Source: an uncultured bacterium
GTDB lineage: Bacteria > Cyanobacteriota > Vampirovibrionia > Gastranaerophilales > Gastranaerophilaceae
Direction: 5' to 3'
Assembly: GCA_949290355.1 (NCBI GenBank)
Contig: CASERN010000008.1
Span: 62,001-126,000 of the forward strand
DNA: 64,000 nucleotides
Shown: positions 1-64,000 of the stretch, one piece after another
Layout of the letters: the number at the start of each line of letters is the position of its first letter
How positions within the stretch are numbered: the first letter of the stretch is position 1
The notes under the pieces: model-generated
What the model was told of the DNA's origin: nothing
Database searches by the model: none
Seen by the model: only the letters and a program-made list of their open reading frames with translations
Translations under genes and position numbers: made by a program

Positions 1-369
1 ATAACCAAAATTATTTTTAGTAATACCCCAAAAATCACAATCTTTATTATCCATTTCTTCAAATACTTTTTCTAAAGGATGGAAAGGACCATAACAACTG
101 TCATTTGCAAAAATAACCTCATCATAATCAGATAATTTGTCTTTATAAGATAAAAATCCTCGTTTGTAAGAGCCGAAATCATATTCATCATGTTTCTCAT
201 CTATAATTAAATCAGCAAGTCCTGACAATACTTCAGGATTTTTTATTTTATTACAAGAAACAAAAACTAATGTATCACAGACTTTTTTAAGTTCTTTAAT
301 ATAATAAATTACATAATCATCTACAATAAAATCTTTGTCATAATGAGCAAAAAAAGCAATTCTTTTCAT
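1..369 (-). CDS. Rhamnan synthesis F-like (RgpF) protein, 5' part only
   Basis: The minus strand is open from an ATG at 369 to the window edge, giving the first 123 residues of a longer protein. It begins MKRIAFFAHYDK and contains EYDFGSYKRG followed by a DYDEVIFANDSCYGP-type block and DFWGIT, which I recognise as the N-terminal signature of the RgpF family (rhamnan synthesis protein F) that works in cell-surface polysaccharide assembly. The exact role, glycosyl transfer or otherwise, is not settled by this fragment. No Shine-Dalgarno precedes the ATG; a TGTTATAAT box sits six bases upstream, so the message may be leaderless. The gene is divergent from pheT. Family assignment is fairly sure; the remainder lies outside the window. 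Confidence 0.75.
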   Translation of the reverse strand, partial: MKRIAFFAHYDKDFIVDDYVIYYIKELKKVCDTLVFVSCNKIKNPEVLSGLADLIIDEKHDEYDFGSYKRGFLSYKDKLSDYDEVIFANDSCYGPFHPLEKVFEEMDNKDCDFWGITKNNFGY

Positions 370-375
370 AAATTT

Positions 376-384
376 ATTATAACA
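376..384 (-). promoter_or_regulatory. Extended -10 directly before the RgpF-like start
   Basis: On the minus strand TGT-TATAAT ends six bases before the ATG at 369. With normal start-site spacing, transcription would begin at or next to the A of the ATG, giving a leaderless mRNA. No -35 match is obvious. Confidence 0.5.
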
Positions 385-401
385 TAAAATTATACCTTTA
401 A

Positions 402-430
402 TTTACATTCCATCTCGTTTGTAGTATTAT
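402..430 (+). promoter_or_regulatory. Sigma70-type promoter of pheT
   Basis: TTTACA (402-407), a 17-base spacer and TATTAT (425-430) match the consensus at five of six positions in each hexamer. Transcription would start near 437, leaving a short leader carrying AGAGGGA before the pheT ATG. Confidence 0.6.
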
Positions 431-470
431 TCATTTATAGAATAGTTAAAATAAGAGGGAATTATAAAAA

Positions 471-2936
471 ATGCAAGTATCATTAAACTGGTTAAACGAA
501 TTCGTTGATTTATCTGATATAGATGTTGAGCAAATTGCTCATGAACTTACAATGAGTGGATTAGAGGTTGAAGGAATAGATGAGTTAAAACCTCAATTTA
601 CAAATATAAAAACTGTAAAAATTGAAAAAATAGATAATCATCCAAATTCTGACCACCTGCATTTGGTAACTGTAAATACAGGCTCCGGATTAAAAACAGT
701 CGTTTGCGGAGCTCAAAACATTGCAGAAGGTCAAGTTGTACCCTATGCATCTGTCGGCTCAAAGGTATTGGATAGAAAAACCGGAGAAATGTTTACACTT
801 ACTCCTGCTGTCATAAGAGGAGTGGAATCACAGGGAATGCTATGTTCTGCAGATGAACTTGGCGTTTCTGAAAGAAATTACCAAGATGAAGATGGTATTC
901 TTGTATTAAACAGAATCTTCAAAGATGTAAAAATTGGCGAAGATGTTGAAAAAGTCTTAGGCTTTGATAAAGATTACATATTAAATGTTGCACCAACAGC
1001 TAACAGAGGTGATCAAATGTCAGTTATTGGTGTTGCTAGAGAACTTAGTGCAATTTTTAACAAACCTCTTAAGTTCTCTCCGCTTGAATGCACTAAAGAT
1101 CTTTCAACAGACAAGTTTAAAGTTGAAATTATTGATAATGATGTATGCAAATATTACTCAATCGGCGTTTTGAAAAATATAAAAATCAAACCTTCACCTG
1201 ATTGGATGCAAAAAAGACTTATAGCATCAGGCGTTCGCGCAATAAATAACGTTGTCGATATTACAAATTATGTAATGCTTGAATATGGAACACCTTTTCA
1301 TGCTTTTGATTTGGATAAATTGGATGGATATCTGTGTGTAAGACGAGCTAAAGAAGGCGAAAAAATTGTAACTTTAGACAGTGTTGAAAGAGAATTAACA
1401 ACAGACAGCGTACTTATTGCAGATCAAGAAAAAGGAGTATGTCTAGCAGGAGTATTTGGAGGAGAAAATTCCGAAATTGATGATAATACAAAAAATATAG
1501 CACTTGAAGCAGCTTATTTTACACCCGCAAGTAACAGAAAATCTGCAAGAAGTGTTGGTTACCGTTCTGAAGCTTGTGCGAGATTTGAAAGAGGAATTGA
1601 TATCGAAGCTATAAGACCGGCATTAATGCGTGCGATGCAACTACTAGTAGAATTGGCTGACGCCGAGATTGAAGGAGTTGTTGAAGCAGGTGAAAATAAA
1701 CTTGAGCCTATAGAAATTACTTTAAGATATGCTCAAATAAAAAGGATTTTAGGATGCGAAATTGAGCCTGAAAAATGTATTTCAATATTAGAGAAATTAG
1801 GATTTAAAAAACTTGGAGGAAATACCGCTGCTGCAAAATTTTTAGTTCCATCATTCAGATCAGGAGATGTTACAAGAGAAATTGATTTAATAGAAGAAAT
1901 TGCAAGAATTAACGGTTATGATAAAATTACTCCTACACTACCAAGCAAAAATCAAACAGCAGAAATTTCTCTTGAAGAAAAGATTATAAAAAAAGTTAAT
2001 GAATTAATGCTTTCATCGGGTTTAGATGAAATTATAACCACATCGCTTATCGGAAAACCTTTCCTTGAAAGATATATGCAAACTCATGATGATACAAAAG
2101 CTGTCAAGGTGCTTAATTCTGCAAGTGAAGAATGCACTATGCTCAGACAGGATATGACGGCAAGTATTCTTAATTGTATGAAATACAATTACGACAATGG
2201 GCAAAAAACATTATGGGCATATGAAATAGGGAAAGTATACAATATCGAAGGTCCTGCAGATGAAAAGTCTACAGGAGTTAAAGAATCAAGAATTCTTGCA
2301 GGAGTATTAACCGGAGAAATTCAAAATTCAAAATGGCAGCTTAAAACAAAAACAGACTTCTATACATTAAAAGGAATAATTGAAAAATTATTTGAAGAAC
2401 TTGGAGTTTCTAAAAGAATTAAATTAACTAATTGCGATGATATTGATTATATGCATCCATATCGCACAGCTAAAATTAATATTCTTGGTAAACATTTAAC
2501 AAACATCGGATATTTCGGTCAACTACACCCAATTTTAAAAGATAAATTAAAAATAAAAGGACAAGACGTATTTATTTTTGAAATCAATCTTGATGAAATT
2601 ATATCAATTGTAAAAGAGCACACAGTTAGATATAAAAAACTTCCACAATATCCTGAAGTTCGTCGCGATATAGCTTTTGTAATCAATGAAGATGTTTCAT
2701 TCGAAGATATTCAAAGAGTAATCAAAGGAGCTGTTCAACAGAATATATTCAAAGGCAGCGAAGTCTTTGACGTATATCAAGGCGAAAATATTGAAAAAGG
2801 ATTTAAAAGCCTTGCATTCCGCATTAAAATGCAGGATGAAAATTCAACATTAACAGATGAAATCATTGAACGCCAAATGAATAATGTACGTGCAAAACTT
2901 CAAAAAACCTACTCTGAAATCAGCTTTAGAGAATAA
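471..2936 (+). CDS. pheT: Phenylalanine-tRNA ligase beta subunit
   Basis: This 821-residue cytoplasmic subunit pairs with PheS to charge tRNA-Phe; the beta chain holds the editing site and tRNA-binding parts. Domain order fits the bacterial family: an EMAP/OB-like tRNA-binding domain near residues 40-150 (NHPNSDHLHL, VVCGAQNI), the B3/B4 editing domain near 210-385 (NNVVDITNYVMLEYG, HAFDLDKL), B5 near 400-475, the inactive synthetase-like core, and an anticodon-binding FDX-ACB domain near 725-818 (PQYPEVRRDIAFVI). The AGAGGGA site ten bases upstream supports the ATG. pheS is not next to it; separated pheS and pheT also occur in cyanobacteria, which fits the proposed host lineage. Its own promoter lies at 402-430. 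Confidence 0.97.
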   Translation: MQVSLNWLNEFVDLSDIDVEQIAHELTMSGLEVEGIDELKPQFTNIKTVKIEKIDNHPNSDHLHLVTVNTGSGLKTVVCGAQNIAEGQVVPYASVGSKVLDRKTGEMFTLTPAVIRGVESQGMLCSADELGVSERNYQDEDGILVLNRIFKDVKIGEDVEKVLGFDKDYILNVAPTANRGDQMSVIGVARELSAIFNKPLKFSPLECTKDLSTDKFKVEIIDNDVCKYYSIGVLKNIKIKPSPDWMQKRLIASGVRAINNVVDITNYVMLEYGTPFHAFDLDKLDGYLCVRRAKEGEKIVTLDSVERELTTDSVLIADQEKGVCLAGVFGGENSEIDDNTKNIALEAAYFTPASNRKSARSVGYRSEACARFERGIDIEAIRPALMRAMQLLVELADAEIEGVVEAGENKLEPIEITLRYAQIKRILGCEIEPEKCISILEKLGFKKLGGNTAAAKFLVPSFRSGDVTREIDLIEEIARINGYDKITPTLPSKNQTAEISLEEKIIKKVNELMLSSGLDEIITTSLIGKPFLERYMQTHDDTKAVKVLNSASEECTMLRQDMTASILNCMKYNYDNGQKTLWAYEIGKVYNIEGPADEKSTGVKESRILAGVLTGEIQNSKWQLKTKTDFYTLKGIIEKLFEELGVSKRIKLTNCDDIDYMHPYRTAKINILGKHLTNIGYFGQLHPILKDKLKIKGQDVFIFEINLDEIISIVKEHTVRYKKLPQYPEVRRDIAFVINEDVSFEDIQRVIKGAVQQNIFKGSEVFDVYQGENIEKGFKSLAFRIKMQDENSTLTDEIIERQMNNVRAKLQKTYSEISFRE

Positions 2937-2989
2937 TTAGCACTATAATATTCGAATATAAAAATGAAATAAAAATAAGAGGTATAAAA

Positions 2990-3634
2990 ATGAAAAAACT
3001 TTTATTAATACTTGTAATATTATTTTTAGCGCCATTAAAGGTTTTTTGTGCTGATGTCATACCTCAATATGTAAGTATCGAAAACACAAATACATTGGGA
3101 CTATACCAAGCTCCAAATGAAATAGTACTTTATAATGAACCAAGCGAGACATCAAATATAGTTAACAGCATAAGTTGGATTGGTGAAAAAATTTTTCCAG
3201 AAACTGTCAAACCTCAAAATCTTTTCATTGTATATTTACCTAATAAAAATTTAGGACTACTCGCTGTTACTGATGAAACAGAAAATTGGGTACAAGTTAT
3301 ATATAACAATTCTACCGGAGCAAAAGGCTGGATAAAAAAAGATGATCCATACAGATTTATGAGCTGGGTAATGTTTTATAATATGTATGGAAAAAAATAC
3401 GGTCTTAACCTTTTAAAATCCGCACCTGATTCTGCTAAAGATTTGCACAGTGCAACTGATGACAAATCGCAAGTTGTTGCAACAATAAATATGCCGCAAA
3501 AAATAAAATTAAATGTTATTCGCGGGAATTGGGCATTAGTAAGCGTATTAGACCTTGACAGAACTCCAAAAACAGGATATGTAAGATGGCGTTCTGCAGA
3601 AGGAGTCAAGTATTATTTCCCTGCAATTAAATAA
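2990..3634 (+). CDS. Exported SH3-like domain protein
   Basis: This 214-residue protein starts with a signal peptide (MKKLLLILVILFLAPLKVFCA) and is predicted to be periplasmic or outer-surface. The mature part has two stretches that resemble bacterial SH3-type beta barrels: one near residues 40-115 ending in NWVQVIYNNSTGAKGWIKKDD and one near 150-205 with GNWALVSV and GYVRW. Such domains commonly bind peptidoglycan or peptides, so a cell-wall role is possible but not shown. AAGAGG lies seven bases before the ATG. It follows pheT by 53 bases with no clear terminator and could be read through from it. I do not recognise a specific named family. Confidence 0.7.
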   Translation: MKKLLLILVILFLAPLKVFCADVIPQYVSIENTNTLGLYQAPNEIVLYNEPSETSNIVNSISWIGEKIFPETVKPQNLFIVYLPNKNLGLLAVTDETENWVQVIYNNSTGAKGWIKKDDPYRFMSWVMFYNMYGKKYGLNLLKSAPDSAKDLHSATDDKSQVVATINMPQKIKLNVIRGNWALVSVLDLDRTPKTGYVRWRSAEGVKYYFPAIK

Positions 3635-3683
3635 ATCTTTTCTCCATTTAAGAACTTTGTACTTTACAATCTGAAAAAAATAC

Positions 3684-3712
3684 TCGACATAAAGTTTTGT
3701 TTATAGTAGGAT
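3684..3712 (+). promoter_or_regulatory. Probable promoter of the rplI-folD operon
   Basis: TCGACA (3684-3689), a 17-base spacer and TAGGAT (3707-3712) lie about 40 bases before the rplI ATG. The -10 matches only four of six consensus bases, so this is a moderate call. Confidence 0.4.
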
Positions 3713-3753
3713 AGGCTTACTTGTGAAATATAAATAGAAAAGGAGATATAAAA

Positions 3754-4251
3754 ATGCAGGTTATATTGAAAAAAGATGTTCAAAACCTTGGCGAAGCAGG
3801 AGACATCGTTAATGTAAAAGACGGCTATGCAAGAAACTACCTACTTCCTCAATCTGTAGCAGAAGTAGCTACAAAAGGTGCTCTTGAAAATAGAGAAAAG
3901 AATTTAGCTAGAATCAAAGCTAAACAAGAAAAATTACACGCTGAAGCTTTAGAAACTGCTAAGAAAATTGAAGCTTTCGGAAAACTTGAACTTTCTGCAA
4001 AAGCAGGAGAATCTGGTAAATTGTTCGGTACAATTACTACTAAAAAATTAACTGAAGAATTAAAAGATAAATCAGGAATTGAAGTTGATAGAAAAAATGT
4101 TTCTTTGAATGCTCCTATTAACAAAATTGGAGAATACACAATGTTAATTAAATTAACTTCAAAAGTAAAATGTGAATTGCCAGTTGTAGTATCTGCTTCA
4201 GAAGTTCTTAAAGAATCAGTAGAAGAAGTTGTAGAAGAAACAGAAGAATAG
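3754..4251 (+). CDS. rplI: 50S ribosomal protein L9
   Basis: L9 bridges the large-subunit 23S rRNA with a long helix between two globular domains. The 165-residue product has the diagnostic N-terminal block (ILKKDVQNLGEAGDIVNVKD followed by GYARNYLLP), then a Lys/Glu-rich connecting helix around residues 45-75, a C-terminal domain, and a short acidic Glu-rich tail. AAAGGAGAT precedes the ATG by seven bases. It is unusual in leading an operon with a methionine synthase core gene, a CooC-like ATPase and folD; the next gene starts eight bases past the stop. Confidence 0.97.
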   Translation: MQVILKKDVQNLGEAGDIVNVKDGYARNYLLPQSVAEVATKGALENREKNLARIKAKQEKLHAEALETAKKIEAFGKLELSAKAGESGKLFGTITTKKLTEELKDKSGIEVDRKNVSLNAPINKIGEYTMLIKLTSKVKCELPVVVSASEVLKESVEEVVEETEE

Positions 4252-4259
4252 GCTGGTAT

Positions 4260-5339
4260 ATGGCTGAAATATCTAAATTGACCCTTGAATGTTTAGCAAT
4301 AGGCTCTTTGCCTCACGTCAATTTAGAAAAAGCTATGGAAATTGTAAAAAAAGATTTCAGCGCAATTCCATTTTGGCCGCAACTTACAAAGCTTAATAAA
4401 AACGAAGACATGATTTTTCAATTTTTGGAGAATATGCCTTCGTTTTTTATTGACAATAAAACTGGGAAAACATATCTTGAAACAGAAAGTGATAAATTTT
4501 TTGAAGATATAGAACAATTTTTTTCAGATTATGCAGAAATAATAGAAAATCCATACACAGATACAATCGAGAAATACGCAATTAATTATTCATCAACTTT
4601 CCCTGAATTAATTAAAATTGTAAAAGAAACAAAACCGGAATATGCAAAAGGTCAAATTGTAGGTCCTTTTACACTTGCAACAAGTCTTACTGATAAATCA
4701 GGCAGATGTGCTCTATATGATGAAACTTTAAAAGAAATAATAGTAAAAACACTTACTATCAAGGCATTATGGCAAATTAAACAAATAAAAACAGCTTTTA
4801 AAGAGACTACTCCTATTATTTTTATTGATGAGCCATCTATATCACAATTAGGAACTTCTGCATATATTACCACTTCTCCTGACGAAGTTGTAGAGATTAT
4901 TAAGACAATTTCTGACACAATTCATGCAAACGGAGCAATTAGTGCAATCCATTGCTGCGGGAAATGTAATTGGGAGGTTCCAATAAATGCAGGAGTTGAT
5001 ATAATTAATCTTGATGCATATACATTTGCTCAGAATCTAAGTTTATTTAGCTCCAAATTATCTAAATACCTTGAAAACGGGAAAAAAATTGCTTGGGGAA
5101 TCGTTCCTACATTACACCCTGAAGAACTGGAAAGAGCAAATTTGGGAAATATGACAGATATTTTTGACAAAGCTGTTAAATATTTGACCAGAAAAGGAAT
5201 TGATGAGAAAATTATCATAGCAAATTCTCTAATCACACCATCTTGTGGAGCGGGAGCTTTAGATGAAAAATTAGCAGAAAAAGCAATGGATTTAACAAAA
5301 GAATTATCAATAAATTTAAAAGAAAGGTATCTGATTTGA
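4260..5339 (+). CDS. Core methionine synthase (MetE C-terminal type, MesB-like)
   Basis: This 359-residue protein belongs to the UROD/MetE TIM-barrel superfamily but is only as long as the catalytic half of MetE. Visible marks are GSLPHV near the N-terminus, IPFWPQL at 36-42, FIDEPS at 188-193, an H231-x-C233 pair in AIHCCGKC, and C329 in TPSCGAG. His, Cys and Cys in this order match the zinc ligands that activate homocysteine in MetE; D252 may stand in for the glutamate ligand. Core-MetE enzymes of this size in Dehalococcoides and other anaerobes take methyl groups from a corrinoid iron-sulfur protein instead of polyglutamyl methyl-folate. Both subunits of such a protein occur at 28486-30272, so methionine synthesis from methyl-corrinoid is the favoured role. 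A uroporphyrinogen decarboxylase is less likely because of the metal site. It is coupled to rplI and folD. Confidence 0.75.
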   Translation: MAEISKLTLECLAIGSLPHVNLEKAMEIVKKDFSAIPFWPQLTKLNKNEDMIFQFLENMPSFFIDNKTGKTYLETESDKFFEDIEQFFSDYAEIIENPYTDTIEKYAINYSSTFPELIKIVKETKPEYAKGQIVGPFTLATSLTDKSGRCALYDETLKEIIVKTLTIKALWQIKQIKTAFKETTPIIFIDEPSISQLGTSAYITTSPDEVVEIIKTISDTIHANGAISAIHCCGKCNWEVPINAGVDIINLDAYTFAQNLSLFSSKLSKYLENGKKIAWGIVPTLHPEELERANLGNMTDIFDKAVKYLTRKGIDEKIIIANSLITPSCGAGALDEKLAEKAMDLTKELSINLKERYLI

Positions 5340-6088
5340 CTTTTAAATTAGCAATTACAGGTAAAAGCGGTAGTGGTAAAACCACAGTAACAAAAGCATT
5401 TTTAAGAGTTTTTCAGGAATTTTTTCCAGAAAAATCAATACTCTTATTTGACAATGACTTAACAAGTGAATTAGGGCATAGTTTTGGGCTTGATATAAGA
5501 AACACAATATATGGTATTCGAAGCGGGAAACATGAATATAAAACCGGTATACCTGAAGGAATGTCAAAACAAGAATTTGTCGAATGGGCTATGGAAGATA
5601 TTGTCGTTTCTCTTGATGAAAACGTTGATATAATAGTTTCTTGGTTTGTAGGCTCAAAAGATTGCCGCTGTCCAATTACAGGACAAATTAATGATGCAGT
5701 TTTAAAACTTCTTGACAGATATGATATAGTTATATTTGATTGTGAATTCGATTTAAAATATCTAAATCAGCTTGTAGATACAGATATAGACACAACTTTG
5801 ATAATTGCAAATCCAACAGATGAAAGCGCTCATCTAGCAAAACGTATTGAAGAATTTAGTGCAAAATATGCAGCTGGAAATCAATTAGGAGTTGTAATAA
5901 ACAAAGCAGATAATTCTAATTTAACATCAATTTATGAATTTTTGAAGCGTTACGACTTGGATGTCCTTGGAATCATTCCTATTGACGAAGACTTAAAGAC
6001 TCATGCCATGGATAGAGAATCCTCTCTTGTTCAAGACGCTATAAAACAATTTTATTTTAGACTTAACCTTCCACAGATAAGAGAGTAG
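5336..6088 (+). CDS. CooC-like P-loop ATPase
   Basis: The 250-residue product has a P-loop GKSGSGKTT at residues 9-17, a switch-like LLFDNDL at 37-42, and C110-x-C112 in DCRCP. In CooC a C-x-C pair at this place binds nickel or zinc across the dimer. The later NPTDESAHLAKRIEEF and IPIDEDL segments also follow the CooC pattern. CooC family ATPases mature the metal centre of CO dehydrogenase, but no CODH gene is seen; here the partner may instead be the corrinoid iron-sulfur protein or another metal enzyme. The TTG start overlaps the upstream stop (TTGA) and is preceded by AGAAAGG, indicating translational coupling. The deviant SGSGK in place of the usual GGVGK loop is notable. A ParA/MinD role is less likely. 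Confidence 0.7.
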   Translation: MTFKLAITGKSGSGKTTVTKAFLRVFQEFFPEKSILLFDNDLTSELGHSFGLDIRNTIYGIRSGKHEYKTGIPEGMSKQEFVEWAMEDIVVSLDENVDIIVSWFVGSKDCRCPITGQINDAVLKLLDRYDIVIFDCEFDLKYLNQLVDTDIDTTLIIANPTDESAHLAKRIEEFSAKYAAGNQLGVVINKADNSNLTSIYEFLKRYDLDVLGIIPIDEDLKTHAMDRESSLVQDAIKQFYFRLNLPQIRE

Positions 6089-6092
6089 TATA

Positions 6093-6929
6093 ATGACAAC
6101 AATTTTAGACGGCAAAAAATTAAGAGATAAAATATTTGAACAACTTAAGCAAAAAATTGATAAGTTGTCGAAAAAACCTACTCTTGCAGTTATACTTGTA
6201 GGAGATGACCCTGCAAGTAAAATTTATGTAAAAAACAAAAAAAGAACTGCTGAAAATTTAGGAATTAATTCATTGGTATTTGAGTATCCTTCACATATCA
6301 CTCAAGAAGAGCTGTTAAACAAAATTAAAGAATTAAATAATGATAAAACAATCACAGCAATACTCGTCCAATTACCCCTACCTGATCATATTGATAAATA
6401 TAAAGTGATTGATACTATTTCTCCTATAAAAGACGTTGATGGGCTCACCCCATTTAACAGCGGGAAACTCTTTGCAGGAGAAAAACCTTATGTTTACCCT
6501 TGCACTCCAAAAGGGATATTACTTTTATTAGACGAATATAATATTAAAATTGATGGAAAAAATGTCGTCGTAATAGGTCGTTCAAATCTTGTGGGTAAAC
6601 CTATAGCACAAATGCTTCTAAACAGAAATGCAACTGTTACAGTATGCCATAGCCATACAAAAAACCTTGCAGAAATAACAAAAACTGCTGATATTATAAT
6701 CTCAGCAGTAGGTAAAAAAATTGTAGGGGAAAAAATGTTAAAATCAAATTGTATAGTTATTGACGTTGGAATTTTTAGAGATGACAACGGCAAAATAAGT
6801 GGCGATGTTGATTTTGATAATGTATCTAAAATAGCCTCACATATTTCACCGGTACCCGGAGGTGTCGGACCTATGACTATTGCATCATTAATGCTCAATA
6901 CAGTTGAATTATCCGAGCTAAACCATTAG
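6093..6929 (+). CDS. folD: Methylene-THF dehydrogenase/methenyl-THF cyclohydrolase
   Basis: FolD interconverts methylene-, methenyl- and formyl-tetrahydrofolate in the cytoplasm. The 278-residue length and motifs fit: YVKNKKR with the catalytic Tyr/Lys around residues 50-55, VQLPLP, DVDGLTPFN, the nucleotide-binding GRSNLVGKP and the closing PVPGGVGPMT. It is four bases downstream of the CooC-like gene and so is the last gene of the rplI operon. In company with a core methionine synthase and a CooC-like ATPase it would feed one-carbon units toward methyl transfer. No metF is in the window. The stop lies only 12 bases from the end of a convergent small gene. Confidence 0.97.
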   Translation: MTTILDGKKLRDKIFEQLKQKIDKLSKKPTLAVILVGDDPASKIYVKNKKRTAENLGINSLVFEYPSHITQEELLNKIKELNNDKTITAILVQLPLPDHIDKYKVIDTISPIKDVDGLTPFNSGKLFAGEKPYVYPCTPKGILLLLDEYNIKIDGKNVVVIGRSNLVGKPIAQMLLNRNATVTVCHSHTKNLAEITKTADIIISAVGKKIVGEKMLKSNCIVIDVGIFRDDNGKISGDVDFDNVSKIASHISPVPGGVGPMTIASLMLNTVELSELNH

Positions 6930-6941
6930 TTGGTAGAATTT

Positions 6942-7268
6942 CTAACTACCTATTAGGTTTAATGTACAAGAAGACTTGATATTATTATTTACAAGGTTCT
7001 TCAAGCTTGAAATCTCATTTTCCATCAAACTTATTTGCGAATCTAATGTATCTTGTCTTGTCTCAAGATATGATTCTTCCTGTTTTAATTGGATATAAGT
7101 AGGATCATCATCAGGATCAATTCCTTGATCATCCAATTCTTCTGTTCTATAGCCCATTTGCTTTGTAATAGCATTTGCTCTGCTCATTACCAAAGTCTGT
7201 TCAAATTGAAGTTGGCTTTTTTGTAAAGTGAATAAATTTTTCTGTGCATCTAAAGCTAAAAAAGTCAT
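6942..7268 (-). CDS. Small coiled-coil protein, unknown
   Basis: I do not recognise a family for this 108-residue protein. It has no signal peptide or membrane segment. Residues 1-45 are helical and Gln/Leu-rich (FLALDAQKNLFTLQKSQL), followed by an acidic link with DDQGIDPDDDP at about 47-56 and a second predicted coiled coil at 60-98. A strong AGGAGAGATGAG site precedes the ATG, so it is very likely translated. It is a single gene convergent with folD and divergent from trpS. Helical hairpin proteins of this size occur as chaperones or secretion helpers, but nothing here shows that. Confidence 0.7.
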   Translation of the reverse strand: MTFLALDAQKNLFTLQKSQLQFEQTLVMSRANAITKQMGYRTEELDDQGIDPDDDPTYIQLKQEESYLETRQDTLDSQISLMENEISSLKNLVNNNIKSSCTLNLIGS

Positions 7269-7394
7269 CTCATCTCTCCTTATATTTTTTATACTCTCTT
7301 ACACATATAAAGTATTTAAAAAAAATCCAATTTCACAGAAAGGCTATTTTGTTACAATACTTAACATATTATAAATAAATGCTCCTGATTATGT

Positions 7395-7424
7395 TTGTAT
7401 ATTTCAAATTCTTTTTGCTATAAT
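7395..7424 (+). promoter_or_regulatory. trpS promoter
   Basis: TTGTAT (7395-7400), an 18-base spacer and the extended -10 TGC-TATAAT (7416-7424) predict transcription from about 7431. The leader would be short, with AAGAAAGGG before the ATG at 7449, which rules out an upstream in-frame start at 7395. Confidence 0.65.
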
Positions 7425-7448
7425 AATTTACATAAGAAAGGGCATACT

Positions 7449-8450
7449 ATGAAAGAAAAAATTGTTTCAGGGATGAGATCCACAGGGAAATTACATCTTG
7501 GTCATTATCTTGGAGTAATCCAAAACTGGGAAAAGCTGCAACATGAATATGACAGCTATTTTTTTGTTGCAGACTGGCACGCACTAACAACAAAATATGA
7601 TAAAACAGAAACTTTAAAAGAAGATGTAAAAGATGTAGTAATTGATTGGTTAGCTTGTGGTATTGACCCTAACATATCAACAATATACGTACAATCTTTA
7701 GTTCCTGAAATTGCAGAATTAAATATTTATTTAAGTATGGTAACACCTCAAAATTGGGTTGAGCGCGATCCTACACTTAAAGATATGGCAAAAATTTTAA
7801 GAACCAAAGATGGTGCAAATTCTCAAACTAGTTATGGTCTTATTGGTTATCCGGTATTGATGAGTGCAGATATAATGATGTTTAATGCTACAGCAGTACC
7901 TGTAGGCATAGATCAGGTTGCACATATCGAAATTACAAGAGATATCGCAAGACGTTTCAACAACATATATAAAACAGAATTTTTTAACGAACCTAAACCT
8001 TTATTAAATAAATGTTCTTTAATTTGTGGACTTGATGGGAATAAAATGGGTAAATCTTTCCATAATGACATTAAAATTTCTGATACAGAAGAAGTTACTG
8101 CAAAAAAAATAATGAGTGCAATTACTGATAGAAGCAGAATGAGAAAAGATGATCCCGGTCATCCTAGTGAGTGCGAAGTAGCTTTCAAATATTGGGAAAT
8201 ATTTGGAAATAATGAACAAATAGAAACTGTAAAATGTGAATGCGAAAAAGGACTCAGAGGCTGCGCAGATTGTAAGCGTCAACTTGGGAAACTAATTAAT
8301 GAAAAATTTGCTCCTATAAGAGAAAAACGACGTTACTATGAAACTCATCCTGAAGAAGTTTCAAAAATAATAAAAGAAGGCTCTGAAAAAGCTCGTATAG
8401 AAGCTAAAAAAGTACTTACTGAAGTTAGAAATATTATAGGTATGTACTAA
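7449..8450 (+). CDS. trpS: Tryptophan-tRNA ligase with a four-Cys Fe-S motif
   Basis: This class I synthetase charges tRNA-Trp. The 333-residue protein has the HIGH-type LHLGHYLG near residue 15 and the KMSKS-type NKMGKS near 200. The start at 7449 has AAGAAAGGG seven bases upstream and lies just after the promoter, so an 18-residue upstream extension is rejected. C242, C265, C272 and C275 follow exactly the C-x22-C-x6-C-x2-C spacing that binds a [4Fe-4S] cluster in Thermotoga maritima TrpRS (known from its structure). The cluster is therefore likely here, which suits an anaerobe. It is monocistronic, with a probable antisense-strand RNA terminator immediately after the stop. Confidence 0.96.
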   Translation: MKEKIVSGMRSTGKLHLGHYLGVIQNWEKLQHEYDSYFFVADWHALTTKYDKTETLKEDVKDVVIDWLACGIDPNISTIYVQSLVPEIAELNIYLSMVTPQNWVERDPTLKDMAKILRTKDGANSQTSYGLIGYPVLMSADIMMFNATAVPVGIDQVAHIEITRDIARRFNNIYKTEFFNEPKPLLNKCSLICGLDGNKMGKSFHNDIKISDTEEVTAKKIMSAITDRSRMRKDDPGHPSECEVAFKYWEIFGNNEQIETVKCECEKGLRGCADCKRQLGKLINEKFAPIREKRRYYETHPEEVSKIIKEGSEKARIEAKKVLTEVRNIIGMY

Positions 8451-8654
8451 AAAACAACAGGCAGACACAATAATAAACGGAGTAATTGGTCTGCCTGGAA
8501 TCCGCGACTATGACTATTAGCTGCGGGTTTACATATTTAGTTTCATAAAAATAGCCGTTATAAACGGCCAATCTCATATTTGGTAAAAGGTTAGTGTGTG
8601 TAGGAGAAAATAAAGAAAAAGAAAATGGTTTATACTAGATGTATGCCACAAGTT
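8447..8654 (-). ncRNA. Candidate structured small RNA with its own terminator
   Basis: The 313 bases between trpS and the pilin gene hold no convincing reading frame but clear structure. On the minus strand a hairpin with a perfect 9-bp stem (CAGGCAGAC pairing across 8458-8466/8489-8497, extended by CAAT/ATTG after a bulge) is followed by TTGTTTTTT, a good intrinsic terminator. Upstream of it in the same RNA are a GCCGTT/AACGGC hairpin near 8563-8577 and a CCGC/GCGG pairing near 8501-8525. The pilin message ends earlier at its own terminator (8711-8748), so a separate minus-strand RNA of about 200 nt is the best explanation. A possible extended -10 (TGT-TATAGA, 8661-8669) sets the tentative 5' end. 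It is not a tRNA, tmRNA or SRP RNA by any motif I can see. Confidence 0.45.
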
Positions 8655-8710
8655 TAGATATCTATAACATATACTTTATATATATTTTACAAATATTAAT
8701 ATTTTTTCAT

Positions 8711-8748
8711 AAAAAAAAACCGCTTGATAAACGGTTATTTTTTTTAGT
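8711..8748 (-). terminator. Terminator of the pilin gene (bidirectional)
   Basis: AACCG and CGGTT form a short stem with a 9-base loop, flanked by A runs on one side and T runs on the other. On the minus strand nine Ts follow the stem directly, 16 bases after the pilin stop. Confidence 0.65.
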
Positions 8749-8763
8749 TGTATCTAATCTACT

Positions 8764-9432
8764 CTAATAATTCATCTTCCATCCATCTGAAAATATTTTT
8801 CCAAAACAACCTAACACACTTTCACTAGAAGAAGAATTACAGTAAGAGTTAAAATAAGATGTATCCATTTTACCATTATAATCAGTTATTCTTACCCCAG
8901 AAGTACCGCTAGAATATATTAATGCAAAGAAATCTCTACCTGCCTTATTAGGGCCTTTAGGACCATTTACATCAACATACATATTTGCACTAAATAAAGG
9001 TTGATTTGAATAACCACCCATAGAAAGAATTGCGCCACTAGCAAGTTTTACATGGTAAAATCCTATATTAGGGACAGCTACTTTTTTAGCTGAATTATTA
9101 AATTTTGGATACCCTGATGCAAAATCACCATAACAATTTGCTCTACCTGTATTATGAGATCCACAGTCTTCTGCAACTTTCAAATAAGATTTCATAAACT
9201 CACCTACACCATTAGTTCCTCTTATACTCGTTTCATAGAGGTCCTCAACATGTTGATCTGTCTCGTATCTTTCTAAAGCTTGAAGTACTTCAGAATATAC
9301 TTTTTGAAGTCCTGCGACATATGCTTGTTTCTGATAATTTGTAACTAAAGATGGGATAGTCATAGCAGCTACAACTCCGATTATACCAAGAGTTATTAAC
9401 ACTTCTGCTAAAGTAAAACCTTTTTTAATCAT
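8764..9432 (-). CDS. Type IV pilin / type II secretion pseudopilin-like protein
   Basis: The N-terminus MIKKGFTLAEVLITLGIIGV is a textbook prepilin: a short basic leader, cleavage after G5, methylated F, and E at +5, then a hydrophobic helix used for assembly in the inner membrane. The 222-residue product continues with AMTIPSLVTNYQKQA and a globular domain with four cysteines that may form disulfides. An upstream in-frame ATG at 9477 is rejected because it lies within the promoter; GGAGA sits eight bases before 9432. Gastranaerophilales-type genomes carry many paralogues of this kind, generally annotated as type II secretion proteins. No assembly ATPase or peptidase is nearby, so its machine lies elsewhere. 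Confidence 0.88.
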   Translation of the reverse strand: MIKKGFTLAEVLITLGIIGVVAAMTIPSLVTNYQKQAYVAGLQKVYSEVLQALERYETDQHVEDLYETSIRGTNGVGEFMKSYLKVAEDCGSHNTGRANCYGDFASGYPKFNNSAKKVAVPNIGFYHVKLASGAILSMGGYSNQPLFSANMYVDVNGPKGPNKAGRDFFALIYSSGTSGVRITDYNGKMDTSYFNSYCNSSSSESVLGCFGKIFSDGWKMNY

Positions 9433-9475
9433 GTATAAATCTCCATATAAACTAAATTTTCCAACCAATATATTC

Positions 9476-9503
9476 ATTATAACATTTTTTGGAATTTATT
9501 CAA
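9476..9503 (-). promoter_or_regulatory. Pilin promoter
   Basis: Minus strand TTGAAT (9498-9503), a 16-base spacer and the extended -10 TGT-TATAAT (9476-9484). Transcription would start near 9469, giving a leader of about 37 bases. Confidence 0.6.
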
Positions 9504-9569
9504 GCTCAAAAAACAATTGCAATAAATATTTTTTTAGACTAAAATATATATAAATAGAAGGGGTATGGA

Positions 9570-10295
9570 ATGAAGATTGAGGCTAAAAATCTTATAAAAA
9601 TATATGGCGACAGAAGTGTTGTAAACGACATATCATTTGATATGAACAAAGGTGAGGTTGTATGCCTTTTAGGACCAAATGGTGCTGGAAAAACTACAAC
9701 ATTTTATATGGTAGTAGGACTGGTAAAACCAAATAAAGGACATATATTTCTTGATGGAGAAGATATATCATGCTGGCCAATGAATGAAAGAGCTAAAGCC
9801 GGAATAGGATACTTGCCTCAGGAAGCTTCAATTTTTAGGAAATTATCTGTTGAAGATAATATTAAACTTGTACTTGAAATGAATGACAAACTTACTGTTA
9901 ATGAAAAAAAACGCAAATTAGAAGAATTATTAACAGAATTTGGAATTTTAAAGCTACGTTCATATGCTGCAGTTTCCCTATCAGGTGGAGAAAGAAGAAG
10001 GGTTGAAATTGCAAGAGCACTAGCAGCAAGTCCGGATTTTATGCTTTTAGATGAACCTTTTGCAGGTATTGACCCTATTGCAATAGGAGATATCAAAGAT
10101 AACATAAAAAAAATATCTAAAGAAAAAGGGCTTGGAGTATTAATTACAGACCACAACCCCAAAGCTACACTTTCTATAACAGATAGAGCATATGTAATTT
10201 TCGACGGTAAAATTAAAATACAAGGTAAAAGTATTGATGTCGCAAATGATCCTGTAGCAAAAGAATTTTACTTAGGAAAGGATTTTGCTCTGTAA
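9570..10295 (+). CDS. lptB: LPS export ABC transporter ATPase
   Basis: LptB powers extraction of lipopolysaccharide from the inner membrane with LptF and LptG. The 241-residue protein shows Walker A GPNGAGKTT near residue 35, LPQEASIFRKLSVEDN typical of LptB's Q-loop region, signature LSGGERRRVEIARAL near 140, Walker B FMLLDEPFAGIDP and the switch TDHN. AGAAGGGG precedes the ATG. The stop and the next start overlap (TAATG), so it is translationally coupled to an LptF/G permease. Its presence says the cell has an LPS outer membrane. Confidence 0.95.
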   Translation: MKIEAKNLIKIYGDRSVVNDISFDMNKGEVVCLLGPNGAGKTTTFYMVVGLVKPNKGHIFLDGEDISCWPMNERAKAGIGYLPQEASIFRKLSVEDNIKLVLEMNDKLTVNEKKRKLEELLTEFGILKLRSYAAVSLSGGERRRVEIARALAASPDFMLLDEPFAGIDPIAIGDIKDNIKKISKEKGLGVLITDHNPKATLSITDRAYVIFDGKIKIQGKSIDVANDPVAKEFYLGKDFAL

Positions 10296-11410
10296 TGAAA
10301 ATTTTGCCAAAAATTACCATATATGACAGATATATTTTTTCACAAGTAATGATGGCAACAATCGTTGCAATATTGTTGTTTACAGTTGTCTGGATTGCTC
10401 CTGAGATGTTACTTAACACTATAAAAAAGACACTTGCCGGAGATTACGGAATAAAAACCGCCATACTTGTAATATTTTATGAGTTACCCAAAATTCTTGG
10501 GAAAGCTTTTCCCGTAGGACTTCTTTTAGGTACACTTTTTACTTTCGATAAATTAAGCAAGGATTCTGAATTAACTATTTTCAGAGCTGTTGGGCTATCT
10601 TTTCAGAGAATTGTCGCACCTGTAATTGTACTGAGCCTTATTGTTACTTGGCTTTGTTTTGTTACATGCGACAAACTTATACCTTTTTCTGTTAACAAAG
10701 CCGGTGCATTAAAAGGTGGATATATATCTACACAATATATTTATACACAAAAAGATGAAAATAATGTCCCAACAAAAGCTGTTGTTGTATCAAAATTTTC
10801 CAAAGACACTATGTATAACGTAATTGTCCTTGATTTTTCAAAAAAAGAATACACTGATGTACATCAATTAAAAAACATATATTATGCAAAAACAGGGAAA
10901 AACTTTGATGACAGATGGGTATTACATGATATTACTCAATACCAAATATCCAATGACGGAATTTTTGTAGATATCAATAAATTTCCATCAATGAATATAC
11001 TAGAAGGAGAATCAGCTCAAAATGCCTTTACACTGATGACATACTCAGTAAAAAAAGAACGTGAAATTAATAATCACGATTTGCATAATTATATTAAACT
11101 GCTAAAAAAAGAAGGATTGGATGAAGAATACAGATATATGTTAAACAAATATCTTCAAAGATTTTTCCACCCCTTTGTATGTGTTTTACTTGCAATAATG
11201 GGAGCACTTTTAGGGTTCAGTAAACCAAGAGAACAGAGATTGGTAGGTTTTACAATTGCAATCGGATGTATATTCCTATATTATATTACACTACCATTCT
11301 TTGACCTGTTAGCAGAAAAGGGGGTCTTACATCCATTTATAACTGCGGTATTCCCACCATTTGCATTCCTATGCGCAATAATTGTATTTTACAAATCTAA
11401 GGATCTATAA
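10295..11410 (+). CDS. LptF/LptG family LPS export permease
   Basis: The 371-residue protein follows the YjgP/YjgQ pattern: three N-terminal membrane helices (about residues 12-35, 50-75, 98-122), a periplasmic jellyroll-like region (about 130-270) and three C-terminal helices from 285 on. YDRYIFSQVMMATIVAI and GKAFPVGLLLGTLFTFDKLSKDSELTIFRAVG are typical. A second homologue lies at 60657; together they could form the LptF/LptG heterodimer, but I cannot say which is which. It starts inside the lptB stop codon and ends two bases before the next gene. Confidence 0.9.
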   Translation: MKILPKITIYDRYIFSQVMMATIVAILLFTVVWIAPEMLLNTIKKTLAGDYGIKTAILVIFYELPKILGKAFPVGLLLGTLFTFDKLSKDSELTIFRAVGLSFQRIVAPVIVLSLIVTWLCFVTCDKLIPFSVNKAGALKGGYISTQYIYTQKDENNVPTKAVVVSKFSKDTMYNVIVLDFSKKEYTDVHQLKNIYYAKTGKNFDDRWVLHDITQYQISNDGIFVDINKFPSMNILEGESAQNAFTLMTYSVKKEREINNHDLHNYIKLLKKEGLDEEYRYMLNKYLQRFFHPFVCVLLAIMGALLGFSKPREQRLVGFTIAIGCIFLYYITLPFFDLLAEKGVLHPFITAVFPPFAFLCAIIVFYKSKDL

Positions 11411-11412
11411 AT

Positions 11413-12210
11413 ATGAAAAAAGTTTTTATTTTGTTATTATTAACACTCACTTTATCTACATCAGCAGCTATTGCTGACCCAATTAATATTGATTACAATG
11501 ATGGTATATATCATATTACTTTAAAAGGTGAAAAGATAAAAAAACGAGTAAAATTCTTAAGCTCCGACAGCTTAATTACAAACAAGGAAGCTCATCAAAG
11601 AGCAAAAGCAAAATTAACAATTAATGCAGGATATTTTGATCCGGAAAATCAAAAGACAATATCATATGTAGTTAGCGATAGAAATACTGTTGAAGATCCT
11701 TTGGTAAACGAAAACTTACTAAAGAATCCTTTTCTTATGAGAAATCTAGAAAAAATCATTAATAGGACAGAATTTCGAGTAGTAGAATGCGATAATGGTA
11801 AATATCATTATGAAATCGTTCCTCACAAAAGCTCAGTAGACTTTGGATGCAACATAATTACATCCGCTCAAGGAGGTCCCTTGGTTTATCCGCAATTAAG
11901 ACTTGAAGAAGAAGCTTTTATTATTAAGAAAAATGGGGAAATTGTTAGAGAAAGTTGCTCTGTACTTCATAAAACAGCCAGAACAATCATTGGACTAAAG
12001 GAAGAAGAAGCTCATATACTTATAATTACCGACAAACATCCAATGGATATGTATGAAGTACATGATTATGTAAAAAAATTAGGCTGGGACAGAGCTATGG
12101 CATTTGACGGAGGGAGTTCTACTTCAATGAATTACCTGAAAAAATATAACGTAACATCTGTAGGAGATGGGGCAGGAAGAAGTCTCAAATCATTTATGAT
12201 AGTAAAATAA
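11413..12210 (+). CDS. Exported phosphodiester glycosidase (NAGPA-like) family protein
   Basis: A signal peptide (MKKVFILLLLTLTLSTSAAIA) leads a 265-residue protein with the phosphodiester glycosidase family marks: NAGYFDP near residue 74, QGGPLVY near 155, ARTIIG near 195, and DGGSSTSMNY near 235. Relatives remove sugar phosphodiesters from glycans or wall polymers outside the cytoplasm; the actual substrate is unknown. Being the third gene of the lptB operon, start two bases after the permease stop, it could act on an envelope glycolipid, but that is inference. A strong terminator follows. Confidence 0.8.
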   Translation: MKKVFILLLLTLTLSTSAAIADPINIDYNDGIYHITLKGEKIKKRVKFLSSDSLITNKEAHQRAKAKLTINAGYFDPENQKTISYVVSDRNTVEDPLVNENLLKNPFLMRNLEKIINRTEFRVVECDNGKYHYEIVPHKSSVDFGCNIITSAQGGPLVYPQLRLEEEAFIIKKNGEIVRESCSVLHKTARTIIGLKEEEAHILIITDKHPMDMYEVHDYVKKLGWDRAMAFDGGSSTSMNYLKKYNVTSVGDGAGRSLKSFMIVK

Positions 12211-12230
12211 ATTTATATTTTAATTTAAAT

Positions 12231-12263
12231 AAAAAACGCTTAGTATGTATCTAAGCGTTTTTT
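12231..12263. terminator. Bidirectional intrinsic terminator
   Basis: A perfect 13-bp stem (AAAAAACGCTTAG and its complement) closes a 7-base loop, ending in a T run on both strands. It separates the convergent lptB operon and the SIMPL gene. Confidence 0.9.
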
Positions 12264-12294
12264 ATTTGATTTTAAAATAACTTTTTTTAAATAT

Positions 12295-13038
12295 TTATTT
12301 TACAAAAAAGGTAGCATTAATATTTGCGTACACTTTTACAACTCCTTTTTCAATAGTTGTAGAAGCGGATTTTGCTTCTGCCATATCAGCTCCTGCAATA
12401 TTTGAAGCTAACATTCTATATTGAGGAGTTACGGAATTGTTTGCGCTGCAGCTCACATTCAAAGAACGAACACCTGTTACAGTAGTAGATGCCGCTTTTG
12501 CTAAAATATCAGCACGTTTGCGGGCTTTTTGAGTTGCTGTAACTAAAAGCTCATTACATTGATCATCATATTTTGAAATTGAAAAAGCCAAATTATCCAC
12601 ATTTGTTGCACCTAAAGAAATAGCTTTATCAATCATTTCCCCGACTTTATCAATTGATTTAGTATGAATAACTACAGTATTTGAAACCTGATATTTATCA
12701 AAATTACGTTTGTTACTTGAATATGTATAAAGAGGAGTTGCACTGTAATTTATTGTTTTTACATAATCACCATTTGCAGGATTAATTAAAGTTTTTAATG
12801 ACGCAATCACCTTTTCTGAAATTTCTTTATTTTCATTAGTAGCTTTCTGTAACGATTTAGAATCATATGTTTGTACTGCGATAGAAACATCAGCTATATC
12901 AGGGACAACTTCAGTATTAGCAGATGTAGTGATAGAAACATAACCTCTTTCAATAGTATCTGCTAAAACAGGTACTGACAAAGCTAAACATGATATTAAA
13001 ACACCAAAAGTTAAGCTTTTCAAAATAATTTTTTTCAT
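12295..13038 (-). CDS. SIMPL-domain (DUF541) periplasmic protein
   Basis: This 247-residue protein has a signal peptide ending in VLA and then the SIMPL fold signature: GYVSITTSANTEVVPDIADV, a KATNENKEISEKVIASLK helix, YSATPLYTYS and a KARKRADILAKA helix. E. coli YggE and other SIMPL proteins are periplasmic, linked to stress tolerance or oligomeric channels; the function here is not known. The start overlaps the preceding TM-protein gene by four bases and has AAAGGAGAATGT upstream, so it closes the speB-ligA operon. Confidence 0.88.
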   Translation of the reverse strand: MKKIILKSLTFGVLISCLALSVPVLADTIERGYVSITTSANTEVVPDIADVSIAVQTYDSKSLQKATNENKEISEKVIASLKTLINPANGDYVKTINYSATPLYTYSSNKRNFDKYQVSNTVVIHTKSIDKVGEMIDKAISLGATNVDNLAFSISKYDDQCNELLVTATQKARKRADILAKAASTTVTGVRSLNVSCSANNSVTPQYRMLASNIAGADMAEAKSASTTIEKGVVKVYANINATFFVK

Positions 13039-13457
13039 ACATTCTCCTTTTCTTTTTCAGATTTTTCTTCTGAATTTTTAGTATTCTCAACAGGTTTATT
13101 ATCAGTTGATTTTAATAACATAGAATTTAGAGCTTGTGCTTGAGATTGAAGTTTTACGCGCTCAAGAATTTTTTGTACTTCTTGCTCACTTAGTTGAGCC
13201 GGAGCTTTTAAAGCAACTAAATATTTTTTTCTGTCATTAATAATGTATCCTGTAATAGCTATCATTGCCCATAAGAGCAATCCTTGATAAATATTTATAG
13301 CAGGGAAAGCAAACATCCCCGCTGCATAGTTCCAAATATACATTGCTACAATTGCTGGAAATGCTATAAAACCTGCAGCTAAACAAGTTACAACAAAACC
13401 TGCAAATAATAGTCCTTTGATACCGGATATTTGAATTATTCTTGTCTTCCTTTTCAT
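13035..13457 (-). CDS. Small membrane protein with charged C-terminal tail
   Basis: I do not recognise the family. The 140-residue protein has a basic start (MKRKTR), two or three hydrophobic segments (about residues 14-40, 42-55 and 58-74), then a cytoplasmic helix with LSEQEVQKILERVKLQSQAQ and a Lys/Glu/Asn-rich tail. It lies 12 bases after ligA and overlaps the SIMPL gene by four, with AAGAGG before the ATG. Co-translation with an envelope SIMPL protein hints at a joint membrane role, which is inference only. Confidence 0.65.
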   Translation of the reverse strand: MKRKTRIIQISGIKGLLFAGFVVTCLAAGFIAFPAIVAMYIWNYAAGMFAFPAINIYQGLLLWAMIAITGYIINDRKKYLVALKAPAQLSEQEVQKILERVKLQSQAQALNSMLLKSTDNKPVENTKNSEEKSEKEKENV

Positions 13458-13469
13458 AAATCCTCTTTC

Positions 13470-15452
<1,983 letters not shown>

Positions 15453-15486
15453 TTAAATTAGAATAATAATTTAGACTGTATTTGTA

Positions 15487-16323
15487 TTACATGATCATTA
15501 GTAATTCTCTAATTACCTTGGTCGCAACAACGGTAGAAACACCAGAAGCATCATAATCAGGAGCAAGTTCTACAACATCAGCTCCTACAATATCAAAATC
15601 TTTCAAATATTCAAACCACCCCATTAATTCATTAAACTGCATTCCGCCGCTTTCCGGAGTACCAGTTCCTGGCATTACTGAAGGATCTAAAACGTCTAAG
15701 TCAACTGTTATAAATATTTTTTTATCTTTTAATTCATCTAAACCTAAATAATTATGGATTAGAGTATTATGCTCTTTCATAAACTCCCATTCTTCTTTCA
15801 TGCCAGAACGAATCCCAATCTGTTTAATATTTTGCGGGCCCACAATTTTAGAAACATGTCTGATTACAGCAGAATGAGACATTTCTTCTCCTAAATATTC
15901 TTCTCTTAAATCAGTATGTGCATCAAAATGCACGACCGCTAAATTTTTATAAAACTTTGAAACAGCTTTTATCTCAGGCAAAGTAACAAGATGTTCCCCT
16001 CCGATTCCAAATACTCTTTTCCCATCTTTATAAATATCTTCGACATTACTTTCTATCAAGTCTAAAGATTTGTATGTATTTCCAAGAGGGAATTCCAAAT
16101 CTCCGGCATCATGAAAATTTACATCTTCAAGATGCTTATCAAAACGAGGAGAATAATCTTCTAACCCCCAACTCGCAAGCCTTATCTGTTCAGGAGCAAA
16201 TCTTGAGCCTGAACGATAAGATACTGTTCCGTCGAAAGGCAAACCTAACATAACAATATTTGAAGAATCATAATTTTCGTTTTGACCTATCCAATTTCTA
16301 TCTAAAAAAGGTCCTCTTAGCAT
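15487..16323 (-). CDS. speB: Agmatinase/ureohydrolase
   Basis: The 278-residue protein is a manganese ureohydrolase, most likely converting agmatine to putrescine and urea. Metal-binding segments are intact: GGEHLVTLP near residue 110, HFDAHTDLR near 132, and VDLDVLDPS near 205, with GTGTPESGG completing the site. Agmatinase is favoured over arginase by overall pattern, but guanidino substrates of related enzymes vary. GGGGAGATAAAG precedes the ATG. No speA or speE is adjacent; ligA follows on the same strand. Confidence 0.85.
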   Translation of the reverse strand: MLRGPFLDRNWIGQNENYDSSNIVMLGLPFDGTVSYRSGSRFAPEQIRLASWGLEDYSPRFDKHLEDVNFHDAGDLEFPLGNTYKSLDLIESNVEDIYKDGKRVFGIGGEHLVTLPEIKAVSKFYKNLAVVHFDAHTDLREEYLGEEMSHSAVIRHVSKIVGPQNIKQIGIRSGMKEEWEFMKEHNTLIHNYLGLDELKDKKIFITVDLDVLDPSVMPGTGTPESGGMQFNELMGWFEYLKDFDIVGADVVELAPDYDASGVSTVVATKVIRELLMIM

Positions 16324-16400
16324 ACTTTATCTCCCCTTTTTACTAATTTGACATATAGAAATTTTATCACAAAAAAGCTTGCTTTTTTCAACTAAATCAT

Positions 16401-16406
16401 TAAAAT
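16401..16406 (+). promoter_or_regulatory. -10 box set seven bases before an ATG
   Basis: TAAAAT ends seven bases before the ATG at 16414 and no Shine-Dalgarno lies between, so a leaderless transcript is likely. The -35 region is weak (TTGCTT, 16-base spacer). Confidence 0.4.
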
Positions 16407-16413
16407 AAAAGAT

Positions 16414-16977
16414 ATGAAAAAATTTTTAATAATTTTATCTTTAACATTTTTAGGTTCATTTGCATACTCAGCTCAGACAGATTATGAACAAATTTACAGA
16501 GATTTAGAGACTCCTGATTTTTCTTATGTTCATGATATTGATCCGCAAGAAATGTATGATATCCAAAATACATCTTGGTCTCCATATCCTTTATTCAGAC
16601 TCACATCTCCATTATTTTTTAAAGATATCACAATAGAACCCGGATATTATCTTTTAACACCAAGAGAACATAAAGGGGACTGGTACATTTTATTTAAAGA
16701 ACAAGGTAAAGTAAAATATATAATTCCTGCTTACAACAGAGAAATTGTGCCTGTCGGATTTTATGAAGCGAATTTGCCTCAACCAAAACTTACACCATCA
16801 CAAAAATTTCAAATCAAATTTTATGATTTCGTTGGGAAATATGTAAGAAGTTCCCAAAGGAAACCTGCCCCAAACACATATCTCGAAACTACAGATTTGG
16901 AAAATAATTTTATATCTATAGTAATTTATTGGGGTGATTACAGATATTATATGATTTTACGGACAATCAAATTATAA
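16414..16977 (+). CDS. Exported protein, unknown
   Basis: This 187-residue protein begins with a signal peptide (MKKFLIILSLTFLGSFAYSA) and has no further membrane segment, so it is probably periplasmic. I do not recognise the family. The mature chain is aromatic-rich (FSYVHDIDP, WSPYPLFRL, EPGYYLLTPRE, GDWYILFKEQGK), suggesting beta structure. There is no ribosome binding site; instead a -10-like box sits just ahead of the ATG. It stands alone between the divergent speB operon and a convergent small gene. Confidence 0.6.
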   Translation: MKKFLIILSLTFLGSFAYSAQTDYEQIYRDLETPDFSYVHDIDPQEMYDIQNTSWSPYPLFRLTSPLFFKDITIEPGYYLLTPREHKGDWYILFKEQGKVKYIIPAYNREIVPVGFYEANLPQPKLTPSQKFQIKFYDFVGKYVRSSQRKPAPNTYLETTDLENNFISIVIYWGDYRYYMILRTIKL

Positions 16978-16994
16978 ATTTCCTAAAGATGATA

Positions 16995-17384
16995 TTAGTT
17001 TTCATCAGATTCATCTGAGTCATCTGTATTTTCTTCTTTTTTGATACTTTCTACCACCATTTTGGCCATTTCTTTTGCAATTATATGCTGAGTAGTGGCA
17101 GGACAATTTTGCAACATATTCATAGCTGTTCTTAAAGTAGTATCAATATCATACCAACGACCTTTTCTGTTATCATCCAGACCTGATCCTACAGCGTTAA
17201 TTATATCTTCAACTGCTTCAAATTTTTCATTTTCAATATTGTGCTCAATAATAATTTTAATTAGATTTAAAGCAATCTTAATCTGAGTTTCATCATCAGA
17301 TTCTTCAAGGGTATTTACAGCCTGAGACAAAACAGGATCTTTGTCATACCAGCGTCTATGCTGATTTGTGTATTCTTCCTTCAT
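16995..17384 (-). CDS. Protein with duplicated RWYD repeat
   Basis: I do not recognise a named family for this 129-residue soluble protein. It is a direct duplication: RRWYDKDPVLSQAVNTLE at residues 10-27 is echoed by GRWYDIDTTLRTAMNMLQ at 75-92, a 65-residue period, each followed by a predicted amphipathic helix. The C-terminus is an acidic tail of Asp, Ser and Glu. AAGGAGAG precedes the ATG, so translation is likely. It lies 65 bases after fixX on the same strand and may be cotranscribed. Confidence 0.7.
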   Translation of the reverse strand: MKEEYTNQHRRWYDKDPVLSQAVNTLEESDDETQIKIALNLIKIIIEHNIENEKFEAVEDIINAVGSGLDDNRKGRWYDIDTTLRTAMNMLQNCPATTQHIIAKEMAKMVVESIKKEENTDDSDESDEN

Positions 17385-17449
17385 AAAATCTCTCCTTAAC
17401 TTATCTAGAATAAGATTATTATGAACTTTTTTAGCAGATATGTCAATAG

Positions 17450-17728
17450 TTATCCACGTTTAAAGGTTACACCTTTTGTTCCTTTTGGATACTCCCAACC
17501 GAGAGAACCGCTTTCGCAAGCAATTCTACAAGCTCCGCATTCTAAACAATTTTCATAATTCACGATCAATTTATCCGCATCTTCATCCCATTCATAAACT
17601 CCTGCAGGACAAATTGTAGTACAAACTTTTGATTTACATAACCTGCAACATTCCTGAACAGGTTTCAAATGCGAATCAGAATCCGGATTATATTTTACAG
17701 TATATAACTTATCTTCTAAATTGCTCAT
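17450..17728 (-). CDS. fixX: FixX-type ferredoxin
   Basis: The 92-residue protein has C61, C64, C67 and C71 in a C-x2-C-x2-C-x3-C cluster motif plus C31, C36 and C40 in an N-terminal partial motif ending CP, as in FixX ferredoxins. It would pass electrons with FixC to quinone or from flavin. The chosen ATG at 17728 overlaps the fixC stop (ATGA) and has GGAG nine bases upstream; a longer start is less likely. fixA and fixB, the electron-transfer flavoprotein pair that normally completes the system, are not in the window. Confidence 0.88.
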   Translation of the reverse strand: MSNLEDKLYTVKYNPDSDSHLKPVQECCRLCKSKVCTTICPAGVYEWDEDADKLIVNYENCLECGACRIACESGSLGWEYPKGTKGVTFKRG

Positions 17729-19035
17729 TTCAAAATACTCCATAATAATTTTAAAGCTGTCCAAATATCTTTAAACAACTCTGAAATTTTTCTATCCTTG
17801 AAAAATTGCTTGATAAAACTCCAATACTTTTCATGTTTTGGAATACTATCAGTTGTAGTAAACATATCAAAGAATGCATTAATTTTCTGTGGATAGTAAC
17901 CTAAAAATTCACTCACCCTGCTTTGAATACCATCCATTAAGTCTTTATATGTACGTAAATCCTTTATTATAAAAGTATTTTCTAACTCTGTTTGGTATCT
18001 GGCAAGAGCTTCCTCAGAATAATCCTGCCTTCCTAAAGCAACTATAGCAGTCTCTCCTGCAATTTTTCCGGAAATCATAGCAAGATTTGTACCTTCCCAA
18101 TGAAGATTGTCAACAAAACTTGCCGCATCACCACATACCATAACTCCAGCACCGAAGATTAAAGGGACTTTTTTATACCCGCCTTCAGGAATTAAATGTG
18201 CAGAATATTCCAATAATTCTCCATCCTTTATTAAAGGAGCAATTTCAGGGTGTTTTTTTAAGTTATCCAATAATTCATACGGCTTCAACTCTTTTTCAGC
18301 AAGCTCGCTTAACGAGACTCCAAGTCCGATACTTATTGAATCTTTATTGGTATATAAAAATCCCAAACCAAGAATACCAAGCATAGGGCCACCAAATATT
18401 TGATAAATACACCCCTCATCATCTTTTAAATTAAAACGTTCATTTATAACTTCTTGTGGGATTTTAAATACTTCTTTTACACTTAATGCAACATCTTGAG
18501 TAGAGAAATCACCTCTTAATCCAATTTGCTTAGCTAATAAAGAGTTTACACCGTCAGCTAAAACAACTATATCAGCATAATATTCTTCTAATTCAGTCTT
18601 CACACCTTTAACAAAACCGTTTTCTACAATCAACTCTCTTACTACGGTTTCTTCTACAAGTATTACCCCCTCTTTTTCAGCTTCATTTGCCATCCATCGG
18701 TCAAATTTTCCACGAATTACAGAATAACTTGCATCATCTTTATATTTTACATTTTTATAAGAAACAACTGTAGCATCTTCTTTACCTAATATTGCATATT
18801 TATGGGCAACAGTTCGTCTCTCAATCGGAGCTGTTTTCTCGAAATCAGGAAAAATTTCACGAGTGGGCTGTGCATATATAGCGCCTCCAAAAACATTTTT
18901 ACTGCCTGAGTATTTTCCTCTTTCAATTAGTACAACTTTTTTACCTGCTCTTGCAATTGTTATAGCACAAGAAATTCCTGCAGGACCGCCTCCTACAACT
19001 ATTACATCAGTTTTATTATTTTCTTCTCTCTCCAT
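17725..19035 (-). CDS. fixC: FixC flavoprotein (ETF-quinone oxidoreductase-like)
   Basis: The 436-residue FAD protein opens with the dinucleotide-binding VVGGGPAGISCA near residue 14 and VLIERGK, continues with SKNVFGGAIYAQP, and has LADGVNSLLAKQ and CGDAASFVDNLHWEGTNLAM typical of FixC/ETF-QO. In FixABCX it takes electrons from an electron-transfer flavoprotein at the membrane, sometimes in flavin-based bifurcation. The C-terminus is hydrophobic and basic (LFKDIWTALKLLWSILK), suiting peripheral membrane contact. It is translationally coupled to fixX. The AGG upstream of the ATG is weak and distant. Confidence 0.9.
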   Translation of the reverse strand: MEREENNKTDVIVVGGGPAGISCAITIARAGKKVVLIERGKYSGSKNVFGGAIYAQPTREIFPDFEKTAPIERRTVAHKYAILGKEDATVVSYKNVKYKDDASYSVIRGKFDRWMANEAEKEGVILVEETVVRELIVENGFVKGVKTELEEYYADIVVLADGVNSLLAKQIGLRGDFSTQDVALSVKEVFKIPQEVINERFNLKDDEGCIYQIFGGPMLGILGLGFLYTNKDSISIGLGVSLSELAEKELKPYELLDNLKKHPEIAPLIKDGELLEYSAHLIPEGGYKKVPLIFGAGVMVCGDAASFVDNLHWEGTNLAMISGKIAGETAIVALGRQDYSEEALARYQTELENTFIIKDLRTYKDLMDGIQSRVSEFLGYYPQKINAFFDMFTTTDSIPKHEKYWSFIKQFFKDRKISELFKDIWTALKLLWSILK

Positions 19036-19096
19036 AATTAAAAGACCTGTTCTTTAACTGTTTACACCAAAACTATACATCAAATTTTATTCATTG

Positions 19097-19102
19097 TAAA
19101 AT
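19097..19102 (+). promoter_or_regulatory. -10 box set seven bases before rsmD
   Basis: TAAAAT ends seven bases before the rsmD ATG, with no Shine-Dalgarno in between. It would give a leaderless message; no -35 match is visible. Confidence 0.35.
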
Positions 19103-19109
19103 AGTAAAT

Positions 19110-19628
19110 ATGATTATTACAGCAGGTAAATTTAAAGGGCAAAAAATTATTGCTCCTGACGAAAATGTTACAAGACCAACATTGTCAAAAGTCAGAATGA
19201 GTATTTTTAATACCTTACAAACTTTAACTGACTTTGAAGGCAGTTCTTTCCTTGATATGTATGCAGGTTCAGGAATTATGGGACTAGAAGCATTATCAAG
19301 AGGTTTTTCGGAAATTTATGCTATTGAAAAAAACTTCAAAGTTGCACAAATAATCAAACAAAATTACAAAAAATTTACCCCACAGCCCAAATTATATATT
19401 GGGGACAGTTTGAAAATTATAGAAAAAATTGAAAAAGAGTTTGATGTCATTTATATTGATCCCCCATATTTTTCTGGGATATATGAAAAAAGTTTACAAG
19501 CAATAAAAAGTAAAGCTAAAAATATTATAATCCTTGAACACGTAAATAATGTTGAACTACAAGGATTTGAAATTATTAAGCAGAAAAAATATGGAGATAA
19601 ATATATAACATATCTACAAATTAATTAA
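19110..19628 (+). CDS. rsmD: 16S rRNA (guanine-N2) methyltransferase RsmD
   Basis: RsmD methylates G966 of 16S rRNA with S-adenosylmethionine. The 172-residue protein has GKFKGQKIIAP, RPTLSKVRMSIFN, the SAM-binding FLDMYAGSGIMGLEALSRG and the catalytic DPPY near residue 118. The size is near the family norm of about 180-200. The upstream region has no ribosome binding site but a -10-like hexamer at the leaderless spacing. It is a lone gene between fixC (divergent) and HU (convergent). Confidence 0.93.
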   Translation: MIITAGKFKGQKIIAPDENVTRPTLSKVRMSIFNTLQTLTDFEGSSFLDMYAGSGIMGLEALSRGFSEIYAIEKNFKVAQIIKQNYKKFTPQPKLYIGDSLKIIEKIEKEFDVIYIDPPYFSGIYEKSLQAIKSKAKNIIILEHVNNVELQGFEIIKQKKYGDKYITYLQIN

Positions 19629-19654
19629 ATTTATAATTTTCAATTAAAAACAAG

Positions 19655-19689
19655 AAATATGCGGATATAAGTTTTATATCCGCATATTT
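19655..19689. terminator. Bidirectional terminator between rsmD and HU
   Basis: A perfect 15-bp stem (containing ATGCGGATATA) closes a 5-base loop and is bordered by T or A runs on both sides, so it can serve both converging genes. Confidence 0.88.
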
Positions 19690-19722
19690 TTAAATATCTA
19701 TATCAAAGATAAGTTAAATAAA

Positions 19723-19995
19723 CTATTTAACAAGTTCTTTGAATTTTTTACCTGCTGAAAATGCAGGAACAGTTTTAGCAGCAATTTTCAAAGGAGCACC
19801 TGTTTGAGGGTTTCTACCTGTTCTTGCAGCTCTTTTACGTGGTTCGAATGTACCGAAACCAACTAATGTAACTTTTTTACCTTTTGAAACTGTTTTTTCG
19901 ATAGTTTCTAAAGTAGCTGCAATAATATCAGCTGTTGCTTTTTGAGAAACTTTTGCTTTTTTAGATACTTCTTTTACTAATTCTTCTTTGTTCAT
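19723..19995 (-). CDS. hup: HU-family nucleoid protein
   Basis: The 90-residue DNA-binding protein bends and compacts DNA as a dimer. It shows MNKEELVKEVSKKAKVSQK, VTLVGFGTFEPRKRAARTGRNP with the DNA-clasping beta arm, and PAFSAGKKFKELV. Two ATGs are adjacent; the second (19995) has AAGGAGG at the better distance of six bases. A longer in-frame start at 20052 is rejected because it falls in the 5' leader. It is strongly promoted, as expected for an abundant protein. Confidence 0.96.
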   Translation of the reverse strand: MNKEELVKEVSKKAKVSQKATADIIAATLETIEKTVSKGKKVTLVGFGTFEPRKRAARTGRNPQTGAPLKIAAKTVPAFSAGKKFKELVK

Positions 19996-20073
19996 CATGA
20001 ACCTCCTTTTACTTTGTGCATACAGTAATAGAAACCATTCTCTCTTATGCATGCTCTCGTCTCGACAAAATTT

Positions 20074-20101
20074 ATTATACCATTTTATTTGAATTTGGCA
20101 A
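20074..20101 (-). promoter_or_regulatory. HU promoter
   Basis: Minus strand TTGCCA (20096-20101), 16-base spacer, extended -10 TGG-TATAAT (20074-20082). The predicted leader of about 70 bases carries a strong AAAGGAGG. Confidence 0.65.
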
Positions 20102-20193
20102 GTATTTTTAATAAAAAAATTTTACTATCCTCAGCACACATTGATTTTCAGGCAAATAAAGCCTGTAAAAAACAAGTATATCGGGAGTTTCCC

Positions 20194-21066
20194 TTAATTA
20201 TAAGATTGAGGATTTACTCTTGCAAACTTTACATCTTTATAAAAATATTGCAATATTTGATAAGCATTATAACCCTGTTTAGCTAAATTATTAGCACCAT
20301 GTTGAGACATGCCTACACCATGTCCATTTTTTTTGACATTATCATCAAATGATGGAACAGACCTTAAATAAGGTAAACTACTGCCCCAGCTATCCACATT
20401 TGTCTGTCCGCCTGCAGATGCAGAGTAATAAGCGTTTATTACTTTCATATTGTATGTAAGTACAATCCCTTTTGTATCATCTACTGCAGAATTAGTATTT
20501 ACTGTTTCAGCAGATGCTCCGCCATATGCTTGATCTTCCGGAGTATCTTTCAAGTCATATCCAAATCTTGCACGCTTACCAAGATTTGCAAGAGCATAGC
20601 TTCTAGCAGCAATAGCCTGAGCCTTATGCGCTTCTGTTGCCCAACTAGAAGGCATTTCTGAAGGGACTACTCCTTTTATATAGTCTTCTAATGGAACATT
20701 ATTTATAACTGTCAATTTGCCATTTTTATTCTGAATCATTATTATCCCGCGGTACCATTTTCCTTTAGCACTAACAAAACCTGCACCAACAGGTTTTATA
20801 ACAATATTATCGGAATTTATTTTATAATAAGTACCATTATAAGATATTGCCATCAAATTATGATACGGCTTTATTATATAACCTTTCATTGCATCTAAAT
20901 CACAAACTGTATGATTTGTATTGGCATCAATAATAGTACCTTTTATGGAAGTTCCTATCGCTGAACTATCTACCGCAGTTTGCAAACCTATTTTTATTGC
21001 ATAACAAGGATTTGCAATAAAAATACTAAATAAAATTATCGAAAATAACAAAACTGCCTTCTTCAT
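20194..21066 (-). CDS. SpoIID/LytB domain exported protein
   Basis: The 290-residue protein has a signal peptide and the SpoIID/LytB core: NVPLEDYIKGVVPSEMPSSW, AHKAQAIAARSYALANLGKR, DTPEDQAYGG, AYYSASAGGQT and a final GHGVGMSQHGANNLA. Members are lytic transglycosylases on denuded glycans or amidase enhancers, also found in non-spore-formers and cyanobacterial relatives. A peptidoglycan-remodelling role in the periplasm is likely. The ATG lacks a ribosome binding site but follows an extended -10 by six bases, so it may be leaderless. Confidence 0.9.
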   Translation of the reverse strand: MKKAVLLFSIILFSIFIANPCYAIKIGLQTAVDSSAIGTSIKGTIIDANTNHTVCDLDAMKGYIIKPYHNLMAISYNGTYYKINSDNIVIKPVGAGFVSAKGKWYRGIIMIQNKNGKLTVINNVPLEDYIKGVVPSEMPSSWATEAHKAQAIAARSYALANLGKRARFGYDLKDTPEDQAYGGASAETVNTNSAVDDTKGIVLTYNMKVINAYYSASAGGQTNVDSWGSSLPYLRSVPSFDDNVKKNGHGVGMSQHGANNLAKQGYNAYQILQYFYKDVKFARVNPQSYN

Positions 21067-21072
21067 ACATGA

Positions 21073-21081
21073 ATTATAACA
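21073..21081 (-). promoter_or_regulatory. Extended -10 directly before the SpoIID gene
   Basis: TGT-TATAAT on the minus strand ends six bases before the ATG at 21066. The gap holds no Shine-Dalgarno, consistent with leaderless initiation. Confidence 0.5.
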
Positions 21082-21141
21082 TGTTTGTAGATAAAAGTTA
21101 CTAAATCACATGATTGATTTTATCTATTCATATCATTTTTA

Positions 21142-21741
21142 TTATGTAAAATTTGCACTAATTCTTTTTGCAGTATCTTCCCCAAGTTTTTGTCCTATAG
21201 CATATGAAGCCATAGAACCGCCAACGAAAATTAAACCTTTAGTTATTGCTCCTACCTTCCCCCCTAATTTGTGTTTTTCAACATATTCAAATACAGGTTT
21301 AATATACTTTTTATCTGCTAATTTTTCCATTCCAGCCTTTACTTTACTCGAATTAGCCACATTATCATAGTAAAGTTTTATCAATCCTTCGCCTGCAAAC
21401 ATTGCAGATAAAGCAGAAATTTCCGTAACACCGGTTTCAATTTTATTATCAGACATAGCTGTTTTGACAGCTCCAGATACACAAATAAGCGGATTTACGT
21501 TTGAGGCAGCAAAATTTACAGCCTTACCTGCATAATCAACAGCTTTATATTCTTTTGCCAGAGCGGAAATACCACTTAAGGCACTTTTAGCCATCCCAGA
21601 AAAAATACTTTCTGATTTAGCAACTTCTTGGACCAACCCAGCTGTTTGCCCAACAGTTACTGCACCTCTACCAATATCACCGCCTTGGGTTTTATCGGCA
21701 TTTCTTATTGCAAATATTCCTGATGCAATAGGACTAAACAC
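21142..21741 (-). CDS. Alanine/glycine-rich helical protein, unknown
   Basis: I do not recognise this 199-residue protein. It has no classical signal peptide but several mildly hydrophobic Ala/Gly/Ser helices (FAASNVNPLICVSGAVKTA, LSAMFAGEGLIKLYY, TKGLIFVGGSMASYAIG), which could insert in or associate with a membrane. The start is a GTG with AGGTAGG five bases upstream. It stands alone, 75 bases from the start of the SpoIID gene on the same strand. Proteins of this style with low-complexity helices seem lineage-specific. Confidence 0.55.
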   Translation of the reverse strand: MFSPIASGIFAIRNADKTQGGDIGRGAVTVGQTAGLVQEVAKSESIFSGMAKSALSGISALAKEYKAVDYAGKAVNFAASNVNPLICVSGAVKTAMSDNKIETGVTEISALSAMFAGEGLIKLYYDNVANSSKVKAGMEKLADKKYIKPVFEYVEKHKLGGKVGAITKGLIFVGGSMASYAIGQKLGEDTAKRISANFT

Positions 21742-21868
21742 ACAAACCTACCTTTTTTTACTACACATTCAATTATATAAAGTATTTTTTTTACCTAAAA
21801 TTGCTTTATCATCAAGAAATTTTACATTTGTTACATTTTTTGAACACCTTATTATAATATTCGTTATA

Positions 21869-21896
21869 TTGATAATAAAGAAAAAACTGGTATAAT
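21869..21896 (+). promoter_or_regulatory. Strong promoter giving a leaderless start
   Basis: TTGATA (21869-21874), a 16-base spacer and extended -10 TGG-TATAAT (21888-21896). The -10 ends exactly seven bases before the ATG at 21904, placing the start site on the ATG. This is the clearest example of the pattern. Confidence 0.65.
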
Positions 21897-21903
21897 ATTA
21901 ATC

Positions 21904-22488
21904 ATGAAAAAAATATTTTTAATTCTGGCATTTGCAATATGTACTTTGGGAGTAAATGCGGAACAATTACCTAATATACAATTAGATATAAGAGATTACA
22001 GCAGTGTGGAAGTACCTGCGGGTACATTTATTCCTGTAATAAATCTTCAGGAAATTTCAACAGAATATTGCCCTGAGGGGTACAAAGTCAAATTTTTATC
22101 CACAAATGATTTATTTTTACACGAAACAAATATTATTCCAAGAGGAACAGAATTTTATGGTTATATAGAAAAAATTAACGCCCCTGTTATAGGAACTAAC
22201 GCAGCAATGAAAATCAAAATTACAAAAATGATTTATACAGATGGCTTTGAAGTCCCAATAAAAGGGTATTTATATACATCTAATAACAATGTATTTGGAG
22301 GAGGAATCTCTGAACCAGCCAAATATGTAAGAATTGCACAAAGACAATTAAAAGTAAAAAAAACAACCCTGCAAATAAGACCCGGAAATGAAAGGAAAAT
22401 GGGTACACATACAGTTATACCAACAGGTTCAAATGAAATAATAATGCTCACAGCACCTGCAGAAATAACACATACCTTAATAAATTGA
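21904..22488 (+). CDS. Exported beta-rich protein, unknown
   Basis: The 194-residue product has a signal peptide (MKKIFLILAFAICTLGVNA) and a mature region built of short beta motifs: EVPAGTFIPVINLQEIS, NIIPRGTEFYGYIEKI, AAMKIKITKMIYTDGFEVPIKGYLYTS. The pattern of a pore-facing value such as PAGTFIPV, a PRGT turn and a VPIKG strand resembles the barrel of VirB10/TrbI-like or BON-like envelope proteins, as does the next gene, but I would not name a family. It precedes the 22538 gene by 49 bases and may be in the same operon as the TonB cluster. Confidence 0.6.
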   Translation: MKKIFLILAFAICTLGVNAEQLPNIQLDIRDYSSVEVPAGTFIPVINLQEISTEYCPEGYKVKFLSTNDLFLHETNIIPRGTEFYGYIEKINAPVIGTNAAMKIKITKMIYTDGFEVPIKGYLYTSNNNVFGGGISEPAKYVRIAQRQLKVKKTTLQIRPGNERKMGTHTVIPTGSNEIIMLTAPAEITHTLIN

Positions 22489-22537
22489 CTAAAAATCCCT
22501 GATAAAATATAATGTAATAAAAAAAGAAAGGTAAACT

Positions 22538-23281
22538 ATGAACAAAAAACTAGGATTAACATTAACAGCTTTAATATTAACTACAGGAGCAGTTTTTGCA
22601 GCACCTAATTTTAATTATAATCAAACATCCCCTGCACCAAATTACCAGCAGGGTTACTACCCAACACAAACATTAAGCGGAAATCAAACATTAAAAGGTA
22701 GTGTAGTAACTGTACCTGCAGGTCAAAGTGTATCAGCTGTAGTAACAACCCCATTAAGCTCAGCTAATCTTTCAGTTGGTCAAAATGTTACTTTAGCTTT
22801 AGGATCTGATTTTTATTATAACAATAATTTAATAGCACCTGCAGGCAGCTCAATTACAGGAACAGTATTAGAGGTATCAAAAGCAAAACATGGCAGCCTA
22901 AACGGGAAATTGTTAGTAAGATTCACTCAAATTGTAACTCCATATGGAGTTCAAATCCCAATATCTGCAGTAATTAAAACAAATGATAACACTGGAGTTT
23001 TAGTTGGTGGAACAAAAATGGACGTAGCAAAAGATTACGGTAAAGATGTCGCAGTAGGAGCAGGAGCAGGAGCCCTTGCCGGAGTTATTATATCTCCATT
23101 GGCAGGTGGCAGTGTTGGTAAAGGAACCGCTCTTGCAACTGCAGTAGGAGCAGGTGGAGGACTTGTAAAATCTATTTGGGATAAGGGTAATGATGTAGAA
23201 ATCCCTGCGAATTCTGCCATCCAGCTTATACTTACCCAACCGATTACTGTAAATCCTACAACGTTTAATAACAATTACTAG
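22538..23281 (+). CDS. Exported protein with glycine-zipper segment
   Basis: The 247-residue protein has a signal peptide ending AVFA, a short Gln/Pro/Tyr-rich linker, a beta domain (VVTVPAGQSVSAVVTTPL, LIAPAGSSITGTVLEVSKA, RFTQIVTPYGVQIPISA) similar in layout to the preceding gene, and a glycine-zipper at about 168-210 (GAGAGALAGVII, ALATAVGAGGG) that could pack within a membrane. Both genes look like paralogous envelope proteins. AGAAAGG precedes the ATG. A role in the outer membrane beside the TonB system is a guess from position. Confidence 0.65.
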   Translation: MNKKLGLTLTALILTTGAVFAAPNFNYNQTSPAPNYQQGYYPTQTLSGNQTLKGSVVTVPAGQSVSAVVTTPLSSANLSVGQNVTLALGSDFYYNNNLIAPAGSSITGTVLEVSKAKHGSLNGKLLVRFTQIVTPYGVQIPISAVIKTNDNTGVLVGGTKMDVAKDYGKDVAVGAGAGALAGVIISPLAGGSVGKGTALATAVGAGGGLVKSIWDKGNDVEIPANSAIQLILTQPITVNPTTFNNNY

Positions 23282-23291
23282 ATAATCGGGC

Positions 23292-23325
23292 AATAATTTT
23301 ATTTTTGTTTTAAAATAAAATTATT
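23292..23325. other. AT-only inverted repeat before the tonB-like gene
   Basis: A perfect 14-bp inverted repeat (AATAATTTTATTTT and its complement, 6-base loop) lies 10 bases after the upstream stop. With no G or C it is a weak hairpin; it may be a poor terminator or attenuator between the exported-protein gene and the TonB operon. Confidence 0.3.
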
Positions 23326-23379
23326 AAGCAAGTTGATAAAGATAGGGGAGCAATACAGAAAAACTGTATAACGTAAAAA

Positions 23380-24579
23380 ATGTCATTACTTGGAAAATAC
23401 ACAGATAATTTAATAGAAGAAGAAGAAAACGAACAAACAGAATACCAAACACCTGTTGTTTTGAAAAATGATGAAGAAATAAGTTTGAAAAAATCTATAA
23501 TTATTTCAACACTTCTTCATCCTACAGTTGCAGGTATAATATGGCTAATTGTATTTTTACTTGCATTAATGGGTATTACATTTACTATTTTTGAAAAACC
23601 AAAACCAAAAGTAAATGATATTGAATTTGTCTTAGTTGACAAAGAAGAAACACCTATTAATAAAAATACACCGTACAGAGCAGATATAAACTCAAGAGCT
23701 GGCGGACATCATGACCCTACAAGAAGAGTGTCAATGCCTTCTCCGGCTCCTGGTACACCTACACAAGCGACGAAACAAGCTGCTCAGCCGGCTAAAAAAG
23801 TTGCTCAAAAACCTGCCCCTGCACAAAACCCATTACAAAAAATTGTAAAACAGGTAACTCAACAGGTACAGCAGCCACAAGCACCTAAAAAAGTTCAACA
23901 ACAAGCTGTTTCAGGGCCAAAAGCTCCACAGCAGGCAAAACCGGCACCTCCAACAGCAAGACCATCTATAAAACCTCCAACAACACCTAGACCTGTAGCT
24001 AGACCATCTTCAGCATTCACAGTCCCGGTTCCAAAAGGTGGAACAGGATCAGGCAGATATACTACAGGCCCTATAAGCGGTTCAGGTGTAGCCTCTAAAG
24101 GTGGAGGCGGTGGAGGGAATTCATCTTCTGGCAACGGTAAATACGCACCTGCACCATCTTTGGCACCGACCGGCGGCTCAAGCAGTAAACTTGCTAAAGG
24201 CGGCGGTGGAGGAACTGGCGGCTACGGAAACCCAGGACCTGGAAATCCAAACGGCAGACCTGGTATTGATGCAATCAGAGAACCTGATTTCGGTCCATAT
24301 ATGAGAGAACTACAAAGACGTATAAAAATGAATTGGGATCCTCCTAAAGGAAACGAAAGCAAACGTGTAGTGCTTCATTTCAAAATAGCAAAAGACGGAA
24401 GATTACTATCATGCAGTGTATTTAAATCATCTGGATTACCAAGTGCTGATAAGGCTGCCATAAATGCAGTTCAAGCAACAGCACCATTCAGACCGCTTCC
24501 TGCAGAATTCAAAGGACCAAGCATTGATATACAATTTACATTTGATTATAACGTATTTGGAGCATCTGGATATCACTAA
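23380..24579 (+). CDS. TonB-like energy transducer
   Basis: The 399-residue protein has a cytoplasmic N-terminus of about 40 residues, one membrane helix (about 45-68), a long Pro/Ala/Lys/Gln and Gly-rich periplasmic spacer (about 110-295) and a TonB C-terminal domain (about 305-398: MRELQRRIKMNWDPPKG, VVLHFKIAKDGRLLSC, SGLPSADKAAINAVQATAPF). It transmits proton-motive force to outer-membrane receptors together with the following ExbB and ExbD proteins. There is no good Shine-Dalgarno at the ATG; TATAAC lies seven bases upstream. TolA is an alternative name, but the C-terminal domain reads as TonB. Confidence 0.88.
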   Translation: MSLLGKYTDNLIEEEENEQTEYQTPVVLKNDEEISLKKSIIISTLLHPTVAGIIWLIVFLLALMGITFTIFEKPKPKVNDIEFVLVDKEETPINKNTPYRADINSRAGGHHDPTRRVSMPSPAPGTPTQATKQAAQPAKKVAQKPAPAQNPLQKIVKQVTQQVQQPQAPKKVQQQAVSGPKAPQQAKPAPPTARPSIKPPTTPRPVARPSSAFTVPVPKGGTGSGRYTTGPISGSGVASKGGGGGGNSSSGNGKYAPAPSLAPTGGSSSKLAKGGGGGTGGYGNPGPGNPNGRPGIDAIREPDFGPYMRELQRRIKMNWDPPKGNESKRVVLHFKIAKDGRLLSCSVFKSSGLPSADKAAINAVQATAPFRPLPAEFKGPSIDIQFTFDYNVFGASGYH

Positions 24580-24638
24580 TCAAAAAAAAAAGAAGTTAAC
24601 TAATGAAAAATTATAAGGAAAAAAGAGGATAAAAAATT

Positions 24639-25286
24639 ATGGAACTATTATTACACTCAATTGCAATGGACTGGCCTGTACTATTACCAATATTAGTATG
24701 TTCAATTTTGGTAGTAGCGGTCGTTATCAACAGATTTTCATTCTACAAAAAGAATAAAAGAGATGTTGTTTTGCTTATCCCAAGATTACAAAAAGAACTT
24801 GTAAAAAACAATCTTGATGGCGCACAAAATTTAGCTATTCAATGTGGCGGAGTAATAGGTGAAGTTACAGAAGAAGCTGTAAGAATCTTTTCAGAACAAA
24901 AAAACGGATTTTCTCGTTCATTTGATATCGCAGCATCATTAGCTTCTAGAAAACTTGAAAGCCATTTAACAATTTTAGGTACAATTGGTGGTGTTGCTCC
25001 GTTTTTAGGTTTGTTTGGAACTGTTGTAAGAATTCTTTTCACATTCCAAGATTTGGCAGCACAAGGCAACCAATCAGCAGCAGTTGCATCAGGTATTGCA
25101 TCAGCGTTGATTGCTACAGCTTTTGGTTTAGGAGTTGCTATTGTTGCAGTAATCTTCTACAATTCATTCCAATCAATTGTAAAAAGATATGAGGATGATT
25201 TCCAACTAATTAAATTGTTATTCTTAAGCTTTGTAGATTCAAATGACGAATCAACAACACCAAGCAATGCTAATATTTCACTATAA
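24639..25286 (+). CDS. exbB: ExbB/TolQ proton channel subunit
   Basis: ExbB forms the inner-membrane pentamer around ExbD and drives TonB. The 215-residue protein has three helices (about 13-33, 107-130 and 147-172) and the family block LTILGTIGGVAPFLGLFGTVVRI followed by SGIASALIATAFGLGVAI. It follows the TonB-like gene by 59 bases and precedes the first ExbD by 14. TolQ cannot be excluded on sequence alone, but the downstream genes and the TonB domain favour Exb. Confidence 0.92.
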   Translation: MELLLHSIAMDWPVLLPILVCSILVVAVVINRFSFYKKNKRDVVLLIPRLQKELVKNNLDGAQNLAIQCGGVIGEVTEEAVRIFSEQKNGFSRSFDIAASLASRKLESHLTILGTIGGVAPFLGLFGTVVRILFTFQDLAAQGNQSAAVASGIASALIATAFGLGVAIVAVIFYNSFQSIVKRYEDDFQLIKLLFLSFVDSNDESTTPSNANISL

Positions 25287-25300
25287 AAAGGGTAAAAAAA

Positions 25301-25759
25301 ATGAGCATGAAAACAAACAAGGGTAAAGAAGCCCTGTTTACAGAAATAAATATAACACCATTAACAGATATATTTCTTGTTTTGTTGATTATAATGATGG
25401 TTGTTGCACCAACATTTCAATCAAATGACAGTTCAATATCAATACCTGAAATTAACAGTGGAATTTCAATTGATCAGAAAAATGCTACTGTATCAGTAAC
25501 AAAAGATGGGAAAATGTATTTAAACGGAACTCCCGTTACAGAAGACAATTTGACAAATGAACTTGTTTCTTTAAAAGCGCAACTTGAGAAACCAGAGCTT
25601 GTTGTAAAAGCTGATGAAAGAGTTAAAAGTGCAAAAATAATGGAAATCATGAATGCAGCACAAGATGCAGAATACAAAAAACTTATTGTAGCAGGAGAAC
25701 CATTAAGTAAAAAAGAACAAAAAGAATTGGAAAAACGAGCTATATCGCCTGCAACATAA
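25301..25759 (+). CDS. exbD: ExbD/TolR protein, first copy
   Basis: The 152-residue biopolymer transport protein has the ExbD start FTEINITPLTDIFLVLLIIMM, where the Asp in the helix carries protons, followed by a periplasmic domain (VSVTKDGKMYLNGTPVT, ELVVKADERVKSAKIMEIMNAAQDA). Its C-terminus has an extra Lys/Glu-rich tail compared with the second copy. It is 14 bases after exbB and 18 bases before exbD copy 2, all in one operon. Confidence 0.92.
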   Translation: MSMKTNKGKEALFTEINITPLTDIFLVLLIIMMVVAPTFQSNDSSISIPEINSGISIDQKNATVSVTKDGKMYLNGTPVTEDNLTNELVSLKAQLEKPELVVKADERVKSAKIMEIMNAAQDAEYKKLIVAGEPLSKKEQKELEKRAISPAT

Positions 25760-25777
25760 AGTCTAAAGGGAAAACTA

Positions 25778-26167
25778 ATGAGTAGAAATCGAGATACATT
25801 TAATGAAATAAATATTACTCCATTAACAGATATTTTTCTTGTTTTGTTGATTATAATGATGGTAATTGCACCAATGTTAGATCAACAAGGTTTGAATCTT
25901 ACCGTACCTGAGAACGTTGCTCAAGAACAACAGCAAAAAGAAACTAAAATTATGACAATAATGGTTGATGCAGGAGATAAATTCTATCTGGACGGTGCAG
26001 AAGTTCCTGCCGCAAATCTTGAAGATACTATTAGATCTCAAGCTAAAAATTATCCTGACGGACTTTTAATAAAAACAGATGCAGATTCTTCTCACGGAGC
26101 TATGGTAAAAGTCATGGATAGCGCAAGAAATTCAGGTATTACAAGTATATCCGTTGATCAAATCTAA
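25778..26167 (+). CDS. exbD: ExbD/TolR protein, second copy
   Basis: The 129-residue paralogue has the same helix with its proton-carrying Asp (INITPLTDIFLVLLIIMM) and a diverged periplasmic part (MVDAGDKFYLDGAEVPAANLED, LLIKTDADSSHGAMVKVMDSARNSG). In DNA its helix-coding part is almost identical to the first copy (44 bases with one mismatch), while the rest differs, which suggests gene conversion or strong constraint. ExbD is a dimer, so two paralogues may form a heterodimer. Confidence 0.92.
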   Translation: MSRNRDTFNEINITPLTDIFLVLLIIMMVIAPMLDQQGLNLTVPENVAQEQQQKETKIMTIMVDAGDKFYLDGAEVPAANLEDTIRSQAKNYPDGLLIKTDADSSHGAMVKVMDSARNSGITSISVDQI

Positions 26168-26195
26168 CTTAGTTCAAAAATATTTGAGTGTAAAT

Positions 26196-26226
26196 AAGGG
26201 TCAATTTATTTTTAAATTTGACCCTT
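26196..26226. terminator. Hairpin terminator after the ton operon
   Basis: AAGGGTCAA pairs with TTGACCCTT across an AT-rich inner stem with one bulged base. The downstream T tract is poor, so the strength is uncertain. It separates the convergent ExbD and 26251 genes. Confidence 0.5.
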
Positions 26227-26250
26227 GTTCCATTTATTAATAACTGAAAA

Positions 26251-26430
26251 TTATACATTCCAAGATGGATTTTTACCATCTGCGACATCAAAGAATTTTT
26301 TCATTCTTTCTGAAACTGATAAATTCTCTTTTTGCGGAAAAACAGAATTTATCTTTGTCATATCAGTTTTTGCCATTGAATCAAACTTATTGATCTTTTC
26401 TTTTATTGCATCAAATTTTTCTATCTTCAT
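26251..26430 (-). CDS. Small hydrophilic protein, unknown
   Basis: A 59-residue protein from an ATG at 26430 (MKIEKFDAIKEKINKFDSMAK) with AGAGAGAG just upstream; a longer start 33 bases earlier is possible but has a poorer site. It is charged, helical and ends NPSWNV. I do not recognise it. The codon pattern and ribosome binding site make it plausible, but it is short and stands alone. Confidence 0.45.
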   Translation of the reverse strand: MKIEKFDAIKEKINKFDSMAKTDMTKINSVFPQKENLSVSERMKKFFDVADGKNPSWNV

Positions 26431-26565
26431 AATATTCTCTCTCTCTTGAATATAAAAAAACATTTTTTGGAGAGAAATTTCATTTAATAAAAAAACAGTT
26501 ACAAAACTTAATTTTAAACATACTAATATAAGCTAATGTATCTATTAATTTTTGTTTTTTTAGGT

Positions 26566-26571
26566 TATAAT
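26566..26571 (+). promoter_or_regulatory. ftsH -10 box
   Basis: A perfect TATAAT 32 bases before the ftsH ATG, preceded by a T-rich tract without a clear -35. Confidence 0.4.
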
Positions 26572-26603
26572 AAATCGGTGAAGAGAACAGGAGAGGTATT
26601 TTA

Positions 26604-28502
26604 ATGAATAAAAGTCAATCTGCAGGTATGTACATAGTTCTGGCTATAGTCGTATTATTATTTGTTTCATCAGTTTTTATGTCAAGTCCGACAACAAAAA
26701 TTTCGGAAATTTCATATTCCAATTTTTTAGAAAGACTTGATAGTGGTGAATTTTCAAAAATAGAGAAATCAGATGACTTTTTACTTGCTATTCCCAAAAA
26801 TCAACCAAAAGCGGAAGTCAAAAAAACAGTTGCTCCGACAATGGACAATCCTTTTGGTATAAGTGAGAGTAAAGCACCTACTTTAAAATATAAAGTTTTA
26901 ACTCCGACTTATGATCCTGATTTGATGAGAAAGCTTGATAATTCCAATGCAGAAATACAAATAACCAGAGCTTCTGAATCCTCAAAAACTCTCGGGAATA
27001 TTCTCAGCTACTTACTTTTACCTATATTATTCCTTGTTTTCTTGGCTGTTATGGCAAAAAGCATTCAAGCCGGCGGCTCACAAGCAATGTCTTTTGGAAA
27101 AAGTAAAGCAAAAATGCTTCTTGACAGCAAAGTCAAAACAACATTCAAAGATGTTGCAGGCATAGATGAAGAGAAAAAAGAACTTGAAGAAATTGTAGAC
27201 TTTTTAAAAAATGGAGATAAATATATTAAACTTGGGGCAAGGATCCCTAAAGGAGTATTGCTTGTAGGTCCTCCGGGTACAGGTAAAACTTTAATGGCAA
27301 AAGCTGTTGCAGGTGAAGCAGGAGTTCCATTTTTTTCAATAAGCGGATCTGACTTTGTTGAAATGTTCGTAGGTGTAGGTGCAAGCCGTGTAAGAGACTT
27401 GTTTGAACAAGCTAAAAAACACCAACCTTGTATCATATTCATAGATGAAATTGATGCCGTAGGACGTCAACGTGGTGCCGGAATGGGTGGCGGACACGAT
27501 GAAAGAGAACAAACTCTAAACCAACTACTTGTTGAAATGGACGGTTTTGATGAAAATACAAATATTATAGTTATCGCAGCTACTAACAGACCTGATATTT
27601 TAGATAATGCACTATTAAGACCTGGTAGATTTGACAGACAAATCTATATCAATGCTCCTGATGTCAGAGGAAGAGAACAAATTTTAAAAGTTCATGCAAA
27701 AAACAAACAACTTGAGTCAGAAGTTGATTTAAAAACACTTGCAAAACGTACACCAGGTTTTACAGGCGCAGATTTGCAGAATTTACTTAACGAAGCAGCA
27801 TTACTTGCTGCAAGAAATAATAAAGAAAAAATATCTATGGAAGATATTGATAATTCAATTGATAGAGTAATTGCAGGTATAGAAAAGAAAAGTAAAGTAA
27901 TGACTGATGAAGATAAAGAATTAACATCATACCATGAAGTAGGTCATGCTCTATTAGCAAAACTTTTAAAAGATGCCGATGAATTACATAAAGTATCAAT
28001 TATCCCTAGAGGATATGCACTTGGTGTTACTTGGACAAAACCAAAAGACGAAAAGGTTCACACAAATAAGGCAAAATTGTTAGCTCAAATTACTGTATCA
28101 TTAGGCGGACGTGCAGCTGAAGAAATAGTATATGGTAAAGACAGAGTAAGTACAGGAGCATCTCAAGACCTTATTAATGTAACAAACATAGCAAGAAAAA
28201 TGGTTACTGCTTGGGGTATGTCAGATAAATTAGGTAACATGGCATATGGTAAAAATCAAGAAAATGTATTTATGGGTAGAGATTTTGGGCATCAAAGGGA
28301 TTACTCTGAACAAGTAGCTTTTGAAATTGATGAAGAAATGAAAAATATTGTTGATTCAAAATATGAAGAAGCTAAAAAATTGTTAAACGAGAACAGAGAT
28401 ATGCTTGAAGCAATATCTAAAGAACTTCTTGATAAAGAAACAATTGATGCAGACGAATTTCAAGAAATAATGAACAGAGTAGAAAGTGAAAGACAAAGTT
28501 AA
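26604..28502 (+). CDS. ftsH: ATP-dependent zinc metalloprotease FtsH
   Basis: FtsH is a hexameric inner-membrane protease that degrades misassembled membrane proteins and regulators. The 632-residue protein has two membrane helices (about 9-27 and 133-152), Walker A GPPGTGKT at 222-229, Walker [10 protein letters not shown] near 277-285, the [13 protein letters not shown] pore loop, and zinc-binding HEVGH at 444-448. Size is typical. An AGGAGAGG site precedes the ATG. Unusually it leads an operon with the corrinoid protein subunits: the next gene starts inside its 3' end. Confidence 0.97.
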
Positions 28503-29163
28503 ATATATTCTGCAAATACCAATTTCCAAAGCTAATCAAAATTTTCAAGAGCATTGTGATATAGTTGGTTTAAAATTTGATGAAGAAAATATTTCTGAAA
28601 ATATTGAGAAATTAAAAAAAATTCTTCCTTTCATAAGTAAACCAATTATGATAAGAGGATGCGGCAATGATAAATTGGATAAGCAATTGTTGCCTGAAAT
28701 TATTGATATACTTGACAGAGAATGTATTATCGGGATTATAAATGAGAATAATTACAAATCTATTATCCCATCAATTATTAAAGGAAAACATAAAGCTATA
28801 ATCAGGACTCCTATTGATATTAATTTAGCTAAAGAAATGAACATTTTAACTGCAGATATGGGACTTTTGCTTGATAAAATAATTATTGATACTGATATCG
28901 GAGGACTTGGCTATGGCTTTGAATACGGATATAGTATTATGGAAAAAATCAAACTTGAAGGCAAAGCAGGTGATAAATATCTCAATATGCCTTTAATATC
29001 TTTTGCAACAGAAGAGACAGCAAAAACTAAGGAAGCTAAAAATCCTGATTTGGCTTTTTATTTTGAAATTGCCTCGGCTTCTGCCGTAAAAGCTGCAGGA
29101 GCTGATTACATAGTGCTCACAAATCCTAATACATATAACATTTTAAAGGAGCTTGAAAAATGA
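28486..29163 (+). CDS. acsD: Corrinoid iron-sulfur protein small subunit (AcsD/CdhD)
   Basis: The 225-residue protein is a TIM-barrel subunit of the corrinoid iron-sulfur protein of the Wood-Ljungdahl methyl branch. Family marks are IMIRGCGND at 55-62, NNYKSI at 88-93, [12 protein letters not shown] at 109-120 and [20 protein letters not shown] at 133-152, the segment most typical of AcsD. It is shorter than the usual 310 or so residues, lacking N-terminal material. The start is a GTG that overlaps ftsH by 17 bases; no later in-frame start keeps the barrel. It overlaps acsC (ATGA), so the two are co-translated. A remnant role is possible, but the motifs are intact. Confidence 0.85.
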
Positions 29164-30272
29164 CAGAACTTTCGGGCTTACAAATATTTAAATACCTTCC
29201 TGCAGCCACAAAAACAGAACATACAAATTGTAAAGAATGCGGCTGCCCAACTTGCATGGCATTTGCTCTTAAACTTGCAAAGCATAATATTGATATTGAA
29301 AAATGTAAATATGCTCCGAAAAATTTAAAAGAAATTTATGAAAAGAATGCAAAACAACCTCAAAAAACAATTGATATAAAAGGGGTAAAAATAGGCGGTG
29401 AAAATGTTTTATACAGACATGAAAAGACTTTTATTAACAAAACCGCAATAGCAGTTATAGTAGATATGGCAAATCCTGATTGGGAGAATAAATTAAAAAA
29501 AATTAAAGATTTTGAATTTGTAAGAATTAACGAACATTTGAAAATAGACTTAATAATAACTAAAAACGGAACACTACCTGAGACTGTTAGTTATGATGAA
29601 TTTAAAAAATTACCGCTTATAGAAATAGTTGATGAAGATTTTTCAAAGACTTCAGAAGAATTGATTAAAATTAGGGAAAAAGCAATATTAGAAAAAGACG
29701 AAAACTTTTCAAACCCAACTTTTGTATATTTCAATCATTCTAATAATTTAGATCTTCTTTGTGCTAAAGCTTCATATTACCTTTGCAAGTATGCCAATAT
29801 GTTAGTATTTGAAGATTTTAATGAAGGCTTGATTACAACATTAATGACTTTGAGGCAAAATATTTTTACAGATCCGCAACAACCACTCCAAGTAGAATCT
29901 AAGATTTATGAATTTAACAATCCTGATGAAAATTCTTTGATTTTTATGACGACAAATTTTGCTCTCACATTTTTTGCAGTTGCAAATGAACTCGAAAGTC
30001 TTCCTGTACCATCCTATCTAATTGTAACACCGGCAGAAGGAATGAGTGTTTTAACAGCTTGGTCAGCTGAAAAATTCACAGCTAAAATGGTCGCACAAAC
30101 ATTGAAAAATTTTGATTTTGCAAATAAAGTTAAAAACCGAAAAATAATTATCCCTGGACTTCTTGCTCATATGAAAGATGAACTGCAAGAAGAAATTAAA
30201 GATTTTGAAATTATAGTCGGAACTATTGATGCATTTGCTATTGGGGATTTTGTTAAAAACATGTCTTACTAA
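29160..30272 (+). CDS. acsC: Corrinoid iron-sulfur protein large subunit (AcsC/CdhE)
   Basis: This 370-residue subunit carries both cofactors of the corrinoid iron-sulfur protein. C24, C27, C32 and C49 give C-x2-C-x4-C-x16-C, the [4Fe-4S] site that keeps cobalt reduced. A shortened TIM barrel follows (about 56-255), and residues 263-370 form the corrinoid-binding domain (TNFALTFFAVANELESL, AEGMSVLTAWSAEKFTA, IIPGLLAHM). The family is usually about 445 long. With acsD it would accept methyl from methyl-folate through an AcsE-type enzyme, not seen here, and give it to homocysteine via the core methionine synthase at 4260. No CODH/ACS catalytic genes are in the window. Confidence 0.88.
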   Translation: MTELSGLQIFKYLPAATKTEHTNCKECGCPTCMAFALKLAKHNIDIEKCKYAPKNLKEIYEKNAKQPQKTIDIKGVKIGGENVLYRHEKTFINKTAIAVIVDMANPDWENKLKKIKDFEFVRINEHLKIDLIITKNGTLPETVSYDEFKKLPLIEIVDEDFSKTSEELIKIREKAILEKDENFSNPTFVYFNHSNNLDLLCAKASYYLCKYANMLVFEDFNEGLITTLMTLRQNIFTDPQQPLQVESKIYEFNNPDENSLIFMTTNFALTFFAVANELESLPVPSYLIVTPAEGMSVLTAWSAEKFTAKMVAQTLKNFDFANKVKNRKIIIPGLLAHMKDELQEEIKDFEIIVGTIDAFAIGDFVKNMSY

Positions 30273-30328
30273 ATATAAATATTATTAAATTAATAACAAA
30301 AAATTTTATGTTTATACTTTATTCAAAT

Positions 30329-30715
30329 ATGAAAATTCAAAATACCACCAAACAACAGAATTTTAACGGACTTTATTTTAAAAATATTAACCCTAATGTA
30401 AAAAAGGCTCTGACAAATTCTCCTGTAATTCAAAAGTTAAGTCAAAATTACGATATATTTATTAATCAATATAATTACAAAACAATTGAAGATTTTGGTG
30501 AAGTTACAAACTATGGGCTAAATTTCAAACTAAAAGAAATTGTTCCGAATTTATTTCATAAAAAAGCTGTTTTTATAAAAAAATACACTTCTAAATTTGC
30601 CCTTGATGCAAATAATTTTTCGAAACTTAAAGATATAGATTCTGCAATAGAAAATGATTTAATAAATGAAGCAGAACTTATTGACATTAATTTTTTCAAA
30701 AATCCGCTTAAATAA
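30329..30715 (+). CDS. Small protein with N-terminal NFNG motif, unknown
   Basis: A 128-residue protein that I do not recognise. The ATG at 30329 is chosen because TATACT lies ten bases upstream and the N-terminus MKIQNTTKQQNFNGLYFKN then matches the short motif seen in two other genes here (35954 and 56757). The body is Lys/Asn-rich with aromatic residues and no membrane segment. There is no strong ribosome binding site. The last eight bases overlap the convergent fliR stop. Confidence 0.55.
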   Translation: MKIQNTTKQQNFNGLYFKNINPNVKKALTNSPVIQKLSQNYDIFINQYNYKTIEDFGEVTNYGLNFKLKEIVPNLFHKKAVFIKKYTSKFALDANNFSKLKDIDSAIENDLINEAELIDINFFKNPLK

Positions 30716-31487
30716 TATGGGAAAAAGATAAAAAGTAATCTGATACTATATTTACAAGCATTGGAAGAATCCATACCATAATAGCAGCTCCCAGCACAGG
30801 TTTAAAAAGGAAACTTAATTGAAAAACATTTACCTGAGGTGCTGTCTTAGAAATTACACCTAAAATTATATCCTGAGCTAGTGTGGCAAGTAATATAGGT
30901 GAAGCTATTTGCAATCCCATAAATAAGACATTAGATGATAACTGTACCAAATAGTCCATATTTACAAGCTGATGCAAAGGAATTATTGTAGCATCTAAAG
31001 GGAATATCTCAAAGCTCCTTGTCAAAGCAGTTATCAACCAATAAATCCCTCCAAGCTGAATAAATATTATCAATCCTAAAAGTTGGAAACATTTACCAAC
31101 AATTGAAACTTGAGAAGATGTAGTAGGATCCAAAACCATCGCAGAAGATAAGCCCATCTGCATATTTACCATATCTCCTCCTGCATCAACTGCCAAAAGA
31201 ATCAATTGAGCAATATATCCAATCATTGCTCCTACAACCATATTTAAAAATATAGAAAGGACAAATGAATCTTTTATAATATTTACATCAGGTTTGGTAA
31301 TAGAAGTTAAAACTATTGTTAAAAGTAATACCAAACTTATTTTGACCATTCCGGGTATTTCTTTCCTATTAAATACAGGAGCAAGCCTAAAAAATCCAAG
31401 TAACCTTGCAAAAATAAAAATACCTGCAGCGAGATAGGCATTCATCATAGGAAACATTTTCATCAATTCTGATATAATCTGATCCAT
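30708..31487 (-). CDS. fliR: Flagellar export protein FliR
   Basis: FliR is part of the FliP5-Q4-R1 export gate of the flagellar type III apparatus. The 259-residue protein has five to six membrane helices, FIFARLLGFFRLAPVFNRKEIPGMVKISLVL near the start, GMIGYIAQLILLAVDAGGDMVNMQMG in the middle and LLATLAQDIILGVISKTAPQVNVF later, all typical. GGGGGAGGAATAG precedes the ATG. It is the last gene of a minus-strand operon; fliP and fliQ lie upstream. flhA and flhB are not in the window. Confidence 0.93.
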   Translation of the reverse strand: MDQIISELMKMFPMMNAYLAAGIFIFARLLGFFRLAPVFNRKEIPGMVKISLVLLLTIVLTSITKPDVNIIKDSFVLSIFLNMVVGAMIGYIAQLILLAVDAGGDMVNMQMGLSSAMVLDPTTSSQVSIVGKCFQLLGLIIFIQLGGIYWLITALTRSFEIFPLDATIIPLHQLVNMDYLVQLSSNVLFMGLQIASPILLATLAQDIILGVISKTAPQVNVFQLSFLFKPVLGAAIMVWILPMLVNIVSDYFLSFSHII

Positions 31488-31490
31488 TTA

Positions 31491-31859
31491 CTATTCCTCC
31501 CCTCTTATTTTGGGTGGAGAAACATTTTCTTGAATTTCATCCGGAGTATCTAAAGGGTAATAGGTAAAACCATCTTTTACAGACAAATTAGTTTTATCCT
31601 CTGATATTTTTACATCTATTTTTGCTTGACCATTTTTTGTATTTACAACTATTTGAGCGTTTCCTGCAGATTTAGGAATTAATATTATATTATTTTTATT
31701 ATTATCAATTGTAAATATCGGACGTATTGTAAAAACTTTTTCATCAGAAGAATAAACAGAATTTACTGGATTATCTGATATTATCAAATAATCCTCAAAG
31801 GCATTTGCCTGAAGCGGTAATAATATTATTGCTGTGAGTACAATCCGTTTTATATTCAT
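31491..31859 (-). CDS. Exported small beta protein within the flagellar operon
   Basis: A 122-residue protein with a signal peptide (MNIKRIVLTAIILLPLQANA) and a beta-rich mature part (EKVFTIRPIFTIDNNKNNIILIPKSAGNAQIVVNTKNGQAKIDVKI-like strands). The strand pattern recalls the pilus formation N-terminal or BIG-like domains of secretins, but I would not assign it. It lies three bases from both fliQ and fliR, an unusual insertion in the conserved fliQ-fliR order, so an envelope partner of the export gate is plausible. Confidence 0.65.
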   Translation of the reverse strand: MNIKRIVLTAIILLPLQANAFEDYLIISDNPVNSVYSSDEKVFTIRPIFTIDNNKNNIILIPKSAGNAQIVVNTKNGQAKIDVKISEDKTNLSVKDGFTYYPLDTPDEIQENVSPPKIRGEE

Positions 31860-31862
31860 TAA

Positions 31863-32351
31863 TTATCTTCCAAGAATTTTATTTGTTTCTACAAAATTAG
31901 GTTTTGGCATAGGAGTCTGAGGACTTGCAAAATATTTTGTCTTCTGTTGTTTATCTATAAATGGAACCTTACCTGGGTTCTTCATCATCTCATCCATTGA
32001 AGATTGATTTTTAAACTTATCACTCATTTCCTTTTCAAAAGGACTTGTATATTTAAAATAATCAGCAGGTAATACATATGAGTCATTTTTTGATACAAGA
32101 TTAAACGCCATAGACATACCGTCTATAACAAAACCTTTAAGCATATTTATATAACCGATGCCCCCGATAACAATTACAAGGAAAACTCCTAATATTTTAG
32201 GGGCAGCTGCAATAGTTTGCTCTTGCACCTGAGTAACTGCTTGTAAAATACCAACAACAAGACCAATTCCGGCGGCAACCAATACGCAAGGCATTGATAT
32301 TGCCAGCATTAACAAAAAGCCTTTTGCTAAGTATTCAACTAAAACTTCCAT
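31863..32351 (-). CDS. fliQ: FliQ with C-terminal extension
   Basis: The first 88 or so residues are FliQ of the export gate: two membrane helices with PCVLVAAGIGLVVGILQAVTQVQEQTIAAAPKI-type sequence. Normal FliQ is about 89 residues; this one is 162. The additional 70 residues are soluble, Lys/Pro/Met-rich and end NKILGR (SPFEKEMSDKFKNQSSMDEMM). The extension is in frame and precedes a tight junction to the next gene, so it is probably real. AGGTAATAC lies before the ATG. Confidence 0.88.
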   Translation of the reverse strand: MEVLVEYLAKGFLLMLAISMPCVLVAAGIGLVVGILQAVTQVQEQTIAAAPKILGVFLVIVIGGIGYINMLKGFVIDGMSMAFNLVSKNDSYVLPADYFKYTSPFEKEMSDKFKNQSSMDEMMKNPGKVPFIDKQQKTKYFASPQTPMPKPNFVETNKILGR

Positions 32352-32393
32352 ATATGTATTACCTTTCTGTGAATTATTGGGAAATAATATTTT

Positions 32394-33035
32394 CTAATTA
32401 TAACTTGTTACCAATCCTTGAACAATTAACGCCCAACCGTCAACTGCAATAAATATAAGCAGCTTAAAAGGTAGAGAAATAATTGTAGGAGATAACATAA
32501 ACATACCTAATGCCAGTAATATATTTGCTACAACCAAATCAAGCACAATAAATGGTACAAATATAATAAAACCTATTTCAAAAGAAGTTTTCAATTCACT
32601 AATAATAAATGCAGGAGCAACTTGCCAGATTGTAATTTCATCAGGGCTTTTTGGCGCTGTGCCATTCGTCATCTCAACAAAAAATGCTAAATCACTTTCT
32701 CTTGTTTGTTTCATCATGAATTCTTTTAAAGGCTTGGAACCCTCATTTATTGCCTCTATCATATTTTGGTTTTTATGATAAGGAACAGAGCCTAAATCGT
32801 ACATTTTTTGGAAAGTCCCACCCATAGTATAAAATGTCAAAATCATTGCAAGACCTATTATTACAATTGAAGGAGGAACCTGTTGTGTACCAAGTGCAGT
32901 TTTTAACATTGAAAAAACTATTACAAATCTTAAAAAACTTGTCATACAACAAAATACAAGCGGGATAAGTGAAAACAATGTCATCACTATCAACATTTGT
33001 AATACAGGGTTCATATCTTTTATAATTGTATCCAT
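32394..33035 (-). CDS. fliP: Flagellar export protein FliP
   Basis: The 213-residue core gate subunit shows MLIVMTLFSLIPLVFCCMTSFLRFVIVFSMLKTALGTQQVPP and the closing GMFMLSPTIISLPFKLLIFIAVDGW, with four membrane helices. There is no cleavable signal peptide as in enteric FliP; it begins directly at the first helix. AAGGACAATAAA precedes the ATG. Gaps to fliO and fliQ are 11 and 42 bases. Confidence 0.94.
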   Translation of the reverse strand: MDTIIKDMNPVLQMLIVMTLFSLIPLVFCCMTSFLRFVIVFSMLKTALGTQQVPPSIVIIGLAMILTFYTMGGTFQKMYDLGSVPYHKNQNMIEAINEGSKPLKEFMMKQTRESDLAFFVEMTNGTAPKSPDEITIWQVAPAFIISELKTSFEIGFIIFVPFIVLDLVVANILLALGMFMLSPTIISLPFKLLIFIAVDGWALIVQGLVTSYN

Positions 33036-33046
33036 TTTATTGTCCT

Positions 33047-33433
33047 TTATATATTATTTATGATATTTTTAAAAACTTTTTTTGAACTACCGCTATTATT
33101 ACTTTTAAAGTTAGTAATATTGGGAAGCTCGTCTACACTTGATTTATTTATTGACTGAATATCTGTAATATGAGAATCTTTTACAGAATTGTTATCCAAC
33201 TTCGAAATTAAAGAGGTTCTGTCAACATCAGAAGCTACCAAAAATCTTTCATTACCAGCTCTTACAACATATAAATTTTTTCTTGGTGCAAGGCTTATAC
33301 AGTCTTCAACATTTAAAAATTTTGATTTTGATATTGATGAACAGGAAAATTTTTTATATACGAACATTGCTAAAAATATAATCCCAATCATTGCTGCCGT
33401 ATAAACTATGAAATTAATTAAATATCCGCTCAT
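33047..33433 (-). CDS. fliO: FliO-like flagellar assembly protein
   Basis: A 128-residue single-helix membrane protein (helix about 7-27) with a short cytoplasmic domain: FLNVEDCISLAPRKNLYVVRAGNERFLVASDVDRTSLISKL-type sequence is the FliO pattern. FliO helps stabilise FliP during gate assembly. The C-terminal third is Ser/Asn-rich. Position directly before fliP and AAGAGGG upstream of the ATG support the call. Confidence 0.85.
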   Translation of the reverse strand: MSGYLINFIVYTAAMIGIIFLAMFVYKKFSCSSISKSKFLNVEDCISLAPRKNLYVVRAGNERFLVASDVDRTSLISKLDNNSVKDSHITDIQSINKSSVDELPNITNFKSNNSGSSKKVFKNIINNI

Positions 33434-33477
33434 ATATTTACCCTCTTTTTACTACATCATATCCGCAAACTATTTTA

Positions 33478-34680
33478 TTAAATGTCTTCATCTTCCAGTT
33501 CAAAATCACTGTAATCAAATTCATCGTCTTCGTTATTTTGAGGTTGATTTCCTTCAACTACTTCTGCTGGCTCATTTACAGTATTATCTTCTTCCATAAA
33601 TTCCTGATTATTTTCAAATTCTTCATTCAAAGAATTATTTTCTTCTGGGACTTCTTGAGAAGAATTATTTTTTGCATCTATTGCTATTACTTCATCGATT
33701 TTTACACCATATCTGTCATTAACAATAACTAAATCACCTCTGGCTATAGGCTTATTTTCCACACTGAGTGTTACCTTATTATCATAAATAGATGTTAAAT
33801 CGACTACCAAACCTTCTTCTATATTTTTTAATTCTCCAAGAGTAATTTTTACTGTATCAAACTTGGCATCCATTTCAACTTCAATACTATCCCAAAGATT
33901 AGTATTTTCATCTGTCATATTACTTCCTCCGTCATCATCTACAGGTATAACCAGCCCCAAATTTGGGTTTATATTTATTTCCTTTTCATAATCCTTGAAT
34001 TGAAGCAACATATGGTTGATATCACTGTTATCAAAAACAACAATATCATCTGCTTCAATATTTTTTATATCAATTAACTTGAACTTTGTAGAACCAATTT
34101 TTACACCAACATCTATTACACTTGATGAAAAACTTCCATAATCAAATTTAGATTCTTTTGATACGACTTTTTCAGGATTTAACAATATTTCAGGTAAGGT
34201 TATAATAAATTTGCCACTCAAATTATTATCCAAATCCTTTATCAAAAAAGTCAAATGCACCACATCAAAATTAGTCCTTTTTAATGTAGGGGGAGCAGGA
34301 ACTAAGAATTTTGCAGTTGAATTATACATATAATCGTTAAACGATGTTATTATTTTAGCTTCCAAGTCAGTAAGTTTATTTAAGTTGAATTTTGAATTAG
34401 TCTTTCCTAAGACTCTATCTAATATAATACTTACAGCCTTTTCAGAAGTTCTGAAAAATACATCATACTGTTTATCAACTCTTACTTTTGTTACAAAATA
34501 AGCATCTTTATCCATCAAAGTATTGATATTTTTGCTTATTCCCATAAGTATAAATTTAAATCCTGTCGAGAAAAATTCATCACTGGCATTTTGAACAACA
34601 GGAGGATAAGTCGAAGAAAACCAATTGTACTGACTATACAATTCATTATAATCTATTGAGTTGATATTTGTATTTGTCAT
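33478..34680 (-). CDS. FliM/FliN-type switch protein with two SpoA domains and acidic tail
   Basis: The 400-residue protein is a C-ring component. A FliM-like N-terminal region (about 20-180) is followed by a first SpoA-type domain (about 185-245) and a second FliN-like SpoA domain (about 263-340: VKITLGELKNIEEGLVVDL, ARGDLVIVNDRYGVKIDEV). Residues 345-400 are an acidic tail rich in Glu, Asp and Asn. Two SpoA units in one chain recall SctQ/HrcQ of injectisomes or a FliM-FliN fusion, so the name is left open. It starts the fliO-P-Q-R operon, 44 bases ahead of fliO. No separate fliG is in view. Confidence 0.8.
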   Translation of the reverse strand: MTNTNINSIDYNELYSQYNWFSSTYPPVVQNASDEFFSTGFKFILMGISKNINTLMDKDAYFVTKVRVDKQYDVFFRTSEKAVSIILDRVLGKTNSKFNLNKLTDLEAKIITSFNDYMYNSTAKFLVPAPPTLKRTNFDVVHLTFLIKDLDNNLSGKFIITLPEILLNPEKVVSKESKFDYGSFSSSVIDVGVKIGSTKFKLIDIKNIEADDIVVFDNSDINHMLLQFKDYEKEININPNLGLVIPVDDDGGSNMTDENTNLWDSIEVEMDAKFDTVKITLGELKNIEEGLVVDLTSIYDNKVTLSVENKPIARGDLVIVNDRYGVKIDEVIAIDAKNNSSQEVPEENNSLNEEFENNQEFMEEDNTVNEPAEVVEGNQPQNNEDDEFDYSDFELEDEDI

Positions 34681-34817
34681 ACCTTAACTGCCTATCCCTT
34701 AATTCAAGTCTGTAATAATGAGTTTTCCCCATAAATACAATAGAATATTCTATCAAACTTCACATCAATCATTTAATGGATATTTTAGTAAAATCAAGTT
34801 TGATATAAAATATTTGT

Positions 34818-35906
34818 ATGACAAGTAATGCTTATATACATATTCCTTTTTGTAATTCTAAATGCAAATATTGTTCATTTGTATCATTTCCACTAATTGA
34901 AAAAAAAGAAGAATATATTAGCGCATTAAAAAAAGAAATTTCAAAATTTTACAAAAATGAAAGCCTAAAAACTTTATACTTTGGCGGAGGTACCCCATCA
35001 ATATTATCTTCTAAAGAATTTGATGAAATAATAAAATTATTTAATATTGACAAAAGTACTGAAATTACAGCAGAAATAAATCCCGAAGGAATAAATTCAA
35101 CTTATCTTAAAGAGCTGAAAAAAGTCGGGGTAAACAGACTTAGTATAGGATGCCAATCTTTCGACAATAAAATTTTAAAAGAAATAGGCAGAAGACATAA
35201 TGCAGAAGATGTAATCAATTTAGTCAAAAAAGCCAAAGATACAGGATTTAAAAATATAAGCCTTGATTTTATATATGGATTACCTAATCAAAATTTAAAA
35301 AACTTTATCAACGATTTACAAATTGCACTGGACTTAGATATTAATCATATATCTTTATACGGGCTAAAAATAGAAAAAGGATGCTATTTTTATTCACATA
35401 AACCTAATAATATTGCTAATGATGATATTCAAGCAGACATGTACCTGAAAGCTATTGAAATACTGACTAAAGCAAATTTTGACCATTATGAAATTAGTAA
35501 TTTTGCCCAAAAAGGCTTTGAATCAAAGCATAATTTGAATTATTGGGATAATAATACCTATTATGGATTTGGAATCGCAGCTCATGGTTATGAGGGAAAT
35601 ACAAGATATTACAACACATCTAATTTAAAAGAATACCTAATAAATCCGACTAACCACAAATCTTTTCATATTCTTAACAAACAAGAACAACTTGAAGAGG
35701 AAATATTCTTGGGATTTAGAAAAACAAAAGGAATTAACATTGAAAAAATTAATAAAAAATTCAATATTAATTTTGAAAAAAAGTACTCAAATATCCTATA
35801 CAAGTATATTTCGTATAAGTATCTAAAAGAAACTAATGAAGGCTACTCTCTAACTGATACAGGTTTTTTAATAAGTAATACAATATTAGCGGAATTTTTA
35901 GCATAA
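34818..35906 (+). CDS. hemW: HemW-like radical SAM protein
   Basis: The 362-residue protein has C12, C16 and C19 in FCNSKCKYC, the radical-SAM iron-sulfur triad, then YFGGGTPSIL and an IYGLPNQ segment, as in HemW (formerly called oxygen-independent coproporphyrinogen oxidase-like). HemW is a haem chaperone; true HemN is longer and has an extra cysteine after the triad, so coproporphyrinogen oxidase is less likely. There is no Shine-Dalgarno; TATAAAAT sits six bases before the ATG, suggesting a leaderless message. A strong terminator follows. Confidence 0.88.
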   Translation: MTSNAYIHIPFCNSKCKYCSFVSFPLIEKKEEYISALKKEISKFYKNESLKTLYFGGGTPSILSSKEFDEIIKLFNIDKSTEITAEINPEGINSTYLKELKKVGVNRLSIGCQSFDNKILKEIGRRHNAEDVINLVKKAKDTGFKNISLDFIYGLPNQNLKNFINDLQIALDLDINHISLYGLKIEKGCYFYSHKPNNIANDDIQADMYLKAIEILTKANFDHYEISNFAQKGFESKHNLNYWDNNTYYGFGIAAHGYEGNTRYYNTSNLKEYLINPTNHKSFHILNKQEQLEEEIFLGFRKTKGINIEKINKKFNINFEKKYSNILYKYISYKYLKETNEGYSLTDTGFLISNTILAEFLA

Positions 35907-35937
35907 AAAAAAGCTCATTTTATAATGAGCTTTTTTT
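35906..35937. terminator. Bidirectional terminator after hemW
   Basis: A perfect 14-bp stem (AAAAAAAGCTCATT and its complement) with a 4-base loop, flanked by T runs, lies at the hemW stop and serves the convergent 35954 gene as well. Confidence 0.88.
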
Positions 35938-35953
35938 ATTTTTATACTTTTAA

Positions 35954-36373
35954 TTAAGCATCTACATTATTTGCATCGCTTGGATTAGTTCCTTTAAATT
36001 TAGAAGCAATTTTTTCCCAAAGTTCTTTCCCGCTCTTACCAACTGAATAGAAGAAATCTTGAGCTTTATTCATAAATGTTTTTGTTGCACCTTCTGCAAC
36101 ATCTGCATTAGCTAATTTGTTTTTAGCAACCGCAACAGACAAACCGACATAAGCTAATGCTAAAAGTCCAACAAGTGAACCTATTACAGCTCCTGCTTTA
36201 CTTTTTTTTGCTTTGCCTTCTTCTTGTTCAGCTCCTTTTTCAAAAGAATCAGCTTGAGTTTCAGCTTTTGGAGCTTCAGTTGCTGCATATTTGCCTGGAG
36301 AATTAATTAAATCTTGAGCATTTGGCGCTACGGTCTCACCTTTAAAATTAATGCTTGAAACAGAACTTATCAT
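35954..36373 (-). CDS. Single-pass membrane protein with INFKG N-terminus, unknown
   Basis: The 139-residue protein starts MISSVSSINFKGETVAPNA. The ATG at 36373 is chosen over one 21 bases upstream because AAAGGAGG lies seven bases ahead of it. Residues 10-55 are Ala/Glu/Lys-rich and disordered, one membrane helix follows (about 60-80, AVIGSLVGLLALAYVGLSVAVA), and the C-terminal part is a soluble helical domain (LWEKIASKF). I do not recognise the family; the INFKG start is shared with two other genes here. Confidence 0.6.
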   Translation of the reverse strand: MISSVSSINFKGETVAPNAQDLINSPGKYAATEAPKAETQADSFEKGAEQEEGKAKKSKAGAVIGSLVGLLALAYVGLSVAVAKNKLANADVAEGATKTFMNKAQDFFYSVGKSGKELWEKIASKFKGTNPSDANNVDA

Positions 36374-36549
36374 GGGAAAACCTCCTTTAATCACACATAA
36401 ATAATATTCACTACATGAAAAACGACTGATGAGTATATTTTGACGAAAATATAAATATTTTTCAATATTTGTTACAAAAATTTACATTTTTATTGGAATA
36501 TTTTTTTTTTCAGTGTCATCTTATTGAATATAAATAAGGAGAAATAGGC

Positions 36550-39500
36550 ATGGGCTACGAACAAGATACTTTAATCTACATTGATGACAAAGACAAAATG
36601 GATGCAAGCGTTGCAGCCAACACTTTTACTAATAAAGATATTAAAAACAGAGCATATATAAATACTCTTGGGGCAGAACTTGCATTAAAATACTTGGCTT
36701 CTGAAAATATCGATGTATCAGGGATTTATAATATACATTCCATAAAAAAAATCCTTGAAGAAATGGATATTTCAGATATTATGCTGCCAAATATACATAT
36801 TGATGTAAGAGTTGTCTTTGATGAAAACGCAATTTTCATACCTAAATCGCACTTTGAATTCAATCTTGTTCCTGATATATACCTTGTTTTCAGTCTGGCT
36901 AAAGATTTATCACATGTGAAATTCATGGGATTTTTTGAACCTAAATTAATAAACAAAAACAATGCCAATAAAGATTATTACTTCATTGAAAAAGAAAAAC
37001 TCATGCCTGTATCAGAACTAAAACATTACATAGAAAATTTCCAAGGCAACACAGTAGAAAAACTTTCTGAGAACGATTTTACAAACTCTGAAAGAATTAT
37101 AATTGCAATGGCTGATAATGATATTTCAGATGACGAAAAAAAGTTTTTAATCACACAACTTACAAAAAGTGCAGAATTGAGAGATAGATTTATTGAATAT
37201 GAGAATTTTGAAACTCTCTCATATAAAGCTGCAACTGACCCAAATATAGACAAAAATAAATTATTCATAAACGAAGCCCAAACTGATAATATCGAGACCG
37301 AGAAAAATGATAAACCTAATAACAATGATATCATCTCAAATATAGCTGATGGAATATTAACTCTTGGAGCTGGAGCAATTGGTGCTACTGGAGCATTCGC
37401 AGCAGAAGAAACAGCAAAATATGCAGATAGTATCGACAAGACTCTTGATATTGTAGATTCTGGCCTTAAGTTAGCAGATCACCTTGTAAATAATGAAACT
37501 AATTCAACTCCTGATATAATATCCTTGGATGATATTGATATTTCTACTATAAATGATGAATTGCCTGCTAATACAGATTCCTCTGAAAATCAAGAAGATA
37601 TAATTTCTTTTGATGACATAAATTCTGATATTCTTGAAAAGAATGATCAAGACAACACTAATGCAGCAAATTTAGATGATGCTATATCGTTTGATGAAAT
37701 TGACACTAATCAAATTGATAAAAACACTGAAAATAACAGCACAGAAGATAATTTCTCTGAAGATTCAATATCTTTTGACAATATTGAGCCGACTCAACTT
37801 ATTGAAGAATCAGCATTAAATATTGATGAAACCCCAATTTCATTTGATGATATTGATACGTCAAACATACCAAATAATATCGAAAATCATTTTGATGAAA
37901 ACATGTTATCCTTGGATGAAATACCTGAAACTCCTTTGTCTGAAAATATCCAACCGATTAATCAGGAAGAAATAGCAATTGACAACATAGAAGATAATAA
38001 CTTAGATGATATTAATAATGCAGAAACTAATGAAATATCTCTAGATGAAAATCAGAACATAGAAATAGAAGATTTAAATCTTGATGAAACTGATACAAAT
38101 GAAATGCAAATAGATCAAGACAACACATCTGATATAAATGATGAAACGGATAAAGTAGATGAAGAACTTCCAGAAATTGACGAAGAAACATCTTCTAATG
38201 ATAATGACACTTCTATAATAGAACCATTAGATAATTTTGAAAAAAATGATGACCTATTGGATAATATTAATATGGATTCAATACAAGAAGATGACCTTGA
38301 AATTGAAAAGCTGAATGAAGATATCACAACTTCATATGATAATCAAGCAAACGAAAACCAAGAGCAATCAGAAAGTTTCGGAAAAAATCTGCTTGATGGT
38401 TTAACACCAGAAAACTTTGATGATATTGAAATTCAAGAATCAGAGAATATAGCAGCCCAAGCTGAAAATATATCTTCAACAGAATTGCTTTCACAAATAG
38501 ATGATGTTTTAAATTCATCTACAAACTCTACAGATAATGAAAATTTTAGAAACGCTGATTCTAATAATTTAATACAAGAAGTTCCAGAAAATATATCAGA
38601 AAATCTGGAGAACTCAAATATAGAAAATAATCCGGAGAATGACCAAAATTCTACTATATCTGATAATGAATTAGGCAGTATCCCTGATATTAATTCAATT
38701 GGAGAAGAACATAATTTCCAAAATGAAAATGAAGAAAATACTATTTCAGATAATCTCAATAATCTACCTGAAGAAAATCGCGAATTAGGACAATACAACG
38801 ATACAACTATTGATGATTTACTAGCAGTAACAGAAGAGATCAATAACAATGCAAGCCAAGTAACATCAGAAGATGAATATAAAATTGATATGTTGTTTAA
38901 TGACTCAGATTCAGATTCAGATTCGGACTTAAATGAATTAGAAAACATTGTGGATGAAACTAGTGATATATCAGAACAACCGATTCCCGGAGCAGCACTT
39001 TTCAACAAAAAATCTACAAACACTAATAAAAAAACATTAATTATAACAGCTGCTGTAATTACTGTTATTGCCGCAGCTTCAGCTGTATTTCTATTAAAAC
39101 CAAAAGACAACAGCGTAACAGACCTAGAACCAATAAATACAGCTCAACCAAATAATACTGTAGCAGATCTAGAAAATCCAATAAATGCTGAAACTACAGA
39201 AAATGTACTTGCAACAAATGCTCCAGACATAAATAAAACAAACTCTACACAAAAACAAAAAATTAATGAACTAAAAAGCACACCAACAAAACAAAAAAAT
39301 GTATCATCTGAATCTTCACTATCTGTAAGCAGATTAGTGTGGGATGTTCCTGATGCACTTTCATACAGCCCTAAAATGCAAAATTACCTAAGAACTGCAG
39401 GTAAAAGCATAAAATTAACTTTATCGGCAGATTTACTACTTGCAACAGAATATGCTTATACAAATCAAGTTAAAGTTAATTTAAAAATATCTCAAAACGG

Positions 39501-39657
39501 CTCTGTACAACAAGCAAATATAGGTTCCAGCAGTGGTTCAAGCCAAATTGATGAAATTGTGTTACAATCTGTTAAAGATACACTAAATGTCGTCAAACCG
39601 CCATCTGACGAGATTAAGAGCCCTGACTTCAATTTAAGTCTTATCATATACTTTTAA
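36550..39657 (+). CDS. Giant acidic membrane protein with repeated ISFDDI motifs and TonB-like C-terminus
   Basis: I do not recognise a named family for this 1035-residue protein. Residues 1-200 form a folded N-terminal domain; 200-300 hold a small Ala/Gly-rich hydrophobic patch; 320-510 contain about eight degenerate copies of an ISFDDID-type motif (ISLDDID, ISFDDIN, ISFDEID, ISFDNIE); the remainder to 825 is Asp/Glu/Asn-rich with an SDSDSD run. One membrane helix (about 828-849) precedes a Thr/Asn linker and a C-terminal TonB-type domain (about 930-1035: VKVNLKISQNGSVQQANIGSSSGS). The topology suggests an acidic cytoplasmic scaffold joined to a periplasmic TonB-like tip. AAGGAG precedes the ATG. 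It is followed by a sigma-like gene 10 bases away. Confidence 0.7.
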   Translation: MGYEQDTLIYIDDKDKMDASVAANTFTNKDIKNRAYINTLGAELALKYLASENIDVSGIYNIHSIKKILEEMDISDIMLPNIHIDVRVVFDENAIFIPKSHFEFNLVPDIYLVFSLAKDLSHVKFMGFFEPKLINKNNANKDYYFIEKEKLMPVSELKHYIENFQGNTVEKLSENDFTNSERIIIAMADNDISDDEKKFLITQLTKSAELRDRFIEYENFETLSYKAATDPNIDKNKLFINEAQTDNIETEKNDKPNNNDIISNIADGILTLGAGAIGATGAFAAEETAKYADSIDKTLDIVDSGLKLADHLVNNETNSTPDIISLDDIDISTINDELPANTDSSENQEDIISFDDINSDILEKNDQDNTNAANLDDAISFDEIDTNQIDKNTENNSTEDNFSEDSISFDNIEPTQLIEESALNIDETPISFDDIDTSNIPNNIENHFDENMLSLDEIPETPLSENIQPINQEEIAIDNIEDNNLDDINNAETNEISLDENQNIEIEDLNLDETDTNEMQIDQDNTSDINDETDKVDEELPEIDEETSSNDNDTSIIEPLDNFEKNDDLLDNINMDSIQEDDLEIEKLNEDITTSYDNQANENQEQSESFGKNLLDGLTPENFDDIEIQESENIAAQAENISSTELLSQIDDVLNSSTNSTDNENFRNADSNNLIQEVPENISENLENSNIENNPENDQNSTISDNELGSIPDINSIGEEHNFQNENEENTISDNLNNLPEENRELGQYNDTTIDDLLAVTEEINNNASQVTSEDEYKIDMLFNDSDSDSDSDLNELENIVDETSDISEQPIPGAALFNKKSTNTNKKTLIITAAVITVIAAASAVFLLKPKDNSVTDLEPINTAQPNNTVADLENPINAETTENVLATNAPDINKTNSTQKQKINELKSTPTKQKNVSSESSLSVSRLVWDVPDALSYSPKMQNYLRTAGKSIKLTLSADLLLATEYAYTNQVKVNLKISQNGSVQQANIGSSSGSSQIDEIVLQSVKDTLNVVKPPSDEIKSPDFNLSLIIYF

Positions 39658-39660
39658 TTA

Positions 39661-39669
39661 TGCTATAAT
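39661..39669 (+). promoter_or_regulatory. Internal extended -10 before the sigma-like gene
   Basis: TGC-TATAAT is a perfect extended -10, but its last bases overlap the ATG at 39668. RNA starting about seven bases later would lack that ATG and instead carry AAGGA (39681-39685) nine bases before an in-frame GTG at 39695, so an internal promoter may supply a shorter product. Confidence 0.45.
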
Positions 39670-40264
39670 GTGGGAAGAACAAGGAAACTATAAAGTGGAA
39701 TTAGCTCAAGATAAAATAGATTTAATTGAAAAGATTATAAAAAGTGATAGAAAATTTGCAAATAATGAAGATTTATACGATGATTTCTTCAATGAAACTT
39801 GCAAGCGTTCTTGCCTGATTGTAAAAACAGTAAGTTCTGATGCTACATTAGAAGCATACTTAAGAAAAATTGCTACCACATCTATTTTAAACGTTCTTAA
39901 AAATGAAGGCAGACTAAGAAGAACCAGAAGCGGTTATATGTCTACACATGAGATTCCGATAGAAACTGCTGTCCATTCAAGTGTGCCTGATTATTCAAAA
40001 TTGGAAGTTAAATATGAACCGGTAGATATACAAGATACTCCAGAAGATTTTGCTATCAAAAAAGAAATTTTACAAAAAATTATTGATACAGTATATGAAA
40101 TTGACAAAACTTCTCCTGATAAAAATTACTTGAGACTCTATGATTTAAGGTTTGAAAAGGGCATGACTCAAAAAGAAATAGCTCAAGAGTTAGATTTATC
40201 TCAGTCCGAAGTATCTAAAAGACTTTTTAAATTAATGGAAATGGTTAAGCAAGCATTTAATTAG
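39668..40264 (+). CDS. Sigma-70-like (ECF-type) regulator
   Basis: The 198-residue protein looks like a divergent sigma factor. Residues 20-80 resemble region 2 (DDFFNETCKRSCLIVKTVSSDATLEAYLRKIATTSILNVLKNEGR-like), a linker with acidic residues follows, and the C-terminus has a clear helix-turn-helix (MTQKEIAQELDLSQSEVSKRLFKLM) as in region 4. It lies between the acidic membrane protein and the STAND-like ATPase, with gaps of 10 and 13 bases. The start may be ATG 39668 or GTG 39695; the latter has AAGGA nine bases upstream. It may act as a dedicated sigma factor for this system; an RpoE-like partner anti-sigma was not seen. Confidence 0.7.
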   Translation: MWEEQGNYKVELAQDKIDLIEKIIKSDRKFANNEDLYDDFFNETCKRSCLIVKTVSSDATLEAYLRKIATTSILNVLKNEGRLRRTRSGYMSTHEIPIETAVHSSVPDYSKLEVKYEPVDIQDTPEDFAIKKEILQKIIDTVYEIDKTSPDKNYLRLYDLRFEKGMTQKEIAQELDLSQSEVSKRLFKLMEMVKQAFN

Positions 40265-40277
40265 GTGTTTTTAAATA

Positions 40278-43244
40278 ATGAAATGTCCGATATGCAAAAA
40301 AACAATTCCTGACAACACGCTTAAATGCCCTTATTGTAAAGCAAGAACAGGCTTAATTTGTAAAAATTGCAATACAGTAAATTCTATTTTTGATTTCAAA
40401 TGTAAAAATTGTGGCACTGAAATTCTTAAACAGTGTCCAAATTGTAGCAGTATAAATTTCCCTAATGCTGAAAAATGCAGAAGTTGTGGCTATGTATTCA
40501 TTCAGCCTAAAAAGCAAGAGTCTGAAGACAAAGATTTAAAAATAGAATATCCCGCTAACCTTGTATCACAACAAAGTGCAAAAAATATTTTATCAAAAGG
40601 AATTTTATCAAAATACAAGAAAATATTTTCACTTAGTGGTGATAAAGGAACAGGCAAAAGCCTTGTTTTAAAGTCAGTTATGCAGGATTTAAAGCAAAAG
40701 AACTTTTCTTGGTTATATGGCAAATGTACACCAATCACTCAATTAACTCCAGGAGGACTTATTCAAGATATTCTACTTAATATCTTTAATTTGCCAAATT
40801 TTTGTTTAAACAATTTACAATTTAAAAAAGATGCATCAAAATTTTTCAAAAATGAATTTCCGGATCTTAACAATAACGAAATTTTTGATCTGATTAACTT
40901 TTTATACCCCAGTAAAGAAGGTACTTTTGAAGAAATTGTTTCCAACAAAAATAAAACATTTAACATTCTATTTAAAATTTTTAACAAATTTACCTCTGCA
41001 AATAAATTTATTATTGTAATAGACAATTTTGATTACATAGATGGATTTTCTTACGAATTTATAAGCCGGTACATAAATCAAGATACAATATGGGATGATT
41101 TAAAATTCCTTTTAATATATAACGAATGCAAGCCTGCAAAGGGATATTTTTACTTCCCAGATCGTAAAGACGATAAAATATATCTTGATGTTGGGATAGC
41201 ACCTATTGAATTTAAACAAATCAATATGCTAGTTGAACAAAAATATAAAAGGATTGAAGGTTTCCCACAACTTGGGACATCTGAGCTTAAAGAAATATAT
41301 AAAATGAGCAAAGGAAATCCTTCTTACATCAACCAAGCATTAGATCTGTGTTTTGATTGCCAACTAAGTAGCAGCGAATTTGAATTATCAACATCATTTA
41401 AAGGGCTTCTAGAATTAAGACTTGCACTATTAGAACATTTAAATCCTATAGCATATGATATCCTTTTAGGAGCAGCCATTATAGGTGATAAAATAAATCT
41501 TAACTTAATTAAAGAAATATTCGAAGTTGATGAGAAAACATTTAAAGATATTATGATATATCTTAAAAAAATGGACTATATTAGCCCTGTCAACGAAATC
41601 TATTTTGAATTTAGCTCTTTACAATTGTGGGAAACAATACTAAAAACAACAAAAAATGACCCAAATTATAAAAAAATCAACAAAAAGATATTTGAATACC
41701 TTACAGGTTTTACTCTAAACTCTCTGGCAATCTTAGGTATTATAGCACAAAACCTAAAACAATCACAACTTGCGTTAGAAATTTGGAGCAAAACTACAAG
41801 ATTAGCATCATATATTGGAGACTTAAATCTTTATGCTATATCACAAAAACAATCTCTTGCATTAATTAATGAATTTGATGAAAAAGATACTCTAAAAATC
41901 AGATATAACATATCCGAACGATTGGGAAAACTTTTAGCTAATTCAAATCCTATAGAAGCTATAGAATATTTACCTGATGCAATTTCTAATGCTCAAGCTA
42001 TTGGCAACAGCCCAAAAGAAATCGAATTATTAGCATACCTTGCTTCCTGCTGCCGAAAAACAGGTAATTACTTTGGAGAAGTTGAATGTGTCGATTCTGT
42101 AATATCAAAAGCAAAACAAGATAACCCTCTAGAAATTGCATTACTTAAAACGACAAAATTGAACGCTTTGTTAAACATCGGAAACTGCGGACAAATTATC
42201 AATATGATTGATAATGAAATTATGCCGGTATTTGACCAATACTTTTGCAACACTAAAAACCAAAAAGACCCTCAATTCCCGTTTATCTATGAAAGTTGGA
42301 TAAAAACATACCTTGTTTTAGCTAATGCATTAGTTATCCAAGGGAATGACAGATCTTTTGAAATTCTGACAATTCTTTTTGATATCATTGAAAGAAATCA
42401 AATTAAAGATGAACTATTTATATGCAAATGTAAACTAACTTTAGCTTTTGCAAACTCAATGAAAGGTAACTTTAAAGCCTCTGAGCAAATGCTAGAAGAT
42501 GTATTGAAATCATATAAAGAAAATGTAATGGATAATGAGACAATTATTCGTTGGAACTTTATTAATATATTGAACAATTTCTTTAGAAAACAATACAATG
42601 GTATGCAGGAAGATTTATTCCAAATCGTTACTTTTGCAAATAACAACGGTGATAACTTTACAAAAAACGTTTTGAAAACATTGCTTGGAAAAATATTTAA
42701 AGACAGCGATAATACCAAACAAGCTATGGAAATTTATAACGATCAAATTGCTTATTTTGCGAAAGAAAAAATGGCAATAGGTGCTCTCCTAACTTGGTAT
42801 TTAATATCAGAAGCAACATTAATTACCGAAGGTGCTCAAAATGCAATAGAAATAGCAGAACAAGCTTTAGAAGTTGCTCAAAATCCCAAAATTGATAACT
42901 ACTTCTTTACAATTCTATTAAGAATAGTCATAGTAAAATGTTGTCTAGCTACATCTGATTTTGAAACAGCACAAATCCATCTTGATAGTGCAATGCTTCT
43001 TGCAAAAAAATACAGCCTGAATGATATTCTATCAAGAATCTATTTACTATATGGGAAATATTATCAAGAACTTGGACTGAACAAATCAGCTCTCCAAACA
43101 GAATACTTAAAAAATGCAAACAAAATGTATGAACAAGCTAAAGAATTAACCGAAAATACCCGCAATCCATATGTCATTAAAGATTTAAAACAATCTATAA
43201 AAGCATTATCAACTTTTTGTGTAATGAATAATATTAAAGTTTAA
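40278..43244 (+). CDS. Triple zinc-ribbon STAND-like ATPase with helical repeats
   Basis: The 988-residue protein opens with three zinc ribbons (CPIC/CPYC, CKNC/CKNC and CPNC/CRSC, residues 3-70), then a P-loop ATPase domain with Walker A GDKGTGKS at 121-128 and Walker B-like FIIVIDNFDYI near 250. A winged-helix-like stretch and a long run of helical TPR-type repeats (about 470-980) follow. This is the layout of STAND or adenylyl-cyclase-associated ATPases that sense a ligand and oligomerise. No output domain such as a nuclease, TIR or cyclase is visible. It ends the acidic-protein/sigma operon. The exact family and target are unknown. Confidence 0.75.
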   Translation: MKCPICKKTIPDNTLKCPYCKARTGLICKNCNTVNSIFDFKCKNCGTEILKQCPNCSSINFPNAEKCRSCGYVFIQPKKQESEDKDLKIEYPANLVSQQSAKNILSKGILSKYKKIFSLSGDKGTGKSLVLKSVMQDLKQKNFSWLYGKCTPITQLTPGGLIQDILLNIFNLPNFCLNNLQFKKDASKFFKNEFPDLNNNEIFDLINFLYPSKEGTFEEIVSNKNKTFNILFKIFNKFTSANKFIIVIDNFDYIDGFSYEFISRYINQDTIWDDLKFLLIYNECKPAKGYFYFPDRKDDKIYLDVGIAPIEFKQINMLVEQKYKRIEGFPQLGTSELKEIYKMSKGNPSYINQALDLCFDCQLSSSEFELSTSFKGLLELRLALLEHLNPIAYDILLGAAIIGDKINLNLIKEIFEVDEKTFKDIMIYLKKMDYISPVNEIYFEFSSLQLWETILKTTKNDPNYKKINKKIFEYLTGFTLNSLAILGIIAQNLKQSQLALEIWSKTTRLASYIGDLNLYAISQKQSLALINEFDEKDTLKIRYNISERLGKLLANSNPIEAIEYLPDAISNAQAIGNSPKEIELLAYLASCCRKTGNYFGEVECVDSVISKAKQDNPLEIALLKTTKLNALLNIGNCGQIINMIDNEIMPVFDQYFCNTKNQKDPQFPFIYESWIKTYLVLANALVIQGNDRSFEILTILFDIIERNQIKDELFICKCKLTLAFANSMKGNFKASEQMLEDVLKSYKENVMDNETIIRWNFINILNNFFRKQYNGMQEDLFQIVTFANNNGDNFTKNVLKTLLGKIFKDSDNTKQAMEIYNDQIAYFAKEKMAIGALLTWYLISEATLITEGAQNAIEIAEQALEVAQNPKIDNYFFTILLRIVIVKCCLATSDFETAQIHLDSAMLLAKKYSLNDILSRIYLLYGKYYQELGLNKSALQTEYLKNANKMYEQAKELTENTRNPYVIKDLKQSIKALSTFCVMNNIKV

Positions 43245-43265
43245 GCATTCCCCCTTGAATACGTA

Positions 43266-43294
43266 TTGACAAAATCAAGTTTAAGAGTTATACT
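43266..43294 (+). promoter_or_regulatory. Near-consensus promoter of the His/Cys-rich gene
   Basis: TTGACA (43266-43271) is perfect, the spacer is 17 bases and the -10 is TATACT (43289-43294). Transcription would start near 43301, so the leader is little more than GAAAGGAGAT. Confidence 0.8.
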
Positions 43295-43315
43295 CCCTTT
43301 GAAAGGAGATTTGTT

Positions 43316-43609
43316 ATGCACGAATGTAATCATACACATCATTGCACCCATGAAGGGCACAATTGCAGCCATGGAGAAGGTCATCACTGCCACAATCAAG
43401 AAGAAGGACATCAATGTCATGGAGGCGGATGTCAAGGTAAAGGTCAATGGGGTGGTAAAAGAGAAGGGGCAGGCAGAAAATGCGAAAATCCTAAAATACC
43501 TTTTAACAGAAGACTAAGTGAAGAATTAATAAATAAATTAAAAACTTATGCACAAGAAAATAATATAACCGAAACAGAAGCACTTGAAAAAGCTATAGAA
43601 AATTTATAA
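43316..43609 (+). CDS. His/Cys-rich metal-binding protein with ribbon-helix-helix-like C-terminus
   Basis: The 97-residue protein has twelve His and six Cys in its first 40 residues (for example HECNHTHHC, HEGHNC, HGEGHHCH), strongly suggesting zinc, nickel or copper binding. A glycine-rich link with WGGKREGAGRK leads to PFNRRLSEELINKLKTYAQE, which resembles a ribbon-helix-helix or small plasmid-type DNA-binding fold. A metal-responsive regulator, storage protein or chaperone would all fit. The GAAAGGAGAT site and a strong promoter support high expression. An overlapping frame at 43266 is a shadow. A terminator follows. Confidence 0.75.
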   Translation: MHECNHTHHCTHEGHNCSHGEGHHCHNQEEGHQCHGGGCQGKGQWGGKREGAGRKCENPKIPFNRRLSEELINKLKTYAQENNITETEALEKAIENL

Positions 43610-43627
43610 ATTTATCAAGAATATAAT

Positions 43628-43655
43628 AAAAAACCCTCAAAATTGAGGGTTTTTT
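43628..43655. terminator. Bidirectional terminator
   Basis: CCCTCA pairs with TGAGGG around a 4-base loop, with A and T runs extending the stem on both sides. It serves the His/Cys-rich gene and the convergent GGGtGRT gene. Confidence 0.85.
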
Positions 43656-43683
43656 ATTATATAAATCTGGACCTTTAAATAAA

Positions 43684-44688
43684 CTATTTATTTAAAGCGC
43701 CTGCAACAGCAACTGCAACTGCAACAGTAGCACCTACCATTGGGTTGTTACCCATACCGATAATACCCATCATTTCTACGTGAGCAGGAACTGAAGATGA
43801 ACCTGCGAATTGAGCATCACCATGCATTCTACCCATAGTATCAGTCATACCGTATGATGCAGGACCAGCTGCAACGTTATCTGGGTGAAGAGTTCTTCCT
43901 GTACCGCCACCTGATGCTACTGAGAAGTATTTTCTACCATTTTCATAGCACCATTTTTTATAAGTACCAGCTACTGGGTGTTGGAAACGAGTTGGGTTAG
44001 TTGAGTTACCTGTAATTGATACATCAACACCTTCGTGAATCATAATTGCAACACCTTCTGATACATCATCAGCACCGTAACATTTTACTTTTGCTCTTTC
44101 ACCATCAGAGAATGGTTGTTCTTTAACGATTTTTAATTCTCCTGTTTTATAATCATACTTAGTTTCAACAGAAGTAAATCCGTTAATCCTTGAAATAATA
44201 TAAGCTGCATCTTTACCTAAACCATTTAAGATAACTCTTAAAGGATTTTTTCTAACTTTATTAGCATTTCTAGCAATACCAATAGCACCCTCTGCAGCTG
44301 CAAAAGATTCATGACCTGCTAAGAAGCAGAAACATTGAGTTTCTTCTCTTAAAAGCATTGCAGCCAAATTACCATGACCTAGACCAACTTTTCTTGTATC
44401 ACCAACAGATCCAGGTACACAAAATGCTTGCAAACCTTCGCCAATAAGACTTGCAGCTTCTGCAGCATCTTTTGCTTGTTTTTTTAGAGCAATAGCTGCT
44501 CCTAATGTATAAGCCCAAACAGCATTTTCAAATGCAATAGGCTGAATTCCTTTAACAATAGCATCAACGTCAATACCATTTGATAAACAAAGTTCACGAG
44601 CTTCTTCTAATGATTTAAAACCATATTCAGGAAGAACTTTATTCAATTTTGCTTGACGTCTGTCTTGTCCTTCAAATTTTACTGTCAT
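43684..44688 (-). CDS. GGGtGRT protein
   Basis: The 334-residue cytoplasmic protein carries the name-giving GGGTGRT motif at residues 260-266 (VASGGGTGRTLHPDN) and several conserved glycines and cysteines (C34, C90, C119, C121). Proteins of this family have no established function but are almost always encoded next to a NifU-like scaffold, as here, which suggests a linked role in iron-sulfur or sulfur chemistry in anaerobes. AAGAGG precedes the ATG. The NifU-like gene ends 29 bases upstream. The Ala/Val-rich C-terminus (VGATVAVAVAVAGALNK) is characteristic. Confidence 0.85.
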   Translation of the reverse strand: MTVKFEGQDRRQAKLNKVLPEYGFKSLEEARELCLSNGIDVDAIVKGIQPIAFENAVWAYTLGAAIALKKQAKDAAEAASLIGEGLQAFCVPGSVGDTRKVGLGHGNLAAMLLREETQCFCFLAGHESFAAAEGAIGIARNANKVRKNPLRVILNGLGKDAAYIISRINGFTSVETKYDYKTGELKIVKEQPFSDGERAKVKCYGADDVSEGVAIMIHEGVDVSITGNSTNPTRFQHPVAGTYKKWCYENGRKYFSVASGGGTGRTLHPDNVAAGPASYGMTDTMGRMHGDAQFAGSSSVPAHVEMMGIIGMGNNPMVGATVAVAVAVAGALNK

Positions 44689-44717
44689 TTTATTTTCCTC
44701 TTAATTACTTTACTTAA

Positions 44718-45422
44718 TTATTCAACTCTTGGGTCAATTTTCTTCACAGCTTCAGCAAATCTGCCATATGTACCAGTAAATTTTTCTAAAGCTTCTTTAG
44801 GATCTACACCTTTTTTAACTGCTTCCATAAATTTACCCATATTTACAAACTTGTAACCGATAATTTCATCATTTTTATCCAAGCCTAATTCAAGAACGTA
44901 ACCTTCTGCAACTTCTAAATATCTTGGACCTTTTTGTTTAGTTGAGAAAATTGTACCAACTTGAGAACGTAATCCTTTACCCAAGTCTTCAAGACCTGCG
45001 CCAACAGGAAGTCCGTTATCAGAGAATGCTGTTTGAGTTCTACCATAAACTATTTGCAAGAATAATTCTCTCATTGCAACGTTAATAGCATCACAAACAA
45101 GGTCAGTATTAAGAGCTTCCAAAATTGTTTTACCAGGAAGAATTTCAGCTGCCATAGCTGCAGAGTGAGTCATACCTGAACAACCTAATGTTTCAACTAA
45201 AGCTTCTTGAATGATACCGTCTTTAACATTTAAAGTTAATTTACAAGTACCTTGTTGCGGAGCACAACATCCGCATCCGTGAGTTAAACCGGAAATTTCT
45301 TTAATTTCCTTAACTTTTGTCCAGTCTCCTTCTTGAGGAATAGGAGCCGGTTCACCTTTTACGCCTCTTTTGACGCAACACATTTGTTCTACTTCATGTG
45401 TAACTTGTATACGATCCAACAT
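44718..45422 (-). CDS. NifU-like iron-sulfur scaffold protein
   Basis: The 234-residue protein has a NifU-N-like region with cysteines suited to cluster or metal binding: C15-C16, C50, C52-C53, C60 and C81 in ETLGCSGMTHS. The segment GCGCCAPQQGTC and the later VAEGYVLELGLDKND are typical of the scaffold that accompanies GGGtGRT proteins. It is larger than housekeeping NifU/IscU (about 130 residues). AAGGGAG lies ahead of the ATG. Whether it builds clusters or serves another sulfur task is unproved. Confidence 0.8.
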   Translation of the reverse strand: MLDRIQVTHEVEQMCCVKRGVKGEPAPIPQEGDWTKVKEIKEISGLTHGCGCCAPQQGTCKLTLNVKDGIIQEALVETLGCSGMTHSAAMAAEILPGKTILEALNTDLVCDAINVAMRELFLQIVYGRTQTAFSDNGLPVGAGLEDLGKGLRSQVGTIFSTKQKGPRYLEVAEGYVLELGLDKNDEIIGYKFVNMGKFMEAVKKGVDPKEALEKFTGTYGRFAEAVKKIDPRVE

Positions 45423-45454
45423 TTTCTATACTCCCTTCGGTTATATACAAGATT

Positions 45455-45482
45455 ATTGTACGTGCTAAAATGGCTTAGTCAA
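45455..45482 (-). promoter_or_regulatory. Promoter of the NifU-like/GGGtGRT operon
   Basis: Minus strand TTGACT (45477-45482), a 16-base spacer and TACAAT (45455-45460). Transcription from about 45448 gives a 26-base leader with a good ribosome binding site. Confidence 0.6.
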
Positions 45483-45493
45483 GATTTTATGAA

Positions 45494-45527
45494 AAAAGGA
45501 TTAGCTTATTAATAAGCTAATCCTTTT
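45494..45527. terminator. Palindromic terminator of the regulatory operon
   Basis: A perfect 34-base palindrome (17-base half AAAAGGATTAGCTTATT) with T runs on both strands lies 28 bases after the pentapeptide gene stop. Confidence 0.85.
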
Positions 45528-45555
45528 AATACTTTTTGAAAAATTTACATATACA

Positions 45556-46089
45556 TTACCAGTCAGAAGATACTGTTTCATCATCTTCATCTTGTAATGC
45601 AGATAAATCTTTATGACCGGATCCATCAAAATCATCAGGTAACATTTCATCATCCGGCCATACTGTGTCTTCATCATACCTGCTTGCATTCAAGTTTATT
45701 GATGCTGTCAAATCTGAATTGGATAAATCTGTTTCAGACAATACACATCCTGCCATATTTGAATCAGAAAAATTACAATATGTCATTTCTGCATAACTAC
45801 AATCAGCTCCGGTCAAAAGAGCATCCGTAAAATCACATTCTAATATTCTAGCTCTGGTAAAATCAACAGATGTTAAATCTGTATTTGAAAAATTTACAAA
45901 AGACAAACTGCAATCTGCAAAAGAACTTGAATTTAAATCAGCATCAGAAAAGTCTATTTCTGACAAATTAATTCCTGAAAAATCAACCTCAGAAAGATCT
46001 ACTTCTTCTTGTTCAGCTTTCCATTCATTAAACTTGTCAGGGTTTTTCTTTAACAATTCTACTAACTCTTCTTTTGTATAATCTATCAT
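45556..46089 (-). CDS. Pentapeptide-repeat protein
   Basis: The 177-residue protein has an N-terminal helix (EELVELLKKNPDKFNEWKAE) and about eighteen pentapeptide units in A(D/N)LXX style (DLSEVDFSGINLSEIDFSDADL) from residue 32 to about 135, forming a right-handed quadrilateral helix; the tail is acidic. Function of such proteins is varied (DNA mimics, scaffolds). AAAGGAGAA precedes the ATG. It is the last gene of a five-gene operon with the HD-GYP protein and two response regulators, 22 bases downstream of the last regulator. Confidence 0.88.
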   Translation of the reverse strand: MIDYTKEELVELLKKNPDKFNEWKAEQEEVDLSEVDFSGINLSEIDFSDADLNSSSFADCSLSFVNFSNTDLTSVDFTRARILECDFTDALLTGADCSYAEMTYCNFSDSNMAGCVLSETDLSNSDLTASINLNASRYDEDTVWPDDEMLPDDFDGSGHKDLSALQDEDDETVSSDW

Positions 46090-46111
46090 TTAAAAATTCT
46101 CCTTTTTGTAA

Positions 46112-46729
46112 TTAATCTAATAAATCTGATTGTACTGCAAGCAAAACTGCTTGGGTTCTATTTTCTACTTTTAACTTTTTAAATATGCTGTTTAAATGTG
46201 TTTTTACCGTAACTTCTTTTACAAACAAATTTTCAGCGATCTGTTTATTACTTGCCCCTTTTGCTGCCATTTGTAACACTTCTTTTTCTTTTGATGTTAA
46301 AGAATTTATTTTTACATTAGAATCGGAAGTCTCTTTTGTTAATTCTTTATGAATTGCAGAGCGTCTTAATACTGCTTCCATACGGGCCAGAAGATTTGGA
46401 AGTATAAAAGGCTTTACGATATAATCATCTGCTCCAATTTTCAAACCGGAAACCATTTTCTGGTCATCATTGACAGCAGTAAGCATTATTACAGGTAAAT
46501 GTTTAGTTTTATCGTCATTACGGATAGCCTTTAACGTTTCCCAACCATCCATATTAGGCATCATAACATCAAGAAGCACAATGTCAAAATTGTTACTTTT
46601 TGAATGCAACACTTCAAGGGCCTGAAGTCCATCACAAACTGCTTTAACCTCATATCCGTAAAAAGGCAAAGCATCTTTCAAATATTTGGAATTGTCATCT
46701 ACTAACAAAACATGTGTCAAGTTAGACAT
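46112..46729 (-). CDS. Response regulator with LuxR-type DNA-binding domain
   Basis: The 205-residue protein has a receiver domain (residues 1-120) with LLVDDN, the phosphoacceptor in VLLDVMMPNMDG near 54, LTAV and VKPF, and a C-terminal LuxR/NarL helix-turn-helix (LTSKEKEVLQMAAKGASNKQIAENLFVKEVTVKTHLNS-type). No partner histidine kinase is in the window. It follows the other regulator by 18 bases in the HD-GYP operon. Confidence 0.93.
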   Translation of the reverse strand: MSNLTHVLLVDDNSKYLKDALPFYGYEVKAVCDGLQALEVLHSKSNNFDIVLLDVMMPNMDGWETLKAIRNDDKTKHLPVIMLTAVNDDQKMVSGLKIGADDYIVKPFILPNLLARMEAVLRRSAIHKELTKETSDSNVKINSLTSKEKEVLQMAAKGASNKQIAENLFVKEVTVKTHLNSIFKKLKVENRTQAVLLAVQSDLLD

Positions 46730-46747
46730 TATATATTCCTTATGGGT

Positions 46748-47395
46748 TTATACTATCTTATTTTTTAGGGCTTTTAAAGCTGCTTGCAAACGGTCATCAA
46801 CTTCCAATTTTTGTAAAATATTTGCAACATGCGCTTTGGTTGTATTTATACTTATAAAAAGAATTTGAGCAATTTCCATATTGCTATATCCTTCTGTCAT
46901 TAATTTTAAAATTTGAGCCTCACGAGAAGTCAAATCATAATCTTTTTTCTGACCTTCATTTTCCATATCAGGAGAATTTGCACTAGCTTTTAGCACAATA
47001 TGAGCAATGCTTGGGTCAAACCATGCAGCACCATCTGCTACAGAACTTACAACTTCGATTAATCTTTTAGGGTTAATTTCTTTTGAGCAGTATGCATTTG
47101 CTCCAGCTTTCAAGCTGTTTAAGACTTCTTTTTCATCATTATGAGAAGTTAATATTATAATTTTTACATCTTTATTTGAAGAACGAATCTGTTTTGTTGC
47201 CTCGATTCCATTCATATTTGGGAGGCCCAAATCCATTATTATTAAATCAATTTTGTTATTATTAAAAATCTGAATAGCACTTTCTGCAGAATCAGCTTCA
47301 TAAATATTTTCAATATAATCCACACCGTCAAATGCAGTTTTTAGTCCAAATCTTGTCAATTCATGATCTTCAACTATCATAATATTATATTTCAT
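46748..47395 (-). CDS. NarL-family response regulator
   Basis: The 215-residue protein has an N-terminal receiver (MIVEDHELTRFGLKTAF, phosphoacceptor in LIIMDLGLPNMNG, ILTSHND, CSKEI) and a C-terminal LuxR-type helix-turn-helix (LTSREAQILKLMTEGYSNMEIAQIL). The start overlaps the stop of the TPR protein gene by four bases, so the two are translationally coupled. It differs from the next regulator in its receiver, so the two likely answer different kinases. Confidence 0.93.
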   Translation of the reverse strand: MKYNIMIVEDHELTRFGLKTAFDGVDYIENIYEADSAESAIQIFNNNKIDLIIMDLGLPNMNGIEATKQIRSSNKDVKIIILTSHNDEKEVLNSLKAGANAYCSKEINPKRLIEVVSSVADGAAWFDPSIAHIVLKASANSPDMENEGQKKDYDLTSREAQILKLMTEGYSNMEIAQILFISINTTKAHVANILQKLEVDDRLQAALKALKNKIV

Positions 47396-48927
47396 AAACT
47401 TAACTCCTCTTTAGCGGGCTGATAATTTGGATTTAAAATCAATGATTTCTTAAAATACTTAGAAGCATCTTGTTTCATACCCTGATTTTTTGCAATTAAT
47501 CCTTGATAATAATAATATCTAAAATCGTTTTCGTCAATATAATTTGCAATAGCTAAATATTTTTTTGCATCATAAAAATTCTGTTGTTCAATCTCGTAAC
47601 GGCCAAGATCTAGCCAAGCATCTTTATAATTCATATTAATAGCTATAGCTTTTTTTAAATAAGCAAGTTCTTTTGACTTGTCATTCAAAGCAATCTTATA
47701 ATAAGCAACATATGAATCTGTGTATGTTTTTAAAACCTTTTCATATATTTCTATAGCTTTTTTCTCTTTACCTAATTGCTCATAAGTTTGTGCAACTTTA
47801 ACTGAAGGAATCCAAGAAGATTTATCATTAGATTCTGCATCTCGATAGTATTTTAAAGCAGATTTATAATCTTGAGCTCGATAACTCAAATCACCTAAGA
47901 CCAACAAAGCCTGAGCATTATTACTATCAAGTTTATGAGCTTTTTGTGCATTATCTTCCGCTTTTTCATAATCCTGCATATCAAAATATACCCTTGATAA
48001 CAAAGAATATACATCTTTATTATGTTTTTTCTTTGTAGTCAAAGCACTCTGAAGAGAGCGTAAAGATTTTGCTAATTCATTTTCATAATAGTAATAATAA
48101 CCTAAGTGATACATTTTTTCGTAATAATTTTTCTTTGATTTATAAAGAACGTACTGTTCAAGTGAGCTTATTTTTCTTGTAAAATCCAAAGAATAAAGTT
48201 TTTGAGCTTTTATGTACTCAACCGTTTTCAATGCATCTTTTGGCTTTTTACTCTGTGATAAAATTTCTGCTTTTAATTTTTTATAATTTAAGTTTTGCGG
48301 ATTTTGTTTTATTGCAGTATCAATATAAATTCCTGCATTTTGGATGTCATTAGATTTTAAATATCCTAGAGCTGCAATATAATTAGCATAATCAGACTTT
48401 GCCAATAATGAAGTGTTTTTTATTAACTCTGCAGTAGCTTCTTTACTTTGGTCATTATAAATAATGTTTGAAAAAACTTCTCCGAGATAAATTTCGTCAT
48501 CGTTCTTTAATTTTTTAGCAGGAGAGTAATACAATTTAATATCCCCAACTAAAAAATCAGATAAAGTTTTATCATCAATTTTTGAAACCGCTAAATCTGA
48601 CAAATTAAAAAATCCAATATCTGCCATATTTTCAGCCATTTTCATATAAGCATAATCATTTGGAGTCATTGTCTCTATAAGTAATCTAAAATCCATATGT
48701 GCTGATTTTACATTACTCTGAACAAATCGTTCAAAAGCTATTACATATTGATTATGCACACTATTATGAGTTAATGTAGCTTTTTTTATCGGTAATGCAA
48801 CGGTATTAGCAGGTATTGTATTTCCTACAAAAGGATTTGCCGGCTGAATCCCTTCAAATCCATCTGAAAAGACCGGAGTAATTGTATATGCGCTGATTAT
48901 TACTGTTAACAAAATTTTTCGCATCAA
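47392..48927 (-). CDS. Exported TPR-repeat protein
   Basis: The 511-residue protein has a signal peptide (about 1-20) and is otherwise built of tetratricopeptide repeats, clearest from residue 275 to 500 (YYYYENELAKSLRSLQSAL, VYFDMQDYEKAEDNAQKAH, DLSYRAQDYKSALKYY, YFKKSLILNPNYQPAKEEL). It should be a periplasmic or envelope protein-interaction scaffold. It is the second gene of the HD-GYP operon, four bases from the first and overlapping the third. A sensor role feeding the regulators is possible but unproved. Confidence 0.85.
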   Translation of the reverse strand: MMRKILLTVIISAYTITPVFSDGFEGIQPANPFVGNTIPANTVALPIKKATLTHNSVHNQYVIAFERFVQSNVKSAHMDFRLLIETMTPNDYAYMKMAENMADIGFFNLSDLAVSKIDDKTLSDFLVGDIKLYYSPAKKLKNDDEIYLGEVFSNIIYNDQSKEATAELIKNTSLLAKSDYANYIAALGYLKSNDIQNAGIYIDTAIKQNPQNLNYKKLKAEILSQSKKPKDALKTVEYIKAQKLYSLDFTRKISSLEQYVLYKSKKNYYEKMYHLGYYYYYENELAKSLRSLQSALTTKKKHNKDVYSLLSRVYFDMQDYEKAEDNAQKAHKLDSNNAQALLVLGDLSYRAQDYKSALKYYRDAESNDKSSWIPSVKVAQTYEQLGKEKKAIEIYEKVLKTYTDSYVAYYKIALNDKSKELAYLKKAIAINMNYKDAWLDLGRYEIEQQNFYDAKKYLAIANYIDENDFRYYYYQGLIAKNQGMKQDASKYFKKSLILNPNYQPAKEELSL

Positions 48928-48931
48928 TTAA

Positions 48932-50647
48932 TTACAAACCCTCACTATTTTTTACATTCCCAGAATAATAGAAATTAAACAATTCTGCAATAGATTTTTG
49001 TTTTTCTGTTGCTTTTTCATTAGTTATAAAATTGTATATATCTAAAAGATTATATTTACTTAATTTTTTCAAATCAGCCTCTTTAATTGCATGATGATTT
49101 TCTGTAAGAAATACTTTTACAATTTTATCAACAGAAATTTTCAAAAATGTATCAACCAAATTTGCGTCAAAATGTTTATTTTTACCTTCCAATAAAATAT
49201 TAATAACATTTTGAATAGGCATCTTATCCCTATAATGACGTTTAGATGTGATGGCATCAAATACATCTGCAACAGCAAGGATTCTTCCACCGTATGGAAT
49301 ATCTTCACCTTTTAGCTTTCTATAATAGCCTGTACCATCATATTTTTCATGATGAGAACAAGCAATTTCTGTAATCATTTTGAAATCATCTGACATGTGA
49401 ATTTTTTCAAGAATATTATGAGTTATTCTCACATGCTCCTGTATATGCTTATATTCTTCATCAGTCAATTTACCCTCTTTTTGTAATACAGAATCTCTTA
49501 TACCTATTTTCCCAATATCATGCAAAGTTGCAGCTTTTTCTACAAGTTCTTTAAACTTTTCATCGCAACCTAATTCTTCAACTAAAAGCATTGAATAAAG
49601 TTTTACACGACTTGAATGACCTGCTGTAATTTTATCTCTGGCATCAATGGATGTAGCAAGTGTATCTATAAAACTTTCAAAAAGAGCTTTTTGTTCTTTA
49701 TATAATTCTTTTTGTTGTTCGAATAATTGAGCATTTTCAAGAGCTATTGATGCACTGCCCCCGATAGCTGATAATAAATCAGAATCGCTCTTTGTAAAAG
49801 CACCTTTTTTCTTATTTAACACCTGAAATGCACCAATAATTTCCTTATTATTATTTTTAATAGGCATACAAAGAATTGTCTTTGTTTTATAACCTGTTTC
49901 CTTATCAATATCAGGATTAAACCTTGGATCACTATATGCATCAGGAATATTAAGGGGTTCTCCAGTCTTAACTACGTAACCTGCAAGTCCTTTATCAGCA
50001 GGGAAACGAATTTCTTGACTACCTATACCTAAAGCAACTTTACTCCACAATTCATTTTTTTCTTTATCTAATAAAAATACCGTACATCTGTCAGCTTGAA
50101 TTGCTACTTTTGTCTCTTCAGCAATAACTTTTAATAAAACATCTATATCAGTAACAGCAGAAATAGAACGACCAATTTTAACAAGAGAAACTAAAGGATC
50201 ACTCTTAACAGGTGTAGAGAAATCAACTCCGTCTTTTAATTGTCGAATTCTTGTAAGAACATAACCAATAACAGAAAATTCATCACCTGAATTCACAGAA
50301 ATATTTTTGGCATTCTCAAAATGACGAAGAGCAAGATCGTTCATTCCTTCACCGAAATATACAGTACCGGAAGCATACTCATTTATTAAAATAGCAGTAT
50401 TATCTTTTACATATTCTGCAATACTTCTGGAATCATTTAAAAGTTGCAACGTCTCCTTATAATTATTTTTATCATCTAAATATTTGGTCATTGCCAACAA
50501 ACTTAGTGCTGCTGAAGATTTTCCTTTCTCATTATTTTTTTCAAAAGCAGCCTTTGCTTTCATAAACAATTTTAACGCTTTTGTATACTCTTTGTCTTCT
50601 AATAAGCTCAAACCTTTTTTTAAATCATTTGTCCCACACTGAGCCAT
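48932..50647 (-). CDS. TPR-GAF-HD-GYP signalling protein
   Basis: The 571-residue cytoplasmic protein has N-terminal TPR-like helices (about 10-125), a GAF domain (about 150-310: AVTDIDVLLKVIAEETKVAI, KTGEPLNIPDAYSDPRF, LCMPIKNNNKEIIGAFQVLNK), a short coiled coil and a C-terminal HD-GYP domain (about 340-500) with HDIGKIGI and HHEKYDGTGY. HD-GYP domains hydrolyse cyclic di-GMP. The GYP motif reads GYY here, so activity or specificity may be changed. AAAGGCAGA lies before the ATG. It leads a five-gene operon with two response regulators. Confidence 0.9.
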   Translation of the reverse strand: MAQCGTNDLKKGLSLLEDKEYTKALKLFMKAKAAFEKNNEKGKSSAALSLLAMTKYLDDKNNYKETLQLLNDSRSIAEYVKDNTAILINEYASGTVYFGEGMNDLALRHFENAKNISVNSGDEFSVIGYVLTRIRQLKDGVDFSTPVKSDPLVSLVKIGRSISAVTDIDVLLKVIAEETKVAIQADRCTVFLLDKEKNELWSKVALGIGSQEIRFPADKGLAGYVVKTGEPLNIPDAYSDPRFNPDIDKETGYKTKTILCMPIKNNNKEIIGAFQVLNKKKGAFTKSDSDLLSAIGGSASIALENAQLFEQQKELYKEQKALFESFIDTLATSIDARDKITAGHSSRVKLYSMLLVEELGCDEKFKELVEKAATLHDIGKIGIRDSVLQKEGKLTDEEYKHIQEHVRITHNILEKIHMSDDFKMITEIACSHHEKYDGTGYYRKLKGEDIPYGGRILAVADVFDAITSKRHYRDKMPIQNVINILLEGKNKHFDANLVDTFLKISVDKIVKVFLTENHHAIKEADLKKLSKYNLLDIYNFITNEKATEKQKSIAELFNFYYSGNVKNSEGL

Positions 50648-50679
50648 AATCTGCCTTTTCTTAATTCTATAATTCCTAA

Positions 50680-50708
50680 TTTACATATGTATATTTTTAT
50701 TGTACAAT
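50680..50708 (+). promoter_or_regulatory. Promoter of the glycosyltransferase gene
   Basis: TTTACA (50680-50685), a 17-base spacer and TACAAT (50703-50708), about 38 bases before the ATG, with ACGGAG as ribosome binding site. Confidence 0.6.
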
Positions 50709-50745
50709 ATTTTTTAGAATAATACAAATTTTTTACGGAGTTTAT

Positions 50746-51435
50746 ATGATGAATAAGGTTACAATATTAATTCCTGTATATAATGAAGTCAACACTTTAG
50801 ATACAATTCTTGAAAAAGTTAAAAATGCAAATTTTTGCGGACTTGAAAAAGAAATTATATTAATTGATGACTATTCAACAGATGGCACAAGAAATTTATA
50901 TTCAAAATATCCATATAAAGTGCTTTACCATGATTATAATCAAGGCAAGGGAGCAGCTTTAAGAACAGGTTTCAAAGAAGCAACCGGCGATATTATCGTA
51001 ATTCAAGATGCTGATTTGGAATATGACCCTGTAGATTACGAACCTTTAATACAGCTAATATTAGATGGAAAAGCTGATGTATGTTACGGTTCAAGATTAT
51101 CTGGCGGGAAACCGTCAAGATCATTTATGTTCCATCATTTGTTAGGGAATAAATTTTTATCTCTTTTAACAAATATATTATATGGATCAACTCTTACAGA
51201 TATGGAAACCTGTTATAAAGCATTTAAGGCTGATTTTATAAAAGGAATTAATATTAAATCAAACAGATTTGATTTTGAGCCGGAAATAACCGCCAAAGTT
51301 CTTAAACGAGGAGCTAGATTGTATGAATTACCTGTTTCATACTATGGAAGAGAATTTGCAGAAGGGAAAAAAATAACTTGGAAAGATGGTATTCACGCAA
51401 TTATAGCACTTATAAAATTTAGATTTACTGATTAA
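50746..51435 (+). CDS. Family 2 glycosyltransferase (dolichol-phosphate mannosyltransferase-like)
   Basis: The 229-residue GT-A enzyme has ILIPVYNEVNTLDTIL, IILIDDYSTDGT, KGAALRTGFKEATGDIIVIQDADLEYDP with the metal-binding DAD, SRLSGGKP and DMETCYKAF, as in polyprenyl-phosphate sugar transferases. No C-terminal membrane helices are present, so the lipid acceptor would be met at the membrane surface. Two ATGs are adjacent; either fits the ACGGAG site. It may supply a sugar carrier for surface polysaccharide. It precedes the degenerate M48 gene by 14 bases. Confidence 0.9.
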   Translation: MMNKVTILIPVYNEVNTLDTILEKVKNANFCGLEKEIILIDDYSTDGTRNLYSKYPYKVLYHDYNQGKGAALRTGFKEATGDIIVIQDADLEYDPVDYEPLIQLILDGKADVCYGSRLSGGKPSRSFMFHHLLGNKFLSLLTNILYGSTLTDMETCYKAFKADFIKGINIKSNRFDFEPEITAKVLKRGARLYELPVSYYGREFAEGKKITWKDGIHAIIALIKFRFTD

Positions 51436-51449
51436 AAAAAGGGGGAAAC

Positions 51450-52286
51450 ATGAAAAAGATTATACTATCATTGTTTTTAGCAGCATCAATTGCAGTCCCA
51501 TCATTTGCTGCAACATGGAGTGCTGTAGACAGAGTCTCAAAAGTAGGGCCGCAAATTATTAGCAAAAATGGTCTGCCATCTTCAACAAAATTTATTGTTA
51601 CCGAAACAGAGGTTGCAAATAGTACATCTAATACTAATAACGAATTATACATTTACAAACCAAATCTTAGCTACACAGGGAATGATAATGAAGTAGCAGC
51701 TGTTATATCTCAAGAAATAGGGGCTATAATAAACGCTAATGCTTCTAAAAAGAAACTTGTTTCCAATATTACATCTGCCTTAGCAGGAAGTTTTATAGAT
51801 ACATCACTTGAAAATACCGCTCTTGTAGCCAATGAATTAACTTTAAATAATATGTCTGAAAAAGACCAAATGAATGCTGATATCACAGGGGTAGATTTAA
51901 TGATACAAGCCGGTTATAATCCATTGGCAATGATTGTTGTACTAGGGAAAATGCCTGGATCTACTTTAGATGTATTAAAAAGTCAGCCTAACAACTTTAA
52001 AAGAACTATGTATATATATGACTATTTAGCATATAACTACCCTTCTAAAGTTAAAGCAGGATACAATTGTCAAGAATACAAAAACTTCTTGGCATACATA
52101 CAGCCAACTATTGATGAAAGAAATTCAGACAAAAAGAAATTAGAAAAATTTAACAAAGAACAAGAAAAATTAAAAAAAGAAAGAGCTAAACAAATTGCAA
52201 AATACAAAGCTACAGGAGGCTTAAACGGTTGGGATGCTTCTTATACAATATTAAAAAACTTGTCTGAAAATGCAGAAACAAAATAA
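51450..52286 (+). CDS. Exported M48-peptidase-like protein with lost active site
   Basis: The 278-residue protein has a signal peptide ending SFAA and a region that aligns by eye with M48 metallopeptidases: EVAAVISQEIGAIINANA at 81-98 stands where HExxH is expected and NADITGVDLMIQAGYNPLAM at 142-161 matches the usual EADRIGVELM-type helix. The zinc-binding HExxH has become QEIGA (Q88, A92), and N142 replaces the Glu ligand, so it is probably not a protease. The C-terminal third is a Lys-rich helix. Loss of activity suggests a chaperone or inhibitor role. GGGGGAAAC precedes the ATG; it is probably cotranscribed with the glycosyltransferase. Confidence 0.7.
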   Translation: MKKIILSLFLAASIAVPSFAATWSAVDRVSKVGPQIISKNGLPSSTKFIVTETEVANSTSNTNNELYIYKPNLSYTGNDNEVAAVISQEIGAIINANASKKKLVSNITSALAGSFIDTSLENTALVANELTLNNMSEKDQMNADITGVDLMIQAGYNPLAMIVVLGKMPGSTLDVLKSQPNNFKRTMYIYDYLAYNYPSKVKAGYNCQEYKNFLAYIQPTIDERNSDKKKLEKFNKEQEKLKKERAKQIAKYKATGGLNGWDASYTILKNLSENAETK

Positions 52287-52290
52287 CTTA

Positions 52291-52319
52291 AAAAAACCTC
52301 CTTTATAAGGAGGTTTTTT
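52291..52319. terminator. Intrinsic terminator
   Basis: A perfect 13-bp stem (AAAAAACCTCCTT and its complement) closes a 3-base loop, with a T tract, directly after the M48-like gene. Confidence 0.85.
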
Positions 52320-52359
52320 ATATCCTTGAAAAAACATAATATATCATTGGAGATAAAAT

Positions 52360-52905
52360 ATGACAGATACACAACAAGAAATAAAATGCCCTGCTTGCGG
52401 TGAAGTAATGACTAAAGTTTTTATCAATTCTAAAGGGATAAATCTTGATATATGCACAAATGGCTGTGGCGGAATATATTTTGACAACTCAGAAATACAA
52501 GAATTCAGTTCAGAGAACGATAACATATCCGAAATAACATCAGTTTTATTAAATAAAAATTTCATGCCAGTCGATATGCAAAAAAAACGTATTTGTCCTG
52601 CTTGTAATACTCCAATGGTAAAAACTTTTGCTTTTGGAATTGAAATAGAAACCTGCTATAAATGCGGAGGTATTTTCTTAGATTACGGCGAATTTGAAAA
52701 AGTTAGAACTCATTTTAAAAAACACCAAAAAGTAAAACAATTAAATCTCAATACAAATAATGATATTGATATTGAAAAATTTTTAAAAGAAGCTGAATAT
52801 GAAAAATATTCATACAGAGTTAATAATGCTGATCATAATTTGCTTGGTTCAAATACGTTCAAAGCATTCCTGAAAGAACTATTCAAAACTATCTATTATT
52901 TTTGA
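52360..52905 (+). CDS. Double zf-TFIIB zinc-ribbon protein
   Basis: The 181-residue cytoplasmic protein has two zinc ribbons of the zf-TFIIB type: CPAC with CTNGCGGIYFD at about residues 8-40, and CPAC with CYKCGGIFLDYGEFE at about 79-110. The rest is charged and ends in an aromatic tail. Function is unknown; related short proteins bind zinc and perhaps nucleic acid. TTGGAGAT precedes the ATG. Its 3' end overlaps the convergent phosphohexomutase gene by 27 bases. Confidence 0.8.
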   Translation: MTDTQQEIKCPACGEVMTKVFINSKGINLDICTNGCGGIYFDNSEIQEFSSENDNISEITSVLLNKNFMPVDMQKKRICPACNTPMVKTFAFGIEIETCYKCGGIFLDYGEFEKVRTHFKKHQKVKQLNLNTNNDIDIEKFLKEAEYEKYSYRVNNADHNLLGSNTFKAFLKELFKTIYYF

Positions 52906-54258
52906 TAATTTTTCTTTACTATCACTTTCAAAATAAATTCTTAAAAGCGGTTCGGTACCGCTAGGTCTTATAAGAACCCAGCTTGAGTCATCATCAAAAT
53001 ATAATTTTACACCATCTTTTGTGTCTATACTTTTTATTTTAAATTCACCTATAGAGGTTTTATTTTTATACTCTTCCAAAATTGGTTTAATTTCTTCTAT
53101 ATTATCTAGTTGTTTATCTATTCTATCATTATAAAACTTGCAGCCTACAAAATTATATAAATCTTTTTGTAATTCTACTAATGATTTATTAGCATAAGCC
53201 ATAGCTTCTAAAATCAATAAGTTTGCAATTATACCGTCTTTTTCTGGAATATGCCCTTGAATGCTCAATCCACCTGATTCTTCTCCACCAATTATTGGAG
53301 AATAAGTTCTCATCGCTTCGCCAACATGTTTAAATCCGACTGCAGTTTCAATAACTTCTACCCCCAATTTCTCAGCAATCTTATTAAGCAAAAGACTTGC
53401 ACCCACAGTCTTTACAATACCGCCTGTATAGCCTTTATTATTTTTTAAGTGCATTAACAAAATTGCAATAATTTCATTCGGAGATACATATTCCCCATTT
53501 TCATTTATTACTCCAAATCTGTCAGAATCTCCATCATTTGCAAGCCCTATTGCATCTTGGCTAGATTTCACTTTTTCACACAATTCTTTCAAATACTTTG
53601 GTTTAGGATCAGGCATTCCACCACCAAAATTTACATCATGAAACATATGAATGCTCTCAAAATTAATATTATGAATTTGTAAAAGCTTATCAAAATAGCC
53701 AATACTTGCGGCATAAAGCCCATCAAAAATTATATGTTTATTTAATTCCTTAATTTTTTTGAAATCTATCAAGCCTTCAATATGTTTAAAATAATCCGGT
53801 TTAAAGTTATATTTATTCAATTTACCAACACATTCATGCGGATTGAATGGGAGATGTAAATTCAGAACAATTTCATCTGTAATATTTGAAGTCGCAGGGC
53901 CTGCATAATCAGGTATAAACTTTATTCCAAGATATTCCGGAGGATTGTGGGAAGCTGTAAACATCATTGCGCAAGCATTTAAATGCTTTGCATTATATGC
54001 AAGGACTGGTGTAGGAATAATTTTATCGGATAACAACACATTAAACCCATAATCTACAAGTTGCTCTGCCGATTGCATAGCAAATTCCTGCGCTTTATTT
54101 CTTGGGTCATAACCAATAATAATTTTTTTACCAATTCCAAAATTGTCATATACATATTTACCGATTGCTTTTGTTACGATATTTACATTATCGTTATTAA
54201 AATCCTTTCCTACTACTGCTCTCCAGCCATCTGTTCCAAATTTAATATTTCCCATCAT
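52879..54258 (-). CDS. Phosphoglucomutase/phosphomannomutase family enzyme
   Basis: The 459-residue alpha-D-phosphohexomutase interconverts sugar 1- and 6-phosphates. It has the phosphoserine loop TASHNPPEYLG (S103), the metal-binding DGDSDRFG near 244, the sugar-binding GGEESGG and the phosphate-binding RPSGTEPLLRIY. Whether it favours glucose, mannose or glucosamine phosphate is not clear; GlmM, ManB and Pgm are alternatives. Two ATGs are adjacent; GAGGCAAGA lies ahead. It would supply sugar nucleotides for envelope polymers. The 3' end overlaps the zinc-ribbon gene. Confidence 0.9.
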   Translation of the reverse strand: MMGNIKFGTDGWRAVVGKDFNNDNVNIVTKAIGKYVYDNFGIGKKIIIGYDPRNKAQEFAMQSAEQLVDYGFNVLLSDKIIPTPVLAYNAKHLNACAMMFTASHNPPEYLGIKFIPDYAGPATSNITDEIVLNLHLPFNPHECVGKLNKYNFKPDYFKHIEGLIDFKKIKELNKHIIFDGLYAASIGYFDKLLQIHNINFESIHMFHDVNFGGGMPDPKPKYLKELCEKVKSSQDAIGLANDGDSDRFGVINENGEYVSPNEIIAILLMHLKNNKGYTGGIVKTVGASLLLNKIAEKLGVEVIETAVGFKHVGEAMRTYSPIIGGEESGGLSIQGHIPEKDGIIANLLILEAMAYANKSLVELQKDLYNFVGCKFYNDRIDKQLDNIEEIKPILEEYKNKTSIGEFKIKSIDTKDGVKLYFDDDSSWVLIRPSGTEPLLRIYFESDSKEKLSKIIDSFE

Positions 54259-54260
54259 TC

Positions 54261-54289
54261 TTGCCTCAATATCTTCTATCTGATATAAT
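54261..54289 (+). promoter_or_regulatory. pheA promoter
   Basis: TTGCCT (54261-54266), 17-base spacer, extended -10 with TGA-TATAAT (54281-54289). Transcription near 54297 leaves a short leader with AAGGAGG. Confidence 0.65.
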
Positions 54290-54316
54290 CATATTAAAAA
54301 TAAGGAGGAAGCGCAA

Positions 54317-55189
54317 ATGTTAAATTTTGAAACAGTTAAAACTATTGCATATTTAGGACCGCAAGCTTCATTCACAGAGATGGCAAAGGATCATTTTTGT
54401 AAAAAATTTAATATAAACGCTTATCCAACTCCCTTACAAACAATCAGACAGGTAGTTGAGTATGTGGATGATACCCCTGATTCTTTAGGAGTACTGGCTG
54501 TTGAAAATTCCATTGAAGGAACTGTAAGAGAATCTTTAGATAATCTTATGAGTACCAAAAACCCAAATATCAAAATACTATCGGAATTTTATATGCCTAT
54601 AAATCATTGTCTGCTTGCAAGAACAACAGAATTTTCATCTATCACCGGAGTTATATCTCATCCTCAAGCACTTGCTCAATGTCAGGATTTCCTACACAAT
54701 GAATTACCTTTTAATTTGAATATTATTGAAGCTCCAAGCACTGCTGAAGCTGCCCGAAGTCTACAAAATTACAATCTTACATACGCTGCAATCGGCAGTA
54801 AAAAAACCGCAGAAACATATAATTTAAACGTATTAAAAGAAAATATTAATGATGATAAAACAAATCAAACAAGATTTATTTTAATAGGCGATTTCGAAAC
54901 AGAAGAGACAGGTAATGACAAAACATCTATCGCTTTTTCTACTGAAAACAAGCCTGGGGCTCTCTTAAGTATTTTGGAAATTTTTATGGAAAATCATATA
55001 AATCTTTCTTATATTGCATCAAGACCATCTAAAAATAAATTTGGAGAATACATATTTATAGTAAACTTCGACGGACATGTTCATAATGAAAAAATTATGG
55101 AAACAGTAAAAAAAGTAAAAGAAAAAACTACTCATATGAGATTTTTAGGTTCATACCAAAAAAGTAAAGCTATTGTTCTTCAGCAATAA
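54317..55189 (+). CDS. pheA: Prephenate dehydratase
   Basis: PheA turns prephenate into phenylpyruvate for phenylalanine synthesis. The 290-residue protein has a catalytic domain (YLGPQASFTEMA, VLAVENSIEGTVRES, HPQALAQC, and TRFILIG) and a C-terminal ACT domain (about 200-285, KTSIAFSTENKPGALLSIL and YIASRPSKNKFGEYIF) for feedback control by phenylalanine. The chorismate mutase part of E. coli PheA is absent, which is common. AAGGAGG lies ahead of the ATG. Its 3' end overlaps the convergent acpS by 20 bases. Confidence 0.95.
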   Translation: MLNFETVKTIAYLGPQASFTEMAKDHFCKKFNINAYPTPLQTIRQVVEYVDDTPDSLGVLAVENSIEGTVRESLDNLMSTKNPNIKILSEFYMPINHCLLARTTEFSSITGVISHPQALAQCQDFLHNELPFNLNIIEAPSTAEAARSLQNYNLTYAAIGSKKTAETYNLNVLKENINDDKTNQTRFILIGDFETEETGNDKTSIAFSTENKPGALLSILEIFMENHINLSYIASRPSKNKFGEYIFIVNFDGHVHNEKIMETVKKVKEKTTHMRFLGSYQKSKAIVLQQ

Positions 55190-55514
55190 CAAATGCTATA
55201 GCCTTTGATCTGTCATGCGATAAACTCAATTGGAATTTGATATTTTTATCTAAAATTTTTAGAATTCTTATACTTGGACAATGTTTTTCATTATGAAAAA
55301 CTTCTATTTGATTATAAGATATACCCTCAATGTCTAAAGCTGTTAAAGCTTTAACAACAGCTTCTTTAGCGCAAAACCTCGCAGCCAAATGGCTCTCAGG
55401 ATTTGAATACTTATTACAATAGATCAATTCAGAAGGTGTAAAAACCCTTTTTAAAAAGTCCTCAGACTTATCTTTAAATCTATAAATATCTTCAATATCT
55501 ACACCTATTGCCAT
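55170..55514 (-). CDS. acpS: Holo-[acyl-carrier-protein] synthase
   Basis: AcpS transfers phosphopantetheine from CoA to acyl carrier protein. The 114-residue protein has AIGVDIEDIYRF with the metal-binding Asp, HLAARFCAKEAVVKAL, and LSLSHDRSKAIAFVI. Size is normal. The ATG has no Shine-Dalgarno but TAAAAT lies six bases upstream, a leaderless arrangement. It is convergent with pheA. Confidence 0.93.
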   Translation of the reverse strand: MAIGVDIEDIYRFKDKSEDFLKRVFTPSELIYCNKYSNPESHLAARFCAKEAVVKALTALDIEGISYNQIEVFHNEKHCPSIRILKILDKNIKFQLSLSHDRSKAIAFVIAEEQ

Positions 55515-55520
55515 AATCTG

Positions 55521-55526
55521 ATTTTA
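55521..55526 (-). promoter_or_regulatory. -10 box set six bases before acpS
   Basis: Minus-strand TAAAAT (55521-55526) ends six bases before the acpS ATG, with no Shine-Dalgarno between. A leaderless transcript would result. Confidence 0.35.
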
Positions 55527-55534
55527 TCATAACA

Positions 55535-55564
55535 TTGACGTTTTTTGCAAACGTATGGTATAAT
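55535..55564 (+). promoter_or_regulatory. Strong promoter of the tail-fibre cassette
   Basis: TTGACG (55535-55540), an 18-base spacer and extended -10 TGG-TATAAT (55556-55564) give a strong match. It drives the gene at 55627, with a leader of about 55 bases carrying AGAAAGGG. Confidence 0.7.
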
Positions 55565-55626
55565 TAATTATTCAAACGCCTTTTTAAATAATACATAATC
55601 ATTAAATTAGTCAGAAAGGGAAAATT

Positions 55627-56304
55627 ATGGCTAATTCAATGATACCTTATTCATTTATCCCAGGCACAAAAGCAAAAGCAAGTGAGATAAATGCTAATTT
55701 TGCATCATTAGCTGAGTATATAGAAAACAATAAAAGCTCTGCAACATCTGATATTGAAAAAGTTAATGAGACTTTAAAAACCAAAGCTGATAAAACTGAG
55801 CTTATCACAGAATTTGATGTAACAGATGCCGATACAGACCTCAATGATTACAAAACTAAAGGAACATATATTTTCAAATCTTTATACACTCCTGAAAATG
55901 CTCCAAAAGGAGAGGCAGGAATACTTATAGTTACAGGGCTTGAAAATTCTGTTATAAAACAAATATGGTACACCGATGAAGAAAACCCTGAAATATATAC
56001 AAGGAATTATAAAGATAGTACTTGGGGCGAATGGCAATCATATATCGGGAAATACGACTTAAAAGATGTCGGGTACTTAAAATTACAAAATGGACTTATA
56101 ATTCAGTGGGGGATGCACACAATTGCAACAGTAGTATATCCAATAGCATATTCTACAGTTGCAGCTCCTGTACTTATGAAACACGGTTATAACCCTGGTT
56201 TATCAAGAAGTGATAGCGGTTTTACCGACCAATCATTAACAGGATTTCAATTCGGAAGTTCTGGAGCATTTACAGACTTAAATTGGATAGCAATAGGTTA
56301 CTAA
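55627..56304 (+). CDS. Phage tail-fibre-like protein
   Basis: The 225-residue protein has a tail-fibre organisation: an N-terminal MIPYSFIPGTKAKASEINANF segment typical of fibre starts, a short coiled coil (about 30-60), a pyocin-knob-like middle with TWGEWQSYIGK, and a C-terminal tip-like domain with YLKLQNGLIIQWG and the closing WIAIGY. Such fibres bind surface receptors. The only phage-like neighbour is the gene below, so this could be a domesticated element, a moron or a tailocin part. AGAAAGGG precedes the ATG. Confidence 0.8.
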   Translation: MANSMIPYSFIPGTKAKASEINANFASLAEYIENNKSSATSDIEKVNETLKTKADKTELITEFDVTDADTDLNDYKTKGTYIFKSLYTPENAPKGEAGILIVTGLENSVIKQIWYTDEENPEIYTRNYKDSTWGEWQSYIGKYDLKDVGYLKLQNGLIIQWGMHTIATVVYPIAYSTVAAPVLMKHGYNPGLSRSDSGFTDQSLTGFQFGSSGAFTDLNWIAIGY

Positions 56305-56318
56305 GGAGATTTTGTATT

Positions 56319-56729
56319 ATGAAATATTTTGGAACAAAAAATAATAAAGATTATGGATTTTATGAAGAAAAATTTGATAATTCAATTGAAATAACAGATG
56401 AATACTGGGCAGAATTACTCAAAGAGCAAAGTAATGGTAAAATGATCATTTTATATGAAGGTAATGTAATCGCAGTAAATGAAATGGAGTACGAAAAGAA
56501 AAACGGAATTTGGGAAAAATTAACAAAGGAAAATGCTGAAATAAAACAATTAAACATACAAAATGCAATAAGAAAAAATGAAATTTTAGCAGAAATGGAA
56601 GAAATTGATAAAAAAAGAATCAGAGCACTTGCAGAACCTGTTTTAAAAGACGATGAAATAACATGGTTAGAATATTATAACAATCAAATTCAAACTCTTA
56701 GAAATGAATTAAATCAATTAAACACATAA
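56319..56729 (+). CDS. Tail-fibre-assembly-like protein
   Basis: The 136-residue protein starts MKYFGTKNNKDYGFYEEKFD. The ATG at 56319 has TAAGGAGA nine bases upstream and is preferred over an earlier in-frame start at 56283. It has the look of a fibre-assembly or chaperone partner: a small N-terminal domain with EYWAELLKEQSNGK, then a helical C-terminal half (NEILAEMEEIDKKRIRALAE). It follows the fibre gene by 14 bases with a terminator after it. The name rests mainly on context and pattern. Confidence 0.65.
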   Translation: MKYFGTKNNKDYGFYEEKFDNSIEITDEYWAELLKEQSNGKMIILYEGNVIAVNEMEYEKKNGIWEKLTKENAEIKQLNIQNAIRKNEILAEMEEIDKKRIRALAEPVLKDDEITWLEYYNNQIQTLRNELNQLNT

Positions 56730-56757
56730 AAAAACGGCTTTAAAAAGCCGTTTTTTT
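56728..56757. terminator. Bidirectional terminator
   Basis: A stem of 13 bp (AAAAAAACGGCTT and its complement) with a 4-base loop and T runs closes the fibre cassette and the convergent gene. Confidence 0.88.
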
Positions 56758-57308
56758 TAGTATACATCTAAATAACGATTCATAATATCTTGAATAAAGT
56801 TATTTACAAATTTAGCACCTTGTTTTACTTTACTTGAATCAAAAAAGAAATTAAGCAATTTTTGATCGGCCAAATAATCTGAACATTTAGTTCTATATAT
56901 CAAAACATGATTCGCAACACAATCTTTATAATAATTATCGACCTGCAAATCATCTTTGTTCATATTAGAAATTTTTCTTGTCATTTTGGCAATAAATGAA
57001 AACATCGGTAAAAATCTGTCTTCTTCATGAAGACAATTTCCATTTACATAAACTAAATTGCTTTTCGGAGTTTTAGAACAGGTTATATTCACAATATCAG
57101 ATGCAACATTATTATTATAATCTAATAAATCTTTTCCTATTTTTTTTACTACATTTCTGAATTCTGATAAATCCTTACCTTTTTTATCATCACTTAAAAC
57201 CATTGACAGACTGTAATTTCCAGACATCTTATTATTAACTTTTTTGCTATAAGTAATGAAGCCGACATTACTTATTCCTTTAAAATTTATTTGATCAATT
57301 TTATTCAT
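56757..57308 (-). CDS. INFKG-motif protein, unknown
   Basis: A 183-residue protein starting MNKIDQINFKGISNVGFITYS; a longer start 36 bases earlier is equally possible since neither has a good ribosome binding site. There is no signal peptide or membrane helix. The body is Lys/Asn-rich with conserved-looking aromatic residues (FRNVVKKIGKDLLDYN, FLPMFSFIAKMTRK). I do not recognise the family. It shares the short N-terminal motif with the genes at 30329 and 35954. It is divergent from tyrS. Confidence 0.55.
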   Translation of the reverse strand: MNKIDQINFKGISNVGFITYSKKVNNKMSGNYSLSMVLSDDKKGKDLSEFRNVVKKIGKDLLDYNNNVASDIVNITCSKTPKSNLVYVNGNCLHEEDRFLPMFSFIAKMTRKISNMNKDDLQVDNYYKDCVANHVLIYRTKCSDYLADQKLLNFFFDSSKVKQGAKFVNNFIQDIMNRYLDVY

Positions 57309-57343
57309 ATTATTATAAATTCTATAAAATATTTTTTTGCGCA

Positions 57344-57352
57344 TGCTATAAT
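57344..57352 (+). promoter_or_regulatory. Extended -10 of tyrS
   Basis: TGC-TATAAT sits 35 bases before the tyrS ATG; no -35 match is visible, as often when the extended element is perfect. Confidence 0.5.
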
Positions 57353-57387
57353 AAAGCTAAAAAAAACTTTTTAATTGGAGAATAAAA

Positions 57388-58611
57388 ATGACAGAAATAA
57401 GACAAGAATTTATAGAACAAGCTAAACATTTGACGCGTAATGCAGAAGTTTTACCAGGAGGTATAGAAGAACTAGCAGCGAAATTGCAACATTCAAAAGA
57501 TACTAATACTCCGCTAAGAATTAAATTAGGAATGGATCCTACACGTCCTGATTTACATCTTGGACATACCGTAGTAATGAGAAAACTTAAAGAATTTCAA
57601 AATCTTGGTCATAAAATAGTTCTTATTGTTGGCGGGGCAACAGCTATGGTTGGAGATCCTTCCGGAAAATCAGAAACACGCCCTGCTTTAACTAAAGAAC
57701 AAGTAGAAGAAAATGCGAAATCTTATTTTGATCAAATGTCAAAAGTTCTAGATGTAAGTGATGCAGAAGTCGTAAATAACGCTGATTGGCTTCATTCAAT
57801 GAGTTTTACTGATTTGTTAAAACTTGCTTCTCAAGTAACTGTTGCACAAATGATGACTCGTGATGATTTTGCAAAAAGGTATGCGGAAGGTAAACCTATT
57901 GCAATCCATGAATTTTTCTACCCTCTAATGCAAGCTTATGATTCTGTAGCAATTGATTCAGATATAGAACTTGGAGGAACTGATCAAAGGTTTAATACTC
58001 TTTTAGGAAGAGAAATACAAGCAGCATACGGCAAAAAATATCCTCAGCTTGTAATGCTTTTACCACTATTAGAAGGTACTGACGGAGTGGTAAAAATGTC
58101 AAAAACTTACCCTGAACATTGCATATCTCTTACTGATAATGAAGCTGATATGTTCGGTAAATTAATGAGTATTCCAGATAATATGATTTCAAGGTATTTC
58201 AGTCTACTTACAGATGCAACTAAAGAAGAACTTGAAAATATAGACAAACAAATCGCAGAAGGCACTGTCAATCCTCGTGATATAAAAATGAAACTTGCAT
58301 ATACAATTACAAAAGAATATCACGGAGAAGAAGGTGCTAAAAAGGCTCAAGATTCATTCATTAACGTTGTATCAAACAAGGGAATTCCTGATGATATTGA
58401 AGAAGTTTCAGGAATGAACGGGAAAGGTATTTTAGATGTTCTTGTAGAACTTAAATTCACTGCAAGCAAAGGTGAAGCAAAACGTTTAATTCAAGGTGGC
58501 GGTGTAAAAGTAGACGGTGAAAAAATTACCGATATGGCTTATATATTCAACTTTAATGAAAGCGTAATATTGCAAGCAGGTAAACGTAAATTTGCAAAAT
58601 TGGTAAAATAA
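57388..58611 (+). CDS. tyrS: Tyrosine-tRNA ligase
   Basis: The 407-residue class I enzyme charges tRNA-Tyr. It has the HIGH-type PDLHLGHTVV near residue 55, MVGDPSGKSETRP, GGTDQRFN, the KMSKS-type VVKMSKT near 230 and a C-terminal S4 RNA-binding domain (about 345-405). The MDPTRPDLHLGH block places it in the TyrZ-type branch. TTGGAG precedes the ATG. The next gene, cysE, begins three bases after its stop. Confidence 0.96.
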   Translation: MTEIRQEFIEQAKHLTRNAEVLPGGIEELAAKLQHSKDTNTPLRIKLGMDPTRPDLHLGHTVVMRKLKEFQNLGHKIVLIVGGATAMVGDPSGKSETRPALTKEQVEENAKSYFDQMSKVLDVSDAEVVNNADWLHSMSFTDLLKLASQVTVAQMMTRDDFAKRYAEGKPIAIHEFFYPLMQAYDSVAIDSDIELGGTDQRFNTLLGREIQAAYGKKYPQLVMLLPLLEGTDGVVKMSKTYPEHCISLTDNEADMFGKLMSIPDNMISRYFSLLTDATKEELENIDKQIAEGTVNPRDIKMKLAYTITKEYHGEEGAKKAQDSFINVVSNKGIPDDIEEVSGMNGKGILDVLVELKFTASKGEAKRLIQGGGVKVDGEKITDMAYIFNFNESVILQAGKRKFAKLVK

Positions 58612-58614
58612 AAG

Positions 58615-59271
58615 ATGTTTAAAATATTAAAACGAGGAATAACTAAAGTAAAAGAAGATATTCAGGTAATCTACGACAAAGATCCTGCCGCAGAAAATTT
58701 ACTTGAAGTTATTCTTTGCTATCCAGGCCTACATGCACTAATCGCATACAGATTTGCACACAGGCTCTATAAATGGCATATCCCGCTTGTTCCAAGAATA
58801 ATCTCTTATATCACAAGAATTATTACAGGTATTGAAATTCATCCTGCAGCAAAAATCGGCAGAAGATTTTTTATAGATCACGGTGAAGGAGTTGTAATTG
58901 GAGCAACAACAGTAATCGGTAATGATGTTTTAATTTATCAGCAAGTAACTTTGGGCGGTACTGGTAAAGAACACGGCAAACGCCATCCGACTTTAGGCAA
59001 TAATGTAATAGTCGGCGCAGGTGCTAAAGTATTAGGTAATATAACACTTGGCGATTATGTTAGAGTAGGAGCTGGTTCCGTTGTAGTAGACGATGTACCT
59101 GAATATTCAACAGTAGTTGGGGTTCCCGGAAGGGTAGTTCACAGAAAAATTATAGATAAAAATGGGGTTCTTATGCATAATAGAATTCCTGACCCTGTAA
59201 AATGCGAATTAAACAGACTAAAATATGAAGTGTTAGAATTAAAAGAAAAAATGGAAGAAAAATGGAGTTAG
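58615..59271 (+). CDS. cysE: Serine O-acetyltransferase
   Basis: CysE makes O-acetylserine, the first step of cysteine synthesis. The 218-residue protein has a short N-terminal helical domain and a left-handed beta helix of hexapeptide repeats ([36 protein letters not shown]-type) with the catalytic His and Asp in this block and GVPGRVV at the end. The N-terminus is shorter than in E. coli, as in many bacteria. It is coupled to tyrS. No cysK is adjacent. Confidence 0.93.
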
Positions 59272-59386
59272 AAGTTCATATGACAAGATGACAAGCAAGT
59301 TACTGTAAAAAATTTCCTGCAAAGCATCGAAAATAAATATACATTCTGACTTCAAATTCTCTAAAACAACTAAGAAAGGGGAAATT

Positions 59387-59587
59387 ATGTACCACGTATA
59401 TACATTAAAAAATCATTCAGAATTTTCAAAAACCTTGATAGCAGAAACAAAAGATTATGATGAAGCTCTACAAAAAGCTGAAAAAGCTGTAGAAGGTAAA
59501 GAAGGTTATAACTACGTAGTAGAAGAAACTGACGGCTCTATGAACAGTTATGGAGATTTAATTGCAACAGTAGTTGCAGAAGGTTAA
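59387..59587 (+). CDS. Small protein, unknown
   Basis: A 66-residue soluble protein (MYHVYTLKNHSEFSKTLIAET, DYDEALQKAEKAVEG, YNYVVEETDGSMNSYGD). I do not recognise it. AAGAAAGGGG lies ahead of the ATG, a strong site, and the reading frame has compact alpha-beta features, so it is probably real. It lies between cysE and the dehydrogenase on the same strand. Confidence 0.6.
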   Translation: MYHVYTLKNHSEFSKTLIAETKDYDEALQKAEKAVEGKEGYNYVVEETDGSMNSYGDLIATVVAEG

Positions 59588-59660
59588 TAGATATTATTAA
59601 AATTATTTTAAATTTTTAAATGCAGATTTATTTAATAAATCAAATCAAAATGGAGAAAAA

Positions 59661-60632
59661 ATGAAAGCTGTAGTATTTGATGAAGGTTTGAAATTAGTAA
59701 ATGATTATAAAAAACCAATTCCCCAAAAAGGAGAAGCACTGGTTCGAGTAACGCTTGCAGGAATTTGTAATACCGATTACGAAATTACAAAGGGTTATAT
59801 GGGATACAAAGGGATTTTAGGACATGAAGCAATTGGAATTGTAGAAGAAATAAATGATGAAGACCAATCTCTTTTAGGCAAAAGAGTAGTCCCTGAAATC
59901 AGTTATGGATGCAAAAAACCTGATTGTCCATATTGTGCAGAAAAATTATATCGCCATTGTCCTGATCGTCATACTTTAGGAATATGGAGAAAAGATGGAG
60001 TATTCGCAGAATATTTCACAATGCCATTAGAAGTTTTATTTGAAGTTCCAGACAACGTTCCTGATGAACAGGCAGTATTTGTAGAACCTTTAGCAGCAGC
60101 TTGCGAAATCACAGAACAATTGCATATAAAACCTTTCCAAAAAGTAATTGTATTAGGAGATGGCAAACTAGGTCTAATTACAGCTCTTACTTTGAATGCA
60201 CAAAACTTTGACGTAACTCTTGTTGGCAAACATCAAAATAAACTTGATATTGCTAATGCTCAAGGAGTTAAAACAAAGTTATTAAATGACTTAAAAATTG
60301 AAAAAATATATGACGTTGTTGTAGAAGCAACAGGATCTGTATCAGGTTTTGAAACATCTCTTGCTTTAACAAAACCTCGAGGTGTTTTGGTTCTAAAAAG
60401 TACAGTAGCAGCATCTAAAGAATTTAATCTTGCCCCGATTGTAATTGATGAAATAACAGTTCTCGGTTCAAGATGCGGACAATTTGGACCGGCATTAAGA
60501 CTTTTAAAATCCGGTAAAATTGACTTTTCACCTCTGATTTCAGGAAAATATAAAGCAGATGATGCAATTGCTGCTTTTGAAAAAAATAAAGAAAAAGATA
60601 CATTAAAAATTTTACTGGAATTTGATAAATAA
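59661..60632 (+). CDS. Zinc-dependent medium-chain alcohol dehydrogenase-like enzyme
   Basis: The 323-residue MDR-family protein has a catalytic zinc site (C36 in GICNTD, H55-E56 in GHEA, E142 in VEPLAA), a structural zinc site (C84, C89, C92, C100) and a nucleotide-binding VLGDGKLG at 164-171. It oxidises a polyol, amino alcohol or simple alcohol; substrate is not clear. Threonine dehydrogenase-like or sorbitol dehydrogenase-like enzymes are alternatives. TGGAGAA precedes the ATG. A membrane permease gene follows 24 bases later. Confidence 0.88.
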   Translation: MKAVVFDEGLKLVNDYKKPIPQKGEALVRVTLAGICNTDYEITKGYMGYKGILGHEAIGIVEEINDEDQSLLGKRVVPEISYGCKKPDCPYCAEKLYRHCPDRHTLGIWRKDGVFAEYFTMPLEVLFEVPDNVPDEQAVFVEPLAAACEITEQLHIKPFQKVIVLGDGKLGLITALTLNAQNFDVTLVGKHQNKLDIANAQGVKTKLLNDLKIEKIYDVVVEATGSVSGFETSLALTKPRGVLVLKSTVAASKEFNLAPIVIDEITVLGSRCGQFGPALRLLKSGKIDFSPLISGKYKADDAIAAFEKNKEKDTLKILLEFDK

Positions 60633-60656
60633 ACTTATTTCATATAATATACAATT

Positions 60657-61772
60657 ATGGCAAATTTTGATGATAAAAAAATTTCTATACTGGATAAATA
60701 CATCCTTAAGCAAGTAATTGAAATGTTTATAATGGGTGTATGTGTTTTTACGTCAATAATTTTTGCCTCAGATACATTCATAACATTGATAAAACAAATT
60801 TCATTATTCGGAATTCCGTTTAATGTAGCATTAATGATGATTATTTTGAACCTTCCGCAAGTTATAGTTATGACTATTCCAATGGGAGTTTTGCTTGCTA
60901 CAGTTATGACTTTAAACGGGCTGAGTTTAAAATCTGAAATCACGGTTATGAGAGCTTGCGGAATAGGTCTAAACCGAATTGCAAAACCAATTTTCATCTT
61001 CGCTTTAATTATGTCAATATGCAGTTTCATAATAAACGAAAGTATTGTACCTGTAATGACAAAACAGTCAAAAGATTTGGCTTTATGGTCTTTAGGGCAA
61101 AAAAATATCCCTGAAGGGAAACAAAACTTTGTCTTTAAAGAATTGAATGACGGAGGAGGACTAAAAAGATTATTCTACGTCGGTTATTGTGAGAATAAAA
61201 CTCTCCATAATATAACTGTAATGGATACATCCAAAGAAGGTACAATTCAAGTTTTACAAGCAGATGAAGGGAAAACTTCCCCAGAAGGATGGGAGTTCGA
61301 AAAAGGTGCTGTATACACTGTCGGAGATGATGGTAAAATTTTGAATACTACTTTATTTGACAAATCAATCGTAAAATTCGGATTAGATATGTCAAAAGAA
61401 TTAAATAAAAATGTAGCTAAAGAAATGAATTTTACAAAACTCATAGATTATATAAGACATAATCACATTGATGAGCAACAAAAAAATTCAATACATATTG
61501 AACTATACGACAAACTTGCTCTTCCATTAACAACAATTGCACTTGTTTTGATCGGAGTTCCACTAGCAATTACACCTCCAAGGGTAAGGTATAACAGAGG
61601 CTTTTTATTCAGCATCCTGATTATTTTTGCATACTACCTGATAAGAGCACTCTCTATTTCATTTGGGGAAGCAGGAACTTTACAACCATTTTTGGCTGCG
61701 TGGATGCCAAATATTGTACTGACAATAATCGGAACAATGCTATATTACAAAAAAGTTTATACAATTGAATAG
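60657..61772 (+). CDS. LptF/LptG family LPS export permease, second copy
   Basis: The 371-residue permease has the same length and layout as the gene at 10295: membrane helices at about 15-40, 50-80 and 100-125, a periplasmic region and three C-terminal helices. LDKYILKQVIEMFIMGV, MTIPMGVLLATVMTLNGLSLKSEITVMRACG and GVPLAITPPRVRYNRG are typical. It could be the partner that completes the LptB2FG complex. TATAAT lies eight bases before the ATG with no Shine-Dalgarno, so it may be nearly leaderless. The next gene follows by 27 bases. Confidence 0.9.
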   Translation: MANFDDKKISILDKYILKQVIEMFIMGVCVFTSIIFASDTFITLIKQISLFGIPFNVALMMIILNLPQVIVMTIPMGVLLATVMTLNGLSLKSEITVMRACGIGLNRIAKPIFIFALIMSICSFIINESIVPVMTKQSKDLALWSLGQKNIPEGKQNFVFKELNDGGGLKRLFYVGYCENKTLHNITVMDTSKEGTIQVLQADEGKTSPEGWEFEKGAVYTVGDDGKILNTTLFDKSIVKFGLDMSKELNKNVAKEMNFTKLIDYIRHNHIDEQQKNSIHIELYDKLALPLTTIALVLIGVPLAITPPRVRYNRGFLFSILIIFAYYLIRALSISFGEAGTLQPFLAAWMPNIVLTIIGTMLYYKKVYTIE

Positions 61773-61799
61773 AACATAAAACTACAACACATAAAAAAA

Positions 61800-62378
61800 A
61801 TGAACAGCAATTTATTTCAAAATAACTTCAAAAGATTAAATGACTATGATCTAAATATTTTAAACAATAATTCATTCAAAGATCTTGATGATAAAACTTT
61901 GAAAATAGAATGTCTTATTGCAGAAAAAGAAGAAGCTCTTGATACATTAAATACAAAAATTAAAGGTGCAGAACTTCTTGGAAAATTACTTGATGTAATG
62001 GAATTAAAAATTCAGGCAAAACAAATAGAAAATGAATTAGCAAACCTAAAAGAACAACAAGGCAAAAGAAATTTACCGGAAAAATTAACAGAAACAGTAA
62101 CTATCAAAAAAACTAAACCAAAATTATCCCCAATAGATCGCCTTGCAAGATATTTTTCAAGAAAAATACTTACTAAAATATCAAAAAAAGTTAAATCTAT
62201 CATGGATTTAGGAGATTCACTTGACGCTTTAACAAGTATTAATGAAAATGTTGATGAACTTATGACTATGAAAGTTCCTTATGGCGAAACAAAAGCTAAT
62301 TATGAAAAATTAACAAACTATCTTTATAGAGCAAATAAAATTCACGCTCAAATTAATAAAAAAATGAAAAGTCTATAA
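61800..62378 (+). CDS. Coiled-coil protein, unknown
   Basis: A 192-residue soluble protein that I do not recognise. Residues 25-90 form a strong coiled coil (DDKTLKIECLIAEKEEALDTLNTKIK, ENELANLKEQQGK) followed by a basic segment and a second helical region (NEKLTNYLYRANKIHAQINKKMK-type). No good ribosome binding site is visible, so the start is tentative. It lies between the permease and gatA on the same strand. Confidence 0.6.
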   Translation: MNSNLFQNNFKRLNDYDLNILNNNSFKDLDDKTLKIECLIAEKEEALDTLNTKIKGAELLGKLLDVMELKIQAKQIENELANLKEQQGKRNLPEKLTETVTIKKTKPKLSPIDRLARYFSRKILTKISKKVKSIMDLGDSLDALTSINENVDELMTMKVPYGETKANYEKLTNYLYRANKIHAQINKKMKSL

Positions 62379-62437
62379 CATCTTGCTAAACTGTTATTTT
62401 TATCGTAGACTTGTCTCATAGAACTAAGGAGAAAAGT

Positions 62438-63901
62438 ATGAATGAGCTTTTAAAAAAATCAGCTACAGAACAAAGCAAAGCTTTAAAAAATAAAGAAATT
62501 TCTGCTGTAGAATTAACAAATGCAGCTTTTGAAAGAATTAATAACCTTGATGAAAAATTAGGTGCTTTCAATTCTTTAACAAAAGAAATTGCACTTAATA
62601 CAGCTAAAAAAGTTGATGAAAAGATTGCAAAAGGAGAAGAATTACCCCTTCTTGCAGGTGTTCCTTTAGCATTAAAGGATAATATGAATTTGAAAGGGTC
62701 TAAAACAACAGCTTCTTCAAAAATTTTAGAAAACTTTGTATCACCTTTCAACGCTACAGTTACTGAAAAATTATTAACAAACTTAGTACCAATCGTTGGG
62801 AAAGCTAATTTGGATGAATTTGCAATGGGTTCATCCAATGAAAACTCAGCATTCAAAAAAGTTCATAACCCTTGGAATTTGAATAAAGTACCAGGAGGCT
62901 CATCAGGCGGATCTGCTGCATCTGTTGCAGCTTGTGAAGCAACTTTAGCACTAGGTTCAGATACAGGCGGTTCTATCAGACTACCTGCATCATTCTGCGG
63001 TATCGTAGGGATGAAACCAACATATGGTCGTGTTTCAAGGTATGGTCTAATCGCATTTGCATCTTCTTTAGACCAAATCGGACCTTTTGCAAGAACTGTT
63101 GAAGATGCTGCTAACTTGCTTGAAGTTATTTCAGGTCATGACCCTAAAGATTCTACTTCTTTAGACTTGCCTGTTGAACATTACGCAGCTAATTTAAACA
63201 ACGACATCAAAGGAATGAAAGTTGGTGTAATAAAAGAACTTATGACAGAAGGCTTATCTGAAGATGTTGCAAAAGCTATGGAAAGAGCTATTGAAGATTA
63301 CAAAAAACTTGGAGCAGAAATTGTAGAAATTTCACTTCCACATCTTAAATATTCAATTGGTATATATTATATCTTAGCAACAGCTGAATGTTCTTCAAAC
63401 TTAGCTCGTTTCGACGGTGTAAAATACGGATATAGAACTCCTGATGCTAAAAACTTATTAGAAATGTATACAAAAACTCGAGCAGAAGGATTTGGCCCAG
63501 AAGTTAAACGTCGTATAATGCTTGGAACTTACGCATTATCATCAGGATACTATGATGCATATTACAAAAAAGCTCAACAAATGAGAGCATTAGTTACTCA
63601 AGACTTTATAGAAGCATTCAAAAATGTTGATATATTAATATCACCAACTTGTCCAAATACAGCTTTTGATTTGGGTGCTAAAGCATCTGACCCATTAGCA
63701 ATGTACTTGACAGATATTGCAACAATTTCTGCAAACTTGGCAGGAATTCCTGGTATGAGCGTACCGGCAGGATTTGATAAAGACGGTATGCCAATCGGTC
63801 TGCAAATTTTGGCTTCTCAATTACAAGAAAGCAGATTGTTCAATGCTGCTCATAAATTTGAAAGAGCTAACGATTACTATCTACAATTAGCTAATATATA
63901 G
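62438..63901 (+). CDS. gatA: Glutamyl-tRNA(Gln) amidotransferase subunit A
   Basis: GatA provides the amidase in the GatCAB complex that converts Glu-tRNA-Gln to Gln-tRNA-Gln. The 487-residue protein has the Ser-cis-Ser-Lys catalytic set: the lysine in ALKDN near residue 77, GGSSGGSAASVAA near 150-162 and DTGGSIRLPASFCG near 173, followed by KPTYGRVSRYG. The ATG at 62438 has AAGGAGAA ahead; an upstream in-frame TTG is rejected. gatB and gatC are not in the window. A strong terminator follows. Confidence 0.96.
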   Translation: MNELLKKSATEQSKALKNKEISAVELTNAAFERINNLDEKLGAFNSLTKEIALNTAKKVDEKIAKGEELPLLAGVPLALKDNMNLKGSKTTASSKILENFVSPFNATVTEKLLTNLVPIVGKANLDEFAMGSSNENSAFKKVHNPWNLNKVPGGSSGGSAASVAACEATLALGSDTGGSIRLPASFCGIVGMKPTYGRVSRYGLIAFASSLDQIGPFARTVEDAANLLEVISGHDPKDSTSLDLPVEHYAANLNNDIKGMKVGVIKELMTEGLSEDVAKAMERAIEDYKKLGAEIVEISLPHLKYSIGIYYILATAECSSNLARFDGVKYGYRTPDAKNLLEMYTKTRAEGFGPEVKRRIMLGTYALSSGYYDAYYKKAQQMRALVTQDFIEAFKNVDILISPTCPNTAFDLGAKASDPLAMYLTDIATISANLAGIPGMSVPAGFDKDGMPIGLQILASQLQESRLFNAAHKFERANDYYLQLANI

Positions 63902-63922
63902 TTCTGGCAAAATAAAATACAT

Positions 63923-63957
63923 AAAAAATACGGTTTTTGTGAAAAACCGTATTTTTT
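63923..63957. terminator. Bidirectional terminator after gatA
   Basis: A perfect 16-bp stem (AAAAAATACGGTTTTT and its complement) closes a 3-base loop, with T runs on both strands. Confidence 0.85.
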
Positions 63958-64000
63958 ATTTGTGATAATTATTTATATCTTGAATAATTTGTTGATACTC
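63956..64000 (-). CDS. Possible 3' end of a minus-strand gene
   Basis: On the minus strand a frame open from the window edge reads EYQQIIQDINNYHK and stops at 63956, just against the bidirectional terminator. The position fits the end of a convergent gene, but fifteen codons cannot be identified and the other frames also stop in this short space. Confidence 0.25.
   Translation of the reverse strand, partial: EYQQIIQDINNYHK

Follow-up and report, generated by a model that had tools for sequence, protein, structure and literature searches.

Three adjoining genes on one strand

Three closely spaced genes follow one another on the plus strand of the window, by which we mean the whole 64,000-nucleotide stretch of DNA analysed here, taken from a genome of 1.85 Mb. 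Gene A (36550..39657) encodes 1035 aa, read here as a DUF1822 domain followed by a degenerate anti-sigma domain, an acidic linker, a transmembrane helix and a TonB-like end. Gene B (39668..40264) encodes an ECF-type sigma factor of 198 aa, judged by its profile matches, and gene C (40278..43244) a protein of 988 aa with zinc ribbons, a STAND-like AAA_16 P-loop domain and a TPR array. The gaps are 10 bp between A and B and 13 bp between B and C. An earlier reading of the bare sequence, the original prediction, had placed all three open reading frames correctly; it had passed over two parts of A, DUF1822 and the anti-sigma domain, as well as a conserved promoter at 36494-36524.

Two small genes flank this set. 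One, divergent (35954-36394, minus strand), adjoins A and is kept in many relatives, and the conserved intergenic block upstream of A may also contain its promoter. The other, downstream of C (43316-43609, plus strand), encodes a His/Cys-rich protein of 97 aa with a weak ribbon-helix-helix match and is found in few relatives.

Conservation across the order

The window belongs to the Gastranaerophilales, an abundant and uncultured order of gut bacteria related to cyanobacteria, within which A-B-C is a conserved operon. The expectation that the trio would stay together in relatives was borne out: among 80 loci found with a B profile, 75 show the order A-B-C, and in the other five, whose upstream sequence is short, A was not found. 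A and B are adjacent in six of the seven families (f1, f2, f3, f4, f5 and f7). Protein C has a match in 190 of the 192 genomes of the order and in all 45 genera, which together with the 75 A-B-C loci goes far beyond chance. When the phylum was searched, three genomes from another order of the class yielded no close homologue of C, and the matches in other cyanobacteria were no more than weak. Its gene follows B in f5, f7 and most of f1, and lies elsewhere in f2, f3, f4, f6 and some f1 genera. Since A-B adjacency is broad and the linkage of C patchy, the stable core of the system is A-B, with C as a frequent companion; C as a fixed member was rejected, given that it is unlinked in several lineages. 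No adjacent B was detected next to A in genera g17 and g18, both of which still have the zinc motif described below, or in family f6. In four loci of family f3 (L160, L161, L162 and L157), B is followed by a protein of about 190 aa with a signal-peptide-like start and by a radical-SAM-like protein, with no C at that place.

Protein A: from DUF1822 to a TonB-like end

The N-terminal DUF1822 domain of A (residues 1-165; 36550..37044, plus strand) was recognised by PF08852 at 28.3 bits against a cut-off of 25 in a search of the genome, and in relatives at up to 53.8 bits, the match covering just the N-terminal half of the 370-position model. Because a direct hmmscan of full-length window A did not report PF08852, the assignment leans also on a profile-profile comparison with cyanobacterial DUF1822 (probability 97.4%, E 1.2e-11). 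The structure model of residues 1-257 has a pLDDT of 90.7. When the A model was compared with the PDB by Foldseek, nothing significant was found, the weak scatter of matches including restriction endonucleases; in a viral library it matched phage proteins with E down to 5.8e-6, and two of these bear the name restriction endonuclease. On this modelling DUF1822 is predicted to adopt a restriction-endonuclease-like fold. Catalysis by the domain in A appears unlikely, because the position of the usual catalytic lysine holds R in the window (IDVR) and R or another residue throughout a 36-row alignment.

The following segment (residues 174-229; 37069..37236, plus strand) consists of helices of the zf-HC2/ZAS anti-sigma type whose zinc ligands have been lost (H to Q, C to S, C to L). 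Nineteen relatives of A, from f2, f3, f4 and several deep f1 genera, carry H-x3-C-x2-C in the very columns where the window has Q, S and L, and the helical region remains conserved after the loss. In one relative (L155), DUF1822, zf-HC2 and TonB_2 all score above cut-off within a single protein, zf-HC2 with 25.7 bits against 22.2. Lacking the zf-HC2/ZAS ligands, window A is, by its alignment, a derivative of ZAS and not a member. Zinc ligands may be absent from anti-sigma domains, as in RseA and MucA. The cytoplasmic domain of MucA, from its complex with AlgU, was a weak Foldseek match in the PDB to this region of A (probability about 0.5, E about 3). From its place beside the sigma gene, these homologies and this weak fold match, we predict that A is no unknown scaffold but a membrane anti-sigma factor, most likely one that holds B in check.

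Beyond the helices lies an acidic, Asn-rich and presumably disordered cytoplasmic linker (37285..39036, plus strand). The original prediction had described a membrane protein with a huge acidic repeat region. The acidic bias (net charge -142 over the 605 aa of residues 246-850) and the one hydrophobic segment stand, whereas TRF found no DNA tandem repeat in this region of the window; tandem repetition was rejected in favour of biased composition. Repeats do occur in the acidic region of some relatives (L036 and L051), and linker length differs widely among relatives. The hydrophobic segment is a single predicted transmembrane helix (residues 830-848; 39037..39093, plus strand; hydropathy 2.61), and nearly all complete relatives have such a segment ahead of the TonB end. 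That end, rightly called TonB-type from the start and predicted to be periplasmic, matches TonB_2 (PF13103; residues 970-1023; 39457..39618, plus strand) at 25.0 bits against a cut-off of 22, and its SSGSxxID motif is widespread among relatives.

Elsewhere in the window, at 23380-26167, a TonB-like gene, one for ExbB and two for ExbD stand side by side, an ExbB/D motor for which the genome, having no detected receptor plug, offers no evident receptor. No TonB receptor Plug domain was matched in the window genome, nor in eight of ten other genomes checked, and ExbD was present in 11 of 11. Since no classical TonB receptor turned up in the window genome, A-B-C probably does not receive its input from ordinary TonB transport.

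Sigma factor B and the promoter of its operon

Protein B, correctly suspected of being a sigma factor, matches the sigma70-ECF model TIGR02937 at 66 bits against 42.9 (aligned over residues 28-196) and Sigma70_r4 at 30.4 bits against 24.1, which places it among ECF-type sigma factors. Its region 4.2 contains the recognition helix SQSEVSKRL (40199..40225, plus strand). Two homologues of B, of 476 and 296 aa (L046, 6842-8272, and L063, 10911-11801), carry between the N-terminal part and region 4 a long acidic insert that resembles the linker of A.

Upstream of A lies a predicted ECF/sigma-E-type promoter (36494..36524, plus strand), with a -35 element TGGAATA (36494-36500), a 17-nt spacer and a -10 region ATCTTAT (36518-36524). 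A -35 GGAA and a -10 TCT at such spacing resemble promoters of sigma-E-type ECF factors. The TGGAATA...ATCT element was seen in an alignment of A-upstream regions within the genus and then extended to other families. Of 59 loci, 40 have the pattern [TC]GGAATA-N16-18-[AC]TC[TA] ahead of A, where 0.32 would be expected, and all weight-matrix matches of at least 14 bits in 1.45 Mb stand before A.

The presence of this promoter goes with the recognition helix of B. The element was found in 38 of 39 loci whose B has the helix SQxEVSKRL, against none of the 11 loci without it (Fisher p = 3e-10, a value that takes the loci as more independent than their common ancestry allows); helix and promoter are both missing in f3, f7 and g14. 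In a set of loci guided by B the element is present in 73 of 75, a set that partly overlaps the 59 loci and does not replicate the result independently. Two f6 loci have the element although B is not adjacent there. That promoter presence tracks the recognition helix suggests that B most likely transcribes its own operon from 36494-36524.

In the search for a wider regulon, the strict promoter motif was found at the A-B-C operon only. A search for TGGAATA-N12-15-GTCATC in eight genomes of the genus returned essentially the operon alone, as did the weight-matrix scan of 1.45 Mb. The looser pattern GGAATA-N17-MTCT gave 51 matches in three genomes against 20 for the reversed control; we claim no regulon from this, because those extra matches that could be scored lie within coding sequence and score poorly. 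An N-terminal 'FKG'-type motif is weakly enriched in orphan proteins.

Protein C and its missing domain

The description of C as an ATPase with three zinc ribbons and helical repeats proved sound. The ribbons, with six CxxC pairs, occupy 40278-40502, the STAND-like AAA_16 P-loop domain about 40620-41066 (34.2 bits against 32.6) and the TPR array about 41937-43184 (TPR_12, 46.9 bits), all on the plus strand, and Pfam/NCBIfam read the protein as a double zinc ribbon, AAA_16 and TPR. The motifs GDKGTGKS, IVIDNFD and GNPSYI are present, so that C combines what marks a STAND NTPase: an AAA_16-type P-loop domain carrying Walker A and GxP motifs, and repeats after it. At least six CxxC pairs occur in all but one of the relatives examined, and the strict Walker A pattern is missing from many of them.

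In several relatives an insert of about 200 residues separates the ribbons from the AAA domain; window C lacks it. Sequence searches found no PDB or Pfam support for a cyclase fold in this insert; the model of the one from L057 (pLDDT 79.4) matched class III cyclases by Foldseek (CyaB, 3r5g, E 1.6e-10, probability 1.0). Window C has no class III nucleotide cyclase domain, and it seems to have lost a cyclase-fold domain that its relatives have kept. Its own genome encodes a paralogue of C elsewhere (contig C11; L033, 954-4418). This protein of 1154 aa has zinc ribbons, its insert can be aligned with the cyclase-fold inserts of C relatives, and Pfam detects no AAA_16 there. The idea that the unlinked C genes are copies of this paralogue was rejected, all of them being closer to window C.

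Relation to known systems

The closest known parallel is the neighbourhood of ECF sigma, DUF1822 and CHAT/caspase genes in photosynthetic cyanobacteria, where DUF1822 stands after a sigma-like gene and before CHAT/CHASE2 or caspase genes; the sigma-like genes match TIGR02937 at 113 and 106 bits in two loci and weakly or not at all in three others. As here, an ECF-type sigma factor adjoins a DUF1822 protein and a large third gene follows. Unlike there, the DUF1822 gene of our operon comes first, its domain is fused to an anti-sigma domain, a transmembrane helix and a TonB-like end, and the third gene is of the zinc-ribbon/STAND-like/TPR kind, not CHAT or caspase.

A second comparison is with pairs of ECF sigma and membrane anti-sigma factors (RpoE-RseA, AlgU-MucA; ZAS anti-sigma factors such as RsrA). 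The locus shares with them an ECF sigma factor beside a single-pass membrane protein whose cytoplasmic domain is anti-sigma-like, and a GGAA...TCT promoter, here predicted to be autoregulatory. It differs in that the candidate anti-sigma gene is upstream of the sigma gene, and that A has a DUF1822 domain, an acidic linker of several hundred residues and a TonB-like periplasmic end.

Protein C, for its part, recalls the multidomain class III cyclase-AAA/STAND-TPR proteins of the soluble adenylyl cyclase type. In its relatives zinc ribbons come first, followed by a cyclase-fold domain, AAA_16 and TPR, but the cyclase fold is undetectable by sequence in them and missing in window C.

The name 'unrecognised' operon, used in the original prediction, was half right. 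Every protein falls into known families and the pairing of DUF1822 with an ECF sigma factor had already been noted, Kaur et al. 2021 mentioning the two beside CHAT/caspase genes in other bacteria (PMC8195603). For the fusion of DUF1822, anti-sigma remnant, transmembrane helix and TonB-like end, no description was found in the literature searched, and no paper on sigma factors of Gastranaerophilales was found there either.

Proposed mechanism and alternatives

We consider it likely that A-B-C is an autoregulated sigma/anti-sigma operon, in which A acts as a single-pass membrane anti-sigma factor and C is accessory. The gene identities, domain homologies, operon conservation and the conserved promoter with its covariation with B, all computed here, support this reading; the binding of B by A, its release, the nature of the signal and the part of C we infer. 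Against it stand the weakness of the MucA match, the confinement of the strict promoter motif to this operon, the failure to detect a B adjacent to A in g17, g18 and f6, the unlinked C of f2, f3, f4 and f6, the strict Walker A pattern missing from many relatives of C, and the shared ancestry that the Fisher p ignores. The cytoplasmic DUF1822 and ZAS-derived domains of A would hold B, and the long acidic tether and one transmembrane helix would join them to the periplasmic TonB-like domain. B might be freed when either the envelope end or the DUF1822 domain senses a change, and would then recognise TGGAATA-N17-ATCT upstream of A and transcribe A, B and C, so that the response would feed back on itself. 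C may be a cytoplasmic partner tuning A or B, probably descended from an architecture with a cyclase-fold domain. The signal route from envelope to transcription that had been proposed for the three genes together is thus supported and narrowed, its weight now lying on the anti-sigma-derived domain of A, the ECF sigma factor and the B-linked promoter, with C a looser member.

If so, the Gastranaerophilales, an unstudied group, would have a testable envelope-to-gene signalling route in the form of a regulatory module predicted for the whole order, comprising a defined sigma factor, a candidate anti-sigma factor and a promoter sequence open to direct testing. The restriction-endonuclease-like fold also offers a structural reading of DUF1822, and its possible role as a sigma regulator would be relevant to the ECF-DUF1822-caspase/CHAT neighbourhoods of cyanobacteria.

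A more specific form of the proposal would have A worked by an ExbB/ExbD-type motor, with the periplasmic end coupling proton-motive force or envelope strain to the release of B and the restriction-endonuclease-like domain serving as a second, cytoplasmic sensor. This is improbable in our estimation; if true, it would amount to a mechanically driven transcription switch.

Another explanation gives A a chiefly structural role, as a protein of the TolA/TonB kind that spans the envelope, and takes what is left of the zinc finger and the sigma gene next to it as leftovers that lack regulatory coupling in the window lineage. Such a role would fit the loss of the zinc ligands there, the TonB-like end, the exbB/exbD genes of the same window and the ExbD found in every genome checked. 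Yet the helical region is still conserved after ligand loss, and both the adjacency of A to B and the promoter linked to B are retained in different families; we regard the structural role as unlikely.

The published association, together with the CHAT or caspase third genes that accompany the same ECF-DUF1822 pairing in cyanobacteria and the STAND-like nature of C, could also suggest a conflict or programmed-death module with C as its switch. However, Pfam/NCBIfam detected no effector domain in A, B or C, and the occurrence of C in nearly every genome of the order is unlike that of patchy conflict systems; we give this reading little credence.

Finally, with 11 sigma-like matches above cut-off in the window genome, the conserved promoter might be read by another of these factors while B acts elsewhere, which is very improbable, since another sigma factor would leave unexplained why promoter presence follows B's own recognition helix.

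Follow-up and report, generated by a model that had tools for sequence, protein, structure and literature searches.

A two-gene fibre cassette between acpS and tyrS as candidate receptor-binding locus of a podovirus-derived, GTA-like particle in Gastranaerophilales

Here, we describe a two-gene tail-fibre cassette in the window, i.e., the whole analysed stretch of 64,000 nucleotides, from a member of the Gastranaerophilaceae, which are non-photosynthetic relatives of cyanobacteria in animal guts. The fibre gene (55627-56304, plus strand, 225 aa) is followed on the same strand by the gene for a tail-fibre-assembly-type (Tfa-like) partner (tfa, 56319-56729, 136 aa). Upstream lie pheA and acpS; downstream lie a 195-aa ORF on the opposite strand (56757-57344, minus strand) without a Pfam match, and then tyrS. 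The family of this ORF evolves fast, with zero to two copies between tfa and tyrS across the genus, and is present in several other genera. A genus-conserved promoter of the form TTGACG-18-TATAAT, with TG before the second hexamer, is located at 55535-55564 (plus strand). It is followed by a 5' leader (55565-55626, plus strand), in which a conserved AT-rich element (55598-55619) runs into the ribosome-binding site. An intrinsic-terminator-like stem-loop after tfa (56728-56757, plus strand) also stands at the end of the convergent 195-aa ORF. A sequence-only reading of this DNA had placed a two-gene tail-fibre cassette with its own promoter and terminator between acpS and tyrS, and both ORFs are found there.

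The promoter is the best-scoring of 18 promoter sites; shuffled sequence gives 19.6 sites, so the count by itself carries no meaning. Promoter and leader are conserved across 29 aligned genus loci (29 of 30, one near-duplicate being omitted), and a terminator comparable to that of the window follows tfa in 30 of 30 genus loci as judged by eye. The 22-mer of the leader, with up to three mismatches, has a single occurrence in each of 31 of the 33 genus genomes, and this always directly precedes the fibre gene; no further copies were found in the genus genomes, which leaves a regulon signal unsupported. Two other roles of the leader were considered and rejected. A structured riboregulator lacks support because the consensus fold is weak (-0.27 kcal/mol, four pairs, none changed on both sides), and the SD-pairing idea (GCCTT with AAGG) fails as the pairing is broken in two loci (L017 and L022).

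The same reading had proposed a phage-type fibre with anchor, tip and assembly partner, which is borne out by profile matches. Fibre residues 152-225 match Pfam Gp53-like_C (PF21882; E 8e-9, above the cut-off), the fibre also matches several PHROG tail-fibre families, and the partner matches phrog_188 'tail fiber assembly protein' (E 5e-7), which places it in the Tfa family by sequence. The fibre comprises an anchor (residues 1-25), a helix (about 18-52), an R-pyocin-like knob (about 59-141) and a Gp53-like/R-pyocin-foot tip (about 143-225). Its AlphaFold model consists of a helix and two beta domains (mean pLDDT 80, residues 1-12 below 50), and R-pyocin fibres rank first when this model is used in Foldseek (E 8e-8 to 2e-6). 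VIA-align fitted residues 55/58-225 to the R1/R2 pyocin fibres (PDB 6cl5, 6ct8, 6cl6) with Z 11.2-11.6 and a whole-chain rmsd of 47, i.e., the fit holds domain by domain. Residues 59-141 also aligned with the receptor-binding proteins of P68, phi11 and Pa193 (Z 9-10), and residues 143-225 with the R1 pyocin foot (Z 7.9). By sequence profile, the tip matches the AP22 gp53 fibre entry 4mtm (1.4e-6) and the knob matches R2 pyocin (2.9e-4). The model of the Tfa-like protein (pLDDT 90) had no PDB match at E<=0.001.

Conservation in the genus was surveyed in 58 genomes, i.e., the window's genome (G000) and 57 relatives. The full-length fibre is present as a single copy in 31 of the 33 genus genomes and in none of the 25 genomes outside the genus. 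Fibre and tfa stand together in all 30 genus loci read, with acpS upstream in 27. That 31 of the 33 genus genomes should have one copy, in the same surroundings, is more than chance would give. The two genomes from which the fibre is missing are each 89% complete; in one (G029) the usual tyrS was likewise not found, and in the other (G014) a different ORF occupies the expected tfa position near a contig end. In a further genome (G008, L015/L063), tfa has an in-frame TAG at codon 3 and the fibre is intact. No second fibre of the same kind was found in the window's genome by a profile search with E up to 10.

Of 383 genomes of the order, 152 carry a match to the anchor profile, in almost every case a single one; counted among good genomes the figure is 130 of 306, and 29 of 52 genera are represented. 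The anchor consensus MTNSxIPYSFxPGTKAKAxEVNANF has 12 invariant columns among 28 diverse rows. A fibre-profile scan of named genomes, from which the best 80 of 101 relatives were kept, yielded 30 full-length orthologues and 50 relatives mainly sharing the N-terminal 25-58 residues. The bodies and tips of these 50 anchor-only relatives (L130-L179) differ beyond the anchor, and 46 of their loci still have at least one gene of the same block (pgm, pheA, tyrS or cysE) in the stretch retrieved around them (exceptions: L132, L172, L173 and L179). When 76 fibres read to the stop codon were grouped by BLAST, the first 45 residues formed one group and the last 90 residues five. The same grouping of the 72 Tfa partners (a following ORF was obtained at 72 of the 76 fibre loci) resulted in nine groups for the first 60 residues and three for the last 55. 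Single-linkage grouping of the fibre bodies merged 67 of 76 and is not counted as evidence. Of 45 upstream regions from other genera, 38 have a TTGAC..TATAAT-like promoter (0.2 per shuffled set) and 35 a YCRGAAAGG leader (0.01 per shuffled set). The group counts and the upstream conservation thus indicate that promoter, leader, anchor and, mostly, the C-terminal half of Tfa stay, and that the block between them, i.e., fibre body, tip and Tfa N-terminus, is replaced; the anchor is mostly at the same locus where loci were read. The C-terminal motif of the window Tfa (P0002) also recurs in Tfa-like genes of Mu-like and other contractile prophages (L073-L077) in genus relatives and one other genus.

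A phage-like particle encoded elsewhere had also been suspected in the sequence-only reading, and this check, run in the same genome, revealed a podovirus-like head, packaging and nozzle cluster. It lies outside the window on contig C6 (29935-39516), with all genes on one strand and labels based on PHROGs and Pfam. The order starts with a LuxR-type regulator, an amidase, the nozzle, the major head protein, two small ORFs and the adaptor, and continues with the small terminase, a 116-aa ORF, an acetyltransferase-like ORF, the portal, the large terminase and a holin-like ORF. Assignments are based on phrog_267 (1.6e-51) for the major head protein, PF04466 (6e-21) for TerL, PF03592 (3e-15) for TerS, PF01510 (2e-14) for the amidase, phrog_332 (2e-31) for the portal, which matches PF12236 below the Pfam cut-off, and SU10_adaptor (7e-5, below the Pfam cut-off) for the adaptor. 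The nozzle matches phrog_3287 (7e-19 for the G007 copy), a family labelled 'virion structural protein' in PHROGs, and owes its name to its position and NFSGG-type start; the holin-like ORF is labelled from size and look alone. Proteins p216 and p116 of the cluster had no telling PHROGs or Pfam match. A phrog_3287 search found one copy in 32 of 33 genus genomes, including the window's genome, and none in 14 control genomes. The portal profile matches in all 33 genus genomes and in 225 of 383 genomes of the order; four portals contain one stop codon (G019, G082, G235 and G363).

Where both sides were read, the cluster is flanked in the genus by fliI, zip and radical-SAM genes on one side and secA on the other; the cluster of G010 differs on the fliI side. 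Among the unmatched ORFs of at least 90 aa in 14 clusters, no integrase or replication gene was seen by eye. This and the flanks conserved in the genus led us to reject a complete temperate phage. A particle with an HK97-type portal (PF04860) was rejected as well, with this portal in one of 33 genus genomes and none in the window's genome, and so was a contractile tailocin or prophage partner, with sheath PF04984 in 5 and baseplate J PF04865 in 6 of 33 genus genomes. Both contractile-tail markers are absent from the window's genome, which disposes of the tailocin named in the sequence-only reading; moreover, this genome has head and terminase genes, which R-type pyocins lack.

Several genomes contain extra ORFs between portal and terL or beside terL, a cargo hotspot that is empty in the window's genome. 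These ORFs include a lipase-like protein (GHSEGG), DUF6973 (1.1e-13) and repeated small secreted-looking proteins (L304 2852-4080, L319 4803-6881, L324 13129-15223, L325 1541-3940, L308 4773-8588, L314 5243-5956). In most genera, the cluster is flanked by p123 (L298 17435-17806) and p583 (L299 7736-9487), which have no convincing Pfam match and may belong to it. The region before the LuxR gene (L298 17800-17935; counterparts in L300-L304, L316, L318, L319, L324 and L325) is strongly conserved without an evident sigma-70 promoter and may be a regulated start of the operon that encodes the particle. No strong promoter of the cassette type was found upstream of the LuxR gene. The housekeeping-looking promoter of the fibre and the different region before LuxR suggest that the two loci are separately controlled.

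Cassette and cluster are linked by co-occurrence. Among 383 genomes of the order, 143 have both anchor and portal, 9 the anchor only, 82 the portal only and 149 neither (Fisher p 7e-34, in a test that ignores kinship). Within genus g22, both are absent from G079 and G089, both are present in G060, G076, G185, G255 and G373, and G341 has the portal only. In two genomes, the link is also physical. In G243 (genus g45), an anchor fibre (METNTHLIEFIPGAKAKASDVNFNF) and a following 128-aa ORF are located between amidase and nozzle of the homologous cluster, and in G037 an anchor fibre with a Gp53-like_C tip (1.3e-12) and a 138-aa ORF lie near nozzle and adaptor. The nozzle is missing in all five clusters examined from genus g28 (L309, L320-L323), and no anchor fibre was found in this genus: G074 and G098 scored without the anchor, and the other three genomes were absent from the match list. 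These g28 clusters keep head, portal and terminases, lack the nozzle, holin-like and acetyltransferase-like genes, and may represent decaying or re-purposed particles. On viral contigs, the anchor starts short fibres adjoining nozzle-type or internal-virion genes, i.e., podovirus-type tail genes (best 80 of 140 relatives kept, 19 contexts inspected, three without an ORF); these viral fibres are about 33-68% identical to the window's anchor motif over short stretches. One homologous cluster with a collar-domain fibre (L307, G039) is located 5-15 kb from pheA and pgm, which are neighbours of the cassette. From this layout, the cassette may mark an older site of the element.

Both loci are under purifying selection. 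For the pair G004/G026, omega from Nei-Gojobori counts was 0.030 for the head protein, 0.036 for the portal, 0.048 for the nozzle and 0.176 for p216, the maximum of the cluster, and 0.168 for the fibre and 0.075 for tfa; further pairs give a similar picture unless their synonymous sites were saturated or too few in number. The cassette is a host locus rather than a spare phage part. No other fibre of this kind was found in the genome, the cassette is a fixed feature of the genus, and purifying selection acts on it; the 'spare' adhesin of the sequence-only reading is hence abandoned. Nor do the fibre's phage-type domains belong to an ordinary cell-surface family without phage links, the outcome that this reading had named as speaking against it. 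Protein distances correlate between fibre and portal (r 0.80, n=10 genomes), and the distances of portal, nozzle and coat correlate with those of acpS (r 0.77-0.80, n=10; portal 0.77, nozzle 0.80); the correlation between portal and tyrS is weak (r 0.31, n=5). In a viral collection, portals of at least 66% identity sit on contigs 5-18 kb long whose genes are in the same order and which probably are the same chromosomal element; more distant portals follow at 54, 46, 44 and 32%, then at 27% identity and below.

It is tempting to ask what the cassette does for the cluster, and we consider it probable that it encodes the receptor-binding fibre and the folding partner of a podovirus-like, GTA-like particle whose other genes are located on C6. 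Our best reading of these sequence data would be a family-wide, podovirus-derived GTA-like particle of the Gastranaerophilales with its receptor-binding protein at a locus of its own. Briefly, the invariant N-terminus of the fibre would dock the trimer on the short tail (nozzle/adaptor) of the C6-encoded particle, and the Tfa-like partner would fold the variable tip. The terminase might fill heads with pieces of host DNA, the amidase and the holin-like protein might release particles in some cells, and the released particles might then deliver DNA to other cells. Recipients would be picked by binding of the fibre tip to a surface glycan of sibling cells. Since anchor and tail are fixed and the tip and the N-terminal half of Tfa are exchanged, the locus would set which cells the particle recognises. 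We give roughly even odds to the wider proposal that Gastranaerophilaceae inherit a podovirus-derived GTA and that its target choice resides at a separate locus, where promoter, leader and anchor are constant and the tip and the matching chaperone half are replaced as one block. If true, the host could direct its own DNA-exchange particle at new targets and leave the particle itself unchanged, and the cassette would be a receptor-specificity locus of a domesticated virus.

Alternatively, the same two-locus particle could kill, as a podovirus-like bacteriocin that packs host DNA without delivery, like PBSX, which is described as packing host DNA without delivering it. Sequence cannot separate delivery from killing, and the cargo ORFs that several genomes have between portal and terL, lipase-like ones among them, would fit a killer. 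The available text on FpGTA of Faecalibacterium (PMC12946183) likewise leaves the question of delivery or killing open for that element. However, a pure killer would hardly need the head, portal and both terminases that are under strong purifying selection, no killing module recurs in every cluster, and the hotspot of the window's genome is empty, which makes a killing particle unlikely. Less likely still is a domesticated adhesin or lectin that acts on its own, with no particle involved. The cassette's placement among housekeeping genes with a strong promoter of its own, and the 9 of 152 anchor-bearing genomes without a portal, are what such a protein might show, but the phage anchor, needless for a free lectin, is the most conserved part of the fibre, and both the co-occurrence with the cluster and the co-location in G243 and G037 argue for a particle.

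We see very little room for a spare fibre serving the prophages or contractile tailocins of the genus, even though Mu-like prophages of relatives carry Tfa-like genes: sheath and baseplate J occur in 5 and 6 of 33 genus genomes and not in the window's genome, compared with 31 of 33 for the cassette, no second such fibre exists in the window's genome, and presence of the cassette does not correlate with such prophages. Similarly far-fetched is an anti-phage weapon, i.e., a cell-made fibre that infecting podoviruses would take up into their particles, so that their progeny are misdirected, or that would block receptors after lysis. This idea draws on the anchor motif shared with viral podovirus-type fibres (about 33-68% identity over short stretches), but an anchor that hardly varies across many genera points to a single inherited partner more than to a succession of phages, and a resident cluster with a fitting tail exists. 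A GTA-like particle with a separate fibre locus is the reading we carry forward, and it would also account for an orphan fibre that annotation would label prophage debris.

In the accessible part of Kogay et al. 2022 (PMC9662315), six features of GTAs are given: tailed-phage-derived proteins that form tailed-phage-like particles, packaging of mostly random host DNA, an endogenised genome that often occupies several loci, an own genome that is not fully packable, vertical inheritance together with host co-diversification, and delivery of the packed DNA. Endogenisation at several loci was found here, with the cluster on contig C6, the cassette on contig C8 and no integrase or replication gene seen. 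As to tailed-phage-derived proteins, head, portal, terminases, adaptor and nozzle match phage families and are known from genes alone. Vertical inheritance is suggested by the portal in 33 of 33 genus genomes, the shared flanks (except in G010) and the correlations with acpS (r 0.77-0.80) and tyrS (r 0.31), which are based on distances, not trees. The element appears to resemble a GTA and, with one of the six features established, is classified as GTA-like. Among the matches listed from the GTA and tail-fibre literature, which was mostly open-access, none described a GTA from Gastranaerophilales or Melainabacteria.

Compared with known systems, the window fibre has knob and foot in common with R1/R2-type pyocin fibres; however, it is much shorter (225 aa) and has another N-terminal anchor, and no contractile tail genes were found in the window's genome. 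By portal, which matches 15 of 50,697 phage records, mostly phages of filamentous cyanobacteria, the nearest named phages are Cyanophage PP, Leptolyngbya phages and Arthronema TR020, which we take to be podoviruses of filamentous cyanobacteria; their portals are only about 20-23% identical, and the window fibre had no match in the same records. RcGTA is alphaproteobacterial and siphovirus-like, with the genes rcc00171 and rcc01080 outside its main cluster, whereas the present element is podovirus-like and from Gastranaerophilales; we know of no Tfa-type partner or tip-exchange locus for RcGTA. The RcGTA tail fibre (rcc00171) and head spike (rcc01080) bind cell polysaccharide and have rod, knob and foot parts related to R-pyocin fibres, according to the available text of PMC10218006. 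The window fibre shares with them a knob and foot akin to R-pyocin fibres.

The closest parallel in type is FpGTA, a podovirus-like GTA-like element that is near-ubiquitous in Faecalibacterium (Borodovich et al. 2026, PMC12946183). As described in the part of that article available, a compact operon encodes terminases, portal, scaffold and major capsid, and a second operon about 125 kb away encodes the tail fibre/RBP and lysis genes. The present element resembles it in its short-tailed-phage type, compact head operon, fibre at a second locus and near-ubiquity in the genus. In contrast to FpGTA, which belongs to one genus of Bacillota, it spans a family of Gastranaerophilales, its lysis genes are with the head genes instead of the fibre, and its fibre locus is cut down to two genes with exchanged tips. 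Particles of FpGTA have been seen, whereas the present element is known from genes alone, and the two are likened by description, not sequence. A word search of the article's available text found no mention of Gastranaerophilales, Melainabacteria or cyanobacteria. If our reading is true, a family-wide GTA-like element exists in a phylum for which the matches listed hold no report, podovirus-type GTAs arose or spread beyond Bacillota, and the Gastranaerophilales offer naturally occurring variants of a domesticated virus that differ in the receptor-binding part and are constant in the rest. This would open a direct way to study how GTAs select recipient cells and whether the tips vary with the surface glycans of host species. 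The kind of element is already known from the podovirus-like GTA of Faecalibacterium (2026); the lineage and the split tip-exchange locus look new.
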